Source of the DNA: an uncultured Bacillota bacterium
Lineage (GTDB): Bacteria > Bacillota_I > Bacilli_A > RFN20 > CAG-826
Assembly: GCA_949293555.1 (NCBI GenBank)
Contig: CASFDV010000002.1
Location: 17,794 to 81,793, forward strand
Direction: 5' to 3'
Length of the DNA stretch: 64,000 bases
Shown in pieces: positions 1 through 64,000 of this stretch. The position numbers and the translations under genes were made by a program. The notes beneath the pieces were generated by a model. That model saw only the letters and a list, made by a program, of their open reading frames with translations. It searched no databases and was not told the origin of the DNA. How positions within the stretch are numbered: the stretch's first letter is position 1; each line of letters opens with the position of its first letter.

Positions 1-1395
1 GTTCTCGAACGTGACGTTCCTCATGACGGCCCCGGTGGCGAGGTCGCCCCTCACGCGCGTGATCGCGGTGTCCGGGACATCCTCGAAGAGGACGTTCCTG
101 ACGGCGACCCCGTCCACGTCCCCGAGGTCCTCGTTCACCGACCAGTCGGCGTTGTACTCGATCGAAAGGTCGATGAGGTAGTCGTTCATCCCGTCGTTCC
201 GGTTGTCCCCGAGCATCTCGCCGTGCTCGACGGTGATGTTCTCGTAGAGGATGTCAGAGACTTCCGCCCTGTCGGCGTTATGGAGGGAGACGACGGCCTT
301 GTGGTAGTTGTGGACCACTGTGATGTCGCGGAACGAGATGTCCCTCATGACGTCGCCGTTGGCCTCGTAGCCGACTTCCATCGACTGGGCGAGGTCGGTC
401 CAGACGTTCACCTGGGAGAAAGAGACCCTTTCGGAGCTATGGCCGTCGTTGTCCTTGACGACGAGGGAGTCGTCCCAGGTGCGGACGTAGCCGCCCGTCA
501 CCTCGACGTCGCGGGAGCCTTGGACGGAAATGCCGTCCCCGTTGGGCCGCGCGGTGATGATCTTGACGTTCTCCATCGTCACGTGGTCGCAGTTATAGAG
601 GGTGACCGCCCAGCCGGCCGGGTCGGCGAGGATGATGCCCTCGATCCGGAGGTTCTTCCCTGCGCGGAACTCGATGGGGCAGGTGTTGTCGCCCTCCCCG
701 TCCCTGCTGTAGGTCTCGCCGGAAAGGACGCCCCGCCCGCGGATGGTGATGTCGTCGAGAAGCTCGGTCCGGATGTTCCCGAAGACGTAGGCGCCGCCGG
801 AAAGATAGAGGGTGTCCCCTTCCTCGAGGGGGATGGCGCCCGCGTCATAGACGCCGGGGCCGATGTAGACGACTCCTTCGTCCCCTTCCTCAGGGACATC
901 TTCCTCGAGAGGGTTGGCGAAGAGCTGGACGGCGGTCTTGGGATCGCCGTTGATCTCGATGACGTAGTTGTTGGGCTGCTCGAGGTCGAAGGAGACGACG
1001 TTCCCTTCGATCGTGGGCTCGATCCCGTAGGCGAGAGGGGAGACGCTCGCCGACTCGACTGCCTCGGGGAAGGTCATCGACACGTGCGCCCGCCCCTCGA
1101 AGTCGAAGTAGCTATAGGGGGACATCCGGTAGTCGTTGGACCAGCTGAACGTCCGCCCGTCGTTGACCCTCGTCTCGTAGACGAAGAGCTCCTGGCCCTC
1201 CACCTCGATCGCCACCTGCTCGGAGGTGTGCATGATGGAGGGGCCTTCGTAGGTGACGACCCTCGTCTTCTGGATCTTCTCGGACACAGGCGGTTCCGAG
1301 GAGCTGGAAGAAGTGGTGACGGCCTCCTCCGGCCCGCAGGAGGCGAGGAGGAGTGCGCCGGCAAGAAGCCCGGCGGCTAATATGCGCTTCATCAT
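1..1395 (-). CDS. GH28-like pectate-lyase-fold lipoprotein (3' end outside window)
   Basis: The frame opens at ATG 1395 and is still open at base 1, so at least 465 residues are present and the C-terminus is missing. The N-terminus is a lipoprotein signal (MMKRILAAGLLAGALLLASC) followed by a Ser-rich linker, so the protein is probably anchored outside the membrane. The body is a run of short beta-strand repeats with Asn/Asp turns, typical of the right-handed beta-helix. It contains PNGDGISV and WDDSLVVKD followed by GHSSE, which resemble the NTDG, DD and GHG motifs of glycoside hydrolase family 28. It is likely a polysaccharide hydrolase acting on uronic-acid or similar glycans; the substrate is not readable. 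It follows a related gene by 70 bases on the same strand, so the two are probably co-transcribed. Confidence 0.8.
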   Translation of the reverse strand, partial: MMKRILAAGLLAGALLLASCGPEEAVTTSSSSSEPPVSEKIQKTRVVTYEGPSIMHTSEQVAIEVEGQELFVYETRVNDGRTFSWSNDYRMSPYSYFDFEGRAHVSMTFPEAVESASVSPLAYGIEPTIEGNVVSFDLEQPNNYVIEINGDPKTAVQLFANPLEEDVPEEGDEGVVYIGPGVYDAGAIPLEEGDTLYLSGGAYVFGNIRTELLDDITIRGRGVLSGETYSRDGEGDNTCPIEFRAGKNLRIEGIILADPAGWAVTLYNCDHVTMENVKIITARPNGDGISVQGSRDVEVTGGYVRTWDDSLVVKDNDGHSSERVSFSQVNVWTDLAQSMEVGYEANGDVMRDISFRDITVVHNYHKAVVSLHNADRAEVSDILYENITVEHGEMLGDNRNDGMNDYLIDLSIEYNADWSVNEDLGDVDGVAVRNVLFEDVPDTAITRVRGDLATGAVMRNVTFEN

Positions 1396-1410
1396 GCTTC
1401 CGATTATGGA

Positions 1411-1439
1411 AGGGCCCCCTTCCTGGCCTAGAAGGGGGC
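1411..1439 (-). other. Hairpin between two GH28-like lipoprotein genes
   Basis: A perfect 9-base-pair inverted repeat (GCCCCCTTC at 1414-1422 and GAAGGGGGC at 1431-1439, 8-base loop) lies in the 70-base gap between the two minus-strand lipoprotein genes. There is no clear T-run after it on the minus strand. It may be an attenuator, an RNA-stabilising stem or a weak terminator rather than a strong stop. Confidence 0.5.
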
Positions 1440-1465
1440 ACTGCAAGATGAGGGGGTGAACCTGC

Positions 1466-3196
1466 TTATTCGATGAGAAGGGGCCCTTCGAGGGCGTCCA
1501 GCTCCTCCGAGGCCATGCTCCGGCGGAGGGTCGCCCCTGTCACTTTCTCCCCCGTTTCCGCGAAGGAGATGTTCTCCGTGTACTCGTTCTTGCGGATGCG
1601 GGAATCTCCTTCCAGCACCATCTCGCCCTCGAGCTCGATGTCCTCCATGAGGACGTCGGACACCATGGCGATCTGTCCCTTGAACTGAGGATCGAGCCGC
1701 TGGTCCTTGCTGCCGGCGAAGTTGAAGGTGGGGCTGAGCCCGGAGCGGACGGATCGTACGAGGAGGTTCCTTACCTCGATGCCATGGACGTCGCCGATCT
1801 CGGTGCCCCCGGACGCGGGGTTCTCGCTCCATGTGGCGGAGTATTCGGCGGTCATCTCCACAAGGTGGCTCTTGCCCGCGTCCCCGAGCCCCACGGAGCA
1901 GTCGTCGACGGTGATGTTCTCCCAGGAGATGTCGTGGATGTCGGCGTAGTTGCCGTTATGGATGCTCACCACCGGCTTGTGGTAGGCGTGGACCACGGTG
2001 AGGTCCTTGAAGGTGATGTTCTCCATTTCCTCCCCGACGGTCTCGAAGCCGATCTCCGTGGACTGGGCGAGGTCGGTCCAGATGACGATGTCGTGGAAAT
2101 GGATGTTCCTCGAGGAGCCGTGGCTGTCGCGGTCGGGGTTCCCGTAGGGGAGCGCGTAGTTCTTGCAGACGAGGGAGTCGTCGTAGGAGCGGACGAAGCA
2201 GTCCTTCACCTCGACGTTCTCGCAGGACTGGAGGGTGATGCCGTCCCCGTTGCTGCGGCTGCTGACGATCGCGACCCCGTCCACGAGCGCGTCCTTCGTG
2301 AAGTAGAGGTTCACCACCCAGGCGGAGGGATCGAGGAAGGTGACGTCCTTGATGGCGACTCCTTCGCAGGAAGAGAAATCGAGAGGGACGAGAGCGTCCT
2401 TCTGGCGGTCGAAGGTTGACCCGTCGATGATGCCCGGGCCGACGACGGCGATGTTCTTCGCCCCGTTCGCGGAAAGGGCGCCCCGGAGGACCGCGCCTTC
2501 CTCGAGCTTGAGGAGGGTGTTGCTCCCGAGGACGATTTTGTTGTTGTCCCCGATGAGGTCGTTGTTGTCCTTCGTGTGGATCCCCGGCCCGAGGGTGACG
2601 ACGTTCTCGTACTTGCTTTCGTCGATGGGCTCCTCGCCGTATTCGTCCGCGACGATCATGATGGCCTTGAGCGGGTCGCGGCCCGGCTCGAGGGAATAGG
2701 CTCCCGCGGAATAGAGGGTGAAGTCGATGACTTTCCCGCCATCCCGCACCGAGGGGATGATGTTCCATCCGGACGGGAGGACGCGGGCGCTATCGCCCGA
2801 GGCCTCGTCGAAGCGGAGGCGGAAGGTGATCCGCCCGCGGATCTTGACCCTGGCGAAGGCGGAGGGGACGCGCGAGGACTGGGGCATCGCCCAGGAATGG
2901 CTGTCGTTCACCATGACCTTGAGGAGAGGGACTTCCGTTTCCTCCTCCCCGTCGAGGACATAGAGCCTCGCGCCTTCGTAGCGTTCCATTTCGGCGGGCA
3001 CGTCCAGGATGTCCACCGCGGGAGGAACGGCTTGCTCCTCCTGGGGGGAGGAAGAGCTCCCGGCTTCTTCCGCCGAAGAACTGCCGGACTCTTCCGCCGG
3101 AGAGGTTGAAGTAGGCATGGACGAAACGTCTCCTGCGCAGGAAATCAGGAGAAAGGGGGCGATTAGAAGCAGTTTTCCAAAGAATCCTTTTTTCAT
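1466..3196 (-). CDS. GH28-like pectate-lyase-fold lipoprotein
   Basis: This 576-residue protein starts MKKGFFGKLLLIAPFLLISC, with a lipobox ending at Cys20, followed by a Ser/Glu-rich spacer to about residue 55 and a small beta domain (about 60-165). The rest is a right-handed beta-helix. GH28-type landmarks are visible: NGDGI at about 316-320, DD at about 339-340 and SHG at about 358-360, so the acidic and His positions needed for hydrolysis look kept. It is expected to be a surface-anchored glycan hydrolase. It starts 6 bases after the stop of the upstream ABC ATPase gene and has no obvious Shine-Dalgarno site, which suggests translational coupling. It is a paralogue of the next gene. The substrate is unknown. 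Confidence 0.85.
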   Translation of the reverse strand: MKKGFFGKLLLIAPFLLISCAGDVSSMPTSTSPAEESGSSSAEEAGSSSSPQEEQAVPPAVDILDVPAEMERYEGARLYVLDGEEETEVPLLKVMVNDSHSWAMPQSSRVPSAFARVKIRGRITFRLRFDEASGDSARVLPSGWNIIPSVRDGGKVIDFTLYSAGAYSLEPGRDPLKAIMIVADEYGEEPIDESKYENVVTLGPGIHTKDNNDLIGDNNKIVLGSNTLLKLEEGAVLRGALSANGAKNIAVVGPGIIDGSTFDRQKDALVPLDFSSCEGVAIKDVTFLDPSAWVVNLYFTKDALVDGVAIVSSRSNGDGITLQSCENVEVKDCFVRSYDDSLVCKNYALPYGNPDRDSHGSSRNIHFHDIVIWTDLAQSTEIGFETVGEEMENITFKDLTVVHAYHKPVVSIHNGNYADIHDISWENITVDDCSVGLGDAGKSHLVEMTAEYSATWSENPASGGTEIGDVHGIEVRNLLVRSVRSGLSPTFNFAGSKDQRLDPQFKGQIAMVSDVLMEDIELEGEMVLEGDSRIRKNEYTENISFAETGEKVTGATLRRSMASEELDALEGPLLIE

Positions 3197-3202
3197 ATGG
3201 AT

Positions 3203-4777
3203 CTAGGCAAGCCCGTTGCCGTCCTCCTTATCAAAGAAATGCAAGGCATCCGTGTCGAAGAGGACGGGGATCTTGTCGCCCTCCTTGACCTCGCCCTTGG
3301 TGTCGTATTCGAAGACGAACGGGGTGTCGCCTACGGTCCCGTGGATGTAGTAACGGTTCCCAAGAAGCTCGGGGATGTGGCTTTCCACAGTCATCATCGG
3401 CGTTTTCTCGCACGCGACATGGATGTCCTCGGGACGAATGCCGAGCTTCACGCGGCGGTCCTTCCCGTCGAGGTAGTCCTTGGCGCGCCCTAGGGCGCGG
3501 AGGGCCTCTTCCTTCCTTTCGGAGAGTTCCTTGAGACGGGACTCCAGCTTCCTCTTGCGCGACCTTCTCGTCTTTTCGTCGGCCAGTTCTTCCTGATAAC
3601 CCTTGAATTCCCGGTCCAATTCTTGGATTTCCCGTTCAAGACGCTCGACCTTGTCCTTGTAGGAGAGGAGGATTTCCTCCGTCTTCCCCTCGGGGAGGGG
3701 GAGCGAAAGGGAGCCGTCGACGAGGACGGTCCCGTCTTCCTTGATCTCCGCGGGGAATATGTTCATCGCTGGGGACCCCACGAAGGTGGCCACGAAGAGG
3801 TTCGCGGGGTGGTTGTAGATTTCCTTCGGGGTGCCGATCTGCTGGATGAGGCCGTCCTTCATCACGACGATGCGGTCGGCCATCGTCATTGCCTCGGTCT
3901 GGTCGTGCGTGACGTAGATGGTGGTGGTCCCGATCTTCCTGTGGAGGTCGACGATCTCGCTTCTCATCTGGATGCGGAGCTTCGCGTCGAGGTTCGAGAG
4001 CGGCTCGTCCATGAGGAAGATTCCTACGCTTCTTACGAGCGCGCGGCCAAGCGCGACCCTCTGCCTCTGGCCGCCGGACATTTCCCGGGGCTTGGCGTTC
4101 AAATAGGGCTCGATCTCGAGGACCTTGGCCGCGGAGGCGACCCTTTCCCTGATCTCCTCCTTGCTATAGCGGACATGCTTCATGAGGGGGACGGGGTGCT
4201 CGAGGAGTTCCTCGCGCTTCCTTTCCTTGGCGAGCCGTTCCTCCCGGAGGCGGCTTTCCGTGGCGAGTAGATCGTCCACGAACTCCCTTTCTTCGGGATC
4301 GCGGATTCCTTCCTCGGGGTGTTTCGCCAGGAGGGATTCGATTTTCCTCAGGTCCTTGGCGATGTCCCTGAGGTCGCGGTCGAGGAGGCGGATGGCCTTA
4401 TGGTCGATCGCTTCGACCTGCTTCCCTTCCTTGTCCAGGAGAGGGACGTGCTTGCCCCGCATCCTGAGCCCGAAGGCGAGGTTGTTGTAGACAGACATAT
4501 GGGGATAAAGGGCGTAGCTTTGGAACACCATCGCGATGTCCCTGTCCTTCGGGGTGAGGTTGTTGGCGAACCTGCCGTTCATGTAAAGCTCGCCCGCGGT
4601 GATTTCCTCAAGTCCCGCGATCATGCGGAGGGTGGTCGACTTCCCGCATCCGGAGGGACCGACGAGGACGATGAACTCATGTTCCTTCACGTCGAGGCTG
4701 AAGTCGTGGACGGCGAGAAGGCCGTTCGGATACCTCTTCCTTACCTTGCGAAGGGTGATGACGCTTTTCTCTTCCAT
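3203..4777 (-). CDS. Sugar ABC transporter ATP-binding protein, UgpC/MsmK family, with two helical insertions
   Basis: The cytoplasmic ATPase of a CUT1-type sugar importer, 524 residues against about 370 in typical MsmK/UgpC. Visible motifs are Walker [10 protein letters not shown] (about 40-48), Q-loop Gln86, signature MSGGQRQR (about 233-240), Walker B FLMDEP (254-259), D-loop and H-loop His291, all intact. A C-terminal OB/TOBE regulatory part follows. Two extra segments explain the length: a highly charged helical insert of about 95 residues (107-203) between the Q-loop and the signature, and a second Lys/Glu/Arg coiled coil (about 372-436) in the regulatory domain. Mycoplasmal UgpC also carries a long insertion, which supports a Mollicutes-like affiliation. 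No permease or binding-protein gene is nearby, so it may be a shared ATPase. The two GH28-like genes follow. Confidence 0.93.
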
Positions 4778-4874
4778 GGCAAGGCTATCTTGCCCTTCCG
4801 GGGGTTTCTTTTTAACTTTCGCGCACGTTCCCCCGTTAGGAATGCAGTCTTGCCCACCTTATGGCCTTGGAGGG

Positions 4875-4906
4875 ACAAGAAAAGGCCCGCCTCGGAGGCG
4901 GGCCCT
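4875..4906 (-). terminator. Rho-independent terminator of eno
   Basis: On the minus strand GGCCCGCCT, loop CCG, AGGCGGGCC (4884-4904) is followed by TTTTCTT. This perfect GC-rich stem with a T-run lies 20 bases after the enolase stop codon. Confidence 0.93.
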
Positions 4907-4923
4907 CCCTGCTCCTTCCGGAA

Positions 4924-7281
<2,358 letters not shown>

Positions 7282-7285
<4 letters not shown>

Positions 7286-8688
7286 TCGAGAAGGCGAAGG
7301 CGTTCCTGCTCTCGTATTGGAAGGAAATCCTGTCCTTCCTGAGCTTCTTCCTTCTGGGGCTCGCCTTTTCCTCGCCGACGTTCGGGCCGGTCCTCGTCGC
7401 CCTGGAAGGAGCCTTCGCCTTGCTCCTTTATAAGAAAGGCACGCTTTCGAAGAAGGAGGTCGCTAGGCATCTCTATTGGTTTCTCCCCCTCTTGCTCCTT
7501 GCGGTCCTTCCGGTCATCTTCCAGGTCAAAATCAGCGGTGTTCTCGCCGTATTTCTTTGGATTTTCAACATCATCGGCATCCTTGGGGCGGTCCTTGTCG
7601 GCGTGATGGCCGCGCGGGAGGATCCTCTGAGACGCGAGAGAATGATCGCCGCCGGGGCCCTAGCCCTCGCCCTACTCGTCCTTGTTTCCTTCATCGCGAC
7701 ATTGGGCTTGTACGGACCACTTCACGCTGCGCTATACCCTGACGAGGTGTACTACTGGGAGGGCATGGCCTTCCATGTCGCGGACGAGGCCTCCCTTTTC
7801 ACAACTTCAGGGATCGTGACGGTTTCCGCGACCGAGTACTCCTTCATCCCCTTCCTCCTCGCCGCATCCGGGATCTCTCTTCTCTTTCTCGACCCAAGGG
7901 GGAGGAGACTTCTTTTTGCCATCCTCCTTTCCTGCTCTTTCCTGGGATTCCTTGTCCTGGCGCTTCTTCCGAACGTCCTCGCGCTCATCATCCTCCTTGC
8001 CTTTTATCTTGCCGGGATTGCCCTTCGCTTCATCCCATGGGCCGAGAAGACGCCGAGGTGGATGGGCGTGCTCATGTTCGTCCTTCTTTCCCTGGCGCTC
8101 GCTTTTTCCCTCCTCATCCTCTTCCTGGCCTTTACCGGGACGGATGTCTATGGGAGCGGGTTCCTCAGGAAGCTTCTCGACAACCAGCGCTTCATGGAGC
8201 CGGTCAACCGCTCGATCCAGGCGGTTTCCTCCTCCGGCATCCTAGGGTTCCTGTTCGGCCTTGACCCCTTTACCTCCTCGGGAGGGCTGACCTTCTCGAC
8301 GTGGAACGGGGGGTATACATACTGGAACGAGGTCCCCCTCACGAACCTCCAGGCATCTTCCTTCCAGGAAGGGGGCATCCTCGCCTTCCTTTCTTCTGCC
8401 TGGCTATTCCTTGTCGCGATCGCCCTTTGCTACTGGGCCGCGAGGGACCATCGGTCCGGGAAGGGGGCGTGGGACAGGGCGCTGGTCTCTATCTTCGCGA
8501 TGGCGTGGGTCCTCTATGCTTCCCTTCAGATGGACGCCTTCCCCTTCGTGAGGCAGCCGACGGCATATCTTTCCCCGACGTTCGGGAACGGAGGGTTCGC
8601 CCTCTTCGCCCTTTCGTTTGGCTACGCGGCCCCTCCCTTCGAAAGAGGGCTTCTTGGTTTCGGAAAGGAAAGGGAGGCGCTCTCATGA
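7282..8688 (+). CDS. Polytopic membrane protein, O-antigen ligase/polymerase-like
   Basis: A 468-residue protein with roughly ten to twelve hydrophobic segments. I place the start at GTG 7282, which overlaps the previous stop (GTGA) and has GGAGG nine bases upstream; upstream codons in frame lie inside the previous gene. Between the last helices is a long extracytoplasmic loop ending with an Asn-Leu-Gln and SFQEGGILAFLSS, reminiscent of the N-x-x-L-x-x-x-x-E-x-G-I-L pattern of Wzy/WaaL-type enzymes. It is therefore possibly a polysaccharide polymerase or ligase, but similarity is weak. It lies between a glycosyltransferase-like gene and a lipoprotein gene with 4-base overlaps on both sides. 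Confidence 0.55.
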
Positions 8689-9590
8689 ACAAGCGGAACG
8701 GCACGCTCCTCGCCCTTTCTCTTTTGGTTCCCGCCCTGTCCCTCACCTCGTGCATGGACCGGGTGAAGGAGCTTTACGGGGAGGACGATTACCTGCGGGG
8801 GACCCTCGTCGACTACTACTTCACGGGAAGGAACGACTTCGCGGACAAGGTCGTCATGGCGAACGACGTGCTTCCTCCTCTCATGGGGGAGGAAGGGTAT
8901 GCGCTCGGCGACCTGGACAAGGAAGTCGCGGGCAGGCCCTCGCCGAGGGAAATGTTCCCGGAATGGTTTTCCTGGATGCCTGAGGACGGGACCATCAGCG
9001 CCTATCACGCGGAGGCCCACCCCATGGAGCAAAGCTACCTCGGGAAGGACTTCGGGAGGACGGCTTCCATGAACGCGAAGGACCCTTCCTTCGCGGACGG
9101 GATCGCCTCGCGGATATACGACGGGCAGCTTTCCTGCCACACCTACCATTCGAAGGCGTTCCTGAACCTCGACGAAAGCGGGATGTCCCTCATGTTCCCC
9201 CACGCGATCGAAGACCCGGGGGACGGGATCCTGATGTCCCTCAGGGGAGGGTCCGACGTCGGAGGGGCGAGGGACGTGTCGCTGGAGGTGGCAGTGACCC
9301 TTTACTTCGACCTGGGGGAGGGAACTTACTTCGCCGACTCGGTCGTGCTCGAGAACGTCCTTCTTCATACGAACGACGGGGGAGAGAACGTGAGCTTCCT
9401 CGCCGTTCCCTTGGATCTCTTCGTAAGCACGGGCCCATTGGCGGGCTTTGGCATTTCCTATGAGTACCAGGAGGACCCCGCCTCCTCGGAATTCGTGATC
9501 AGCGCGAATGCGGAAGAGAAGACGGAAGGCCACTTCGGGCTTCTTCTCTATGAAGTTACTCTTCCGGGCTGGACGCTTGGGATTTCCTAA
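8685..9590 (+). CDS. Lipoprotein of unknown function
   Basis: A 301-residue protein with signal MNKRNGTLLALSLLVPALSL and lipobox LTSC (Cys23), so it should be membrane-anchored on the outside. The mature part is rich in Asp, Gly, Phe and Tyr with no family I recognise. It starts at ATG 8685 overlapping the preceding stop (ATGA), with GGGAGG upstream, and is probably the third gene of the 6341-9590 operon. Its end overlaps the end of the convergent ATP-grasp gene by 35 bases. Confidence 0.75.
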   Translation: MNKRNGTLLALSLLVPALSLTSCMDRVKELYGEDDYLRGTLVDYYFTGRNDFADKVVMANDVLPPLMGEEGYALGDLDKEVAGRPSPREMFPEWFSWMPEDGTISAYHAEAHPMEQSYLGKDFGRTASMNAKDPSFADGIASRIYDGQLSCHTYHSKAFLNLDESGMSLMFPHAIEDPGDGILMSLRGGSDVGGARDVSLEVAVTLYFDLGEGTYFADSVVLENVLLHTNDGGENVSFLAVPLDLFVSTGPLAGFGISYEYQEDPASSEFVISANAEEKTEGHFGLLLYEVTLPGWTLGIS

Positions 9591-10497
9591 GCGAATCCTC
9601 GATCTTTTTCCGGTAATCGGAAATATCGAGCCAGCCGGACTGGATGAAGTCGGCGACATCTTTGTCGAAGCGGAGCGTCCCCTTCGCCGGGGTGAAGGTC
9701 ATTTCGTTGAGATAGATCTTTCCTCTTGCCAGGAAGAAGTCGACGCGCACGAAGGGGAATGGCTTGGCGAGAAGCTCCGCGAGGGCGACCATCTCGTCCA
9801 TCTCCTTCGGCCGGGGCGGGATTTTGTCGCTTGCCTTCCAGCCGTTGAACTGGCTTTCCGGGAACGGCGTCCAGTCGATGAGGAGCTGGTCGTAGCGGAT
9901 GTCCTTGCCCCTCCCCGTGACGAGATAAAGGTTCCTCGCCTTCCCGTTGAAGACATGGATCTTGTATTCCGGAGGCAGGTCGTTTCCTTCGCCGAGATAT
10001 TCCTCCGCGATGATCTCGGGCGCGATGGGGGAGTAATGGGGTTCGAGCGTCAGCTTCCCGTAGTCGGTCGCAAGATACCTCGCGAAGAGCGTCCTTCCTT
10101 CCTCGATGGCCATCTTCCTGTCGCTTCCGGGAAAGACGACCTGGTTGAAGCCCGAGGCGTGGGTCGCCTTCAGGACATAGGCATCGGGCATTTCCTCGAA
10201 CGGGATGGACTCATAGTCGGGGAAGATGCCATAGGAGGGGACGAGGTAGTCGGAGAGGCCCAGCCCCTCGGCGTATTCCCTGAGGCCGCGTCTGCCGGCG
10301 AGCCTGACGGCAAGGGGATCGTTCGGATAGCCATGGAGCCGGAGCCATTGGAGCTTCTCCGTATAGCGGATGGGCTTCTTGAGATGAAGGACATGCCCCG
10401 TCAGGTAAAGGTATTGCATCTTCAGGAAGAGGGAGGGCGAGAGGCGCTTGAGCGCTCGCGCGAGAGGCTTGTCTGCTCGTGTTCCCAGGGCGTCCAT
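9556..10497 (-). CDS. TupA-like ATP-grasp protein (polysaccharide synthesis)
   Basis: A 313-residue cytoplasmic protein of the TupA-like ATP-grasp family found in teichuronic-acid and capsule clusters. Typical landmarks are TEKLQWLRLHGYPNDPLAV near the N-terminus, YVLKATHASGFNQVV, PEIIAEEYL, PEYKIHVFNGKARNLYLVTGR, FVRVDFFL and KIYLNEMTFTPAKGTLRF. ATG 10497 is chosen because the family begins near this point. A TATAAT box ends 10 bases upstream and there is no Shine-Dalgarno site. It probably adds an amino acid or similar group to a glycan or glycan precursor; the acceptor is unknown. It is divergent from the GT4 gene at 10537 and is a paralogue of the protein at 39880. Confidence 0.85.
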   Translation of the reverse strand: MDALGTRADKPLARALKRLSPSLFLKMQYLYLTGHVLHLKKPIRYTEKLQWLRLHGYPNDPLAVRLAGRRGLREYAEGLGLSDYLVPSYGIFPDYESIPFEEMPDAYVLKATHASGFNQVVFPGSDRKMAIEEGRTLFARYLATDYGKLTLEPHYSPIAPEIIAEEYLGEGNDLPPEYKIHVFNGKARNLYLVTGRGKDIRYDQLLIDWTPFPESQFNGWKASDKIPPRPKEMDEMVALAELLAKPFPFVRVDFFLARGKIYLNEMTFTPAKGTLRFDKDVADFIQSGWLDISDYRKKIEDSLRKSQASSPEE

Positions 10498-10536
10498 GCG
10501 GTTGCCGATTATAGAGGGATTCCCTAAAGTTAGGCG
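10498..10536. promoter_or_regulatory. Compact divergent promoter between ATP-grasp and GT4 genes
   Basis: The 39-base gap holds two promoters. On the plus strand TTGCCG (10502-10507), a 17-base spacer and TAAAGT (10525-10530) end six bases before ATG 10537. On the minus strand TATAAT (10513-10508) ends ten bases before ATG 10497. The near-palindrome AGGGATTCCCT (10515-10525) lies between the two -10 boxes. Transcripts from both would have almost no 5' leader. Confidence 0.6.
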
Positions 10537-11727
10537 ATGCGTCTCCTTTTTCTCTCGCAGTACTACCATCCCGAGAAAGTCCCAGGGTTCCGGATCGCGG
10601 AGGAGCTGGCAAGGCGCGGCCATGAGGTCACCGTCCTTTGCGAGGTCCCTCACTACGGGCTTGGGGAAGTCCCGGAGAAGTTCCGGAAGGGAGGTACGTT
10701 CCTCGAGAACGGGTTGCGGGTGGTTAGGCTGAGGGCTTCCCTGCGGAAGAAGGGATACCTTTCCCTCGCCTTGAACTACCTTTCCTTCTATTTCGCCGCC
10801 CTGAGGTGGGCGAGGAAGCACCGGAGTGAGTTCGACGTCACCTATGCCTGGTCCTTATCCCCGGTCATCTATCTTGCCGCCGGGAGGCTTCTTCGGAAGA
10901 AGGGGGGCGCGAAGATGCTCGTCCATGTCCTCGACTGCTGGCCCGCCTCGGTGTTTTCCGTTCTCCATCGGGAGGAGAAAGGGCTCCTTTTCTCAATCCT
11001 GAGGAAGTGGTCGGGACGGCTCTACCGCTCCGCGGACGAGATCTTGGTTTCTTCTCCTTCGTTCATCCCCTACCTCCAGGATGTCTGCAGGACAGGGAAC
11101 ATCCCCATCTCCTATTTGCCACAGCCGATGGACGAGGCGGAGCCTGGCCTCTGTCCTTCCTTCCCGAGGAAGAAGCACTCCTTCCTGTACGCGGGGAATG
11201 TCGGAAGGCTCCAGCTCGTGCCTCTCCTCATCAAGGCGATGCGGGAAGTCCGCGAGGATGATATTGACCTCCATATCTTCGGGAACGGCTCGTTGCTCGG
11301 GGAGTGCAAGTCCCTCGCGGGAGAGCTGGGGCTAGGGGACAAGGTCGTCTTCCATGAGCCCGTTCCGAGGGAGAGCCTCGTCGCGATCGCGCGGACGATG
11401 GACGCTTCCTTCGTCTCGCTGAAAGGGGACGGGACAGTCGTCTCCTCGACGATCCCGAACAAGCTGATCAACTCGCTTTCCTATGGCATTCCCGTCATCG
11501 GCGTCATCGGGGGAGATGGAGCGAGGATCCTCAGGGAAGCTGGCGGCGCCCGTCTCGTGGAGCCGGATGAGAAGGCGGTCGCGAGGGCGATCGAGGAAAT
11601 CGCCGCCCTGAGCCGCGAAGAAAAACAGCGCCTGGGCAGGCTGAACGAAAGCTACGCAAAAGTCCATTTCTCCCTTGACGGGTTCGTGGACGAGGTCGAG
11701 AGAAAGCTGCTCTACCTGGCGGACTGA
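10537..11727 (+). CDS. GT4-family glycosyltransferase (WbuB-like)
   Basis: A 396-residue GT-B glycosyltransferase. The N-terminus MRLLFLSQYYHPEKVPGFRI followed by ELARRGHEVTVLCEVPHYG and the central FLYAGNVGRLQ resemble WbuB-type enzymes, some of which transfer L-fucosamine in O-antigen synthesis. That would agree with the capE/F/G genes in this window, but acceptor and donor are inference. The C-terminal donor domain contains VSSTIPNKLINSLSYGIPVIG. It would act at the cytoplasmic face of the membrane. The start has a -10-like TAAAGT six bases upstream. Its end overlaps the convergent gene by 16 bases. Confidence 0.88.
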   Translation: MRLLFLSQYYHPEKVPGFRIAEELARRGHEVTVLCEVPHYGLGEVPEKFRKGGTFLENGLRVVRLRASLRKKGYLSLALNYLSFYFAALRWARKHRSEFDVTYAWSLSPVIYLAAGRLLRKKGGAKMLVHVLDCWPASVFSVLHREEKGLLFSILRKWSGRLYRSADEILVSSPSFIPYLQDVCRTGNIPISYLPQPMDEAEPGLCPSFPRKKHSFLYAGNVGRLQLVPLLIKAMREVREDDIDLHIFGNGSLLGECKSLAGELGLGDKVVFHEPVPRESLVAIARTMDASFVSLKGDGTVVSSTIPNKLINSLSYGIPVIGVIGGDGARILREAGGARLVEPDEKAVARAIEEIAALSREEKQRLGRLNESYAKVHFSLDGFVDEVERKLLYLAD

Positions 11728-12824
11728 TTTTCTGGATTGAGTGCCTGCTGCAAAAGACCGGCCGTCTTTTGGATCGAATAGAGGGCGCGGATCCTTTGCC
11801 CGGCCTGATTCATGGCTGCCCCGCGGAGCGCGCCCCCCGGAAGCACATGTTCTTCGAGCCAGGAGAAGATCCCTTCCGGCGACATATCTACCAGGAAGTT
11901 GATGTCCTCCGGGGCATGTTCCAGGAAGAAAGGATGCTTTCCGGAAAGGACAGCCTTCCCATAGGCAAGATATTCGAACATCTTGCTGGGGATGCTCTCC
12001 GCATCGAGCTTTTCACTAGGTGTCCGCGGATTGATGAGGAGCGTCGCCTCCTTCATGAACGCGATGTTTTCCTCTTCCGTAAGCTCGCCAAGGAAGCGGA
12101 CATGCGGTTCTTCTGCGCCGCGGAAGAGAATGTCCTGCCGGTGTCCTGCGAAAAGAAGGTCCAGCGGGGGGTTCCCGCCATGCCTCTCCGACCAAAGAGA
12201 GAAACCTTTCCTTAGGCTAGGGAACCCATAGGCAGGAAGCAGGACTCCGGAGTAGTAGAGGAAAGGACGCTTATGCTGGACTCTGAATGAGGAATGCTTC
12301 CTTTCGCGGAAGATGAACGGGACGTTAACGTGATTCTTCAGCGAGAAAATCTCGGCCAGGCGATCGTTCAGGGTGATCGCGAGCTCCCCGGTCTCGGCGA
12401 AAAGAGCGACGTTCCGCCGGAATGCCCATAGATAGGGACCGGCGACCCCGGAAATGTTCTCAGGGTTGTCCGTCAGGATGAGTACAGGCCTCGCCCTATT
12501 CCTCCTGGCAAGGGTCATCGCGTCCTTGAAGAGCGTCTGCGAAAGACCATCGAAAAAGATGAGGTCCCCTTCCTCGACCGGGAGGCGGGGAGTCTTCCTT
12601 GGCAAGTGGCCAGAGGCATCAAGGAATGTCCATCCCGGGACATTCCCAAGCCTTTTCGCATACCTCGTCCTTGAGACGATCGCGAGGTCCAGGAACGTGG
12701 ACAGGCACTCCATCAGGCGGGCATGGTAGTTCTGGTTGCTTGGGTTGTTGGGGGCCTCCCCTTCGTCAAGAAGCCGCTTCCTTTCTTCTTCAGGAAGGGC
12801 GGTGGTGAGATAGAAGGCTTTCAT
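11712..12824 (-). CDS. GT4-like glycosyltransferase
   Basis: A 370-residue cytoplasmic protein with a GT-B architecture: an N-terminal acceptor half (MKAFYLTTALPEEERKRL) and a C-terminal donor half with PFLYYSGVLLPAYGFPSLRKG, LDLLFAGHRQDI, LLINPRTPSEKLDAESIPSK and MFEYLAYGKAVLSGKHPFF. The last segment is the E-x-x-A-x-G-x-P-type donor loop seen in GT4 enzymes. It overlaps the stop of the upstream gene on the same strand by 4 bases, so the two transferases form an operon. Donor and acceptor cannot be read. Confidence 0.82.
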   Translation of the reverse strand: MKAFYLTTALPEEERKRLLDEGEAPNNPSNQNYHARLMECLSTFLDLAIVSRTRYAKRLGNVPGWTFLDASGHLPRKTPRLPVEEGDLIFFDGLSQTLFKDAMTLARRNRARPVLILTDNPENISGVAGPYLWAFRRNVALFAETGELAITLNDRLAEIFSLKNHVNVPFIFRERKHSSFRVQHKRPFLYYSGVLLPAYGFPSLRKGFSLWSERHGGNPPLDLLFAGHRQDILFRGAEEPHVRFLGELTEEENIAFMKEATLLINPRTPSEKLDAESIPSKMFEYLAYGKAVLSGKHPFFLEHAPEDINFLVDMSPEGIFSWLEEHVLPGGALRGAAMNQAGQRIRALYSIQKTAGLLQQALNPENQSAR

Positions 12825-13912
12825 TTACTGTGGTCCTTTTTCCATTCGTCCAGGATCGAAAGGAATGACTCAAGCATCGCCTCATAGGTGTTTTCGCGGG
12901 CGACCTTCAGGGCGTTCTCGCGTATTTCTACTGCAAAACCTTCATTAAGTTGGCGAATTATTGCTTCTTCGTTATCGAAGGGGACGACCAACCCGTCGTT
13001 CATGCCTTGCACGAGGTGAAGCCCGGCGTTCGTGTTCGGGGAGCAGATCACCGGGGTTCCCTGGGAGAGGGACTCGTTGACCGCGTGGCCGTAGATATCC
13101 TCGTTCGTGGGGAAGAAGGAGCATTCCGATGCCCGGAGGAGGGCAAGCGTCTCCCCGTGCGGCCGGAATCCTCCCAGGATGACGTTTCCAAGGCGGTTCT
13201 CCTCGATGAAGCGGCGGTACTCCCTTTCTTCCTTCCCGTTTCCGAGGAGGAGGAGGGTTTCTTCCTTTCCCATCCGCCTCCAAAGGCGGAGGAGGGACAT
13301 GAGGTTCTTCCGCGGGATGTAGTTCCCGATCGAGATGTAGAGCCTTTCTCCCGGGATGGACAAGGAGCGCATGAGGGCTCGCCTTTCCTCCCTTGTCGCG
13401 GGCCTCTCGGGAATCTCCCTCGCATGGACGGTGCTATAGACATATTCGCGGATCGGGATGTCCCTGCCCGCGTAATGCCTCAGGTACTCGGAGGAGATGG
13501 GATCAGGCGATAGGAAGGTCGCGTAGGGACTGCGGATGAACTTGCGCTTCAAGGACTTCCTCAGGCAGCTTTCCCGTTCCTTGATCCTTCCTCCGTTGAT
13601 GAGGAAGAAATAGGGAGCCTTCCTGCGATTGAGCTCGAGGATCCCCCTCATCTCCGCCGGCTGGGCCCAGCCGTTCATGACCACGAGGTCATAGGATCCT
13701 TCCCTCATTTCCTTGAGAAGCGCCTTTCCTTTCCCATGCCTGGGAAGGAACTTCTCCACGTAGTGCTCGCCCGTGGCCTCGTAGAAGCCCGGGTGCCTTC
13801 CGCCTTCCCTCTCGTTTTCGAAAACCGCCGTAAGCTCGACCCGCTCGCCCAGGAGGGAGAAGAACTCCCGCTTATAGGGCGCGGGATGAGAGAAAACCCA
13901 TAGAAGCCGCAT
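12821..13912 (-). CDS. GT4-family glycosyltransferase
   Basis: A 363-residue GT-B enzyme. It starts MRLLWVFSHPAPYKREFFSLL, has LYISIGNYIPRKNLMSLL (the start of the donor domain), ETLLLLGNGKEEREY, NVILGGFRPHGETLALLRASE and the donor loop YGHAVNESLSQGTPVICSP. The E-S-L-S-Q-G-T-P string is the conserved GT4 E-x7-E-like region. It is the first gene of a two-gene minus-strand operon. ATG 13912 has TATAAT ending ten bases upstream and no Shine-Dalgarno site, so its mRNA would be nearly leaderless. It is divergent from ung. Confidence 0.87.
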   Translation of the reverse strand: MRLLWVFSHPAPYKREFFSLLGERVELTAVFENEREGGRHPGFYEATGEHYVEKFLPRHGKGKALLKEMREGSYDLVVMNGWAQPAEMRGILELNRRKAPYFFLINGGRIKERESCLRKSLKRKFIRSPYATFLSPDPISSEYLRHYAGRDIPIREYVYSTVHAREIPERPATREERRALMRSLSIPGERLYISIGNYIPRKNLMSLLRLWRRMGKEETLLLLGNGKEEREYRRFIEENRLGNVILGGFRPHGETLALLRASECSFFPTNEDIYGHAVNESLSQGTPVICSPNTNAGLHLVQGMNDGLVVPFDNEEAIIRQLNEGFAVEIRENALKVARENTYEAMLESFLSILDEWKKDHSK

Positions 13913-13964
13913 GCAAGGATGGATTATAGGGTTTCCGACTCTTCCGGGGGAGTATAGTCATCGG
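13913..13964. promoter_or_regulatory. Overlapping divergent promoters of GT4 gene and ung
   Basis: Minus-strand TATAAT (13928-13923) serves the GT4 gene. Plus-strand TATAGT (13953-13958) ends six bases before the GTG of ung. Only 24 bases separate the two -10 boxes, so each predicted -35 region lies inside the other promoter and the two should compete for polymerase. Confidence 0.55.
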
Positions 13965-14630
13965 GTGCTGAAGGATTGGGATGCCCTCTTCTCCGAGGTG
14001 AGGGAGAAGGACTACGCGAAGTCTCTCAAGGAGTTCCTGGACAAGGAGTACGACCAGGAGACCGTCTATCCGCCCCGGGACATGATGTTCCAGGCCTTTC
14101 GTTTCACGAGCCCCAAGACCCTCAAGGCGGTCGTCATCGGGCAGGATCCCTACCATAACTCCGGGGAGGCGATGGGCCTCGCCTTTTCGGTGCCGCCAGG
14201 GATCGATGTCCCGCCTTCCCTCGTGAACATCTACAAGGAGATCGAACGGGACTGCTCCGTGAAGATGGACTTCGGGAAAGGAGACCTTTATTCCTGGGCC
14301 AAGCAAGGAGTCCTCCTCCTCAACGTGTACCTGACCGTGAGGGAAGGGCAGCCGCTTTCGCACAAGAGGGAGGAATACCTTCTCTTCGCGAAGGACGCCA
14401 TTTCCTATATCGAGACCCTCGAGCAGCCGATCGTCTATTTCCTCTGGGGGAGCTTCGCCAGGAAGTTCGCTCCCCTGGTCCGCCAAAAGGATCGGCTGGT
14501 GCTGGAGTCCGCCCATCCCTCGCCCTTGAGCGCCAACAGGGGCGGATGGTTCGGGCAGCATCAGTTCAGCCGGGCCAACGACTTTTTCATCGCCCATGGC
14601 GTTCCCCCGATTGATTGGCGGAACTCCTGA
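13965..14630 (+). CDS. ung: Uracil-DNA glycosylase
   Basis: A family 1 uracil-DNA glycosylase that removes uracil from DNA at the start of base excision repair; 221 residues, typical length. The water-activating motif VVIGQDPYH is intact (usually followed by G, here by N), as are PPSLVNIYKEI, GVLLLNVYLTV, IVYFLWGSFA and the minor-groove HPSPLSANRG loop. I choose GTG 13965 because homologues begin at this point (LKDWDALFSEV) and a TATAGT box ends six bases upstream; an in-frame ATG at 13911 lies upstream of that box. A purine-rich GGGGGAG lies 12 bases upstream, too far for a good Shine-Dalgarno site. Confidence 0.95.
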   Translation: MLKDWDALFSEVREKDYAKSLKEFLDKEYDQETVYPPRDMMFQAFRFTSPKTLKAVVIGQDPYHNSGEAMGLAFSVPPGIDVPPSLVNIYKEIERDCSVKMDFGKGDLYSWAKQGVLLLNVYLTVREGQPLSHKREEYLLFAKDAISYIETLEQPIVYFLWGSFARKFAPLVRQKDRLVLESAHPSPLSANRGGWFGQHQFSRANDFFIAHGVPPIDWRNS

Positions 14631-14639
14631 AACTATAGT
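14611..14639 (+). promoter_or_regulatory. Promoter of the TPP riboswitch transcript
   Basis: TTGATT (14611-14616), a 17-base spacer and TATAGT (14634-14639) form a good sigma-A-type promoter at the very end of ung. The predicted start near 14646 falls just before the riboswitch. Confidence 0.75.
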
Positions 14640-14646
14640 CATTCCG

Positions 14647-14732
14647 TCCGGAGCTCACCCCAGTGGGCTGAGAGGAGCCGACAAAGGCGGCTCGACGGTA
14701 CCTGATCCGGGTAATGCCGGCGGAGGTAAGCG
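14647..14732 (+). ncRNA. TPP riboswitch (THI box)
   Basis: The aptamer core is plain: CTGAGAGG at about 14669-14676 and ACCTGATCCGGGTAATGCCG at about 14700-14719, followed by GCGGAGGTAA. These are the conserved CUGAGA and CCUGAU...UAAUGCC...GCGNAGG elements of the thiamine-pyrophosphate riboswitch. It sits between a good promoter and a ThiT-like transporter gene, so it should switch thiamine uptake off when TPP is plentiful. Confidence 0.95.
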
Positions 14733-14750
14733 GCCCCAAGGGCTATTCGC

Positions 14751-14771
14751 GCGCCTCCGGAAAGGAGGCGC
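14751..14771 (+). promoter_or_regulatory. Shine-Dalgarno-sequestering hairpin of the TPP riboswitch
   Basis: GCGCCTCC (14751-14758), loop GGAAA and GGAGGCGC (14764-14771) form a perfect 8-base-pair stem that buries the GGAGG of the next gene, whose ATG is at 14777. There is no T-run, so control is probably at translation. The GGAGG at the 3' end of the aptamer (about 14722-14726) could instead pair with CCTCC and free the binding site when TPP is absent. Confidence 0.75.
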
Positions 14772-14776
14772 TTTCC

Positions 14777-15886
14777 ATGGAAGGAAAGTTCGAGAAGCTC
14801 GGGGCGTGGCTCCGGGAGCACCGCTGGGAGATGACGCTCGTCGTCCTCGCGCTCGCGCTCCTGGGCTGGACGATGCCCCTCTACCAAAGCGTGCCGGTCG
14901 CGCTTTCCGTCGTGACGAGCGGCGAGGAGTACCTGGCCGAGGCCTTGAGCGAGGGCCCGCTCCCCGTCTGGCTCTCCACCCTCTTCGACGGGGGCACGAA
15001 CTGGACGATGGTGCTCCTGCTCATCGTGATGCCCCTCATCTCGATTCTCCTCGCCGTCGGCGGCAAGTTCCGCAAGGGCCTGATGGTGGCCTCCTCCCTC
15101 GTTTCCCTGGTACTCGGGGTCCTGCTCCTCATCTCTCCTTCGCTCTATGACATCGGGGAATCGCTCACCCAGCTCGGGGGAGCGGAAGGAGGCCTTGCCT
15201 ACTGGGCCGCGACGGAGGCGATGGAGACGGAGCTCGACGCCGGGGCGATCGTCATGATGGCCTTTAGCTTCTTCGGGGCGGCGATGTCCCTGGCCTCCGC
15301 GAGCGAAAGAGAGACCCTCTCGGTAAGGAACCTTGCCGAGATCGCCGTGATGAGCGCCCTCGCGATCGCCCTCCAGTTCATCCGCATCCCCATTGGGGAG
15401 ACGGGCGGCTCCATCAACCTCGGGCTCGTGCCCCTCGCCTACCTCGCCCTCCGGCATGGCCCGGCGAAGGGCTTCGTCGCCGGAGCTTTCGTTTATGGGC
15501 TCGTCACCTGCCTGACGGACGGGTACGGGCTCTACACCTATCCTTACGACTACCTCGTCGGCTTCGGGTCGATCGCCGTCTTCGGATTCTTCCGCCCCCT
15601 CGTCTTCCCCAAGGACAAGGCTTGGACCCCGTGGGGCTTCCTCTGGATCTTGCTGGCGGCCTCCCTCCAAAGCTTCGTCCGTTTCGTCGGAGGCACCGTC
15701 TCCTCAATGGTGAACTACGGGTACGGCCTTTATGCCGCCTGCGCCTATAACGTCGTCTATGTCTTCGTCACCGGCGCGGTCACCGCGGGAGTCATCCTCA
15801 TCCTTTATCCCGCCCTCGGGAGGCTTGAGAAGATCCTTCCCGTCGAGAGAGGGAAAGGCGCGGAAGGGGGGCAGGCTTCCAACTAA
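14777..15886 (+). CDS. ThiT-like thiamine ECF S-component with an extra N-terminal membrane domain
   Basis: A 369-residue membrane protein. Residues about 185-350 match the thiamine-specific S-component ThiT: AEIAVMSALAIALQFIRIPIG, a GSINLGLVPLAYLALRHGP segment, GAFVYGLVTCL and LYTYPYDYLVGFGSIAVFG. ThiT alone is about 190 residues. Here about 175 residues precede it, with four predicted membrane helices (near 19-35, 73-97, 103-122 and 150-175) that I cannot assign. The TPP riboswitch directly upstream supports thiamine or precursor uptake, probably with a general ECF energising module encoded elsewhere. ATG 14777 is preceded by AAAGGAGG held in the riboswitch hairpin. Confidence 0.88.
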   Translation: MEGKFEKLGAWLREHRWEMTLVVLALALLGWTMPLYQSVPVALSVVTSGEEYLAEALSEGPLPVWLSTLFDGGTNWTMVLLLIVMPLISILLAVGGKFRKGLMVASSLVSLVLGVLLLISPSLYDIGESLTQLGGAEGGLAYWAATEAMETELDAGAIVMMAFSFFGAAMSLASASERETLSVRNLAEIAVMSALAIALQFIRIPIGETGGSINLGLVPLAYLALRHGPAKGFVAGAFVYGLVTCLTDGYGLYTYPYDYLVGFGSIAVFGFFRPLVFPKDKAWTPWGFLWILLAASLQSFVRFVGGTVSSMVNYGYGLYAACAYNVVYVFVTGAVTAGVILILYPALGRLEKILPVERGKGAEGGQASN

Positions 15887-15943
15887 ATAGGGAAGTGCGC
15901 CTCCTTTTGTGCTATCTTCCGCATAGTCGAGGAGTGTTTTCAG

Positions 15944-17161
15944 ATGATCGACGAAGAGAAGAAGGAAATTGCCCCCGCGGAGGAAGGCCCCGAACCCAAG
16001 GAAGAGGAATCCCCCATCGTGGAGGAAGTGAAGGAAGCCGCCCCGGTTTCGGAAGAAACAGAAGGGAACGGCGAGGATAAAGAGGAAAGCGAGTACACGG
16101 ACGAGCATCCCTACCAGCCGACTCCCGCCCCCGCTCCGAAAGAGGAGGAAGGGGAGAAGGTCACTCTCCTGAAGGAAGGGGAGAAGAGCCCCGAGGAACT
16201 CCGCAAGGAAATGGAGGAGAGGGAGAAGGCGGCGAGGTCCGCCCCGGCCCCGACCTTCGCCTACGAGGACGAGAGGCTCGCCCACATGGAGGAGGCGCGC
16301 GCCCTCTTCCAGAAGGAATACAAGAAGGCCAACCGCTGGAAGACCCCGATCACCATCATCGGGATCGGCATCATCCTCGTGAGCTGGCTCGTGCCCTCCT
16401 TCATCGACTCCCTCAAGTCCTACGCCTGGGTGTTCGGCCTTTGCTTCTGCGTCGTCGCGATCGCCGGGATCGCCGTCTACACCATCTTCGCGAACAAGGC
16501 TTCGAAGAAGGCGATGGACGCCTACTTCGATTCCTTCTTCAATGATTACAACGACTACACCTTCGGGAGCAGGGTGTCCGACCTCCGCCAGGACATCGAC
16601 GCGAAGCTGGATCCCGAGGTGTTCAAGGGCGCCAACCTCTACAAGGACGTGAACCGGGTCACCTCAAGGAACTTCCTGACGTTCAACTACAAGGGAAGGT
16701 CCGTCTCCTATAGCGAGTGCGCCGCCCAGAGCGTCGACAACAAGATCGCCAAGACGGTGTTCATCGGGAACATCCTCGTCATCAACAACGGCTACACGGG
16801 GAAGGACGTCGCCATCTATCGGAAGGGGAACGCCCGCGCCCTTCCTCCTACCAACTTCAAGGCCTTCGGCGACCTTTTCGAGGATACGAGCGACATGGTC
16901 GTCTACGGCCCCAAGACCGCGAAGTCCATCCTGACCAAGCGGGTCAGGGACGCCCTCGCGAGCTTCGTCACGAACGCGACCTTCGTCGACTTCTCGATCG
17001 CCATCCTTCCCGGGAAGACCTACTTCCTCCTCGGCTACGAGGACGATCTCATGGTGCTCCCGATGAGGGATCCGATGGACCCGAAGCCCTACATGCAGCA
17101 TCGGGCGGACATCCAGAAGGTGTTCGACTTCATCGACGTCCTCGACGAGACGCTGAAGTAG
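15944..17161 (+). CDS. Acidic membrane protein of unknown function
   Basis: A 405-residue protein. Residues 1-110 are a disordered Glu/Pro-rich tail, then a short helix, two membrane helices (about 130-150 and 155-180) and a C-terminal domain of about 220 residues starting NKASKKAMDAYFDSFFNDYNDYTFGS. The layout (two helices then a soluble domain with FVDFSIAILPGKTYFLLGYED) recalls DUF3137-type proteins, but I cannot confirm it. ATG 15944 has GAGGAG upstream. A terminator follows the stop, so it appears monocistronic. Confidence 0.7.
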   Translation: MIDEEKKEIAPAEEGPEPKEEESPIVEEVKEAAPVSEETEGNGEDKEESEYTDEHPYQPTPAPAPKEEEGEKVTLLKEGEKSPEELRKEMEEREKAARSAPAPTFAYEDERLAHMEEARALFQKEYKKANRWKTPITIIGIGIILVSWLVPSFIDSLKSYAWVFGLCFCVVAIAGIAVYTIFANKASKKAMDAYFDSFFNDYNDYTFGSRVSDLRQDIDAKLDPEVFKGANLYKDVNRVTSRNFLTFNYKGRSVSYSECAAQSVDNKIAKTVFIGNILVINNGYTGKDVAIYRKGNARALPPTNFKAFGDLFEDTSDMVVYGPKTAKSILTKRVRDALASFVTNATFVDFSIAILPGKTYFLLGYEDDLMVLPMRDPMDPKPYMQHRADIQKVFDFIDVLDETLK

Positions 17162-17174
17162 AAGGAATCAGGGA

Positions 17175-17200
17175 ACGCTCTCCTCCGGGGGAGCGTTTTC
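17175..17200 (+). terminator. Rho-independent terminator
   Basis: ACGCTCTCC (17175-17183), loop TCCG and GGGGAGCGT (17188-17196) pair over 9 positions with one G-T wobble and are followed by TTTTC. The hairpin lies 14 bases after the stop of the acidic membrane protein gene. Confidence 0.85.
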
Positions 17201-17238
17201 ATATTCGTCTCCTATGGAGAAGTCCGCCCTCACGTCCC

Positions 17239-17250
17239 TATAATCAAGCC
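17239..17250 (+). promoter_or_regulatory. Leaderless promoter of the DUF47 gene
   Basis: A perfect TATAAT (17239-17244) is followed by six bases and then ATG 17251. A normal start point seven bases past the box would be the A of the start codon. No purine-rich ribosome binding site is present, so this is the clearest leaderless candidate in the window. Confidence 0.65.
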
Positions 17251-17892
17251 ATGGGTTTCCATTACGCGAGCAAGAGGAAGACCGAGTGGTACCTCCGGGG
17301 CTTCCGCGACCTCTTTTCCTTCGCCACGAAGGCGGCCAACGAAGTAGAGCTCTTCTTCAAGAGCTACCGCAAGGCTGAGCTCGGGGAGTTCCGCGCCCGG
17401 GTTCACCGCATCGAGCATGAGGCGGACGCCAGGAGGAAGGCCCTCGTCGAGAAGGTCATGGAGGACCGCTTCCTCCCCTTCCGGAGGACGGACATCTACG
17501 AGATCGTGAACCTCATAGACGACGTCACCGACGCGATCGAGGAAATCTCGCTCCGGTGCTACCTATATGAGTTCGAGGCGCTTCCCCATGACTCCGTGGA
17601 GTACATGGAGCTCAACATCGAGTGCCTGGAGAAATGCCGGGCGGTGCTCCGCCTCTTCGACAGGAAGCCCCGGAAGGAAGGGCTCCTTCCCCTCATCGAG
17701 GACGTCGCGAGGCTCGAGGAACAAGGGGACGCGGAGTATCTGAACGACATGACGCTCCTCCACAGGAACTCGAAGGAGCCTCTCTACATCATGGAGGCGA
17801 GCGAGTTCTACTCGTGCCTTGAGAAGGTCTCGGACACGGCCAGGGAACTCGTCAGCTACCTTGGCGCCATCATCTATCGGCGCGGCCGCTAG
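17251..17892 (+). CDS. DUF47/PhoU-like protein
   Basis: A 213-residue, all-helical cytoplasmic protein of the DUF47 family (PhoU-like), with the pattern F-x-L-F-x-x-A-N-E near residue 30, IEHEADARR at about 60, PFRRTDIYEIVNLIDDVTDAIEE at about 85-107 and a C-terminal SDTARELVSYLGAII. The E/D-x-x-x-D metal-binding triplets of PhoU folds are present. DUF47 proteins usually sit next to a Pit-type phosphate transporter and regulate it; no such gene is next to this one. The start is ATG 17251 directly behind a TATAAT box. Confidence 0.85.
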   Translation: MGFHYASKRKTEWYLRGFRDLFSFATKAANEVELFFKSYRKAELGEFRARVHRIEHEADARRKALVEKVMEDRFLPFRRTDIYEIVNLIDDVTDAIEEISLRCYLYEFEALPHDSVEYMELNIECLEKCRAVLRLFDRKPRKEGLLPLIEDVARLEEQGDAEYLNDMTLLHRNSKEPLYIMEASEFYSCLEKVSDTARELVSYLGAIIYRRGR

Positions 17893-17939
17893 GTTGGTCT
17901 ATAATCGTGGCGAGGTTCCGGAGGGAACTCGCTCTCAAT

Positions 17940-18497
17940 ATGGATGACAGGACCTATCTTTCGTTGCATCGCCCGCCCTGGCGCTGGACCAGGGTCCAGG
18001 CCTATAAGCACGATGGCAGCTTCCACCGCCAGTGGTCGCCCGCCTTCCTGACCTATGAGTGCCCGGAGTTCTGGGCGCTTTGCTCGCGGAACTCCCTCGT
18101 GACGGAGGGGGACGGTAGGAAGTGGATCACCCGCGAGAACGCGGTGTTCTATTTGTTCCGCCGTCGCTGGTTCAACGTCCTTTCCATGCGGAAGGAGGAA
18201 GGGATCGTCCACTACGTGAACATCGCCTCTCCCACCATCAAGGACGGGGGCTTCCTCCGGTACATCGACTATGACCTCGACGTGAAGCTTTATCCGGACG
18301 GCGGCATCCGCCTTCTCGACGGGAAGGAGTTCGACGTCCATGTGCGGCAGTTCAACTACCCCTCGTGGGTGGTCGAGAAATGCCAGTCCGCGGTCCAGGA
18401 GATCGAGGAGATGATGAAGGCGGGGGAGCCGCCCTTCTCCAAGGAGTTCTGCGACAAGATGTTCGCTGAGTTCGACCGGATGACGAAGGACTCATGA
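17940..18497 (+). CDS. DUF402-family nucleoside phosphatase-like protein
   Basis: A 185-residue protein of the DUF402/UPF0374 family (YgaC-like). Staphylococcal members act as nucleoside tri- and diphosphatases. Visible features are YKHDGSFHRQW near the N-terminus, RRRWFNVLSMRKEEGIVHYVNIASP, the metal-site IDYDLDVKLYPDG and LDGKEFD. I choose ATG 17940 because it matches the family start and has GGAGGG upstream; an earlier in-frame GTG at 17907 lies one base after a TATAAT box (17900-17905), too close to be transcribed. That box is probably the gene's promoter. The end overlaps the convergent flavoprotein gene by 6 bases. Confidence 0.87.
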   Translation: MDDRTYLSLHRPPWRWTRVQAYKHDGSFHRQWSPAFLTYECPEFWALCSRNSLVTEGDGRKWITRENAVFYLFRRRWFNVLSMRKEEGIVHYVNIASPTIKDGGFLRYIDYDLDVKLYPDGGIRLLDGKEFDVHVRQFNYPSWVVEKCQSAVQEIEEMMKAGEPPFSKEFCDKMFAEFDRMTKDS

Positions 18498-19418
18498 GAG
18501 CCGCTTCTTGATCTCGTCCGCGACCACGGCCGCCTCCCGAAAGCCGGGGAGCAGCCGTTTTTCCTCCCTGTCCTTAAGGGAGCAGTCCCCGATGACGAAG
18601 AGGTTCCGGGCGGTCTCCTGCACTTCGTCATGGAGATACCCTTGGAAATCGATCGAGCGGGGCGCGGGGAGAGGGAAGTCGGGATTCTCGCTGATGATCC
18701 CGTAGAACACCAGGAGGTAGTCGATTCCCTCGATCGCCTCTTCTTTTGTTCCTTCGCCTTCCTTCAGGCGAAGGGTCCTGACCTCTTTGTCCTCCAGGTC
18801 GATCCCAACGGGAACGAACGGGGTCAGGATGGATATCCCTTTCCCATCAAGCCTATGAATATCCCCGCGGAACTCCCTTCTTCTATGGGATAAAACGATT
18901 TCAGAGCAGATATCGCACAAGTCGTGCGCCCAGTCGATCGCCGCGTTCCCTCCCCCGAGTATGACGACCTTCTTGCCGCGGAAACGCTCGGGGTCCTTGA
19001 CCTTGTAGAGAATGTTCCTCGCCCAGCCTTCCCCTTCCAAGCCAAGCTTCCGCGGGCGATAGGTCCCCTTCCCGATCGCCATGACAAGGAAGTCGGCAAG
19101 TAGGCTCTTCCCGTCGGAAAGGCTGATGGAGTAGCCATTCCCTTCCGGCTCGAAGGAGACGACTCTAGTTTCGTAGAGCACTTCCTGTCCTTCCGCCTCA
19201 TGGACGAGCCTTTCCACGGCCTCTTTTGCGCTTAAGCCGGAAAACTCCGGAGGATCCTCCATTGCCTTCGCCGGGTAGAGCGAGCTCATCTGGCCGCCGG
19301 GAAAGGAGGAGGCCTCGACGATGGTCGCGGGGATGCCGGCCCTCTTCAAGAGGGCGGCAAGCCTGAGGCCCACGGGCCCTGCCCCGACGATGACGACTTT
19401 CCTTCCCATGCGCTGCAT
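18492..19418 (-). CDS. Ferredoxin-NADP reductase-like flavoprotein (TrxR family without CxxC)
   Basis: A 308-residue two-dinucleotide-binding flavoprotein. The N-terminal FAD site VVIVGAGPVGLRLAALL, the central NAD(P) site VVILGGGNAAIDWAHDL and the C-terminal NLFVIGDCSLKD are intact. The redox-active C-x-x-C of thioredoxin reductases is absent; the only nearby cysteines are in DLCDICSEI after the nucleotide site. This pattern fits the YumC-type ferredoxin/flavodoxin-NADP reductase. ATG 19418 follows GGAGGG; a second ATG lies three codons in. It is divergent from tsaE with a short shared regulatory gap. Confidence 0.85.
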   Translation of the reverse strand: MQRMGRKVVIVGAGPVGLRLAALLKRAGIPATIVEASSFPGGQMSSLYPAKAMEDPPEFSGLSAKEAVERLVHEAEGQEVLYETRVVSFEPEGNGYSISLSDGKSLLADFLVMAIGKGTYRPRKLGLEGEGWARNILYKVKDPERFRGKKVVILGGGNAAIDWAHDLCDICSEIVLSHRRREFRGDIHRLDGKGISILTPFVPVGIDLEDKEVRTLRLKEGEGTKEEAIEGIDYLLVFYGIISENPDFPLPAPRSIDFQGYLHDEVQETARNLFVIGDCSLKDREEKRLLPGFREAAVVADEIKKRLS

Positions 19419-19446
19419 GGTAGCACGCCCTCCGAAGGAGGAAGAC

Positions 19447-19452
19447 TATAAT
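19447..19452 (+). promoter_or_regulatory. -10 box of the tsaE-tsaB-rimI-tsaD operon
   Basis: A perfect TATAAT ends 14 bases before ATG 19467, giving a leader of about 8 bases with no ribosome binding site. No -35 box of quality is visible. Confidence 0.5.
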
Positions 19453-19466
19453 TGCCTCGCTTTCCT

Positions 19467-19940
19467 ATGGAACTTTTGCTTGAAGGCCATCTCTTGTCCA
19501 CGCCGGAGGAAACGCGGAGGGCGGGCGCCCTCCTCGCCCCTTTCCTTATTCCGGGCGACGTCATCGCCCTACGCGGGGACCTCGGCGCGGGCAAGACAAC
19601 GTTCGTCGGCGGGGTGGCTAAGGCCTTGGGAACGAGGGACGAGGTCATTTCCCCGACCTTCAACATCATGAAGTGCTATTTCAACGCGAAGCCCGCGCTC
19701 TACCACATCGACGCCTATCGCCTGGAAGGGCAGATGATCGACATCGGGCTCGACGAGGCGATCGAAGGGGACGGGGCCTCCTTCATCGAGTGGCCGGACT
19801 TCATCCGCCCCCTCATCCCGGAGGACCATCTTGAGATCGAGTTCCTTCATGACGGGGAGTCGCGGAGGATGAACGTGCGTTCCGGGGGGGAGAGGTCCAG
19901 GGAGCTCGGACTTCGCTTCAAGGAGGCGCTCCATGGCTAG
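19467..19940 (+). CDS. tsaE: tRNA threonylcarbamoyladenosine ATPase TsaE
   Basis: A 157-residue P-loop ATPase needed for the t6A37 modification of ANN-decoding tRNAs. Walker A GDLGAGKTTFVGG (about 37-49), VISPTFNIM and the Walker B-like YHIDAYRLEG are typical, with FIEWPDF near residue 110. It starts the operon tsaE-tsaB-rimI-tsaD and overlaps tsaB by 8 bases. The ATG is preferred to an in-frame TTG at 19452, which overlaps the -10 box. Confidence 0.96.
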   Translation: MELLLEGHLLSTPEETRRAGALLAPFLIPGDVIALRGDLGAGKTTFVGGVAKALGTRDEVISPTFNIMKCYFNAKPALYHIDAYRLEGQMIDIGLDEAIEGDGASFIEWPDFIRPLIPEDHLEIEFLHDGESRRMNVRSGGERSRELGLRFKEALHG

Positions 19941-20532
19941 CCTTCTTTTGGATACGAGCGACCGCCTGCTCGTCGTCGCTCTCGCGGAAGGGGGGTCCAT
20001 CCTCGACAAAGTCGTCGAGGAAGCCTGGCAAAGGCAAAGCGAGCTTCTCGTCCCGCGCATCCATGAGCTTCTTGAGAGGAACGGGGTTTCCATGAAGGAG
20101 ATCGAGTCGGTCGTCTGCTCCAAGGGACCAGGAAGCTACACCGGGGTGCGGGTCGCGCTCACGGTGGCCAAGGTGATGGCCTTCGACCTCTCCATCCCCC
20201 TCCACCTCGTCTCCAGCCTCGAGGTGCTGAGGGAGCCAGGGAGGACCTCCCTCTGCCTGATGAACGCGAGGGCGGGGAGAAGCTACCTCGGGGCCTATTC
20301 CCCCTCGGGCGAGAACCTGATTCCCGACCGGATCGTCCAGAACGCGGAAATCGAAGGAATCCGCGAAAGCCTTGGGAACCCGTCATTATGCGGCGACCTT
20401 TCCTACCTGGGGATCGAAGGACATCGGGCCGACATCCCCACGAACCTTCTCCTCGCCCTCCGCGAGGACACCTTGGAGAAGGAAGTCCTTTCCGCGAAGC
20501 CCGTCTACCTCAAGGAGACCTACCTCCGATGA
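19933..20532 (+). CDS. tsaB: t6A biosynthesis protein TsaB
   Basis: A 199-residue non-catalytic ASKHA-fold partner of TsaD. It begins MASLLLDTSDRLLVVAL, has VVCSKGPGSYTGVRVALTVAKVMA, which is the diagnostic GPGS(Y/F)TGLR-type motif, and ends with a lineage-variable tail. It forms the TsaB-TsaD-TsaE complex that transfers threonylcarbamoyl to tRNA. It overlaps tsaE by 8 bases and rimI by 4 bases, which indicates coupled translation. Confidence 0.95.
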   Translation: MASLLLDTSDRLLVVALAEGGSILDKVVEEAWQRQSELLVPRIHELLERNGVSMKEIESVVCSKGPGSYTGVRVALTVAKVMAFDLSIPLHLVSSLEVLREPGRTSLCLMNARAGRSYLGAYSPSGENLIPDRIVQNAEIEGIRESLGNPSLCGDLSYLGIEGHRADIPTNLLLALREDTLEKEVLSAKPVYLKETYLR

Positions 20533-20978
20533 TTACCATCCGGAAGGGGGAGAGCAAGGACGCCCCGGCGATCGCCCTCGTCGAGAAAGAGGTGATGAAG
20601 GCCCCGTGGCCGCTCGAGGTGTTCGAGTCGGACCTTGGGGAAGATTCCCCGTGGGTCTTCCTTGTCGCGGAGGAGGAAGGCGAGCTCCTCGGCTACCTCG
20701 ACTACATGGTGACCTTCGATAGCTCGACGATCGCTTCCCTCGCCGTCCGGAAGGACGCCCAGAGGAAGGGGGTCGCCACCCTTCTCCTCGACCGGATGGA
20801 GGAGGAACTCCGGAAGGAAGAGGAGGCGGTCCTCACCTCCACCCTCGAGGTCCGGGCCTCCAACGAGCCTGCCAAGGCGCTTTATCGGAAGAGGGGCTAC
20901 CTCTTCGTCTGCCGGAAGAAGGGCTACTACGAGGACGGGGAGGACGCCGAGTACTACGTGAAGGGGTTGATCTCATGA
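20529..20978 (+). CDS. rimI: Ribosomal protein S18 N-acetyltransferase-like GNAT enzyme RimI
   Basis: A 149-residue GNAT acetyltransferase. The acetyl-CoA loop appears as IASLAVRKDAQRKGVATLLL (about 75-94), followed by LEVRASNEPAKALYRKRGY and GYYEDGEDAEYY, the typical RimI ending. It probably acetylates an N-terminal alanine of a ribosomal protein or similar target. It lies between tsaB and tsaD with ATGA overlaps on both sides, a common arrangement in Firmicutes. Confidence 0.93.
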   Translation: MITIRKGESKDAPAIALVEKEVMKAPWPLEVFESDLGEDSPWVFLVAEEEGELLGYLDYMVTFDSSTIASLAVRKDAQRKGVATLLLDRMEEELRKEEEAVLTSTLEVRASNEPAKALYRKRGYLFVCRKKGYYEDGEDAEYYVKGLIS

Positions 20979-21988
20979 GCAAGATCCTTGCGATAGAAAG
21001 CAGCTGCGACGAGACAGCGGTCGCCATCCTCGCTGATGGGAAGCTTCTGGCCAACGTCGTTTCATCCCAAGTCGACGTCCACCGGAAGTACGGGGGAGTG
21101 ATGCCTGAGGTCGCCTCGCGCCTACACGCGGAGAACATCGCCGTGTGCCTCAAGGAGGCCTATGAGAAAAGCGGCCTTCGCGCCGAGAACATGGACGCGA
21201 TCGCAGTGACCAGGGGACCGGGTCTCATCGGGTGCCTCCATGTAGGCCTCCAGGCGGCGAAGGCGCTTGCCCTCGCCCACGATCTTCCCCTCATCCCCGT
21301 CCATCATCTTGCGGGGCACATATACGCGAACGAGTACGTCGGGAAGTTGGAATTCCCTCTCCTCGCGGTCGTCGTCTCGGGTGGGAACACGGAGCTCGTC
21401 TATATGGACGAACCTATGTCCTTCCGCATCATCGGGGAGACGAAGGACGACGCGGTCGGGGAATGCTACGACAAGGTAGCGAGGATCCTAGGACTTCCTT
21501 ATCCCGGAGGCCTTCCTATCGACCAGCACGCCCAGAAGGGCAGCCACACATACGACATCAGCGAGCCCCTGAAGGGGCAGAAAGGCTATGACTTCTCCTA
21601 TTCGGGCCTCAAGACTGCGGTGAACAACCTTGTGAACAACCTCAGGATGAAGGGGGAGGAAGTCCGCTTGGACGACATGTGCCGCTCCTTCCAGGACGTC
21701 GCCACGGGAATGATTGTCGACCGGGCGAAGAGGGCCGCGCGGGAATTCGGTGTCCGTCAGGTCGTCCTTGCCGGAGGGGTGAGCGCGAACAGCGACCTTC
21801 GGAGAAGGATGGAAGAGGAAATCAAAGGGGAGGGGATCGACCTCATTATCCCGCCTCTCTGGTGCACGACCGATAACGCGGCGATGATCGCTAAGGTCGC
21901 GGAGCACCTCTTTGAAGAAAGGCTCTTCGCTCCACTCTCCGTCGCCGTCGATCCGAACTGGCGAATCGACAAATTTAGGGAATTCTAG
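20975..21988 (+). CDS. tsaD: tRNA N6-adenosine threonylcarbamoyltransferase TsaD
   Basis: A 337-residue ASKHA-fold metalloenzyme that catalyses the last step of t6A37 formation. It starts MSKILAIESSCDETAVAIL, carries the metal-binding HHLAGHIYA, VSGGNTELVYM, ETKDDAVGECYDKVARILGLPYPGG, YDFSYSGLKTAV and VVLAGGVSANSDLRRRM, all diagnostic and intact. It is the last gene of the operon and is followed by a strong terminator. TsaC, the other required enzyme, is not in the window. Confidence 0.98.
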   Translation: MSKILAIESSCDETAVAILADGKLLANVVSSQVDVHRKYGGVMPEVASRLHAENIAVCLKEAYEKSGLRAENMDAIAVTRGPGLIGCLHVGLQAAKALALAHDLPLIPVHHLAGHIYANEYVGKLEFPLLAVVVSGGNTELVYMDEPMSFRIIGETKDDAVGECYDKVARILGLPYPGGLPIDQHAQKGSHTYDISEPLKGQKGYDFSYSGLKTAVNNLVNNLRMKGEEVRLDDMCRSFQDVATGMIVDRAKRAAREFGVRQVVLAGGVSANSDLRRRMEEEIKGEGIDLIIPPLWCTTDNAAMIAKVAEHLFEERLFAPLSVAVDPNWRIDKFREF

Positions 21989-21989
21989 G

Positions 21990-22017
21990 AAAAACGCCGC
22001 AGGATTGCGGCGCTTTT
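21990..22017. terminator. Bidirectional terminator between tsaD and a lipoprotein gene
   Basis: CGCCGCA (21995-22001), loop GGAT and TGCGGCG (22006-22012) form a perfect stem with AAAAA before it and CTTTTC after it. It can stop tsaD and also the convergent lipoprotein gene. Confidence 0.9.
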
Positions 22018-22027
22018 CACGTGTCGA

Positions 22028-22687
22028 TTACTCCAGGCTGATGTGGAGGGCGTGGAGGTAGATGGCTCTTCCCGCCTCCGGGTCCGGCGTCAGCTCGAAG
22101 CGGTATCCGGTCTCTTCCAGAGTCCACGTGCAGATGCGGACCTTCTTGCCGGAGACGCCGTACTCCTCGTTCGTATAGGAAGGGACGAGCTCTATGCTCT
22201 CGCTGGCCTCGACGGCTCCCTCCCCTCCCTTTCCGGACGCGCTCAGGAGGAGGTGGCCCATCTCCACCCACTCGCTCGAGTCATCCTCCTGGACGAGGAC
22301 GACCTTGTTGAACGCGTGGTCCTTTTCCAGACGGATGTAGGAGTCCTCTTTCTTGATCTGGATCGTCCCGGCGTCATCGCCGCCGCCCTGCATGATGTTC
22401 CGGTAGGCAAGCGTCGCACCGTCGACCTCGATGGTCCCGGGCTCGGGGTAGGCTCCCGCGTTCGGGGCAGGGCAATCCTCCGGAAGGAACAGGACGTCCT
22501 CGCTTTCAATCGGCGCGTCCTCGACCGAGGAGGAGGACGAGGGCTCTTCCGCAGGGGACGAGGACGGCTCGCCGAGGGAAACGGATTCCGAGGAGCTGGA
22601 AGGGGCGCTCGTTCCTTCGGTGGTTTCCCCGGGGGCGCAGCCCGCGAGGGCAAGGAGGAGGGCAGGAATGACAAGAAGCTTTCTCAT
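22028..22687 (-). CDS. Ser-rich lipoprotein of unknown function
   Basis: A 219-residue protein with signal MRKLLVIPALLLALAGC (lipobox LAGC, Cys17) and a Ser/Glu/Pro-rich spacer of about 55 residues, a lineage trait shared with the GH28-like lipoproteins. The C-terminal 130 residues form a beta-rich globular domain (AGTIQIKKEDSYIRLEKDH and ISLE at the end) that I cannot assign. ATG 22687 is chosen because the signal peptide starts there; upstream in-frame codons give no signal. It is divergent from asnS. Confidence 0.8.
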   Translation of the reverse strand: MRKLLVIPALLLALAGCAPGETTEGTSAPSSSSESVSLGEPSSSPAEEPSSSSSVEDAPIESEDVLFLPEDCPAPNAGAYPEPGTIEVDGATLAYRNIMQGGGDDAGTIQIKKEDSYIRLEKDHAFNKVVLVQEDDSSEWVEMGHLLLSASGKGGEGAVEASESIELVPSYTNEEYGVSGKKVRICTWTLEETGYRFELTPDPEAGRAIYLHALHISLE

Positions 22688-22763
22688 GGAGCGAAGTCTA
22701 TGACTTTGTGCGCAGGACTTCACCTTCCCTGGGAGCAACTTCCCCGGGTTCCTGCGCCTTCCC

Positions 22764-22792
22764 TTGTCTTTCCACCGCGCGCGCCTTATAAC
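22764..22792 (+). promoter_or_regulatory. asnS promoter
   Basis: TTGTCT (22764-22769), a 17-base spacer and TATAAC (22787-22792) form a good promoter. A leader of about 19 bases contains GAGGG seven bases before ATG 22818. Confidence 0.7.
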
Positions 22793-22817
22793 CACTGGGC
22801 AAAGTGAGGGAATCGCC

Positions 22818-24197
22818 ATGGAACGAACGGTCACCGTATGCTCGCTCATCGCCCTTTACCGGGCGGAGGGAATCGAACCCGTCCTGAATTTGGGGGACGT
22901 GGTCATCTCCGGGTGGGTTCGCACCAATCGCCCCAGCGGCCAGCTGGCCTTCCTCGAGCTTCATGACGGCACCCACTTCCTTTCCCTCCAGCTCGTCTAC
23001 ACGAAGGAGAACGAAGGCTTCGACATGATGAGCCGCCTCAAGACCGGCGCGGCGATCGTCGCGCACGGGACATTGAGGGCATCTCCGAGCGACAAGCAGC
23101 CCTTCGAGCTCGCGGTGAAGTCCATCGAGCTCGTCGGTGACGTCGCCGAGGACTATCCCCTCCAGAAGAAGAGGGCGTCCTTCGAGTTCCTCAGGGAGCA
23201 GGCCTACCTCCGTCCGAGGGCGAACACCTTCCAGGCCGTCTACCGGGTGAGAAGCGTGCTTGCCCACGCCATCCATTCCTTCTTCCAGGAAAGAGGCTTC
23301 GTCTACGTCCACACCCCCATCATCACCGGGAACGACGCCGAAGGCGCGGGCCAGCTCTTCCGCGTCGCCACGGAAGGGAAGGACCCGTTCACCGACTTCT
23401 TCGGGAAGGAGGCCCATCTCACCGTCTCAGGCCAGCTCCACGGGGAGGCCTTCGCCCTCGCCTTCAAGGACATCTACACCTTCGGGCCCACATTCCGCGC
23501 CGAGCATAGCAACACGCCCCGCCACGCCTCGGAATTCTGGATGATCGAGCCGGAGATGGCCTTCTGCGACCTCAAGGGGGACATGGAGATCATCGAGGCC
23601 TCCCTCAAGCATGCGATCCGGACCGTCCTCGAGAAGTGCCCGGACGAAATCGCCTTCTTCGACAAGTTCATCGCCCAGGGGCTCAAGGAGAAGCTCGAGC
23701 ACGTGGTGGGCGCCCCGTTCCGCCACATGACTTATACGGAAGCGATCGCAACTCTCGAGAAGGCGGTGAAAGAAGGCGTTTCCTTCGAGAACAAGGACAT
23801 CTTCTGGGGAATGGACCTCCAGAGCGAGCATGAGCGGTACCTATGCGAGAAGATCGCCCTCGGCCCTCTCTTCCTCACCGACTACCCGAAGGAGATCAAG
23901 GCCTTCTACATGAAGGAGAACCCGGACGGGAAGACCGTCGCCGCGGTGGACCTCCTCGTCCCCGGGGAAGGGGAGCTCGTCGGAGGCTCCCAGAGGGAGG
24001 ACGACCCGGAGAAGCTCAAGGCGAAGATGGGGAGCCTCAAGGACATGGACTGGTACTGGAACCTCCGCCGGTACGGGGGATGCCCGCACGCCGGCTTCGG
24101 GATCGGCTTCGACCGGCTCCTCATGTACGTCACCGGGATGCAGAACATCCGTGACGTCCAGCTCTTCCCCCGGACCAGCAACGCCTTAAAATATTAG
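22818..24197 (+). CDS. asnS: Asparaginyl-tRNA synthetase
   Basis: A class IIb aminoacyl-tRNA synthetase of 459 residues, normal length. An N-terminal OB-fold anticodon domain (GDVVISGWVRTNRPSGQLAFLELHDG) precedes the catalytic core with motif 2 (YTFGPTFRAEHSNTPRHASEFWMIEPE) and motif 3 (GFGIGFDRLLMYVTG). GNDAEGAGQLFRV and the tail RDVQLFPRTSNALKY are characteristic of AsnRS rather than AspRS. It charges tRNA-Asn directly, so the GatCAB in this window is probably needed mainly for Gln-tRNA-Gln. A 51-residue membrane protein follows 4 bases downstream. Confidence 0.97.
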   Translation: MERTVTVCSLIALYRAEGIEPVLNLGDVVISGWVRTNRPSGQLAFLELHDGTHFLSLQLVYTKENEGFDMMSRLKTGAAIVAHGTLRASPSDKQPFELAVKSIELVGDVAEDYPLQKKRASFEFLREQAYLRPRANTFQAVYRVRSVLAHAIHSFFQERGFVYVHTPIITGNDAEGAGQLFRVATEGKDPFTDFFGKEAHLTVSGQLHGEAFALAFKDIYTFGPTFRAEHSNTPRHASEFWMIEPEMAFCDLKGDMEIIEASLKHAIRTVLEKCPDEIAFFDKFIAQGLKEKLEHVVGAPFRHMTYTEAIATLEKAVKEGVSFENKDIFWGMDLQSEHERYLCEKIALGPLFLTDYPKEIKAFYMKENPDGKTVAAVDLLVPGEGELVGGSQREDDPEKLKAKMGSLKDMDWYWNLRRYGGCPHAGFGIGFDRLLMYVTGMQNIRDVQLFPRTSNALKY

Positions 24198-24201
24198 AGC
24201 C

Positions 24202-24357
24202 ATGGAAGAGACGAAGAAGCGCATGCTCACCGACGAGGAGATCGGCGAGCTCAAGAGGAAGACCATCTCCAACAAGAGGATCTACTGGGCCATCTGGGCG
24301 CTGAACGTCGTCGTCGCCTGCCTCATCGTCTTCGAAATCGTCGATATGTTCCTATGA
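24202..24357 (+). CDS. Small single-pass membrane protein (51 residues)
   Basis: A short open frame begins at ATG 24202, four bases after asnS, and ends at TGA 24357. It encodes a charged N-terminal helix of about 27 residues (METKK-like start, with DEEIGELKRK) and one hydrophobic segment of about 20 residues near the C-terminus (WAIWALNVVVACLIVFEIV). Codon use matches the neighbours. It is probably expressed from the asnS transcript. Function is unknown. Its end overlaps the convergent membrane-protein gene by 6 bases. Confidence 0.6.
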   Translation: MEETKKRMLTDEEIGELKRKTISNKRIYWAIWALNVVVACLIVFEIVDMFL

Positions 24358-25041
24358 GGGGTTCTTCCCATCGCCAGCAGGATCGGCGGCCTTCCCGAGG
24401 GAGGCCGCTTTTTCTTCGTCGTAGAAGTTGAAGCCCTCGAGGGACTTCCCGTAGACGCTATGGACCCGGCGGTGGAGGAGCAGGAGCCTTGCGATCCATG
24501 CCTGCACGCTGAGGGCAAAGAGGACGATGGAGGCGGTCCAAAGGGGCACGAGGAGATAGGAGGCCCAGTACTCGTTGACCCAGTGGGGGCTGGATTCAAG
24601 GGGAGGCCATCCGGAAAGGAGGGTCAGTCCCCAGAAGTTGCTCCAGCAGGAGGGGTCGTCCCAGTCCCAGGTCCAGAAGAGGGTGCTGAAGTGGCCGAGG
24701 AAGTCCTCGTGCCAGTTCCCGGTCGCGCCGGCATAGGCGAGATAGAGGACGATGCTGACGAAAAGCACCGCGAGAGCGGGGAGCGCCGACTTGAAGAACA
24801 CGCGGTCGTTCTTGATCCTGCCGTAGCGGAGCAGCTGCTTCGGGTTGTCGATGACCCGGTGGATGACCGCGTCGTGGAGCTCGTCGTCCATCTTCTTGCC
24901 CATCGCGTTCGTCGTCGCGCGGATCGCCATCCCCAGTAGCCCGAGGAGAAGGAAGATGACCACGAGGAAGACGATCGCGACGATCAGGAGGTGACGGTCG
25001 CTATCGCCGCCCAGGATCGCGAGGAAAGGAACCTTATTCAT
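24352..25041 (-). CDS. Membrane protein of unknown function
   Basis: A 229-residue protein with about three to four membrane helices: one near the N-terminus (LLIVAIVFLVVIFLLLGLLG), one near residue 90 (ALAVLFVSIVLYLAYAG) and one or two near 160-190. The short hydrophilic C-terminus has GFNFYDEEKAASLG. I choose ATG 25041, which lies inside the end of the upstream gene (8-base overlap) and has GGAGTGG before it. It is the last gene of a three-gene operon. I recognise no family. Confidence 0.7.
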   Translation of the reverse strand: MNKVPFLAILGGDSDRHLLIVAIVFLVVIFLLLGLLGMAIRATTNAMGKKMDDELHDAVIHRVIDNPKQLLRYGRIKNDRVFFKSALPALAVLFVSIVLYLAYAGATGNWHEDFLGHFSTLFWTWDWDDPSCWSNFWGLTLLSGWPPLESSPHWVNEYWASYLLVPLWTASIVLFALSVQAWIARLLLLHRRVHSVYGKSLEGFNFYDEEKAASLGKAADPAGDGKNPS

Positions 25042-25582
25042 CTTCGTCCACTCCAATCTCACCCGATCCGGGGATGCCTTCCTTGCTTTCCTCTATCGGG
25101 GCAACAGGCTCCTCGGGGCTAGCCCCTCGCTGCCCCTCAGCGGGGAGAGGAGCAGTCTGGTCTTGCGTAGGGACCTGCGGAATTTCTGGAATTGGAATAG
25201 GGTTCTGCGGATTTATCTGTGGCTGCCCTATCGGGGTAAAGCCCGGAGGAGGCATGTATCCCGGGGGCATCTGGTAGAAGTTCTGCTGGACGTAGACGTT
25301 CTGCGGCTGGGGGGCCGGGGCAGGCTTTTCCTGGCTTCCCTCTTCGGCCTTCTTGGGCCGGTTCGCCTCCCTCCTCGCCTCGAGGATCTCCCTCACCCTC
25401 TTGTCTTCTTCCAGTTCCTCGAACCCAGGGTAGCCCCGGAAGAAGCGCACGAGGAATACGCCGGCCTGGTAGAACCAGTTCCCAAGGAGATAGATGCCGG
25501 CCAAGGCAAGGACGAGGAGAAGGACGGGCAGGAGGAAGACGTAGACGAGCCCCATCCCGAAGTTTTTCAAGAACTTGCCCAT
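25034..25582 (-). CDS. Membrane-anchored proline-rich protein
   Basis: A 182-residue protein with two close hydrophobic segments at the N-terminus (about 10-50), a charged helix (ELEEDKRVREILEARREANR), then a long low-complexity tail rich in Pro, Gln and Asn with VYVQQNFYQMPPGYMPPP, and an acidic end. The tail is probably disordered and may bind partners. It is the middle gene of a three-gene minus-strand operon, 10 bases after the upstream stop. No function can be assigned. Confidence 0.7.
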   Translation of the reverse strand: MGKFLKNFGMGLVYVFLLPVLLLVLALAGIYLLGNWFYQAGVFLVRFFRGYPGFEELEEDKRVREILEARREANRPKKAEEGSQEKPAPAPQPQNVYVQQNFYQMPPGYMPPPGFTPIGQPQINPQNPIPIPEIPQVPTQDQTAPLPAEGQRGASPEEPVAPIEESKEGIPGSGEIGVDEDE

Positions 25583-25591
25583 GGAGGTATT

Positions 25592-26488
25592 TTAGCCTTC
25601 CTTTCCCTTCCTTCGGAGATAGAAGGCGGGAACGAGCGTCCCCAGGGATATCGCGAGGGGCAATAGCCCGGCGGCAAGCCCTCCCGCGACGGGGTCCTTG
25701 AGGACGGGGGATAGGAGGGCGACTCCATAGATCGAAAGAAGGAGGAGCCCTCCTTCCAAGGCGAACGCCCATGCCTTATGGATGTCCCGGTACGCCGTGT
25801 GGGAGAAGGCCGTCATGAGGAGAGCGGCACCGAGAAAGACGTAGCCTGCCTCTTTCGACGCCCAGGCCATCCCTGTCGCAAGCGCCCCGAATGCCATTCC
25901 GAGGAGGGGATATCCCAGGGAGAAGGCGAGAGGATCCCCTTCCGGCCGCTCGATCCGCGGGGCGATGAGCTCGAAGAAGAGAAGCGAAAGCCCCATCGAG
26001 GAGGCTCCGAACAGGAAAAGGACAAGGGGGGCGAAGGCGTGCGCCGCCTCGCTTCCCCCAAGCCCAAGGAGGAGAAGGATGTCCTCCACGGGGGAGCGTC
26101 CTGCCAATGCCCATAGCACAAGGACGGAAAGATATATGGAGCCCAGGTAGACGAAGGCGCCAATAAGCAAGGGGAAGCCAGCGGGGACGCCCTTCTTCCT
26201 GAGGAAGCCGGAGAGAAGGCCGCCGAGGATGCCGGGGACGCTATAGAAGAAGAAGCCCGCGAGGTCGAAGAAGCTGAATAGAAGGGCGGCCATGCATAGC
26301 GAGAGCCCGGCCAGGGGAAGCGCCTTTCCCGGCACCTTCATCCCGAGGATGGCGCATAGGAAAGGGATGGCGAGGAGGGCGAGGATCTGGCAGGGCAGGA
26401 AAAGGGCTCCCAGGAGGGAGAAGGCCCCCACGAGGGATGCCCCTATCCCTAGGACGGCGATCGTCCTGGCCTTCCCTTTCTCCTTCAT
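25592..26488 (-). CDS. Polytopic membrane protein of unknown function
   Basis: A 298-residue, very hydrophobic protein with about nine membrane helices and short loops. The N-terminus is MKEKGKARTIAVLGIGASLVG and the C-terminus is basic (FYLRRKGKEG), suggesting a cytoplasmic end. It is the first gene of the operon with the proline-rich and 229-residue membrane proteins. No transporter motif is recognisable. Confidence 0.7.
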   Translation of the reverse strand: MKEKGKARTIAVLGIGASLVGAFSLLGALFLPCQILALLAIPFLCAILGMKVPGKALPLAGLSLCMAALLFSFFDLAGFFFYSVPGILGGLLSGFLRKKGVPAGFPLLIGAFVYLGSIYLSVLVLWALAGRSPVEDILLLLGLGGSEAAHAFAPLVLFLFGASSMGLSLLFFELIAPRIERPEGDPLAFSLGYPLLGMAFGALATGMAWASKEAGYVFLGAALLMTAFSHTAYRDIHKAWAFALEGGLLLLSIYGVALLSPVLKDPVAGGLAAGLLPLAISLGTLVPAFYLRRKGKEG

Positions 26489-26602
26489 GATGAGGAAGTC
26501 TAAGGCAAGAGGCTGCCCGAGAGGGGCGCGCTTCGAAAATTCCTTCTCAAAGAGAAGGGTCCTCGTGGCAGGACTCCCCGCGGGGCACTATCCTTGTCGG
26601 GC

Positions 26603-30888
<4,286 letters not shown>

Positions 30889-30889
30889 G

Positions 30890-32431
30890 ATGAAGGAGAA
30901 GGCCGCTCTCTTCTTTCGGAGTGCCTTTGGGAAGACCCTGACAGCTATTTTCCTAAGCCTCTTCGTCGCCTTCCTCCTCAACCTTTTCTCAAGCTTCTCT
31001 CTTTCCCCTCTTTATCCTTTGCCGGGGATTTCCTCCCAGACTTACGACAACGAGTTCTTCCTCATGGAGGCGACCCTTCTCCTGGAGGGGAGGGTTCCTT
31101 ACGTGGAATTCTTCGACCACAAGGGGATGTTCCATCTGTACGTGACCGCGCTCGGACTTCTTATAGGGGGGAGAGGAGGTTTGTTCCTTATAGAGGTGAT
31201 CGCCTCGGCGATTTCTTTCTTCTTTCTCTACCGTAGCGTTTCCCTCCTTTTCCCATGCCGCCCATCTGCCTGGAACTTCCTTCTCGTAGCGGCCTTCTCC
31301 TTCGTCGGAAGGCTCCTCGTCCTCAACGGAGGCGGGCATGAGGGGGAGTGGATCCAGCCTTGGGTATCGGTGTCCCTTTATCTCCTTCTCCTGGCGGAGT
31401 TGAAGGGAGGAAGATGGCCAGGTTCCCTTTCGATGTTGCTCGCGGGGTTCGCCGCGGGGCTTTCCCTCATGTCCCGTCCTTTGGACGTCCTGGCGCCCTT
31501 TTCCCTCTGCTTCCTCCGCTTCCTGTTCTTTCTCAGGAAGAAGGAGAAAGTCGGAAGGCTTCTTATGGACGCCGGGATCGCTGTTCTTGGGCTAGTTCCT
31601 CCCCTGGCCCTGTTCATCGGGCTTGTCGCAGGAGGCGGATACCTGACGGAGATGATGGATGCCATCCTGAACGGGAACGCCGGGTATATCGGGAGCATAG
31701 GGACGGATAACAACCCGCTTCCGATCTTCCTGTTCGTTTTTCTTGGAATGCTCTGTGCCTCGGCGACTTACTTTACGCTTGGTTTCCTTTACCGGAAGCG
31801 TTCCCTGGGCAACGACCAGGCGGTCTCTCTTCTGTCTTTTTCCAGCGCGTTGTTCCTTCTTCTCCTCTCGCCCCTCATGCGCTACACGCACTATCTTTGG
31901 GCCGCCCTCCCTCTCTTCATTCCCCCGCTGACGGACCTTCCCATCCGATGGGGCGCAAAAGGCGAGAAGGCCTGGAGGCTTGCGATCGTCTCCCTTGCAG
32001 GTCTGGGCTTCTCGCTTTCTTCTGTGCTGAACCCTTCGCTTTACTGGTCGGGCGTCGGGGCGTACGGCCTTTCGGTCCAGAAGTCGGAGGAGTATCTCCA
32101 TGACATGTCGCTCATTCCGGAAGAGGCGTACCGGGAAGGGAAGGTCTATGCGCTGGACGCCGACTCCTCCCTATACCTCATCAGGGAGGACTTCATCGCC
32201 CCGGATTGCCCCTATCTTCATTTCCAAAGCTGGTGGTCCGCTTTCTCGGAAGAGATCCAAGAAGGTGTGGAAACCTATCTCCTTGGTCCCGATCGACCTG
32301 AGTACATCCTCCTTGGGCAGAAAGAGGAAACCCTCCGTCGCTTCAGGAAGGCTCTTGAGGATTACCGCCCTTATAAGGTGCAAGAAACGAGGAACGACTG
32401 CTTCCTTATCTATTCGCTGGTCGGGGAATAG
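30890..32431 (+). CDS. GT-C-like polytopic membrane glycosyltransferase candidate
   Basis: A 513-residue integral membrane protein with about ten helices. The first extracytoplasmic loop has TYDNEFFLMEATLLLEGRVP followed by YVEFFDHKGMFHLY, which follows the pattern of GT39/GT83-type (GT-C fold) lipid-linked sugar transferases, including the acidic residue pair and the D-H-K-G. The C-terminal 110 residues are soluble, probably outside. ATG 30890 lies 1 base after ligA, so it is likely co-transcribed with pcrA-ligA. Donor and acceptor are unknown. Confidence 0.65.
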   Translation: MKEKAALFFRSAFGKTLTAIFLSLFVAFLLNLFSSFSLSPLYPLPGISSQTYDNEFFLMEATLLLEGRVPYVEFFDHKGMFHLYVTALGLLIGGRGGLFLIEVIASAISFFFLYRSVSLLFPCRPSAWNFLLVAAFSFVGRLLVLNGGGHEGEWIQPWVSVSLYLLLLAELKGGRWPGSLSMLLAGFAAGLSLMSRPLDVLAPFSLCFLRFLFFLRKKEKVGRLLMDAGIAVLGLVPPLALFIGLVAGGGYLTEMMDAILNGNAGYIGSIGTDNNPLPIFLFVFLGMLCASATYFTLGFLYRKRSLGNDQAVSLLSFSSALFLLLLSPLMRYTHYLWAALPLFIPPLTDLPIRWGAKGEKAWRLAIVSLAGLGFSLSSVLNPSLYWSGVGAYGLSVQKSEEYLHDMSLIPEEAYREGKVYALDADSSLYLIREDFIAPDCPYLHFQSWWSAFSEEIQEGVETYLLGPDRPEYILLGQKEETLRRFRKALEDYRPYKVQETRNDCFLIYSLVGE

Positions 32432-32440
32432 GCCTGTAAA

Positions 32441-32967
32441 TCAGCGATTGTTGTTCCGATAAATGCGAAGTAAAGGCGGAAGGGCGAGTAGCGCCACCAT
32501 CAGGATTGCCGCCAGCAAAGAGGCTGGGTAGCCCCAGCTGAAGGAGTGGAGATATCCATGGGGAAGAAGCTGGTGGCTGAACATGGCCCCGTTCCAGTAG
32601 GGAAAGAGGATCAGGGAGAGGACGGTTCCCAAAAGATAGGGGGGAAGGACGGAGACGCCTACCTCCCCGACGGAGAAGACAAGCCTTTCCTTCCTTGTGG
32701 AGCCGATGAGCGAGAGCTTCCTGTCCGCATTGTCCGTCTTTCTTGCCGAAAGCATCCCGTAGGCGGAATAGACGAGAAGCACGAAGGCCAGGACGATGCC
32801 TCCGACCGTGCCGAAGAAGGCAGGAGCATTCGAGGAAAGCTCTTCGATTCTCTCGATCTCGCCCTTGGTGACGCCGAGCCCTTCTAGGGTGATCTTGCCT
32901 TCCTGGACCATGTCGATGTGCTCCAGGAGAAAGGAGGTCGAGCCATAAAGCCCTCCGCCTCCTATTA
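32441..32967 (-). pseudogene. FtsX-like ABC permease, C-terminal fragment truncated by IS remnant
   Basis: The frame encodes about 175 residues resembling the C-terminal FtsX/MacB-like permease domain: a helix (GTVGGIVLAFVLLVYSAYGML), then RKTDNADRKLSLIGSTRKERLVFSVGEVG, two further helices and a short basic tail (RIYRNNNR). Upstream of residue 1 the sequence runs straight into the terminal repeat of an IS remnant (32968), so the N-terminal part is missing and the apparent ATG lies in the repeat. No matching N-terminal half is found on the other side. It is presumably inactive. Confidence 0.75.
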
Positions 32968-32982
32968 AAGTGGACCCCATGT
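32968..32982 (+). repeat. Left terminal inverted repeat of the IS3 remnant
   Basis: AAGTGGACCCCATGT matches the complement of 33847-33861 at all 15 positions. A second, partial copy (CTGGACCCCG) follows at about 32987. Confidence 0.85.
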
Positions 32983-33072
32983 TAATCTGGACCCCGTAAT
33001 TCGGAGTCCGAAGCAAAAAGCCCCCAAAGGTTTCTGCCTCCGGTTACCCTATTGTGATCGGAGGCTCTTCTG

Positions 33073-33715
33073 ATGGCGCACGGAGAGATCGGGCCCGAGC
33101 TGGCCGAGGCCCTGAGGGCCAACCCGAACTTGGGGAGGGTGACCGCGAGGACGGTGGTCTTCAGGCGGGCCTTCATCGAGACGCCCTCGACCAGTACCTG
33201 AACCTCGGCAAGCCGCGCCTGCGGATATTCGAGGTGGCGGGGATCGACGTGGGCGCGCTGGGGAGGGACAGGGTCGCCGCCGCCTTCGGGAACTGGCTCA
33301 CGAAGGTCAAGAGGGGCCTGCCGGTCGGCTCCCCAGGCCGAGCGCCTCAGGGCCGAGAACGAGTGGCTCCGCATGGCGGTCGATCTCTACGCACACTGTG
33401 AAGGCCGGATCGGCGTCACCAGCCTCAAAAACAACCGCCGAAAGGTACGAGGCGGTAAGGGCGACGAGCCTCGCGGCCGGGCCCCGCGCGCCCCTCTCGG
33501 TGAGGGAGATGCGCGAGGAGCTCGGCGTCTCCGAGTCCGGCCACCGCTCGTAGAGACGCAGGAAGGAGGAGGGGCCGAGCCCCCGCGAGGCCCGGGACAT
33601 CCGGGACTTCGCGCTCGTCAAGCGGGTCTACGACTACCGGGGCCGCACCTGCTGACCGACGTCTCCTGCGCCCGCAGGCCGGCCTCGGCGGCATGACGCC
33701 GAGGGAGAGGAGGAA
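33073..33715 (+). pseudogene. IS3 OrfA/OrfB transposase remnants
   Basis: OrfA-like sequence begins MAHGEIGPELAEALRANPNL at 33073 and changes frame near 33190 to continue as DALDQYLNLGKPRLRIFEVA, then again near 33340 for the ENEWLR helix. OrfB-like sequence (about 33440-33715) keeps the helix-turn-helix and the D-x-x-L-x-x-x-V linker but has internal stop codons and ends before the catalytic acids. It cannot make a functional transposase. Confidence 0.7.
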
Positions 33716-33765
33716 TTACCTCCTCTCCAGCCCGCCCATGCTGCCGGCGCTGATCCCGTCCGGGC

Positions 33766-33799
33766 GCGAAAATAGGTCAGGCGCCCGCGCCTGACCTAT
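33766..33799 (-). terminator. Hairpin terminator inside the IS remnant
   Basis: ATAGGTCAGGCG (33772-33783), loop CCCG and CGCCTGACCTAT (33788-33799) form a perfect 12-base-pair stem. On the minus strand it is followed by TTTTCG, so it can act as a terminator protecting against transcription entering from the right. Confidence 0.65.
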
Positions 33800-33846
33800 C
33801 TCCTTGGTGTCTAAGCCCTTTTATTTTCCGGCAAACTGACTCCTTG

Positions 33847-33861
33847 ACATGGGGTCCACTT
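33847..33861 (-). repeat. Right terminal inverted repeat of the IS3 remnant
   Basis: ACATGGGGTCCACTT is the exact complement of the left end at 32968-32982. Confidence 0.85.
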
Positions 33862-33986
33862 CATCCTGGGGAGGATATTTCTTCAGTCTCCTTCCTCCCG
33901 TCCTTTGCGTCTTCCTCATTTTCCTTTCCCTCGTCCATAGGGATAGGAAGCCCCTCGTCCAGGAACTCCGCAGGAGCGAGGACTAG
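33862..33986 (+). pseudogene. C-terminal tail of a membrane protein, cut by the IS remnant
   Basis: Directly right of the IS end a plus-strand frame reads GGYFFSLLPPVLCVFLIFLS, then LVHRDRKPLVQELRRSED and a TAG at 33986. One hydrophobic helix with a basic tail looks like the end of a membrane protein whose front is missing. The only ATG in frame (33849) lies within the IS repeat. It is a different gene and strand from the permease fragment at the left end, so the locus has been rearranged. The rest of the gap to gatC holds only its promoter. Confidence 0.5.
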
Positions 33987-34035
33987 AACCTCGTTTCCAA
34001 AACCAACTCATGAGGAAAGAGCACGCGTCTTGAAG

Positions 34036-34041
34036 TAAAAT
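34036..34041 (+). promoter_or_regulatory. -10 box of the gatCAB operon
   Basis: TAAAAT (34036-34041) ends nine bases before ATG 34051, so the leader would be about three bases. No Shine-Dalgarno sequence and no good -35 box are seen. Confidence 0.5.
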
Positions 34042-34050
34042 CAGGACGCT

Positions 34051-34347
34051 ATGAAGGAAGTTACGATCGACGTGCTGAAGGACGCCTCCAGGCGTCTTCT
34101 CTTCGAAATGAGCGAGCAAGAGCTGAGCACCCTTCTGGAAGAGTTCCATATCCTCGCCCGCCAGATGGAAGCCCTTGGGAAGGAAGAGGGGCTCGACCAG
34201 TACGAGCCCATGACGTTCCCCTTCCCCTGCGAGACGTCCTATCTCCGGAAGGACGAGCCCGCTCCCACGATGGAACGGGACGATGCGCTCAGGAACGCGG
34301 GAAGCGTCCTCGACGGGCAGGTGAAGCTGCCGAGGGTGGTGCAGTGA
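34051..34347 (+). CDS. gatC: Asp/Glu-tRNA(Asn/Gln) amidotransferase subunit C
   Basis: A 98-residue GatC, the small chaperone-like subunit that wraps GatA and GatB. It has the helical first half (LLFEMSEQELSTLLEEFHILARQME) and the extended PMTFPFPCETSYLRKDEP belt with the final GQVKLPRVVQ typical of GatC. It is the first gene of gatCAB and overlaps gatA by 1 base. A TAAAAT box ends nine bases before its ATG. Confidence 0.95.
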   Translation: MKEVTIDVLKDASRRLLFEMSEQELSTLLEEFHILARQMEALGKEEGLDQYEPMTFPFPCETSYLRKDEPAPTMERDDALRNAGSVLDGQVKLPRVVQ

Positions 34348-35816
34348 TGGGCTACCTCGATCTAGGGATCCGCGCCCTCCACGAAGCCTATCTCAGGGGC
34401 GAGACGACGCCGCGCGAGGTCGCGGAGGAGGCGATCCGCCGCGCGAAGGAGAGCAAGGACAACGCCCTCGAGGCGACCTGCTACGAGGAGGCGCTTTCCT
34501 TCGCCTCTTCCCTCGAGGAATGCGAAAAGGACAACCTCCTGTGGGGGGTGCCCTACTTCGCGAAGGACAACTTCTCCACGGAAGGCGTCGAGACCACCGC
34601 CTCCTCGAACATCCTGAAGGGCTACGTTCCCGTCTTTGACGCGGAAGTCGTCCGGAGGCTCAAGGAGAAGAAGGCCGTCCTCCTTGGGAAGACGACCCTC
34701 GACGAGCTCGCGATGGGAGGGACAGGCACAAGCGGCCATCTTGGCAAGACCTACAACCCCTGGGACGAAAGCCACCGCCGGATGGTGGGAGGCTCCTCCT
34801 GCGGCTCTGCCGCGCTTGTCGCCGCGGGTGCAGTCCCCTTCGCCCTTGGCTCGGACACCGGGGACTCCGTGAGGAAGCCCGCCGGCTACGCGGGCCTCGT
34901 GGGGATCAAGCCCACGTGGGGCAGGATCAGCCGCTTCGGACTCTTTCCCTTCGCCCCCTCCCTTGACGCGGTCGGCTACTTCACGAGGTCGGTGGACGAT
35001 GCCGCGATCCTGCTCGAGACCCTTGCCGGAAGAGATGAGAAAGATGCCACGTCTTCCGAGAAATCCGTAGATTCCTATGCGAATTTCAAGGATATTTCCC
35101 TTGAGGGGATGAAGGTCGCCGTCCTTGACGACCTCATGGATACGATCCGGGAGAGGAAGATCGCCCGCGATATCGAGAGGCTCCTTTCCTGCCTTGAGAA
35201 GAGAGGGGTGGAAGTCCGCCGCGTTCGTTTCGGGGAGGAGATGCTTCGCTCCATCTACATCACCTACTTCGTCATCTCCTGCGCCGAAGCGACGAGCAAC
35301 GACGCGAACCTCGACGGCATCAAGTTCGGGCCATATCCCGGGGGGAACACCTACGAGGAGGTCATGGCGAAGGCGAGGACCCAAGGCTTCGGAGAGCTCA
35401 TCAAGAGGCGCTTCGTCATCGGGTCCTACTCCCTCATGAGGGAGAACCAGGAGGAGCTTTTCCTCCGCGCCCAGAGGAACCGGAAGAAGATCGTGGGGAG
35501 GACGAACGAGATCCTCGAGGAATGCGACTTCATCCTGACGCCTGCGGCCCCGGGGCCCGCCCCCTTCTTCGACGAGCAAAGCGATCGTCTTTCGGACGCC
35601 TACCTCATCGCGGACAACCATCTCGCGCTCGGGAACTTCGCGGGGCTACCGTCCATCACCCTGCCCCTTTCCTTCGAGGAAGGGCTTCCCCTTGGGGCCA
35701 ACCTCACGGGGCGCCCCTTCGACGAGAAGAGGCTCTTCGCGCTGTCCTCCCTCCTTGAGGAGGAGACGGGGCTCAGGAACCTTTCCGTCCGGGAAAGGAA
35801 GGAGGGAAGCCTATGA
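34347..35816 (+). CDS. gatA: Asp/Glu-tRNA(Asn/Gln) amidotransferase subunit A
   Basis: A 489-residue amidase-signature enzyme that releases ammonia from glutamine for the GatCAB complex. The Ser-cis-Ser-Lys triad is visible: Lys in VPYFAKDNFST (about residue 74), and the two Ser in the RMVGGSSCGSAALVAAG and GSDTGDSVRKPA glycine-rich region (about 150-180). The usual GSDTGGSIR is here GSDTGDSVR. ATG 34347 overlaps the gatC stop; a GTG one codon upstream is possible. It overlaps gatB by 4 bases. Confidence 0.97.
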   Translation: MGYLDLGIRALHEAYLRGETTPREVAEEAIRRAKESKDNALEATCYEEALSFASSLEECEKDNLLWGVPYFAKDNFSTEGVETTASSNILKGYVPVFDAEVVRRLKEKKAVLLGKTTLDELAMGGTGTSGHLGKTYNPWDESHRRMVGGSSCGSAALVAAGAVPFALGSDTGDSVRKPAGYAGLVGIKPTWGRISRFGLFPFAPSLDAVGYFTRSVDDAAILLETLAGRDEKDATSSEKSVDSYANFKDISLEGMKVAVLDDLMDTIRERKIARDIERLLSCLEKRGVEVRRVRFGEEMLRSIYITYFVISCAEATSNDANLDGIKFGPYPGGNTYEEVMAKARTQGFGELIKRRFVIGSYSLMRENQEELFLRAQRNRKKIVGRTNEILEECDFILTPAAPGPAPFFDEQSDRLSDAYLIADNHLALGNFAGLPSITLPLSFEEGLPLGANLTGRPFDEKRLFALSSLLEEETGLRNLSVRERKEGSL

Positions 35817-37243
35817 ACTTCGAGGCCGTCATCGGGCTTGAGATCCATGTCGAGATGAAGACGCGGAGCAAGATGTTCAGTCCCGCGCCCGTAACCTACG
35901 GGAAGGAGCCGAACACCGCGCTTTCCCCTTTCGACCTCGCCTTCCCCGGGACGATGCCCACGGTGAACGAGGAGGCCGTCAGGAACGGGATCCGCCTCGC
36001 CCACGCCCTCGGGATGGAGATCGATCCCTTGGTCCGCTTCGACAGGAAGAACTACTTCTATAGTGACCTTCCGAAAGGCTTCCAGATCACCCAGCAGTTC
36101 CATCCGATCGGAAGGGACGGCTCCCTTCTCATCCGCACCTCGAGGGGGGAGAGGAGGATCGGGATCGAGAGGATCCACCTCGAGGAGGACACCGCCAAGC
36201 AGCTCCATTTCCCGGACTGCTCCCTCCTGGACTATAACCGCGCGGGGGTGCCTCTCGTCGAGATCGTCTCCCTCCCTGAGATCCGCACCGGGGAGGAGGC
36301 GAGGCTCTACGTCGAGGGCATCCGCAACATCGTCCTCTACGCGGGGATCTCGGACGGGAAGATGGAAGAAGGTTCCCTCCGCGTCGACGTGAACGTCTCG
36401 ATCCGGCCCTACGGGACGAAGGAGTTCGGCACGAAGGTCGAGATCAAGAACCTCAACTCCATCAAGAACATCGAGCTCGCCCTCGACTACGAGATCGAGC
36501 GGCAGGCCGGGCTTCTCCTCATGGGGAAGGAAGTGCGGCAGGAGACGAGGCGCTACGACGAGGGGAAGGGTGAGACGGTCCTCATGCGCCTGAAGACGGA
36601 CGCGGTGGACTACAAGTACTTCCCGGAGCCGAACATCACCCCGATCGCCCTTTCCGAGGAGTTCGTGAGGAAGGCCATCGAGACCTGCCCCGAGCTATAC
36701 GAGCCCAAGCGTTCCCGCTACATCGCCCTCGGGCTCACGGAGAAGGACGCGGAGGTCATCCTCCAGGACAAAGGGATGGCGCTTTACTTCGACAAGGCGC
36801 TTGCCTTCACCAAGCACCCCAAGAGCCTGGCGAACTTCCTCCTCGTCGAGGGGAACCAATATCTCAACAAAAAAGGCCTTTCCTGGTCGGAATTCCCCCT
36901 TTCCCCGGAATGGATGGGGGAGGCGGTGCTCCTGCAGGAGGAAGGGGGCTTCCAGCACAAGCAGGCCGCGGAAGCCCTCGCCCTTTCCCTTGAGGAGGCG
37001 ATTTCGCCCAAGGAAGCCGTCGGGAAGCTCGGGCTCAAGCCACAGGTTTCCGACGAGGGCTTCCTCGTCGGCATCGTCGACGAGGTCCTTACCAAGAACC
37101 CGCAGTCCATCCAGGACTTCCGGAACGGGAAGGACAGGGCCCTCGGCTTCCTCGTCGGGCAGGGGATGAAACTTTCCCGCGGGAAGGCCAACCCCGCGCG
37201 CTTGAGCGAGATGATCCGCGAGAGGATCCTCAAGGAGGAGTAG
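35813..37243 (+). CDS. gatB: Asp/Glu-tRNA(Asn/Gln) amidotransferase subunit B
   Basis: A 476-residue kinase-like subunit that phosphorylates the mischarged aminoacyl group before amidation. The start FEAVIGLEIHVEMKTRSKMFS, FPGTMPTVNEEAVRNGI, the ATP-site DRKNYFYSDLPKGFQITQ, HLEEDTAKQLH, DYNRAGVPLVEIVS and the C-terminal YqeY-like helical tail that binds tRNA are all present. ATG 35813 overlaps gatA by 4 bases. With AsnRS also encoded here, the complex most likely serves Gln-tRNA-Gln. Confidence 0.98.
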   Translation: MNFEAVIGLEIHVEMKTRSKMFSPAPVTYGKEPNTALSPFDLAFPGTMPTVNEEAVRNGIRLAHALGMEIDPLVRFDRKNYFYSDLPKGFQITQQFHPIGRDGSLLIRTSRGERRIGIERIHLEEDTAKQLHFPDCSLLDYNRAGVPLVEIVSLPEIRTGEEARLYVEGIRNIVLYAGISDGKMEEGSLRVDVNVSIRPYGTKEFGTKVEIKNLNSIKNIELALDYEIERQAGLLLMGKEVRQETRRYDEGKGETVLMRLKTDAVDYKYFPEPNITPIALSEEFVRKAIETCPELYEPKRSRYIALGLTEKDAEVILQDKGMALYFDKALAFTKHPKSLANFLLVEGNQYLNKKGLSWSEFPLSPEWMGEAVLLQEEGGFQHKQAAEALALSLEEAISPKEAVGKLGLKPQVSDEGFLVGIVDEVLTKNPQSIQDFRNGKDRALGFLVGQGMKLSRGKANPARLSEMIRERILKEE

Positions 37244-37245
37244 GG

Positions 37246-37959
37246 ATGGCAGAGGAGAAGAAAGACCTGTCTCTTTCCGGGATCGAAGACCTCCTTTCCT
37301 ACCTGGAGTCCCTTTCGGGCTTCGAGCTCCCGCCTTATCGGGAGCTCCCGCCCGTCCGCCTATACATGGAGCAGGTCCTCGAGTACGTGAACAACGTCCT
37401 CCGTCCTTTGGGCGAGGGCGAGCGCCAGACGATCACCTCCTTCATGGTCAACAACTACGTAAAGGCCCGCATCATCAAGGAGCCGGAAGGGAAGCGCTAC
37501 GGGAAGGAGCAGCTCGGCTACCTCATGGCGATCGCCATATTGAAGCGCTCCCTCTCGATGACGGAGATCGGGCGGCTCCTCGAGATGGAAGGGTCGCTTG
37601 GCAAGGAGAAGGAGGAAGTCTACGGCTTCTACCGCTCCCTTCTTTCCGACCTTGTCTCGGAAAGGACCACGAGCCTCGAGGGGAAGGCGAAGGAAGTGCT
37701 CGAGAAAGCATCGCTCGCCCCCGAAGGGGAGGAGAGGGACAAGGCGGTCCGCGACGCCTACGGGAGGATCGCCCTCCTCGCGGTGAGGCTCGCCGTCCGC
37801 TCCGCGATCGACCAGACCATCGCCCGGGCGATGATCGCCTCCCTCGGGGAAGGCTCGACCTTCGACGCCGGCTTCGTGAGGAAGAAGGAAGGCGAGGAGG
37901 AGAAGGAGGAGGAACGCCTCTCGGAAAGGGAGGCGAAGCGCCTCTCGGAAAGGAAGTAG
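37246..37959 (+). CDS. DUF1836-family protein
   Basis: A 237-residue cytoplasmic protein. Residues about 25-150 match the DUF1836 pattern: FELPPYRELPPVRLYMEQVL, LGEGERQTITSFMVNNYVKA and GKRYGKEQLGYLMAIAILKRSLSM. This is the winged-helix-like region seen in many Firmicutes proteins and suggests a DNA-binding role. The C-terminus is a charged coiled tail rich in Glu/Lys with two copies of an RLSER motif. It starts 2 bases after gatB and abuts galE directly, so it belongs to the same operon. Confidence 0.85.
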   Translation: MAEEKKDLSLSGIEDLLSYLESLSGFELPPYRELPPVRLYMEQVLEYVNNVLRPLGEGERQTITSFMVNNYVKARIIKEPEGKRYGKEQLGYLMAIAILKRSLSMTEIGRLLEMEGSLGKEKEEVYGFYRSLLSDLVSERTTSLEGKAKEVLEKASLAPEGEERDKAVRDAYGRIALLAVRLAVRSAIDQTIARAMIASLGEGSTFDAGFVRKKEGEEEKEEERLSEREAKRLSERK

Positions 37960-38976
37960 ATGGGAAAGAAAGTCCTCGTCACCGGGGGGCTCGGCTTCAT
38001 CGGGGCCGAGACCACCCTTGCCCTCGTCAGGGAAGGCTACGACCCCGTCATCGTCGATAGCCTCGTCAACTCCAAGATCCGGAACCTCGGGGCCCTCGAA
38101 TCCCTTTCCGGGAAGAAAATACCCTTCTACCAGGGGGACGTGAGGGACGAGACCCTCATGGACAAGGTCTTCTCCCAGCACTCTTTCGAGGCCGTCCTTC
38201 ACTTCGCCGCCCTCAAGGCGGTCGGGGAAAGCGTGACGAAGCCCGTCCTCTACTACCAGAACAACCTCGGGTGCACCCTGTCCGTCCTGAGGGCGATGGA
38301 GCGGCACGGAGTCCGCCGGATCCTTTTCTCAAGCTCGGCGACCGTCTACGGGGATTCCGAGGACCTGCCGTTCAGGGAGGACTCCCCGGTGAGGGAGGCG
38401 ACCAACCCTTACGGGGAGACCAAGGTCATGAACGAGCGGATGCTCCGGGACTACCTCGTCCCTCATCCGGAGACGGAAGTCGTCTGCCTCCGTTACTTCA
38501 ATCCGGTGGGGGCCGATCCCTCGGGACTCCTTGGGGAAGACCCGAACGGCATCCCGAACAACCTCTTCCCGATCATCAACCAGGTGGCGCTAGGAATCCG
38601 CGAGGGCATCACCGTCTACGGGGACGACTACGGGACGGAGGACGGGACCTGCGTGCGGGACTACCTCCACGTGGTCGACCTCGCGGAAGGTCACGTCGCC
38701 GCGCTTTCCCATTCCAAGGGGCCGGGCTTCCACGTGTATAACCTGGGCACCGGCCATGGGACGAGCGTCCTGGAGGCCATCCGCGCCTATGAGAAGGCGA
38801 CGGGGCGGAAGATCCCCTATGCGATCGGGGGAAGGAGGCCCGGGGACATCGCGGTTAGCTACGCGGATCCCGCGAGGGCCGAGCGGGAGCTTCATTGGAA
38901 GGCCCGCCTTACGATCGAGGATGCGGCGAGGGACGCCTACGCGTTCGCGACCAAGGTGCTCAAGGAGGGGGACTAG
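37960..38976 (+). CDS. galE: UDP-glucose 4-epimerase
   Basis: A 338-residue extended short-chain dehydrogenase. The NAD site is VLVTGGLGFIGAETTLAL, the catalytic pair is Ser/Thr in FSSSATVYG and Tyr/Lys in NPYGETK, and RYFNPVGADPSG with GTEDGTCVRDYLHV is diagnostic of GalE. It interconverts UDP-glucose and UDP-galactose and would feed the UDP-galactopyranose mutase encoded at 60808. Its start follows the DUF1836 stop with no gap. Confidence 0.96.
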   Translation: MGKKVLVTGGLGFIGAETTLALVREGYDPVIVDSLVNSKIRNLGALESLSGKKIPFYQGDVRDETLMDKVFSQHSFEAVLHFAALKAVGESVTKPVLYYQNNLGCTLSVLRAMERHGVRRILFSSSATVYGDSEDLPFREDSPVREATNPYGETKVMNERMLRDYLVPHPETEVVCLRYFNPVGADPSGLLGEDPNGIPNNLFPIINQVALGIREGITVYGDDYGTEDGTCVRDYLHVVDLAEGHVAALSHSKGPGFHVYNLGTGHGTSVLEAIRAYEKATGRKIPYAIGGRRPGDIAVSYADPARAERELHWKARLTIEDAARDAYAFATKVLKEGD

Positions 38977-38977
38977 G

Positions 38978-39880
38978 ATGGAAGTCTTCGAGATCAGGCT
39001 GAGGGAAGGAATCCTCATCAAGGGGAGGCGCTTCCCCGCGGAGCATCCGCGCTTCAACTTGCTCATCCAGACCGGGATGTGCGAGCACGGGGGGCGCTAC
39101 GAGGAGTTCGCGAGGTTCCTGAACAAGAAAGGGTTCGACGTGTCCGTGATGGACGCCTTCGGGCAGGGCCTAAACGTCGAGGACCTCTCGCTCCTCCAGC
39201 GCTGGCACGAGACCGCCTTCGAGGACAACGTGGACGCCCTCGCCCTGAAGATCAAGGAGATGAAGGAGAACGGCCTCCCGACCTTCCTCATGGGGCACTC
39301 GATGGGGTCCTTCATGACCCAGCGCTTCCTCACGAAGCACCCCGGGCTCGCGGACAAGGTCGTCCTCATGGGGTCGAATGGCCCGGACAAGGCCCTCATG
39401 AAGATGGGCTACTTCCTCGCCTGCCTATTCGTCGACAAATGGAACTGGGACAAGCCCTCCCGTCTCCTGCAGCGCCTTTCGATCGGCGCTTACGAGAGGT
39501 CGATCCCGGACCGGGAGGACCGGAACGACTGGCTGAGCAGGGACAAGGAGAACGTCGCCCGATATAACGCGGACCCCTACTGCGGGGCAAGGAACACGAA
39601 CGGGTTCTGGAAGGTGTTCCTCAAGGGCATGGCCCACCTTTGGGACGAGAAGGCGCTGAAGAACCTTGACCCAGACACCCCCCTTCTCCTCGTCGCGGGG
39701 GACGGGGACCCTGTCGGAAGGTTCGGCAAGGGCGTCCTTCTTCTCGAGAAGATGTACAAGGAGCATGGGGTGAAGGATGTGACGACGATCCTTTATGAAG
39801 GGATGCGGCACGAGATCCTCAACGAAGGGGAAGGGCGCCACAAGGTCATGGAGGATATCCGCGCTTTCCTGGAGAAGTGA
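38978..39880 (+). CDS. Alpha/beta hydrolase (monoacylglycerol lipase-like)
   Basis: A 300-residue hydrolase. The nucleophile elbow is FLMGHSMGSFM (Ser near residue 108), the acid is probably Asp in LLLVAGDGDPVG, and the His is in YEGMRHEILNE, a typical catalytic His context for serine lysophospholipases. The oxyanion region is ICEHG-like (TGMCEHGGRYEEFA). There is no signal peptide, so it is cytoplasmic or membrane-associated. GGAGGGG lies upstream of ATG 38978. The substrate is probably a lysophospholipid or monoacylglycerol. Confidence 0.9.
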   Translation: MEVFEIRLREGILIKGRRFPAEHPRFNLLIQTGMCEHGGRYEEFARFLNKKGFDVSVMDAFGQGLNVEDLSLLQRWHETAFEDNVDALALKIKEMKENGLPTFLMGHSMGSFMTQRFLTKHPGLADKVVLMGSNGPDKALMKMGYFLACLFVDKWNWDKPSRLLQRLSIGAYERSIPDREDRNDWLSRDKENVARYNADPYCGARNTNGFWKVFLKGMAHLWDEKALKNLDPDTPLLLVAGDGDPVGRFGKGVLLLEKMYKEHGVKDVTTILYEGMRHEILNEGEGRHKVMEDIRAFLEK

Positions 39881-40815
39881 TGGAGAAGAAACTCTCTAGG
39901 CTTCGTTTTCTTATCAAAACCCACTCTCTTTTTCGGATTCTTCGTCTAAGAAAGGAGAGGAAGGATGGTTCCTTGGACCGTCTGGACCCTATCGCGAGGG
40001 CGAACCGGATCGGAACCCTTGTCTGCGGCTATCCCTTTGACCTCGAGCATCCCCGTTCTTTCAACGAGAAGATCTCGTGGCTGAAGTTCCATTACAGGAA
40101 CCCCCTATGGGAAAGGGTCGCCGACAAGCTGGAGTGCAAGAAGTACCTGGAGGAGATCGGCCTAGGGAAGTTCGTGGTCCCTGTCTATGGAGCATGGGAT
40201 TCCGTCGATGAGATCGACCTGGACTCCCTTCCCGACGAGTTCGTCCTCAAGGCCACTCACGACTGCGGGTCCGTCTTCCTCTGCAAGAAGGGGGAGACGG
40301 ATTTCGGAAAGGTGTTCGCTAGCCTCAGGAAGAGCATGGAACGCCGCTACTCCGAGGAGCAGAGGAACGGGGAGTGGGTGTACGACAATATCGTCCCGAG
40401 AGTGTATGCGGAGAAGCTTCTTCACCCTCACCCCATGTATTGCGGCGATATCCCTGACGTGAAGGTGCAGACCGCGGGAGGTCAAGTCGTTTTCGGTTAT
40501 CAAGTACGGAATCGATACAAGGACATGAGGATTTCCCTTTTGGATTCTCGGCTTAACCACCTTTCTGGCGCTTATACCCATTTGCCTTGCCCGCCAATTA
40601 AGATGATTGACCAAGTCATGGCCGGGAAAATTGCCAAAGTCGCTGTTGAAATCGGCTCCCGGTTCCTTGAAGTCCGCGTTGACTTCCTTCTGTCGAAAGA
40701 AGGACTCTTCATCAGCGAACTCACCTTTTTCCCAACCTCTGGCGTCGGCGCCTTCTTCCCCGTTTCCTTGGATTTCCGATTCGGGGAGATGCTCGCCCTT
40801 CCTCAGGAACAGTAA
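39880..40815 (+). CDS. TupA-like ATP-grasp protein
   Basis: A 311-residue protein of the TupA-like ATP-grasp family. Landmarks are FNEKISWLKFHYRNPLW, FVLKATHDCGSVFLCKKGE, VPRVYAEKLL, PDVKVQTAGGQVVFGYQ, FLEVRVDFLL and LFISELTFFPTSG. It is a divergent paralogue of the protein at 9556-10497. ATG 39880 overlaps the hydrolase stop by 1 base; GTG 39877 is also possible. The last third is AT-richer than the first, at the point where the operon meets the capsule region. It probably decorates a cell-surface glycan. Confidence 0.85.
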   Translation: MEKKLSRLRFLIKTHSLFRILRLRKERKDGSLDRLDPIARANRIGTLVCGYPFDLEHPRSFNEKISWLKFHYRNPLWERVADKLECKKYLEEIGLGKFVVPVYGAWDSVDEIDLDSLPDEFVLKATHDCGSVFLCKKGETDFGKVFASLRKSMERRYSEEQRNGEWVYDNIVPRVYAEKLLHPHPMYCGDIPDVKVQTAGGQVVFGYQVRNRYKDMRISLLDSRLNHLSGAYTHLPCPPIKMIDQVMAGKIAKVAVEIGSRFLEVRVDFLLSKEGLFISELTFFPTSGVGAFFPVSLDFRFGEMLALPQEQ

Positions 40816-40857
40816 GTCTTTGGCTTCCGGTGTTGTAGAATCCTCCCGCTGAACAAT

Positions 40858-42915
40858 ATGGCAAGCATGAGTTTTCGGAAAAACGGGAAGGGTTTCGCGC
40901 CGTATCTCCTTTCCTTCCTTTTGATTGTCTTCCTCCTCGCTAGCCTTGTCCTTTATGGGGAGGAGAACCTCTTCATGGATTTCGGCGATCCGGAGAGGAT
41001 CTATTCCGACTGGGCGTTGTATCTGACGATCGCCAGCTACGTTCCGGTCCTTGTCGCCGTCCAATGGGTGGGGTCTCGGAAGTTCGGCATCAGGACTTCC
41101 TGGAGATGGCTCTCGCTTGCCGTCCTTTTCTTCATCCTTTCGTTGGTGGGCATATGGCTCGTCCCCGGCCCCGTGAAGAACGGGCAGACGGTGTTCTTAC
41201 CTGAGCTTTCCGGACAGATCCGCTACAGCGTGCTCAGCCTCTACGTCTCCGCTGGGCTCTACTACCTTCTCGCTTTCGCCCCGAAGATGGTGAGAGGGAT
41301 GGATTTCTACCACTTTGCCTGCTCGCTGGTCTTCGTGTTCACGATGATCACCGTCTGCTATTCCCTCATCGCCGAGATCGACTGCTACAAGAGCTTCTTC
41401 GACGGCTCCTATCCGAAGGTGCTGATTCCTTCCTCCTACTTCCGGAACAGGAACGCATACGGGTTCACCATCTTCATCGGCGTCGCCTCGATGATGTTCC
41501 TCGAGGCGAAGAGGCCGAGGTGGTGGAGGTGGCCCTTGATGCTCGGGCTGACCTTCCTCCAGCTCTTCATCATGAGCAAGAGCAGCATCATGGCCACCGC
41601 GATCGTCTTCATCGGGGGCTTCTTCTGGAACGCCTTCCGCTCCATCCGGGAGCATCCTTTCCGGAACACGGCGTTCCTTCTTCTTGGGCTTTCCATCATG
41701 GGTGCGGTCATCCTCTTCCCCTTCCTCGACGAGCTTGGCATCGGGTGGTTCCGGCCTTACCCGGCGATCTTGTTCAACCGCCTTAAGCAGCTCGTCAACT
41801 CCATCGACGGGTCGGGGAACGCGCGCCTTGATTGCTTCCAGATCACCTGGGACGCCTTGAAGACGAGCCCTCTTTCCCAGTGGTTCGGCTATGGGTTCGC
41901 GAACTGGAAGAACGCCATCTATGCCTATCACGGGGGATTCCTTCCGATCGACAACGCCTATGTCGAGGAACTCGCCAAGGGCGGGATCCTCGGCCTCGCC
42001 CTTTGCATCGCCATGTGGGCGTTCTTCTTCGTCCTCATCGTCCGGGCGATGAAGAGGAGGAGCCCCTACGGGCTGCCCCTTCTCCTCATTTATCTCGGCT
42101 TCCTTTCCCGTTCCTTCATCGAGGCTTCCTCCTTCCTCAACCCGAACATCACCTTCGCGATGCTCTACGTCCTTCTCGGGCTTCCTCTCCTGAGCCTCGA
42201 GCACTTCGAGACGGAGGAGTTCCGGAAGCTCTCGGAAGAGGAGGCGCTCGCCCTGCCGGGCTATCCTTGGAAGCCCAGGGGATTCCTTGGGGCCTACGCG
42301 GTCCTGATGCCCGTCATGGTCATCCTTCTTTATTCCCTTTCCGCTTCCTTTGATCTCGCGTCCCTTTTCTTCGGCGACATTCCTTCCGCCCTCGCATCGG
42401 GCATGGGCATATTGATCGCACCCTTCCTTCTCGCCCTCGGGTGCTCGCTCGTCAGGAAGCATCCTTGGAGGGGGAGCGGGCTCATCGCCCTTTCGATCCT
42501 CGAGATCTTCCTTGGCCTCGGGCTGCCTTTCCTCCTGGAGGGGTATGCGCCCTTCGTGCTGACCTTCGCCCCCTTGGTCATCGCGATCATCCTTGCCTAC
42601 GGGTGGTCGCCATCCCCGGGAGAGGTCATGAAGGGCCTGCTCCTTTATTTCCTCCCGGGGGCAATCCTCGCCTTCCTCCCGTGGCTTTATTCCCTCACGG
42701 GGGAAGCCTTCCCCGGCTACCCCCTCGCGATGGGGATCGTCCTCGTCATTTCCTACTACTTCATGCTCGACGTCCTTTCCGGCGCCTCCTCCCCCTTCTA
42801 TCCCCTTTGGAACCGGCTGGAATGGCGTCTTCTCCTCTTCCTTAGGAGAAGGGAGGCGAAGACGGAGAGGAAGTACTTCCGCTACAGGGAGAGGAAGAGG
42901 AGACTGCCCTCATGA
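40858..42915 (+). CDS. O-antigen polymerase/ligase-like membrane protein (Wzy_C type)
   Basis: A 685-residue integral membrane protein with about fifteen helices. The centre has RNRNAYGFTIFIGVASM, and the large outer loop carries FGYGFANWKN and IDNAYVEELAKGGILGLAL, the Wzy/WaaL signature (H/N-N-x-y-L-x-x-L-x-x-x-G-I-L-G). The C-terminal 200 residues form an extra multi-helix block and a basic cytoplasmic tail. It is likely the enzyme that polymerises or ligates a surface polysaccharide. ATG 40858 is used; ATG 40867 is an alternative. Confidence 0.82.
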   Translation: MASMSFRKNGKGFAPYLLSFLLIVFLLASLVLYGEENLFMDFGDPERIYSDWALYLTIASYVPVLVAVQWVGSRKFGIRTSWRWLSLAVLFFILSLVGIWLVPGPVKNGQTVFLPELSGQIRYSVLSLYVSAGLYYLLAFAPKMVRGMDFYHFACSLVFVFTMITVCYSLIAEIDCYKSFFDGSYPKVLIPSSYFRNRNAYGFTIFIGVASMMFLEAKRPRWWRWPLMLGLTFLQLFIMSKSSIMATAIVFIGGFFWNAFRSIREHPFRNTAFLLLGLSIMGAVILFPFLDELGIGWFRPYPAILFNRLKQLVNSIDGSGNARLDCFQITWDALKTSPLSQWFGYGFANWKNAIYAYHGGFLPIDNAYVEELAKGGILGLALCIAMWAFFFVLIVRAMKRRSPYGLPLLLIYLGFLSRSFIEASSFLNPNITFAMLYVLLGLPLLSLEHFETEEFRKLSEEEALALPGYPWKPRGFLGAYAVLMPVMVILLYSLSASFDLASLFFGDIPSALASGMGILIAPFLLALGCSLVRKHPWRGSGLIALSILEIFLGLGLPFLLEGYAPFVLTFAPLVIAIILAYGWSPSPGEVMKGLLLYFLPGAILAFLPWLYSLTGEAFPGYPLAMGIVLVISYYFMLDVLSGASSPFYPLWNRLEWRLLLFLRRREAKTERKYFRYRERKRRLPS

Positions 42916-43904
42916 AGGCGGTCGTCCGCTTCGAGAACGTCCGTTTCCCGGAAGGGAGCGGCTCTTTCTCGTTCTCCCTTTCTCCAGGAGTGAACCGCCT
43001 CCTTCCTTCTGAGAAGACGGAGAGGGAAACCGCCTCCTTCCTTTTCCCCGCGGGGACGGAAGGAAGGCTCGTCGTTGAAGGGAAGGAGTTCGACCTTTCC
43101 CGGCCGGGAGACGCCGGGCTTTTCCTCCTTGAGTGCCGCTTCAAGGAAGGGGGCGTCCTTTCCTCCCTCCTTCCTGTGGACGAAAGGGAAGGGGAGAGGG
43201 TCGCGAAGGAATGCCTGGCCTTGGAAGGGAAGCCCCTGCGGGAAAGGGTCATGGGCGTCATGTCGCTCCTTGAGGGGGAAGGCGCCCTTTATTTCATCGT
43301 CGAGGAAAGGGACGCGGCCCTTCTTTCCCTTGTCCGGAACATTTATCCCTCGTCCGGAAGCGTCCCCCTCCTGATCCTCGGGGAAGAGGAAGGGAGGAAG
43401 CCCATGCCCGAGAGCAGGGTCCGCTTCCGCTCGGGGAACTTCGAGAGGGAGCCCTTCCTGAAGGACATGAAGCTTAACCTTGGGGAGTACCTCTTCCAGG
43501 CCCTCTTCATGTTCCTCGCCTCCTCCCTTTCGATATTCGGGGTCCGTTCCCTTCTGAAAGGCGAGGACGGCCTTGTCGCCGGGACATGCCTCGCGGTAGG
43601 CTTCCTCGTCCTTCTCGTCTTCCTCAACAGCGTACGTTCCTCCCTTTCCCTTCTCCTCAAGAGAGGGAAAGGCCCCCTGCGCCTCAGGAGGATGTCCCTC
43701 GTCTCGGGCCTTGCGGGATCCCTTGGGGCGGCCTTGTCCTTGCTTCTCGCCTATGTATTGGAGGCGACCTCCTTCCTTGGCGGATTCCTTGATGGATTCG
43801 GGGACTGGTCGCTTTTCCTTTGCTTCCTCGTGGCGCTCCTTTCCTTCGTCTTGTCCCTCGGGGTTCTCGGAAGTCTCATGGGGAGGAAGAAGAATGGCAA
43901 CTAG
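42912..43904 (+). CDS. Degenerate ABC-ATPase-like domain fused to a membrane domain
   Basis: A 330-residue protein that overlaps the Wzy-like gene by 4 bases. The first 170 residues look like a shrunken ABC nucleotide-binding domain: AVVRFENVRFPEGSGSF, SFSLSPGVNRLL, TEGRLVVEGKEFDLS, then RVMGVMSLLEGEGALYFIVE, and VPLLILGEEEG. The Walker A, signature and Walker B motifs are missing. Residues about 190-320 contain four hydrophobic helices and a basic tail (GRKKNGN). I infer a non-catalytic, possibly regulatory or scaffold protein of polysaccharide assembly or export. The ABC relationship is my reading of weak similarity. Confidence 0.55.
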   Translation: MKAVVRFENVRFPEGSGSFSFSLSPGVNRLLPSEKTERETASFLFPAGTEGRLVVEGKEFDLSRPGDAGLFLLECRFKEGGVLSSLLPVDEREGERVAKECLALEGKPLRERVMGVMSLLEGEGALYFIVEERDAALLSLVRNIYPSSGSVPLLILGEEEGRKPMPESRVRFRSGNFEREPFLKDMKLNLGEYLFQALFMFLASSLSIFGVRSLLKGEDGLVAGTCLAVGFLVLLVFLNSVRSSLSLLLKRGKGPLRLRRMSLVSGLAGSLGAALSLLLAYVLEATSFLGGFLDGFGDWSLFLCFLVALLSFVLSLGVLGSLMGRKKNGN

Positions 43905-45030
43905 GATGAAAATGATGACGATCGTCGGGACGAGGCCCGAGATCATCCGCCTGTCCGAGACCATCAAGAAGCTCGACAAGGAGTTTGACCACGTCCTCGT
44001 CCATACGGGGCAGAACTACGACTACGAGCTGAACGGGATCTTCTTCGAGGAGCTGGGGCTCAGGAAGCCTGACATCTTCCTGTCCGCGGTCGGGAAGGAC
44101 CTGGGCGAGACGATGGGGAACATCATCGCGAGGTCCTACGAGGTCATCCGTGAGGAAAGGCCGGACGCGGTCCTGATCCTCGGGGACACGAACAGCGCCC
44201 TTTCGGCGATTTCGGCGAAGAGGCTCAAGTGCCCCATCTTCCACATGGAGGCGGGGAACCGCTGCTGGGACTGGAACGTCGCGGAGATGACCAACCGCGT
44301 GATCGTCGACCACATCGCCGACATCAACATGCCCTACAGCGAGTTCGCGGAGCAGAACCTCCTGAGGGAAGGCCTCCCCCAGAGGAAGATCGTGAGGACG
44401 GGATCCCCGATGAAGGAAGTCATCCTCGCCCACGACAAGGAGATCGAGGAGTCGGACGTCTTGGAAAGGCTTGGCCTGGAGAAGGACCGCTACATCGTCT
44501 TCTCCGCCCACAGGGAGGAGAACGTCGACAACAGGGAGAAGATGTTTACCCTCTTCGCCTCCTTGAACGAGATCACCGAGGAGCTGGGGATGCCTGTCGT
44601 CTTCTCCTGCCACCCAAGGACCAGGAAGAGGCTCGAGGCGGAAGGCTTTCGTCTTTCCCCGAGGATCATTGAGAGCAAGCCCTTCGGCTTCCTGGACTAC
44701 GGGAAGCTTCAGAGGAACGCCTATGTCGTATTGAGCGATTCCGGCTCCTTGACCGAGGAAAGCGCGATCTCTCATTTCCCCGCGGTGTTGATCCGCACCT
44801 CAACGGAGCGTCAGGAAGGGACGATCTATCATGCGATTTCCATCCCTGGGATCCGTAAGGAGAACATCCTCCGGGCAATCCCTATCGCTAGAAAACGCGC
44901 GTTTGAAGGCCGGTCTACAGGGGTAATCGCAGTTCCGGATTATGACGTGGATGATGTCTCGGATAAGGTTGTTCAAATGATCGTCGGCATGGCGGATTGG
45001 GTTAGAACGAAAGTCTGGGGAGCCTCCTAG
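43894..45030 (+). CDS. capG: UDP-N-acetylglucosamine 2-epimerase (CapG/FnlC type)
   Basis: A 378-residue non-hydrolysing 2-epimerase: MKMMTIVGTRPEIIRLSETI, HTGQNYDYELNGIFFEELGL, VLILGDTNSALSAISAKRL, IFHMEAGNRCWD, EEMNRV-like NVAEMTNRVIVDHIAD and ALVLSDSG-like YVVLSDSGSLTEES are all typical. With capE and capF it would complete UDP-N-acetyl-L-fucosamine synthesis. I choose ATG 43894, which has GGGAGGA seven bases upstream and overlaps the previous stop; ATG 43906 is the alternative. The last third is AT-richer. Confidence 0.9.
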   Translation: MATRMKMMTIVGTRPEIIRLSETIKKLDKEFDHVLVHTGQNYDYELNGIFFEELGLRKPDIFLSAVGKDLGETMGNIIARSYEVIREERPDAVLILGDTNSALSAISAKRLKCPIFHMEAGNRCWDWNVAEMTNRVIVDHIADINMPYSEFAEQNLLREGLPQRKIVRTGSPMKEVILAHDKEIEESDVLERLGLEKDRYIVFSAHREENVDNREKMFTLFASLNEITEELGMPVVFSCHPRTRKRLEAEGFRLSPRIIESKPFGFLDYGKLQRNAYVVLSDSGSLTEESAISHFPAVLIRTSTERQEGTIYHAISIPGIRKENILRAIPIARKRAFEGRSTGVIAVPDYDVDDVSDKVVQMIVGMADWVRTKVWGAS

Positions 45031-46148
45031 CAATCTAAATCTAGACCCAGGAGCCCCGCGACAATCTTGTTTTCGTTGCCCTCAAGCTGGTACTCCTTGG
45101 CTAGGGTTTTGACGTTTGCGACCATCCTGGGGTAGTCCGTGTGGTAGAGGGCTTTTTCAATCGCGTCCGCCAGTTGATGGCTGTCACCGACGTTAGTCAG
45201 ATAGCCTTCCTGCCCGTCTACGATTAGTTCCTCAGCAACCGGGTATCTCGTCATGATCGAAGGCACGCCTGCGATGACCGATTCCACCCAAGAGCCTGGG
45301 ACACCCTCCCAATAGGTTGGAAGGACAAAGAACTTGTGTTTCGCGAATATGCGGTACTTGTCAGATTGTGATGCTATGCCCCGATAGACGAAATCATCAT
45401 TAAGGGAAGCATCGAATATTCTCCTTTCTTCTTGGGTCATATCGATGCGACCGTAGATATTCAGTTTGGGGCGAATGCCGCGCTTGTTTAGCAAATGAAT
45501 GGCATCGATAAGGACAAAGATTCCCTTGGGAGTAGATACCCTCCCGAAGAACAACAGATCGCCGTTCGGAATATATCCGTTCTCTAGGGGTTTTTCATGT
45601 ACCAAGGGCGCTTCTCTGACATTGACGATTTTTCTACAGTTGGTGAGCCCATAGAGTCGTTCATAGGACGAAATAAGGTATTGGTTCTCTAGAAGAATGC
45701 TGTCGTAGCGTGAAAGCCACTTGCCAACTCTGCTGTCGTTAATCTCTTGGTAGCCGCTGGAGGGAAACGCCCGCAATTTTTCCTCGGGCAGATGTTCGAT
45801 CGCCTTTTGAATAGTGCCTGCCCCAATTGGCACAAAAATGATCTTGTTCTTGCGTTTTTTAGCAAGCCAGGAAACCAAGGGGACGATGGTCCGGGAGCCA
45901 TTTGGACCAGTCATGACAATGATCGTCCGGCCTTCATCAAGGTTTTTCCTCACGGAATGAAGAATTCTCAGGACGTGAGCCTTCCAATTCGTTAGATCAA
46001 CGACATTCACGTCCACCCCTGCTTCTTTCAGGAGGCGATAATGCAAACTTGTCCTGACCTGGCCTCCTTCGTTGTACTTGTCTGCCTGACTTGGGTCAAA
46101 ACTGGAAACGATCGTTGCCTTGATGCCGAAGAATCTCTCGTTTCCCAT
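45027..46148 (-). CDS. GT4-family glycosyltransferase, AT-rich
   Basis: A 373-residue GT-B enzyme lying on the opposite strand between capG and capE. The donor half contains GDLLFFGRVSTPKGIFVLIDA, LNIYGRIDMTQEE, FVLPTYWEGVPGSWVESVIAGV and PVAEELIVDGQEGYLTN, the GT4 E-x7-E region and its surroundings. The gene is visibly AT-richer than the flanking operon and uses different codons, which suggests recent acquisition. GGAG lies a few bases before ATG 46148. Its stop overlaps the end of capG by 4 bases. Confidence 0.88.
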   Translation of the reverse strand: MGNERFFGIKATIVSSFDPSQADKYNEGGQVRTSLHYRLLKEAGVDVNVVDLTNWKAHVLRILHSVRKNLDEGRTIIVMTGPNGSRTIVPLVSWLAKKRKNKIIFVPIGAGTIQKAIEHLPEEKLRAFPSSGYQEINDSRVGKWLSRYDSILLENQYLISSYERLYGLTNCRKIVNVREAPLVHEKPLENGYIPNGDLLFFGRVSTPKGIFVLIDAIHLLNKRGIRPKLNIYGRIDMTQEERRIFDASLNDDFVYRGIASQSDKYRIFAKHKFFVLPTYWEGVPGSWVESVIAGVPSIMTRYPVAEELIVDGQEGYLTNVGDSHQLADAIEKALYHTDYPRMVANVKTLAKEYQLEGNENKIVAGLLGLDLDC

Positions 46149-46188
46149 GTTCTCCTATTCCTTCCTTGAAGTAATCTCGCCCTTGCGA

Positions 46189-46217
46189 TTGAAATACGCC
46201 ACGCCCGCACTTAGATT
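46189..46217 (+). promoter_or_regulatory. Promoter of the capE operon
   Basis: TTGAAA (46189-46194), a 17-base spacer and TAGATT (46212-46217) end nine bases before ATG 46227, so the expected leader is about three bases and contains no full ribosome binding site. Confidence 0.6.
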
Positions 46218-46226
46218 ACGGGAAGT

Positions 46227-47231
46227 ATGATAACTAAATTCGATGGTAAGGTCTTCCTGATTACCGGCGGGACCGGCTCCTTCGGCCATGCGATGGTCGA
46301 CCGCCTTCTTACGGTCGGCCCGAAGGAAATTCGCATCCTTTCCCGCGACGAGAAGAAGCAGGACGACATGCGGAAGGCCTACGGGGACGACCGGCTGAAG
46401 TTCTACATAGGGGACGTCAGGGACCTTTCCGCGATCGACGGGGCGTTCCGCGGGGTGGACTATGTGTTCTCTGCGGCGGCCCTGAAGCAGGTCCCTTCTT
46501 GCGAGTTCTACCCGATGGAGGCGCTCAAGACGAACGTCATCGGTAGTGACAACGTGATCACTGCCTGCGTCCATAACCACGTGAAGAAGGCGGTGTTCCT
46601 CTCGACGGACAAGGCGGCCTATCCCATCAATGCGATGGGGATGACAAAGGCTCTCATGGAGAAGAACGTTGTTGCCAGGAGCAGGCAGATGCTGGAGGGC
46701 GACACCGTGCTTTGCCTGACCCGCTACGGGAACGTGATGGCTTCCCGAGGGTCCGTGATCCCTCTCTTCGTTGATCAGATCAAGTCAGGCAACCCCATTA
46801 CGGTGACGAACCCCGAGATGACCCGCTTCATGATGACCCTCGAGGATGCGGTCGAGCTTGTCCTTTATGCCTTCGAGCATGGGGAACAAGGCGATCTCTT
46901 CGTCCAGAAGGCTCCTGCGGCGACGATCAGGACGCTCGCCGAAGCGGTCCTGTCCTTCTATCCGGAGAACAAAGGGATCGACTACATCGGGACGAGGCAC
47001 GGGGAGAAGCTCTTCGAGACCCTCGTCACCCAGGAGGAGATGCTCCGCGCGGCGGATGAAGGAAACTTCTTCCGGATCAAGTCCGACAACAGGGACCTTA
47101 ACTACGGGAAGTACGTCGAGCACGGGATGGGGCATGTCGAGATTCCGGAAAGCTATACGTCCCACAGCACGACAAGGCTTGACGTCGAGGGCATGAGGAA
47201 GCTCCTGCTCAAGCTGGAGATGTTCCGGTGA
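46227..47231 (+). CDS. capE: UDP-GlcNAc 4,6-dehydratase/5-epimerase (CapE/FnlA type)
   Basis: A 334-residue short-chain dehydrogenase. The NADP site is FLITGGTGSFG (11-20), then VFSAAALKQVPSCEFYPMEALKTN. The usual Tyr-x3-Lys pair appears as Met137-x3-Lys141 in INAMGMTKALMEKN, the Met variant characteristic of CapE-type inverting dehydratases. RYGNVMASRGSVIPLF and GTRHGEKLFETLVTQEE confirm the family. It makes the 4-keto-6-deoxy-L-arabino intermediate for FucNAc. It overlaps capF by 4 bases. Confidence 0.93.
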   Translation: MITKFDGKVFLITGGTGSFGHAMVDRLLTVGPKEIRILSRDEKKQDDMRKAYGDDRLKFYIGDVRDLSAIDGAFRGVDYVFSAAALKQVPSCEFYPMEALKTNVIGSDNVITACVHNHVKKAVFLSTDKAAYPINAMGMTKALMEKNVVARSRQMLEGDTVLCLTRYGNVMASRGSVIPLFVDQIKSGNPITVTNPEMTRFMMTLEDAVELVLYAFEHGEQGDLFVQKAPAATIRTLAEAVLSFYPENKGIDYIGTRHGEKLFETLVTQEEMLRAADEGNFFRIKSDNRDLNYGKYVEHGMGHVEIPESYTSHSTTRLDVEGMRKLLLKLEMFR

Positions 47232-48349
47232 AGAAAATCCTCATCCTCGGCGGCAAGGGGTTCGTGGGGAGGTTCCTCGCCCTTTGCGTGAAAGAGCAGG
47301 GAGGCGAGCCTCTCGTATACGACCTTGGCCAAAGCGAGGACGAGCTTCTTTCTTTCTATGGCCAAGCTGACTTTGTGATCGACGCGCATGGTCTTAATCG
47401 CTCGGAGGACTCTTTCGAGTTCTTCCGGGTGAACGTGGACCAGACGATCCGTTATGCTTCGATGGCGAAGGAGCAGAAGATCCCTTACCTCTTCCTTTCC
47501 AGCATCCAGGCCGGGAACGGGACGCCCTACGGAGAGTCCAAGCTCCGGGCGGAAGAGGAACTGGAGAAGTTGGGGGACAAGGCTATCCGTTATGTCAGGC
47601 TCTCCAATGTCTTCGGCCCTACTTGCCGTCCCGGGTATAACTCGGTGATCGCCACGTGGGCGGACGCCGCTGCCCGGCGGAAGACGGATGAGATTGCCTT
47701 AAATCTGTCGTCAAGGGATCGAGTGCTTCCTCTCCTTCACGTTGGTGATCTTGCTGAGATAGTCGTTTCTATGCTGATGGGTTCTGGTCTAGATGGCATT
47801 CAGGCAAGCGTCGACAAAGCTGTTTGGAATGTTCCCCTTGAATCGGTTTGGAAACTTTTCATTCATTTGGCCAGCTTGGACCAGGAGACTGACCCTTTGG
47901 TTGGCCTCTCTTCCTTAGGGATTGCCGCATCTGTGCTTGAACGTCTCTATGGGACGTTCCTCTTCGCCCTTAAGGAACCTCTCGTTCTTGTCCCTGATAA
48001 CCACACGGACGCGAGAGGGTCCTTCTCCGAGCTTATGAAGGGAGGCTTTGGTGGAGAATGCCAGGTTTCATGGAATACAGTAAACCCTCGATTTGAAAAA
48101 GGGGGGCATTATCACCACCACAAGATTGAGCGGTTCTCCTTCATGGGTCCCAAAATGAGGCTTTCCTTAGAATCCTGCCTCCAAGCCGAATACTGGTCGA
48201 GCTCCGTGGTCACGGATCGCCTCTGCTCCTATGACATTCCGCCCTTTGTGTGTCATTCATTTCGGAACGAAGGGGCGGAAACCCAAGGGGTGGTAATCTG
48301 GTGCTCTGAGAAGTTTGACCCAAGTGATAGTGATACTTATGGTCGTTAA
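47228..48349 (+). CDS. capF: Bifunctional 4-keto reductase with C-terminal cupin (CapF/FnlB type)
   Basis: A 373-residue two-domain enzyme. Residues 1-240 are a Rossmann reductase (VKKILILGGKGFVGRFLALC, SSIQAGNGTPYGESKLRAEE) and residues 255-373 a cupin with HTDARGSFSELM, a GHYHHHKIERF metal-binding cluster and PPFVCHSFRNEG. This is the CapF layout; the cupin half epimerises and the N-terminal half reduces the CapE product. The start is GTG 47228 overlapping the capE stop. Base composition changes to AT-rich after about 47690, within the gene. Confidence 0.92.
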   Translation: MKKILILGGKGFVGRFLALCVKEQGGEPLVYDLGQSEDELLSFYGQADFVIDAHGLNRSEDSFEFFRVNVDQTIRYASMAKEQKIPYLFLSSIQAGNGTPYGESKLRAEEELEKLGDKAIRYVRLSNVFGPTCRPGYNSVIATWADAAARRKTDEIALNLSSRDRVLPLLHVGDLAEIVVSMLMGSGLDGIQASVDKAVWNVPLESVWKLFIHLASLDQETDPLVGLSSLGIAASVLERLYGTFLFALKEPLVLVPDNHTDARGSFSELMKGGFGGECQVSWNTVNPRFEKGGHYHHHKIERFSFMGPKMRLSLESCLQAEYWSSSVVTDRLCSYDIPPFVCHSFRNEGAETQGVVIWCSEKFDPSDSDTYGR

Positions 48350-49559
48350 GGAAAGGATTCGTATCTTCTTCCGGAAGGCCGGCGAATTCGTTTTCGACCG
48401 GCGCACCCTGCTTCTTTTTCTAGCTTCCATGATCGCTTTCCTGACCCCGTTCCTCGCTGCCTCAGGGAGCGAGGCGGCTTCTTCCGAATACTTGGCCACC
48501 CTAATTGCCCATGAAGCCACGGCAAACACGGAGTCCAAGGTCTTGAACGTGAACTACGCCACAATCCCTTCCGAGACTCCGGTTACTCGAGCGGAAGTAT
48601 CAAGCCTTTGTTCTGCTGCACATACCGACAGCACTTATAAGTACGTAGAGATGGAATACAACGCGCGTGTCCTGGTCAACGAGAACATAGGGGACTATGT
48701 TCGCGTCGATTCATTCCAAGACCCAGAGACATCGCTCGTGCTTTCCAACGCATTCACGAATCACACGAATCCTAAAGGGGAGATTATCTTCGACGTTTTT
48801 GAACTGAAGCTAATGTTTCCCAAGACGAATACCGGATTTTCCGGCTTTGACAATTTCTGCTATATCCGCCAGGAAGACGCCGATTACCTGATACAAACAA
48901 GCGATGGTCTTTACCAGGATTATGAGGACTTAATTGATGAGCCTCTTCCTGTCAGGTTCCTTGGATCCGAGGCCTCCCTTGAGTGGAAAATCGCAAACAT
49001 CATGTTTTCCGATAACGAGGTCTATCGTCACTTTAATACTGTCATTGGTCCGTGGGCGCTTTGCTACATCTACCTTCCTTCGTATGAATGCTGCTCGTTC
49101 AATTTTGATTACGCGGGTTCTGTTAGGACGAATGAAGGTTACTTGGAGACTTATCGAGATCGTTTCGGAGGCAAGAACTTTACTATCGCTGTCACGACCC
49201 GTGACATTCTCGATAAAGATGCTAGTGCGGTTTTGGAAATCGAGGACTTGATCCTTGGGGCGGGAGACAAGGGATATCCCGCCCCTGTTACCTTGGCCAT
49301 TAGTTTTGTTGCGCTTATTCCCCTTGTTGTCTCGCTTGTTTTGCTGAGAAAGTTTGTATGCCGGCATGCGGGAGGGGTTGCCCTCATAATGATCGCAACC
49401 GCTTCCTGCCTTTATGAAGGGTTTTCTTTGTCCTATTTGGCGAGCCCTCTGAATGTCATATATTTCACAAGCCAAGGGATGCTGATCTTCCTTGTTCTTC
49501 TTCTTGCTGGCATCGGCACGCTGTTTCTTGTCCGTGTATCCGGAGGCAGGGAACCGTGA
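48339..49559 (+). CDS. Membrane protein with large extracytoplasmic domain, unknown function
   Basis: A 406-residue protein with one helix near the N-terminus (about 22-42), about 280 residues probably outside the cell, and three C-terminal helices (about 315-400). The ecto-domain is rich in Asn, Tyr, Phe and Asp with no family I know. The layout recalls the two-ended anchoring of FtsX/MacB-type permeases, but motifs are lacking. ATG 48339 is preferred; it overlaps capF by 11 bases. The gene is AT-rich. It overlaps the polymerase gene that follows by 4 bases. Confidence 0.65.
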   Translation: MVVKERIRIFFRKAGEFVFDRRTLLLFLASMIAFLTPFLAASGSEAASSEYLATLIAHEATANTESKVLNVNYATIPSETPVTRAEVSSLCSAAHTDSTYKYVEMEYNARVLVNENIGDYVRVDSFQDPETSLVLSNAFTNHTNPKGEIIFDVFELKLMFPKTNTGFSGFDNFCYIRQEDADYLIQTSDGLYQDYEDLIDEPLPVRFLGSEASLEWKIANIMFSDNEVYRHFNTVIGPWALCYIYLPSYECCSFNFDYAGSVRTNEGYLETYRDRFGGKNFTIAVTTRDILDKDASAVLEIEDLILGAGDKGYPAPVTLAISFVALIPLVVSLVLLRKFVCRHAGGVALIMIATASCLYEGFSLSYLASPLNVIYFTSQGMLIFLVLLLAGIGTLFLVRVSGGREP

Positions 49560-50869
49560 AACTCTGGCTGAAAATGTATTGGCGCCGTTGCAATTGTGAT
49601 AGGCAGGAGTTTGTTCTTCGCCTGTTTTTGCTTGCCATCCTTGGGCTCCTGTTTGTCTCGTTCCCTTGCATGAGCGGCATCCAGCCGTTCAACCTGATTC
49701 CAATCGCCATAAGCGTTGTGTTCGCGCTTCTCGCCTTTGCGTTCCTTTATTGGAAACGCCGCCTAGCGCTCACCCCAAGGATGGCTTCCCTTCTGCTTTT
49801 TTCCATCTATTCCGTGCTAATGACCTTAATTGGGTCGCGCGACTATTCGATGGTGTTCACTATCATTTCGAACGTTCTCATTTGCTGCGCGGTTGCTGAA
49901 TATGTTTCCCTTACAGGAGATGGGCCGATAGCGTTGTTCCTGTATGCCGTCTCCATGCTGGTGTTTGGCGCAGTGTTTTGTGCCTTTTATTGGCAGGAGA
50001 TCCTTTCTTTCAACACGGAGAGGATTGGCGAGCTTTTTGGAAACCTGAATACGGTGGGGCTTCATTTCGTTCTCGGGGCAGCTTCGTTCCTCGGCCTTTC
50101 CTTGATGGGGAAGAGAAGGCTCCTTGTCTTCGCAATCCCCGGCATGGTTCTTGGGGCGCTTTCTTTCCTGACTGGATCCAGGGCCAGCCTTCTGATGTTC
50201 GCCCTCCTTGTCATCGTTTGGATATTTGTTCTTTTCCAAAAAAAAGTCTGGCTCTCCATCATCACGGTCGCGTGTTTGGCTTTGGTTGGCTTTGCAATCC
50301 TCTCGCTGCCCATGTTCGCCAGCATTCGTTCGCGCCTTGATGAGTTGATTACCACTTTTTTCGGCGGAGAAGGCGGGAATTATGATTATTCGGGCGTTCA
50401 AAGACTGAACATGATATGGGACGGCCTCTTTCTTTGGACGAAGAATGCAATCTTCGGGTATGGGATGGGGTCCTTCGCTGCTCTTTCAGGCTACGGTACC
50501 TATTCCCACTCGACGCTCGTGGAGATTCTCTGCAACTCGGGAATCATTGGGCTCGTGCTATTCGCCTACCCGGTTCTTACTTCATCGTTTTTCTACAAGA
50601 ACAATAGTTTCAGGCCTTTTGGCTATCTCTTTCTTATTGGGTGTGTCATCCCCTGTCTTTTCATAGGGATGATGATTTACTCAAAAGGTTTTTACTTCCT
50701 GTTCGGGGTGTTGCTTGGGGCCTATGAAAATTCCATTTCTGGCTTTGCCGGCTCGTTGGTGATTGAACGAAAGAAAAAAGGCTTCCTTCCATTCATCAAG
50801 AAGATTCCCACGAAGAATCGCCTGTTTGCCCGAGTTTCGACGTTTGACAGGGGCATCGTTCGTCTATGA
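49556..50869 (+). CDS. O-antigen polymerase (Wzy)-like membrane protein
   Basis: A 437-residue protein with about eleven helices. The conserved loop reads IFGYGMGSFAALSGYGTYSH, then STLVEILCNSGIIGLVLF, the H-S-T-L-V-E-I-L-x-x-x-G-I-x-G pattern of Wzy polymerases. GNLNTVGLHFVLGAASF and LTGSRASLLMFALL are also typical. The start is GTG 49556 overlapping the preceding stop. A run of eight A (50238-50245) in the middle of the gene could favour slippage. It is AT-rich and between a membrane protein and a GT4 gene, as in polymerase-containing capsule loci. Confidence 0.85.
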   Translation: MKLWLKMYWRRCNCDRQEFVLRLFLLAILGLLFVSFPCMSGIQPFNLIPIAISVVFALLAFAFLYWKRRLALTPRMASLLLFSIYSVLMTLIGSRDYSMVFTIISNVLICCAVAEYVSLTGDGPIALFLYAVSMLVFGAVFCAFYWQEILSFNTERIGELFGNLNTVGLHFVLGAASFLGLSLMGKRRLLVFAIPGMVLGALSFLTGSRASLLMFALLVIVWIFVLFQKKVWLSIITVACLALVGFAILSLPMFASIRSRLDELITTFFGGEGGNYDYSGVQRLNMIWDGLFLWTKNAIFGYGMGSFAALSGYGTYSHSTLVEILCNSGIIGLVLFAYPVLTSSFFYKNNSFRPFGYLFLIGCVIPCLFIGMMIYSKGFYFLFGVLLGAYENSISGFAGSLVIERKKKGFLPFIKKIPTKNRLFARVSTFDRGIVRL

Positions 50870-51984
50870 TCCGAATGCTGTTTGTTGTAGGTTCCTTGGG
50901 AAGAGGCGGGGCAGAAACTTTCGCGATGAAGCTCTTCCGCGCTTCTTTGGAGGAGGACGGCTTGACGATCGATTTTCTTTCGAGCCTTCCTGGAGTGTAT
51001 GACAAGGAAATACGGGAAAGGGGGAGGTCCGTTTTCTATACAGGGACGAGATCGCATTCGCCGAAAGCGGTTTTTCAGTCGATAAAGAGCGTAGTGCTTT
51101 ATGGGCGTTATGACTTTGTGCTTAAGTTCGCGGATTCATCTTTGTCCGTCCTGGATCTAATCGCGGCAAATCGGGGCGGGGCTAAGGTCACAGCCGTTCG
51201 GTCTATGAATTCGAAGGCAACTGGTTCTCCCTTTCTCCATGCCATACATCTTCTCTTGCGGCCCCTTCTCCGGCATTCGGCGGATATATGGATTGCTCCT
51301 TCTCGTGAAGCTGGCGCCTTCATGTTTGGCAAAAGAAACTTGTCATCGAACCATTTCCTTTTCTTGCCGAACGCCTTGCCGTTGGAAGAGTATTCCTTTT
51401 CTGAAAAAGCCAGGAAGGAGACGAGAGACAAGCTTCGCTTGGAGGAAGGCAACCTCCTTGTCGGTTTCGTCGGAAGGCTCACTGAGCAAAAAAACCCGTT
51501 ATTTCTTGTAAGAGCGTTTTCTAAGCTCTGCGAATGGCGCTCAGACGCAAGGCTTGCGGTCGTGGGCGATGGCCCAATGAAAGAACCTGCAGCGAGGCTG
51601 GCGAATGAACTTGGCTTGGCGGATCGAGTGCTTTTCCTGGAACCGACCCACAATGTGAGAGCCGTATATTCGGCGATCGACGTCCTATGGCTCCCCTCGT
51701 TCTTCGAAGGGATGCCTAACGTCGTCCTCGAAGCCCAGGCCTGCGGGCTTCCATGTTTAGTTTCGGAGAACGTGACAAGGGAAGTTGCCTTGACTGAGCT
51801 TGTTTCTCACCTGCCGCTCGAGGAAAACCGCTGGGCGAACGGGACCGACGTTTTCGAGAAAGGGCATCGATCGGAACGGAGTTGTTCCGCATGTTCCGTT
51901 CTTGAACGGAAGGGATATGCAATCGGTGATTCGCTGAACGTGTTGGAGACTGCTGCCAGTGACATTTTGGAGAGGCTTGGATAG
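50866..51984 (+). CDS. GT4-family glycosyltransferase
   Basis: A 372-residue GT-B enzyme. It starts MIRMLFVVGSLGRGGAETFA, the classic GT4 N-terminus, then has NLLVGFVGRLTEQKNPLFLV, ARLAVVGDGPMKEPAARLA, LFLEPTHNVRAVYSAIDVLW and PSFFEGMPNVVLEAQACGLPCLVS, which is the E-x7-E donor motif region. It overlaps the polymerase gene by 4 bases and ends the capE operon. A run of seven A lies near 51487. The donor sugar is not readable. Confidence 0.92.
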   Translation: MIRMLFVVGSLGRGGAETFAMKLFRASLEEDGLTIDFLSSLPGVYDKEIRERGRSVFYTGTRSHSPKAVFQSIKSVVLYGRYDFVLKFADSSLSVLDLIAANRGGAKVTAVRSMNSKATGSPFLHAIHLLLRPLLRHSADIWIAPSREAGAFMFGKRNLSSNHFLFLPNALPLEEYSFSEKARKETRDKLRLEEGNLLVGFVGRLTEQKNPLFLVRAFSKLCEWRSDARLAVVGDGPMKEPAARLANELGLADRVLFLEPTHNVRAVYSAIDVLWLPSFFEGMPNVVLEAQACGLPCLVSENVTREVALTELVSHLPLEENRWANGTDVFEKGHRSERSCSACSVLERKGYAIGDSLNVLETAASDILERLG

Positions 51985-52764
51985 TCCTCCCTGCAGCGCT
52001 ACGTGTCTCTTCGTTTATCGGTCGATGCGGAAGGGCAGATTCGTAGAGAGTGTTCGGAATCTTATGTAAATGGATCTTGTGGGGCATGGGGATTCCCGTT
52101 GCCTCGCATCGTAGCATCCGGCTGTTTGCCACCATCGCCCTGCCTCCGCCTCTCCGCGGCTTCGTGCTGGCGCAGGGACGCCGGGGCGACCATCTTTTTT
52201 GGAGCCTCTTCGGCCGCGATATGGACTCGCTTCTTGGGCGCCATCTCCAACCGCTTGCTGAAGGAACCGACACCGCCGTTCGCGCGGCCGAGCCGCCGGA
52301 GGCCAGGACGTGCCTAGCCTTCCCGAAACATACCGGCAGCACCGAGCACTTGTGTCTCCATTTGGCGGCAAAGGCCCGAAGGCCGTCCTTGCCTGCTCCG
52401 ACCCGCCTTGTGAGTCGGTCGCTGGGCGATTGTGTTCGCTAACCGCTCGCGGGCCATGCCGATCGTGTTGGGTCCAGGGAGCGCTGGAGGGTCCTCTGAC
52501 AGGCGCGTCCTTCGAGTCGCCCGATTTTCTCCCGTAGGGATCGTTCTTCTTGTAGCCGAGGAAGGTGATTTCCACTCCGGAGTCTACACAAGTGTGTGGT
52601 TATTCCCTTAGAGCGGCGGATTGTTTTGGAATTCTGTACTGCAGTGAATCCCCGGGGAGGCCGCAGGGGTTGGCATTGGAACAAGGTGGTTGAATGCTGC
52701 GCGCCGAGGCAATTTGGTTCCTATGTCCTATAAGTGGGGTACACATAAGGTTCCGGAGAGTCTT
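51985..52764. other. Decayed, gene-free region
   Basis: About 780 bases without a convincing gene. Its base composition is GC-rich while both neighbours are AT-rich. Open frames occur on both strands but none has a family-like sequence; a minus-strand stretch near 52500-52560 (LQEERSLREKIGRLEGR) looks like the coiled start of a transposase or similar protein and then breaks up. I take the segment as the remains of a mobile element or replaced capsule gene, without assignment. Confidence 0.4.
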
Positions 52765-52770
52765 TATAAT
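52765..52770 (+). promoter_or_regulatory. -10 box before the poly-G glycosyltransferase gene
   Basis: A perfect TATAAT ends 21 bases before ATG 52792. AATTG and CAATT half-sites (52772-52787) flank the expected start point and could bind a regulator. No -35 of quality is present. Confidence 0.45.
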
Positions 52771-52791
52771 CAATTGCGTACACAATTAGTT

Positions 52792-53897
52792 ATGAGCAAC
52801 TTTAGTGTTATTTATATATCTGATTACGCAGCGCCTTACCCGGGGTCGTTCATCAACTCGTTCTTAAGGCTGCGCGAACGCGTGATGTCCGGGGGGGGGT
52901 CGTCCTATGGGCTTTTCCGGAGGAAGCGGCATCTCGTGATTGGATAAGGAAGGTCCGGGACACAGGGGACGTTGTATCGTTTTATCCTCGAAAGAGCCTA
53001 GCTGGTTTGCGGATAGTTGCCAAAGGTCTTCTTGCCCAGGCAAAGGGTATGAAGACCATCGTTCACATGAACTTTTTAACTTCTAAACAGGCATTTGCTT
53101 TGCGTTGTTTAGGCTCCACTGGGTTTGTGTATCACGTCCATTCGAATCCTCCTGCAAGGCCTTTTCTCGCTCGCTTTGGCAAGAAGATGCTTTTTGATCC
53201 CGGCACTCGATTTCTTTGTCCCTCCAGGTATACGAAGGAGAGGGCAGAAAAAGAGCTGGCCTTCAGGCGTTCTCGCTGCTTGGTGGTTCCCAACGCAATT
53301 GATTTCGAGAGCCTATCCGAGGATTCCATTGCCAAGGACCTGCCTGTTTTGTCCCCTTGCAAAGAGAAGAAGCTTTTGCTCTTTGGGCGGGACCCTCTGC
53401 TTAAAGGGTTGGACATTGCGATCAAGTCGGCGTTGGGCCTGAGGCGGTCTGGTATTGCCGTAAAGATCTTCGTTCCCGCTCCCTCCAATAGCGCTTCCCT
53501 TACAACTTTTCTGAAGGGCATTGAACCAGATGACGATCCGGTTGTGGAGCTTGTAGCGCCTTCTAAGAATGTGTCGGGTTACATCTTGTCCTCTGACCTG
53601 GTTCTGGTGCCTAGCCGGGACGAGACATTCAATTACACAGTGCCGGAGTCTTTGTTCCTGGGCAAGGCGGTTCTCGTATCCGACATTCCCCCTTTCAGGG
53701 AGTTTGGGTTACCGGAAGAAATGGTATTCCGAAGCGGGGACGTCCAAGACTTCTCCTTTAAGCTTAGCAATCTTCTGATGAACCCTCTCGATAGCGGAAC
53801 AATCTCGAAACTTTGCCATATGGTAAGTCAAAGGTTCTCGATTGATGTCTGGTCTTCCAGAATCATTGAGCAATACCGTCTCTTGGCGACCAGGTAA
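52792..53897 (+). pseudogene. GT4-family glycosyltransferase split by a G9 tract (phase-variation candidate)
   Basis: The N-terminus is read from ATG 52792 (MSNFSVIYISDYAAPYPGSF) to a run of nine G at 52891-52899 and then meets a stop at 52947 after 51 residues. One frame over, the protein continues without a break as VVLWAFPEEAASRDWIRKV to 53897. It includes VYHVHSNPPARPFL, FLCPSRYTKERAEKEL, KKLLLFGRDPLLKGLDIA and VPSRDETFNYTVPESLFLGK, all GT4 features. Adding one G, or losing two, gives an intact enzyme of about 368 residues. No other damage is visible, which favours a slippage switch or a sequencing error over old decay. Confidence 0.8.
52891..52899 (+). repeat. Poly-G tract (G9) in a glycosyltransferase gene
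   Basis: Nine consecutive G lie at codon 34 of the glycosyltransferase frame, exactly where the reading frame is lost. It is the longest G run I saw in the window. Such tracts change length by slipped-strand mispairing in phase-variable surface genes of other bacteria. Confidence 0.85.
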
Positions 53898-53916
53898 TTT
53901 TTAAACCCCAGCACGT

Positions 53917-55434
53917 TTACTGGGTACTTCTGGCAAAGATTTTGCGTGTAAACCCAATGCCCCATCTCCGAGTTGGTTTTGAGCAAAGGCAGAATCCGCC
54001 GGATACGGCAGCAGCGATTCCCACTCCGATAAAACCGTTGGCGACGAACTGGGCAGCTGGGGCAAGAGAGAACAGGGATGTTAGGTAGAGTGATAAAGAT
54101 GCTTCCCCGAGGAATAGGAAGGGCATAAGAATCATAAAGACACAGGTCATGTCAAATTTCGTGGCGAACACCTTCTTGTAGAGGAAGTAGGTCGTTCCCG
54201 GGATGCTTACGAGGCAGTAGACGATAACGTTTGCCCATGTCACCCCCAGGATTCCGAAAGCGAATACCAGAGACAACTTGAGAATTAAGTGGGCGATGGC
54301 GGTCGCGACGGGGACCGCCATGTCCTCTTTGAAGAGGCCGGATGCGTCGCGGAACGTGGCAGAAACCCAGGCGTATAGGTTCACGAAGCTAGCGGTCGAC
54401 AGGGAAAGAACAAGGGGCCACCCTTCCGTGAATTCCGATCCGTAGAAGAAGGACACGAACGGGGTGGATGCGGCGGCGAACCCTACGTAAACAACCGAGG
54501 ACAGGAGGAAACCTCCCATCGACATGATGTCGAAGTAGCGTTTGAAGGCCTCTTTCCCTTGGCTCTTGTAGGCATGCCCGATGACAGAGACCATCGCGGA
54601 TATCCCTGCCCCAAGGACGTTCACCAAGGCGGTTGAGATCGTCGCGTAGTTCGAGTAATGCCCGAGCACGGTCACCGAGATGACGGAAGAGATGAGAATC
54701 GTGTCCAGGCTGTTCGCGAAGATGCCGCTGATGCGGTGGAGGAGGTTCCCGCGGATGAGCTTGAACACCTCTTTCTTCTCTTCGGGGGATATGGTTCCCG
54801 ACAGCTGGAAGATGTCCTTGTGGTTTCTTGTACCTGCCCAGAGGAGGACGTACTGCAAGGCGAGGTTCACGAGGGAGAACGAGCTGAAGAGAAGGAAGTT
54901 CGGATAGACGTAGGCGAAGATGATTTGGAGGACGTGCTGGACGATCGTCGCCAGGGAACTGGCGAGGTCCTTCTTGTAGTTCTCTTTGTATGCGGCCAGG
55001 AGCGTGCCCTTGGCGCTGAAGAAATACACGCAGCCTGTCCCTAGGAGATAGGCCGCATAGGAAAGATAAATGTCCCAGGTAACCTCCGCGCCCTTGGAAA
55101 GGAAGGGAAGGAGCGCCCCCGCCACCGCTCCAGAAGCAAGGATGATTATCCCAATAACGATGTAGATTCTGCGGAGATAGTGATAGTAGGCCGCGACCTT
55201 CTCCTTGTCCTCCTTCAGGATTGGATCATAGAGGCAGAAGGCAATCGCGCCTGCGAATCCGACCTCCACGATCGTCAGGACGCCGAAGATGCTGTTGAAG
55301 AGCTGGGTGAACCCTTGGTAGTCGACCCCGAGCATGTGGACAAGCGCCCTTAGGGCGAAGAAGTTGAGGATGACCGAGACGACCCTGAGGCCGATGGAGG
55401 TCAGCGAGTTTAGGAGAGCGCGTTTCTTGTCCAT
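53917..55434 (-). CDS. Polysaccharide flippase (Wzx, MATE-like)
   Basis: A 505-residue membrane protein with twelve to fourteen helices of the polysaccharide transport (Wzx/MviN-like) family. It begins MDKKRALLNSLTSIGLRVVS and has LVHMLGVDYQGFTQLFNSIFGVLTI, VGFAGAIAFCLYDPI and a paired-helix C-terminal half. It would flip the lipid-linked repeat unit across the membrane before polymerisation. I choose ATG 55434, with a TATCAT box 14 bases upstream; a GTG at 55497 overlapping the upstream stop would add 21 non-conserved residues. Confidence 0.88.
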   Translation of the reverse strand: MDKKRALLNSLTSIGLRVVSVILNFFALRALVHMLGVDYQGFTQLFNSIFGVLTIVEVGFAGAIAFCLYDPILKEDKEKVAAYYHYLRRIYIVIGIIILASGAVAGALLPFLSKGAEVTWDIYLSYAAYLLGTGCVYFFSAKGTLLAAYKENYKKDLASSLATIVQHVLQIIFAYVYPNFLLFSSFSLVNLALQYVLLWAGTRNHKDIFQLSGTISPEEKKEVFKLIRGNLLHRISGIFANSLDTILISSVISVTVLGHYSNYATISTALVNVLGAGISAMVSVIGHAYKSQGKEAFKRYFDIMSMGGFLLSSVVYVGFAAASTPFVSFFYGSEFTEGWPLVLSLSTASFVNLYAWVSATFRDASGLFKEDMAVPVATAIAHLILKLSLVFAFGILGVTWANVIVYCLVSIPGTTYFLYKKVFATKFDMTCVFMILMPFLFLGEASLSLYLTSLFSLAPAAQFVANGFIGVGIAAAVSGGFCLCSKPTRRWGIGFTRKIFARSTQ

Positions 55435-55496
55435 GGCTTCGGAAGAGAATGATAGGCGTTTAGGAGCGAAGGTTGTTACTTCTAATGGTCCTTCCA

Positions 55497-56621
55497 CTAA
55501 TCTGCCGGGGCGCCGCCGAAGCCTCCGCCTTTGTAGATCTTGGCAAGGTTATGCACCTCCCGTATCTCTTTCCCTGTAAGTTCCGAAAGGGCCTCGACTT
55601 TTTCGCAGTCCATCAGGAAGATGCAATCCGGCCTGGCGATCAAATTGCTCATAAGGTCTGTGTTGTGGGTCGTCAGCAGGGATTGAAATTTTTTCGACTC
55701 ATTTATTAGCCCGACGATTTCCCTGGCGACGGCATAGTGGTAGGGGGCATCGAATCCATCGACCAGGAGGAAGGAGAGATCAGGGGAGCGCCTTTTCCAG
55801 TAGAAGAGGGCTATCAAGGCTTTCGTTCCTGTGGAAGCGATTTCGGTTAGGTCGATCGAGCGGCCTTTGAATCTTGCCGCGACCGTGCGGAGCTTCCTGC
55901 CGCTCAGATCGCGGACAGGGCCCTCTTCCAGAGGAAGGATTATGCCGGCCTTGTCTCTTAGGAATTGCTCGAGCCCTTTGATTCTTCCGTCGCGGGCAAT
56001 CTCATCTGCCATGTCTTCCAGGCGGGGACGAGATCCTTCTTCATTCGGGAGCGGACGCAATAAGAGCATCCGATCCACGAAATCGACGAGCTGCCCGTAA
56101 AGGGAGTCGTGAGGGAACGAGAGGAAGTTGGCGAGGGAGAAGAAGGCGGAGACCTGCGGCGATATGGCTTGGAAGTTGATGTTCTCCGTCCCGGGGATGC
56201 TGCACTCCACGCTGGCGCCGCGTTTGTCCAGGACAACCTCCCCGTTCACCTCCATCTTCTCGCAGGAAACTTCGAAAGGCGAAGGCTTCCCGTATTCATA
56301 GACGAGCCGCTTCCCCTCTCCGAAAGAGAACTCATAGCGGAACACGGCCTCCTTCGCCCCATCCCCGTTCAGGAAGGACAGGGGATTGCCCGGGGGAAGC
56401 GAAATCTTTCCCCTGACTAGGTTCCGGTTGACCTGAATGTCGATGATCGCCTCCGTGAGGGAAGACTTGCCGCATCCGTTGGGTCCGTAAAGGAGGGCAT
56501 GGTTGACCCTCCCGTTTTTGATAAGCCCTTCGTTGAAGTCGTAGTGCCTCGGCCTGTCGAAGCGAATCTCCGTCCTCTTTGCGAAGCCCCGGAAGCCCTG
56601 GACGCTGATGGAATCTAGCAT
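55497..56621 (-). CDS. AAA ATPase (AAA15/RloA-like) with altered Walker B
   Basis: A 374-residue ABC/AAA-type ATPase of the kind found in OLD/RloA-like proteins. Walker A is LLYGPNGCGKSSL (about 44-55), the signature-like region is IASTGTKALI (261-270) and the His of the switch is in LLTTHNTDLMSN. The C-terminus LAKIYKGGGFGGAPAD is typical of the group. The Walker B motif reads LLVDGFDAPYHY: the catalytic Glu is Gly289, a one-base change from GAA to GGA. ATG 56621 follows GGAGG with nine bases between. The family is often linked to phage defence, but no RloB-like partner is adjacent. Confidence 0.82.
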   Translation of the reverse strand: MLDSISVQGFRGFAKRTEIRFDRPRHYDFNEGLIKNGRVNHALLYGPNGCGKSSLTEAIIDIQVNRNLVRGKISLPPGNPLSFLNGDGAKEAVFRYEFSFGEGKRLVYEYGKPSPFEVSCEKMEVNGEVVLDKRGASVECSIPGTENINFQAISPQVSAFFSLANFLSFPHDSLYGQLVDFVDRMLLLRPLPNEEGSRPRLEDMADEIARDGRIKGLEQFLRDKAGIILPLEEGPVRDLSGRKLRTVAARFKGRSIDLTEIASTGTKALIALFYWKRRSPDLSFLLVDGFDAPYHYAVAREIVGLINESKKFQSLLTTHNTDLMSNLIARPDCIFLMDCEKVEALSELTGKEIREVHNLAKIYKGGGFGGAPAD

Positions 56622-56625
56622 GGCT

Positions 56626-56660
56626 TTAGTCCTCCGTATATTTTCTACGGACATATTATA
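56626..56660 (-). promoter_or_regulatory. Promoter and leader of the AAA ATPase gene
   Basis: On the minus strand TATAAT (56660-56655) is followed directly by an ATG, a short inverted repeat (CCGTA and TACGG) and GGAGG before the true ATG 56621. The first ATG abuts the box and would not be transcribed, which decides the start. Confidence 0.6.
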
Positions 56661-56739
56661 AGACTCCTATCCTGCATTCACCCTACCTATAGGGGCCTTG
56701 CTTCGTAATCTGCCCCGATAAGATGAGAAAGCCCTCCCC

Positions 56740-56770
56740 TTCAGGGGGAAAATTCCCCAGCACTTCTTTC
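56740..56770. other. Overlapping hairpins in the gap between ATPase and nucleotidyltransferase genes
   Basis: CCCC, TTCA, GGGG and then GGGGAA, AA, TTCCCC form two mutually exclusive stems (about 56736-56761). The rest of this 300-base gap holds only the two divergent promoters. The stem has no long T-run. Confidence 0.35.
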
Positions 56771-56833
56771 CAGCGAACTGGCGCAAGCGTTTTGGGTTTT
56801 GCTACTTAGCGGTAGATTTGTCGAGTCCAGGGA

Positions 56834-56861
56834 TTGATACCAAAATTGGGTAGGCTAAAAT
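56834..56861 (+). promoter_or_regulatory. Promoter of the nucleotidyltransferase gene
   Basis: TTGATA (56834-56839), a 16-base spacer and TAAAAT (56856-56861) give a good promoter with a leader of about 58 bases, unlike the very short leaders elsewhere in the window. Confidence 0.7.
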
Positions 56862-56925
56862 ACGCTGATTTGAAGAAGTGCTACTCCTTCAGATGGGCGG
56901 CTTGGGGACATTTAGGAGGGCTGTT

Positions 56926-57600
56926 ATGAAGCCACGTTATGAATATGTTCCCGATCATGAGTGGAGGCCTGTTAAAGAACGCCTTAACTCTCTGCTCCGC
57001 CAACTTCAGAGTTTGGTCTTTGAGGAATTGAATGTCCGTATCTCCTATAAGTTTGTTGGAAGCTCCAACCGGGATGGCGGCAATTTCATCACTAGGATTA
57101 GGGGAGGGAACAAGGGCTATGACTTTGATGTAGACCTATTTGTTGACCCCCCGTCTTCCGGCGGATATTGGACCGCCGATTCGATACGGCTTGGAATCCT
57201 GGACTGCTGCAAGTCGGTCTTCAAGAAAGCTGGGTATCAGTTTCCAGAAGACAGGACATCGGTCGTTCGGGTTAAGTTTTTGGATGAACGGAATCGAAAC
57301 ATCCTCCACTCCTGTGACCTTGCCGCCTTTCAGGATCTGGGTGACGAGAAGGGCCTTCGCTACTGTAGGAAATATGACGACGGCTCTTATGGGTGGGTTT
57401 TGCGCGGAGGCCACAGCAAAGAGGCGGAACGGAAGCTGTCTTGGCTAAAAGAGTATGTTCCCAATTGGTATGAGCTTTTACGAGAGGAATACCTCATACT
57501 CAAAAATGTAAACCAAGACGAATCGAAGGCGTCCTTCCAACTGTTCAATGAGGCTATTGCAAACGTCTATAACCAGGTGCAGCAAACGCTTCGGCAGTAG
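56926..57600 (+). CDS. Pol-beta-fold nucleotidyltransferase, AT-rich and orphan
   Basis: A 224-residue protein with a nucleotidyltransferase core: KFVGSSNRDGG (GS motif at 45-47), GYDFDVDLFVD (Asp66/68/70) and a third acidic residue, Asp131, in LHSCDLAAF. The order G-S...D-x-D...D is that of OAS/CD-NTase and CCA-type enzymes. It is shorter than typical CD-NTases (about 300 or more). ATG 56926 has GGAGGG five bases upstream; an ATG at 56893 lacks one. It is AT-rich and stands alone with its own promoter and hairpin, so it was probably acquired. The nucleic-acid or nucleotide substrate is unknown. Confidence 0.7.
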   Translation: MKPRYEYVPDHEWRPVKERLNSLLRQLQSLVFEELNVRISYKFVGSSNRDGGNFITRIRGGNKGYDFDVDLFVDPPSSGGYWTADSIRLGILDCCKSVFKKAGYQFPEDRTSVVRVKFLDERNRNILHSCDLAAFQDLGDEKGLRYCRKYDDGSYGWVLRGGHSKEAERKLSWLKEYVPNWYELLREEYLILKNVNQDESKASFQLFNEAIANVYNQVQQTLRQ

Positions 57601-57624
57601 GAAGTTTGTTCTAACCTTAGGAAA

Positions 57625-57662
57625 AAACCGTCTAATCCATTGGGTGGGGTGAGGGACGGTTT
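57625..57662. terminator. Possible bidirectional terminator
   Basis: AAACCGTC (57625-57632) and GACGGTTT (57655-57662) pair perfectly over 8 bases with a 22-base loop between the convergent nucleotidyltransferase and LicD-like genes. The loop is long and the T-run short, so strength is uncertain. Confidence 0.5.
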
Positions 57663-57666
57663 CTCC

Positions 57667-58521
57667 CTACCCCTTCCTTCCCAGCCGGAAGTCCATGTGG
57701 GCGACGATCTTCGTCGGAAGGAGGGATTCGTCCGGCATCGCCTCCCAGTCCCGGTTCCGGTAGTCGCCGTAGACGAGCCTGAGATACCCCTCGATGTCCT
57801 GGGGGACGGGGAACTCCCTCCCGTGGAAGGAAAGGGTCCTGTCTCCCTCCATCATCTCCCTTGGATAGACGGAATCCGGGAAGACGGAGTCCGAGTAAAG
57901 GTCGAGCCAGGCCTCGGGGAGGGAGCCGTCCTTGGGCGCCATCTTCCTTTCGAGGGCCTTTCTCCTTTTCATGAGCGACTTCTCGCTCGTGAGCCTCGAG
58001 ATAAGGCGGGAGAAGGGGCCCGCCATCTTTTTCTTCAGTTCAGCCGGCGCGAGCTTGAGGGCGATCCTCCTCTCGTTCCTCTCCACCTGGAGGCGGAGCC
58101 TGGCGAGCTTCGTCATCTTCCCGGTCCTCGAGGGATCCAGGGGCCGGATCTCCACCGCGACCCCCTTGTCCTCGAGCCCCTGCTCGACTTCAGAGGGGAT
58201 CTCCACCAGGGTGAAGCGCTCCCTCATGCGGAGGAAGCCCTCCGGATAGCGGCCGTCCGTCGTGTGGTCCTGGAGGGCATATAGCCTCGAGAGCATGTTC
58301 CCGGTCGAAAGGAGGATGCGGAACACCTCGTAGTCTTCCCTCGGCATCAGAAGGACCGCCTTGTAGGACCACGGGAGGAAATCCTCCTTGAGATAGGCCC
58401 CGAGGAGGGTCTCCCCTCCCAGGAAGAAGCGGATCTTTTCCTCCTGGCACACCCGGAGGATCTCGACGAGCCCCCCGAAGAGGGCTTCCTGGAGCTCCTC
58501 GTACGTCTTGTTCCCAGCCAT
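57667..58521 (-). CDS. LicD-family protein lacking the acidic catalytic motif
   Basis: A 284-residue protein of the LicD family, members of which transfer phosphocholine or phosphoribitol-type groups to surface glycans. The start follows the family: ALFGGLVEILRVCQEEKIRF, FLGGETLLGAYLKEDFLP, then WSYKAVLLMPREDYEVF. The usual P-W-D-D-D-I-D at this point is PWSYKAVL, so the metal-binding acids are gone. The end has DWEAMPDESLLPTKI. It may be inactive or use another chemistry. ATG 58521 has TATACT ending seven bases upstream. It is divergent from ugd. Confidence 0.75.
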   Translation of the reverse strand: MAGNKTYEELQEALFGGLVEILRVCQEEKIRFFLGGETLLGAYLKEDFLPWSYKAVLLMPREDYEVFRILLSTGNMLSRLYALQDHTTDGRYPEGFLRMRERFTLVEIPSEVEQGLEDKGVAVEIRPLDPSRTGKMTKLARLRLQVERNERRIALKLAPAELKKKMAGPFSRLISRLTSEKSLMKRRKALERKMAPKDGSLPEAWLDLYSDSVFPDSVYPREMMEGDRTLSFHGREFPVPQDIEGYLRLVYGDYRNRDWEAMPDESLLPTKIVAHMDFRLGRKG

Positions 58522-58589
58522 ATGGGGAAGTATAGACGAGGAAGCCCCCTTTCGCGCGGGGGCTCTTCCCGAGGTGCTAGAATTCTTTC
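58522..58589. promoter_or_regulatory. Divergent licD-like/ugd promoter with central palindrome
   Basis: Minus-strand TATACT (58534-58529) ends seven bases before the LicD-like ATG; plus-strand TAGAAT (58578-58583) ends six bases before the ugd ATG. Between them AGCCCCC (58543-58549) and GGGGGCT (58558-58564) form a perfect inverted repeat that covers both expected -35 positions. No -35 consensus is present, so a regulator binding the palindrome could control both genes. Confidence 0.6.
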
Positions 58590-59831
58590 ATGCGCATCAC
58601 TGTGGTTGGCCTAGGCTACGTGGGGCTCTCCCTCGCCCTCCTCCTTTCGGAGAAGGACGAGGTGAGGGGCCTCGACGTCGACGAAAGGAAGATCGCCCTC
58701 CTCAAGGAAGGGAAGTCCCCGATCAAGGATCCCCTCATCGAGGACTGGCTCGGGCATCGGGAGGGGCTCCGCTTCCATCCCACCCTTGACCCCGAGGAGG
58801 CTTACAAGGACACCGAGATGGTCGTCCTCGCCGCGCCGACCGACTACGACCCGAGGAAGAACTACTTCGACACCTCGCGCCTGGAGGAGGCGATCGAGAC
58901 CGGGCTCCGGATGACCGAGGGAAGGAAGGTCCCCTTCATCATCAAGTCCACGATCCCCTTCGGCTACACCGCCTCCCTCAAGGAGAAGTACGGGAAGGAC
59001 GTCTTCCTCTTCTCCCCGGAGTTCCTCCGCGAGAGCCACGCCCTGGAGGACAACCTCCATCCCTCGCGGATCATCGTGGGCGGGGACTTCTCCGACCCCT
59101 TCCTCAAGGAAGGCGCGGCCCTCTTCGCGAGCCTTCTCAAGAGCCAGGCCGGCCAAGGGACGCCCGTCCTCTTCATGGGAAGCGGGGAGGCGGAGTCCGT
59201 GAAGCTCTTCGCGAACACCTACCTCGCCCTCCGGGTCGCCTTCTTCAACGAGCTCGACACCTTCTGCGAGGTGAGGGGCCTTTCTTCCTCGGAGGTGATC
59301 AAGGGAGTCTCCCTCGATCCCCGGATCGGGGACTTCTACAACAACCCCAGCTTCGGCTACGGGGGCTATTGCCTTCCCAAGGACACCAAGCAGCTCCGGG
59401 CGAACTTCGAGAACGTCCCCGAGACCCTCATAAGCGCCCTCGTGGAAAGCAACCGCACGAGGAAGGACTTCATCGCCGAACGGACGCTGGAGAAGGCCGG
59501 CTTCTTCGGCGAGGAGCATGAGCGAGGGGAAAACGGCGTCCCCGGGAAGGAAGTCGTCGTCGGGGTGTACCGCCTGACGATGAAGTCGGGCTCGGACAAC
59601 TTCCGGAGCTCCTCCATTCAAGGAGTCATGAAGCGGATCAAGGCGAAAGGCGCGAAGGTCATCGTCTACGAGCCGATCCTCAAGGAGTCCTCCTTCTTCG
59701 GAAGCGAGGTCCTCCGGGACTTCGACCGCTTCGTCCAAGAGTCCGACGTCATCCTCGCCAACCGGGTGGACGAGAAGATCCGCCCCTACATGGGGAAGGT
59801 CTACACCAGGGACCTCTACGGGAGGGACTAG
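58590..59831 (+). CDS. ugd: UDP-glucose 6-dehydrogenase
   Basis: A 413-residue NAD-dependent dehydrogenase that oxidises UDP-glucose to UDP-glucuronate. The Rossmann start is MRITVVGLGYVGLSLALLLS, followed by VVLAAPTDYDPRKNYFDTS, VIKSTI-like FIIKSTIPFGYT, FLFSPEFLRESHAL and the catalytic Cys segment FGYGGYCLPKDTKQL. The length and motifs fit the short bacterial Ugd group. A TAGAAT box ends six bases before ATG 58590; a GAGGTG lies 13 bases upstream, too far for a normal Shine-Dalgarno site. It starts the operon with the epimerase and glf. Confidence 0.95.
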   Translation: MRITVVGLGYVGLSLALLLSEKDEVRGLDVDERKIALLKEGKSPIKDPLIEDWLGHREGLRFHPTLDPEEAYKDTEMVVLAAPTDYDPRKNYFDTSRLEEAIETGLRMTEGRKVPFIIKSTIPFGYTASLKEKYGKDVFLFSPEFLRESHALEDNLHPSRIIVGGDFSDPFLKEGAALFASLLKSQAGQGTPVLFMGSGEAESVKLFANTYLALRVAFFNELDTFCEVRGLSSSEVIKGVSLDPRIGDFYNNPSFGYGGYCLPKDTKQLRANFENVPETLISALVESNRTRKDFIAERTLEKAGFFGEEHERGENGVPGKEVVVGVYRLTMKSGSDNFRSSSIQGVMKRIKAKGAKVIVYEPILKESSFFGSEVLRDFDRFVQESDVILANRVDEKIRPYMGKVYTRDLYGRD

Positions 59832-59833
59832 GG

Positions 59834-60811
59834 GTGAGGATCCTTGTCACCGGCGCCTCCGGCTTCATCGGCTTCCATCTCGCCAGGCGCCTGTTGAAGG
59901 ACGGGCACGAGGTGCTCGGGGTGGACGAGATGAACGCCTACTACGATCCCGCCCTCAAGGAGGGGAGGGAGTCTCTCCTCCGGAAGGAGTTCCCGTCCTA
60001 TAGGTGCCTCCATTTCGGGGTGGAGGACGAGCGCCGGCTCGAGGAAGCCTTCGGGGAGTTCCGTCCGGAGGTCTGCTACCACCTGGCCGCCCAGGCGGGG
60101 GTCCGCCACTCGATCGAGGACCCGGGCTCCTATGTGAGGAGCAACCTCCTCGGGATGTACTCGGTCCTGGAACGGTGCCGCCATCATCCGGTGAAGGCGC
60201 TCGTCTACGCCTCCTCCAGCAGCGTCTACGGCCTCAACTCCAAGGTGCCCTACTCCGTCGAGGACAAGACGGACCGCCCCGTCTCCCTTTACGCGGCGAC
60301 AAAGAAGGCGGGGGAGGAGATGGCCTATAGCTACAGCCGCCTCTACGGGATCCCGATGAGGGGCGTCCGCTTCTTCACCGTCTATGGTTCGTGGGGGAGG
60401 CCCGACATGGCCTACTTCTCCTTCACCGAGAAAATCCTTCGGGGGGAGAGGATCGTCCTCTTCAACGACGGGAAGATGGAGAGGGACTTCACCCACGTGG
60501 GGGACATCGTCGAGGGGCTCGTCCGGATGGGGGAGAGGGAAGTCCCGAAGGACGAGGACGGCACTCCCCACTGGATCTATAACCTCGGGAACAGCCATCC
60601 CGTCCCCCTCCTGGAGTTCGTCAGGACATTGGAAGAAGTTCTTGGGAAGAAGGCCGAGCTTTCCTTCGCTCCCATGCAGAAGGGGGACGTCGCGCGGACA
60701 TGCGCGGACGTGAAGGAGACCGAGCGGGACTTCGGCTTCGCCCCCCGCACGCCTCTTTCGGAAGGGCTCCGGGAGTTCTATTCGTGGTACCGGGAGTGGA
60801 AAGGCCTATGA
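59834..60811 (+). CDS. UDP-glucuronate 4-epimerase-like NAD-dependent epimerase
   Basis: A 325-residue extended short-chain dehydrogenase. It has RILVTGASGFIGFHLARRLL, EMNAYYDPALKEGR (the D-N-x-N-x-Y-Y-D-x-x-L-K-type pattern of UDP-GlcA epimerases), HLAAQAGVRHSIEDPGSYV, the Tyr-x3-Lys pair in SLYAATKKAGE, and FFTVYGSWGRPDMAYFSF. These point to UDP-GlcA to UDP-GalA epimerisation, consistent with ugd immediately upstream. The start is GTG 59834 with GGAGGG upstream. It overlaps glf by 4 bases. Confidence 0.9.
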   Translation: MRILVTGASGFIGFHLARRLLKDGHEVLGVDEMNAYYDPALKEGRESLLRKEFPSYRCLHFGVEDERRLEEAFGEFRPEVCYHLAAQAGVRHSIEDPGSYVRSNLLGMYSVLERCRHHPVKALVYASSSSVYGLNSKVPYSVEDKTDRPVSLYAATKKAGEEMAYSYSRLYGIPMRGVRFFTVYGSWGRPDMAYFSFTEKILRGERIVLFNDGKMERDFTHVGDIVEGLVRMGEREVPKDEDGTPHWIYNLGNSHPVPLLEFVRTLEEVLGKKAELSFAPMQKGDVARTCADVKETERDFGFAPRTPLSEGLREFYSWYREWKGL

Positions 60812-61911
60812 AGGAATACGACTATCTGGTCGTCGGGGCGGGGCTATACGGGGCGACGGTCGCCCACTTCCTCCGCAAGGCGGGGAAGAGGGTCCTTGTC
60901 CTGGAAAAGGAGGATCACTCCGCGGGGATCTGCCACCAGGAGAGGGAGGAGGGGATCTTCGTCCACACCCACGGCGCCCACATCTTCCACACCTCGGACG
61001 AGGAGGTATGGTCCCTTGTCACCTCCTTGACCCCGTTCCGCCCCTACGTGAACCAGCCGAAGGCGAACTACCACGGGCGCCTTTACTCGATGCCCTTCAA
61101 CATGAATACCTTCCACCAGCTTTGGCCGGAGGTCGTCACGGAGGAGGACGCCCATAGGAAGCTGGAGGAGGAATGCGCCCCATACAAGGGGATCGACGAT
61201 GGGACGGTAGAGGGCTGGTGCCTCTCCCACATCGGGCCGACCCTCTACGAGACCTTGGTGAAGCACTACACGGAGAAGCAGTGGGGCCGTCCCTGCTCCG
61301 AGCTGGACAGCTCGATCATCCGGCGGCTGCCCTTGAGGTTCCGCTACGACGACAACTATTTCAATGACATATGCCAGGGGCTGCCGGAGAAGGGCTATGA
61401 CGCGCTCGCGGACTCCCTTCTTGAGGGCGTCAAGGTTCTCTATGGGGTGGATTTCCTCGAAAAAAAGGAGAAATGGATGGGTCTTGCGGAGAAAACCATC
61501 TATTCCGGCCCGATCGACGCGCTTTTCGGGTATTCGGGGGGCACTCTTTCCTGGCGAACCCTGAAATTCGAGAAAGAGACCCTAGACCAAGAGGATTTCC
61601 AAGGCATGGCGGTCATGAACTACACGGACGAGACCGTCCCTTGGACGAGGATCGTCGAGCACAAGCACTTCCTCGGGGACGTCTCCCCGAGGACGATCGT
61701 CACCCGCGAATATAGCGACGAGTGGACCCCGGGAAGGGAAGCCCTCTATCCCCTGAAGGACGAGAGGAACCTGTCCTTGGCGGCGCGCTACAAGGAGCTG
61801 GCCCTCCAGGAAGGGATCCTCCCCGGAGGAAGGCTCGGCACCTACCAGTACCTCGACATGGACGACGTGATCCGGCTCGCCATCGACGATGCCAGGAAGA
61901 TCCTTTCCTAA
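60808..61911 (+). CDS. glf: UDP-galactopyranose mutase
   Basis: A 367-residue flavoenzyme that converts UDP-galactopyranose to UDP-galactofuranose, a sugar of bacterial surface glycans. FAD-binding [17 protein letters not shown] starts at residue 5. [48 protein letters not shown] and the final [10 protein letters not shown] are diagnostic. The start ATG 60808 overlaps the epimerase stop (ATGA). Its substrate would come from GalE at 37960. A run of seven A lies at 61460. Confidence 0.95.
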
Positions 61912-61948
61912 GGCCTTCTGCGGATACCATCCGGGGGCTTCCCTCGCC

Positions 61949-61973
61949 TATAATGCGCATAAGCGCAAAGGAG
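61949..61973 (+). promoter_or_regulatory. gpmA promoter -10 box and palindromic leader
   Basis: A perfect TATAAT (61949-61954) is followed by GCGC, ATAA, GCGC (61955-61966; 5 base pairs if TGCGC/GCGCA is counted) and then AAAGGAG (61967-61973) before ATG 61980. The order TATAATGC, palindrome, AAAGGAG matches the eno leader. Confidence 0.65.
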
Positions 61974-61979
61974 CATCTA

Positions 61980-62687
61980 ATGGTCAAACTAGTACTGATC
62001 CGCCACGGCCAGTCCATGTGGAACCTCGAGAACAAGTTCACGGGCTGGACCGACGTCGACCTCTCGCCGAAGGGAGTGGAGGAGGCCACCGAGGCCGGGC
62101 GCACCCTAAAGAAGGACGGCTATACGTTCGACGTCGCCCACACCTCCGTCCTCATGAGGGCGAACAAGACGATGGACCTCGCCCTCAAGGAGCTGGGGCT
62201 CGAGGGGATCGAGAAGCACTACAGCTGGCGCCTCAACGAGCGCCACTACGGCGCCCTCCAGGGCCTCAACAAGGCCGAGAGCGCGGTCAAGTGGGGCGAC
62301 GAGCAGGTGCACATCTGGCGGAGGAGCGCCAATGTCCAGCCGCCGGCCCTTACCAAGGACGACCCCCGCTGGCCCGGGAACCAGGAGCTCTACCGCCACC
62401 TCGTCGAGACCGGCGAGATGGAGGAGGAGGACCTCCCCCTCACCGAGTGCCTCGTGGACACCGCCAGGAGGGTGAAGCCCTACTTCGACAAGGAGATCGC
62501 CCCCGCGGTCAAGTCCGGGAAGAAGGTCCTCATCGCCGCGCACGGCAACAGCCTCCGCGCCCTCGTCATGGAGCTCGAGCACCTGAGCGCCGAGGAGATC
62601 GTCGGGGTGGAGATCCCCACGGGGAAGCCCCTCGTCTACGAGCTCGACGAGAACACCCTCGAGGTGCTGAACAAGTACTACCTCTAG
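61980..62687 (+). CDS. gpmA: 2,3-bisphosphoglycerate-dependent phosphoglycerate mutase
   Basis: A 235-residue histidine-phosphatase-superfamily enzyme. The phospho-acceptor motif is [20 protein letters not shown] (His near residue 9), with [28 protein letters not shown], the second catalytic His in [13 protein letters not shown] and the [14 protein letters not shown] ending. It interconverts 3- and 2-phosphoglycerate, just before enolase in glycolysis. It has its own promoter, an AAAGGAG site and a strong terminator. Confidence 0.97.
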
Positions 62688-62705
62688 GAAAGGGACTAGC
62701 GAGAA

Positions 62706-62727
62706 GGCCCGGGCGACCGGGCCTTTT
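62706..62727. terminator. Rho-independent terminator of gpmA
   Basis: GGCCCGG (62706-62712), loop GCGA and CCGGGCC (62717-62723) followed by TTTT. It lies 18 bases after gpmA and next to the stop of the convergent patatin-like gene. Confidence 0.92.
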
Positions 62728-63987
62728 CTAGATGATCCCCCGCTCCTTCAGGATCAGGAAGAAGGCGATGAGAGGGGCGACCTCAGGCGAGAGCCTCGTC
62801 AGTTCCTCGTAGGAAAGGAGATGCGACCCTTCCTTGGCCTCCTGGTAGAGGCAGGCGAGGAGGTCCATCCGGTGCTTTTCCTGGATTCTCTTGCAGTTCC
62901 TGTGGATTTTGAAGAAATTCGAGGTTTTAAGCGTCTTCTTGTGCTCGAGGATCTTCTTCTCGCACTGGCGGAGGAACGGGCGGAACTCGTATTCGCGGAG
63001 ATAGGGGATCCCGCACCAGGCGCCGACCATCTCAGCGGCCCGGATGATCAGGTCCTCCTCGGTCCGAGGAACGAAGCCACGGTAGGAAAGGACCTCCTGG
63101 ATCCTGTGGTAGTCGTAGATGTGCCCGCGACGGATGAGCATCTCGGTGAGTTCCTCGGAGTAGGAACGGATGGCCCTTCCCTTGTGGAAGGCGTACTCAT
63201 GGCCAAGCGAGTCCCCGAGCGCCTTCTTCGCGTCGAGGTAGCCGAGCTCGATGTTCGCGTCCACCGCGTCCCTCTCGAAGTCGAAGAAGGAGCCGGTCTT
63301 GTGGGAGGGGGTGATGAGGGTGACGAAGGGAAGGTCCCTGAGCTCGGGGTGCTGGGGGACCTTGGGCCAGCCGTGGAGCTCGATCGCGACGATCTCCTCC
63401 GCGCCCAGGCGGAGGGCGTAGTCGATGGGCAGGTTGTTCCGATAGCCCCCGTCGAGATAAGCCTTCCCGCGGATCCATTTGATCGGAAGGACGGGGTAGC
63501 AGGCCGCGGAGGCGATGAGGAACTCCTTCATGAGGTCGTCGGACACCTCGTTGAGGAGGATGTCCACTTCCTCGAAGGTGGGGAAGCGGACGGTGACGAT
63601 CCCGACCTTCACCCCGGAGGAGCGGAGCCTTTCCGGATCGACGTTATCCTCGATCAGCTGGACGAGGGGCGCGACGTCCCCTCCTCCGTACCAGAGATAG
63701 TCGGCCGCGTAGTTCACGATCTCCTTCCTCGTCTCGCGGGAGAAGCCCTTGAGGAGGGAGGGGCCGAGGTTCACCCCGTTCCGGATCACCGTCTTGATGG
63801 TGATGTTCCTCCAGATCTCGAGGTTCTCCTCGAGCCTTCCCTGGGCGAACATCGTCGCGTTCAAGGCCCCGATCGAGGTCCCGGTCATCACGGAGAAAGA
63901 CATCCCCTTCTCCACGAGATAGCGGTAGGCCCCGGCCTCGTAGGCGCCAAGGGAACCGCCTCCGCATAGGACCAGGCCTCTTTCCAT
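62728..63987 (-). CDS. Patatin-like phospholipase
   Basis: A 419-residue patatin-family lipid hydrolase. The oxyanion loop is GLVLCGGGSLGAYEAGA (residues 4-20), the nucleophile Ser is in MTGTSIGALNA (G-x-S-x-G), and the catalytic Asp is in AYLDGGYRNNLPIDYA (D-G-G). The C-terminal 150 residues are helical and charged with KILEHKKTLKTSNFFKIHR. There is no signal peptide, so it is likely cytoplasmic or peripheral. It probably removes fatty acids from phospholipids. ATG 63987 lies 14 bases from the window edge, so the promoter cannot be judged. Confidence 0.93.
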   Translation of the reverse strand: MERGLVLCGGGSLGAYEAGAYRYLVEKGMSFSVMTGTSIGALNATMFAQGRLEENLEIWRNITIKTVIRNGVNLGPSLLKGFSRETRKEIVNYAADYLWYGGGDVAPLVQLIEDNVDPERLRSSGVKVGIVTVRFPTFEEVDILLNEVSDDLMKEFLIASAACYPVLPIKWIRGKAYLDGGYRNNLPIDYALRLGAEEIVAIELHGWPKVPQHPELRDLPFVTLITPSHKTGSFFDFERDAVDANIELGYLDAKKALGDSLGHEYAFHKGRAIRSYSEELTEMLIRRGHIYDYHRIQEVLSYRGFVPRTEEDLIIRAAEMVGAWCGIPYLREYEFRPFLRQCEKKILEHKKTLKTSNFFKIHRNCKRIQEKHRMDLLACLYQEAKEGSHLLSYEELTRLSPEVAPLIAFFLILKERGII

Positions 63988-64000
63988 GGCTAAGGATTAC

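Follow-up and report, generated by a model that had tools for sequence, protein, structure and literature searches.

A run of nine guanines splits the reading frame of an otherwise intact glycosyltransferase gene of the GT4 family, and the explanation best supported by the data, which we consider likely, is that the run acts as a phase-variation contingency locus. The gene was found in a 64,000-nucleotide stretch of DNA that was analysed as a whole (hereafter the window), and its tract is probably one among many random on/off switches in the lineage. With good confidence, an order-wide repertoire of poly-G switches can be proposed, comprising promoter-spacer tracts (before lipoprotein, polysaccharide and defence genes), signal-peptide tracts and frame switches in glycosyltransferase and DNA methyltransferase genes, in an order of gut Bacilli with small genomes, one genus of which would in addition have lost MutS1 and MutL.

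A G tract sets the reading frame of a GT4 glycosyltransferase gene

The run of nine G occupies exactly the predicted positions in the assembly, 52891–52899, and is the sole run of eight or more G or C within the window. The gene can be laid out as follows:

52792..52890, plus strand: 5' part of the GT4 gene, with an ATG start and 33 codons (MSNFSVIYISDYAAPYPGSFINSFLRLRERVMS)
52891..52899, plus strand: G9 tract, the proposed slippage switch, at codons 34–36; the two gene parts are out of frame in the assembly
52792..52947, plus strand: shortened product of 51 codons predicted for the G9 allele, with its stop at 52945–52947
52900..53897, plus strand: remainder of the gene, read in the second frame, ending in TAA at 53895–53897, free of further defects and carrying the GT4 domains

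From the ATG at 52792, translation proceeds through 33 residues, three glycines contributed by the tract and 15 further codons before meeting the stop, giving a product of 51 amino acids that ends at 52947 (MSNFSVIYISDYAAPYPGSFINSFLRLRERVMSGGG). The second frame is offset by one base; beginning within the tract, it runs uninterrupted through 331 codons up to the terminal TAA. Joined, the two would read through 368 residues. Since the frames are one base apart, the frame of the gene is set by tract length modulo 3, and the original prediction that ten (or seven) G would yield a product of about 368 residues is thus borne out by computation. Runs of at least 7–9 G or C within a reading frame are the mark of contingency loci (cut-offs taken from PMC6321876 and PMC5953494); the G9 tract is such a run, and a change in its length would shift an otherwise intact gene between full-length and truncated frames.

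The C-terminal part of the protein matches PF13439, PF13692 and PF00534 above the Pfam gathering scores, which upholds its assignment to GT4, and both Rossmann-like domains of that family (Glyco_transf_4 and Glycos_transf_1) are detected in this part. The N-terminal 33 residues gave no Pfam match when searched alone; they align to the N-termini of two intact homologs from the same family of organisms (L145 and L140), in which the regions corresponding to the two halves form one continuous sequence. In this alignment, the homologs vary in length where the tract falls, and the secondary structure of the GT-B fold would place the tract in the loop between the first helix and the second strand of the N-terminal domain. 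The earlier claim that the frame change is the only defect of the gene agrees with these observations, i.e., the 331 open codons after the tract, the domains above cut-off and the continuity of the homologs across it. None of the other 36 genomes of the genus, each representing a separate species, yielded an ortholog, and comparisons with 60 relatives, all 37 genomes of the genus and 395 of the class recovered only homologs of about 20–35% identity. A scan of genome contigs with the GT4 query and a search of the PDB by its sequence returned no match, and a plasmid search returned one distant glycosyltransferase.

The surrounding polysaccharide cluster

The following neighbours of the gene were identified:

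43711–45030: WecB-like epimerase gene (NCBIfam match below the curated cut-off)
46227..48349, plus strand: genes for an FnlA-like dehydratase and a WbcJ-like reductase, for the synthesis of UDP-amino sugars (NCBIfam matches below the curated cut-offs)
49556..50869, plus strand: O-antigen ligase/polymerase-like membrane protein (Wzy_C, PF04932)
50866..51984, plus strand: upstream GT4-family glycosyltransferase of the same cluster, intact
53917..55497, minus strand: polysaccharide flippase-like membrane protein (PF13440), convergent with the GT4 gene

With FnlA-, WbcJ- and WecB-like enzymes, a Wzy-like protein, two further GT4 genes and the convergent flippase, the region is, judged by its gene content, a capsule-like or O-antigen-like polysaccharide cluster. 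It had been described as AT-rich, a term that has to be given up: its GC content of 50–55% is lower than that of the genome (62%), yet falls short of AT-rich. The flippase gene does lie beside the glycosyltransferase gene, as had been noted, but the two stand on opposite strands and converge, and thus belong to separate operons rather than a shared one. Adjoining the flippase gene on the same strand is an AAA ATPase gene (window positions 55497–56654, minus strand) that matches the PADLOC candidate defence model PDC-M12A. Between the two glycosyltransferase genes, window positions 51985–52790 (about 800 bases) gave no Pfam match in the three plus-strand frames or the longest minus-strand ORF; this stretch is possibly a decayed gene.

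Long G runs are purged from gene bodies in the source genome

The source genome, in which the window is G000:C2:17794-81793, is assembled to 1.34 Mb in 6 contigs and is 97% complete; the closest relatives of one neighbouring gene come from gut metagenome genomes, and the organism is hence most likely an uncultured member of the Bacilli living in the gut. A sample of 709,560 of its coding bases holds only 4 runs of at least seven G against about 183 expected from synonymous-codon shuffles of the coding sequence, with a comparable deficit at each length (3 against 121 for G7 and 1 against 43 for G8). A scarcity of poly-G inside genes is usual in prokaryotes (PMC2831843). This purging of long G/C runs from gene bodies makes an intragenic G9 exceptional in this genome and speaks against a chance origin. 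Indeed, 800 kb of it contain just two G/C runs of nine, namely the GT4 tract and one in a signal peptide.

Genome-wide, there are nine tracts of at least eight G, and all but the GT4 tract lie between genes or within a signal peptide. Four of the nine (L006–L009) are placed between -35-like and -10-like boxes, and another (L010) is a G9 within the signal peptide of an exported protein, where it is in frame. A further candidate switch is a C7 run (G000:C3:82610; L124:2610-2616) that separates the halves of a type II N6 DNA methyltransferase gene, both of which match one PADLOC model in the proper order. Phase-variable methyltransferases constitute a classical class, and this tract-split gene points to possible phase-variable methylation.

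Poly-G tracts in promoters and signal peptides of the genus

Across 37 genomes of the genus, 84 distinct tracts of at least eight G were collected. Strong -35/-10 pairs flank 10 of these, where shuffled flanks give 1.7 and the opposite strand gives 1. Likewise, a close ATG with a hydrophobic start downstream accompanies 18 tracts against 1 on the opposite strand, which served as the control, the 18 including the GT4 tract itself, some promoter tracts and a few chance cases (e.g., the IspE-like L193 and the valyl-tRNA-synthetase-like L234). Most of the recognisable tracts in the relatives are in promoters or signal peptides, and the mid-domain position of the GT4 tract is less typical.

Many tracts belong to one class of exported proteins in which G8–G11 directly precede the core of the signal peptide; counted from the ATG, some are in frame (L010, L223, L216 and L247) and others out of frame (L181, L185, L187 and L238). 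For L010, the sole member of this class that was tested, neither Pfam nor NCBIfam gave a family. In two sister species, L185 and L216 represent one gene, out of frame in L185 and in frame in L216; downstream of the tract, 199 of 211 residues are identical, with a dN/dS of 0.30. An intact out-of-frame copy is what reversible switching would predict, although both of these alleles, too, are taken from assemblies. The lineage thus holds several candidate contingency loci at regulatory positions. Separately, an intergenic motif of G8–9 followed by TGAAAT recurs in L003, L012, L179, L219, L225 and L232, which the promoter model leaves unexplained.

Poly-G promoter spacers across the order

Among 196 genomes of the order, 61 contain the pattern TTGA-N5..13-G8-N0..4-TAnnnT, with about 160 matches in total (a number of sites entering this count twice); the reversed pattern matched once. 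Many of the 160 have near-perfect TTGACA and TATAAT boxes, and the resulting loci (L257–L326) carry runs of 8–11 G. Among 83 promoter sites, runs of 8, 9 and 10 G are about equally frequent (the search having required at least 8), and the spacers cluster at 15 and 18–19 bases. Otherwise matching promoters differ in the number of G: G10 and G11 in G400, G8 and G9 in G446 and G060, and, within a single genome, G9 and G8 ahead of the tandem lipoprotein genes L317 and L318. A G run between the boxes whose length differs among copies is consistent with a promoter-spacer switch of the porA/fetA type in these relatives. The genes downstream of such promoters include those for BspA-type LRR proteins, two sugar transferases, two acyltransferases, ABC transporters and many lipoproteins. 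In the source genome, a PbeA-like defence gene is found downstream of a poly-G promoter (L008); it and its counterpart in another species (L218) both have such promoters, the two tracts differing by one base (G8 and G9).

Mismatch repair

MutS1 (MutS_I) and MutL (MutL_C) were each found in none of the 37 genomes of the genus, whereas each was recovered from 11 of the 14 genomes used as controls. A MutS2-like protein is retained: the single MutS_V protein that was inspected resembles MutS2, with an end that by eye appears Smr-like. A loss of MutS1 and MutL should render the tracts less stable and raise the rate of switching. A requirement of MutS loss for the promoter tracts was considered and rejected: MutS is present in other families of the order, whose promoter tracts are as numerous or more so, and hence such loss is unnecessary for the tracts.

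Alternative explanations

An error of sequencing or assembly, whereby the G9 would be a miscalled homopolymer, the dominant allele of another length and the gene intact, is unlikely, though it survives best among the alternatives. G9 is near the top of the homopolymer lengths of the genome, and it has been pointed out that the tract length in a reference may differ from that of the population majority (PMC9187656). Against this stands a three-periodic coding-frame scan of 800 kb, which yielded 12 candidate frame breaks, mostly at gene ends or overlaps; with so few true breaks, an indel-ridden assembly can be rejected, even if the scan called the glycosyltransferase gene itself non-coding and is thus poorly sensitive in atypical DNA such as the polysaccharide cluster. 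In the same 800 kb, at least seven other G7/C7 runs within coding sequence stay in frame. Moreover, such an error would not explain why long G runs in the relatives are placed non-randomly, and even with a miscalled length the locus could still be a switch. Together, these points weaken this alternative.

A plain pseudogene, inactivated by a random indel within a G run in recently acquired DNA and now beginning to decay, is less probable still. The absence of the gene from every relative in the genus, the foreign composition of the cluster and the stretch directly upstream with no recognisable gene would all fit such an origin. However, the frame remains open after the tract, with domains above cut-off, and the break coincides precisely with the longest G run, a type of run that is otherwise purged from gene bodies in this lineage.

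Constant low-level expression of the G9 allele through ribosomal -1 frameshifting or polymerase slippage, with no genetic switch, is very improbable as the full account: GGG GGG GGG is a slippery stretch on which a -1 movement restores the frame, but a stimulatory RNA structure is absent 3' of the tract (fold z-score of -0.18 against shuffles) and the promoter-spacer tracts of the same lineage are incompatible with such a mechanism. Frameshifting or slippage at the G9 may nonetheless make the OFF state leaky.

A proposed switch in surface polysaccharide

Phase variation, which the original prediction had raised as a possibility, accordingly stands as the best-supported reading of the GT4 tract, with the G-run evidence from genome, genus and order in agreement. 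The tract would be a translational contingency locus at which DNA polymerase would slip frequently. Tract lengths equal to 1 modulo 3 would give a single joined protein (ON), and the G9 allele would give the 51-residue stub (OFF), possibly with some leakage. In part of the population, switching would then introduce or omit a single sugar step of the surface polysaccharide, the benefit being probably against phages or host recognition. We infer these steps, from slippage in living cells through the ON/OFF effect and the altered sugar to the benefit.

If such an architecture does extend across the order, with one genus showing no detectable mismatch repair, cells of these bacteria that share a gut would be unlike one another in their surface sugars and surface proteins as well as in DNA methylation and phage defence. 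The type of switch is already known from Campylobacter, Neisseria and Bifidobacterium, and the interest lies chiefly in the broader poly-G repertoire, which would span a whole order of uncultured Bacilli from animal guts; no prior report of poly-G phase variation in the source lineage was found in the open-licence literature.

Comparison with known systems

Phase variation by G tracts has been documented mainly in Gram-negative mucosal pathogens and in a few commensals. The premise that G tracts in surface-glycan genes are contingency loci in other bacteria is well founded in Campylobacter jejuni, where poly-G tracts switch glycosyltransferase genes of the capsule and LOS (wlaN, cgtA and capsule genes) in an organism without functional mismatch repair (PMC8355987). 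The present locus resembles these in that a G run within a surface-glycan transferase gene sets the frame by its length in a host without detectable mismatch repair. It differs in its unrelated lineage (Bacilli), in a gene family that is non-orthologous and in that switching is here predicted from sequence.

In Neisseria, the porA gene carries a poly-G/C tract in its promoter spacer. Other neisserial poly-G/C loci are genic, as in lgtA and lgtG, or intergenic, as in fetA (PMC5953494). The source lineage likewise combines frame tracts with promoter-spacer tracts, at G/C lengths of 8–11, whereas its promoters are of the form TTGACA..G8–11..TATAAT of gut Bacilli and stand mostly before genes for lipoproteins and membrane proteins.

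In Bifidobacterium (B. breve), pilus genes carry intragenic G tracts whose switching has been measured (PMC9187656). As in those loci (G9–G12), the tract described here belongs to a Gram-positive gut commensal and joins two ORFs of a gene for a surface structure; the structure is a pilus there and a glycan here, and the switching that was measured there is here predicted from sequence.
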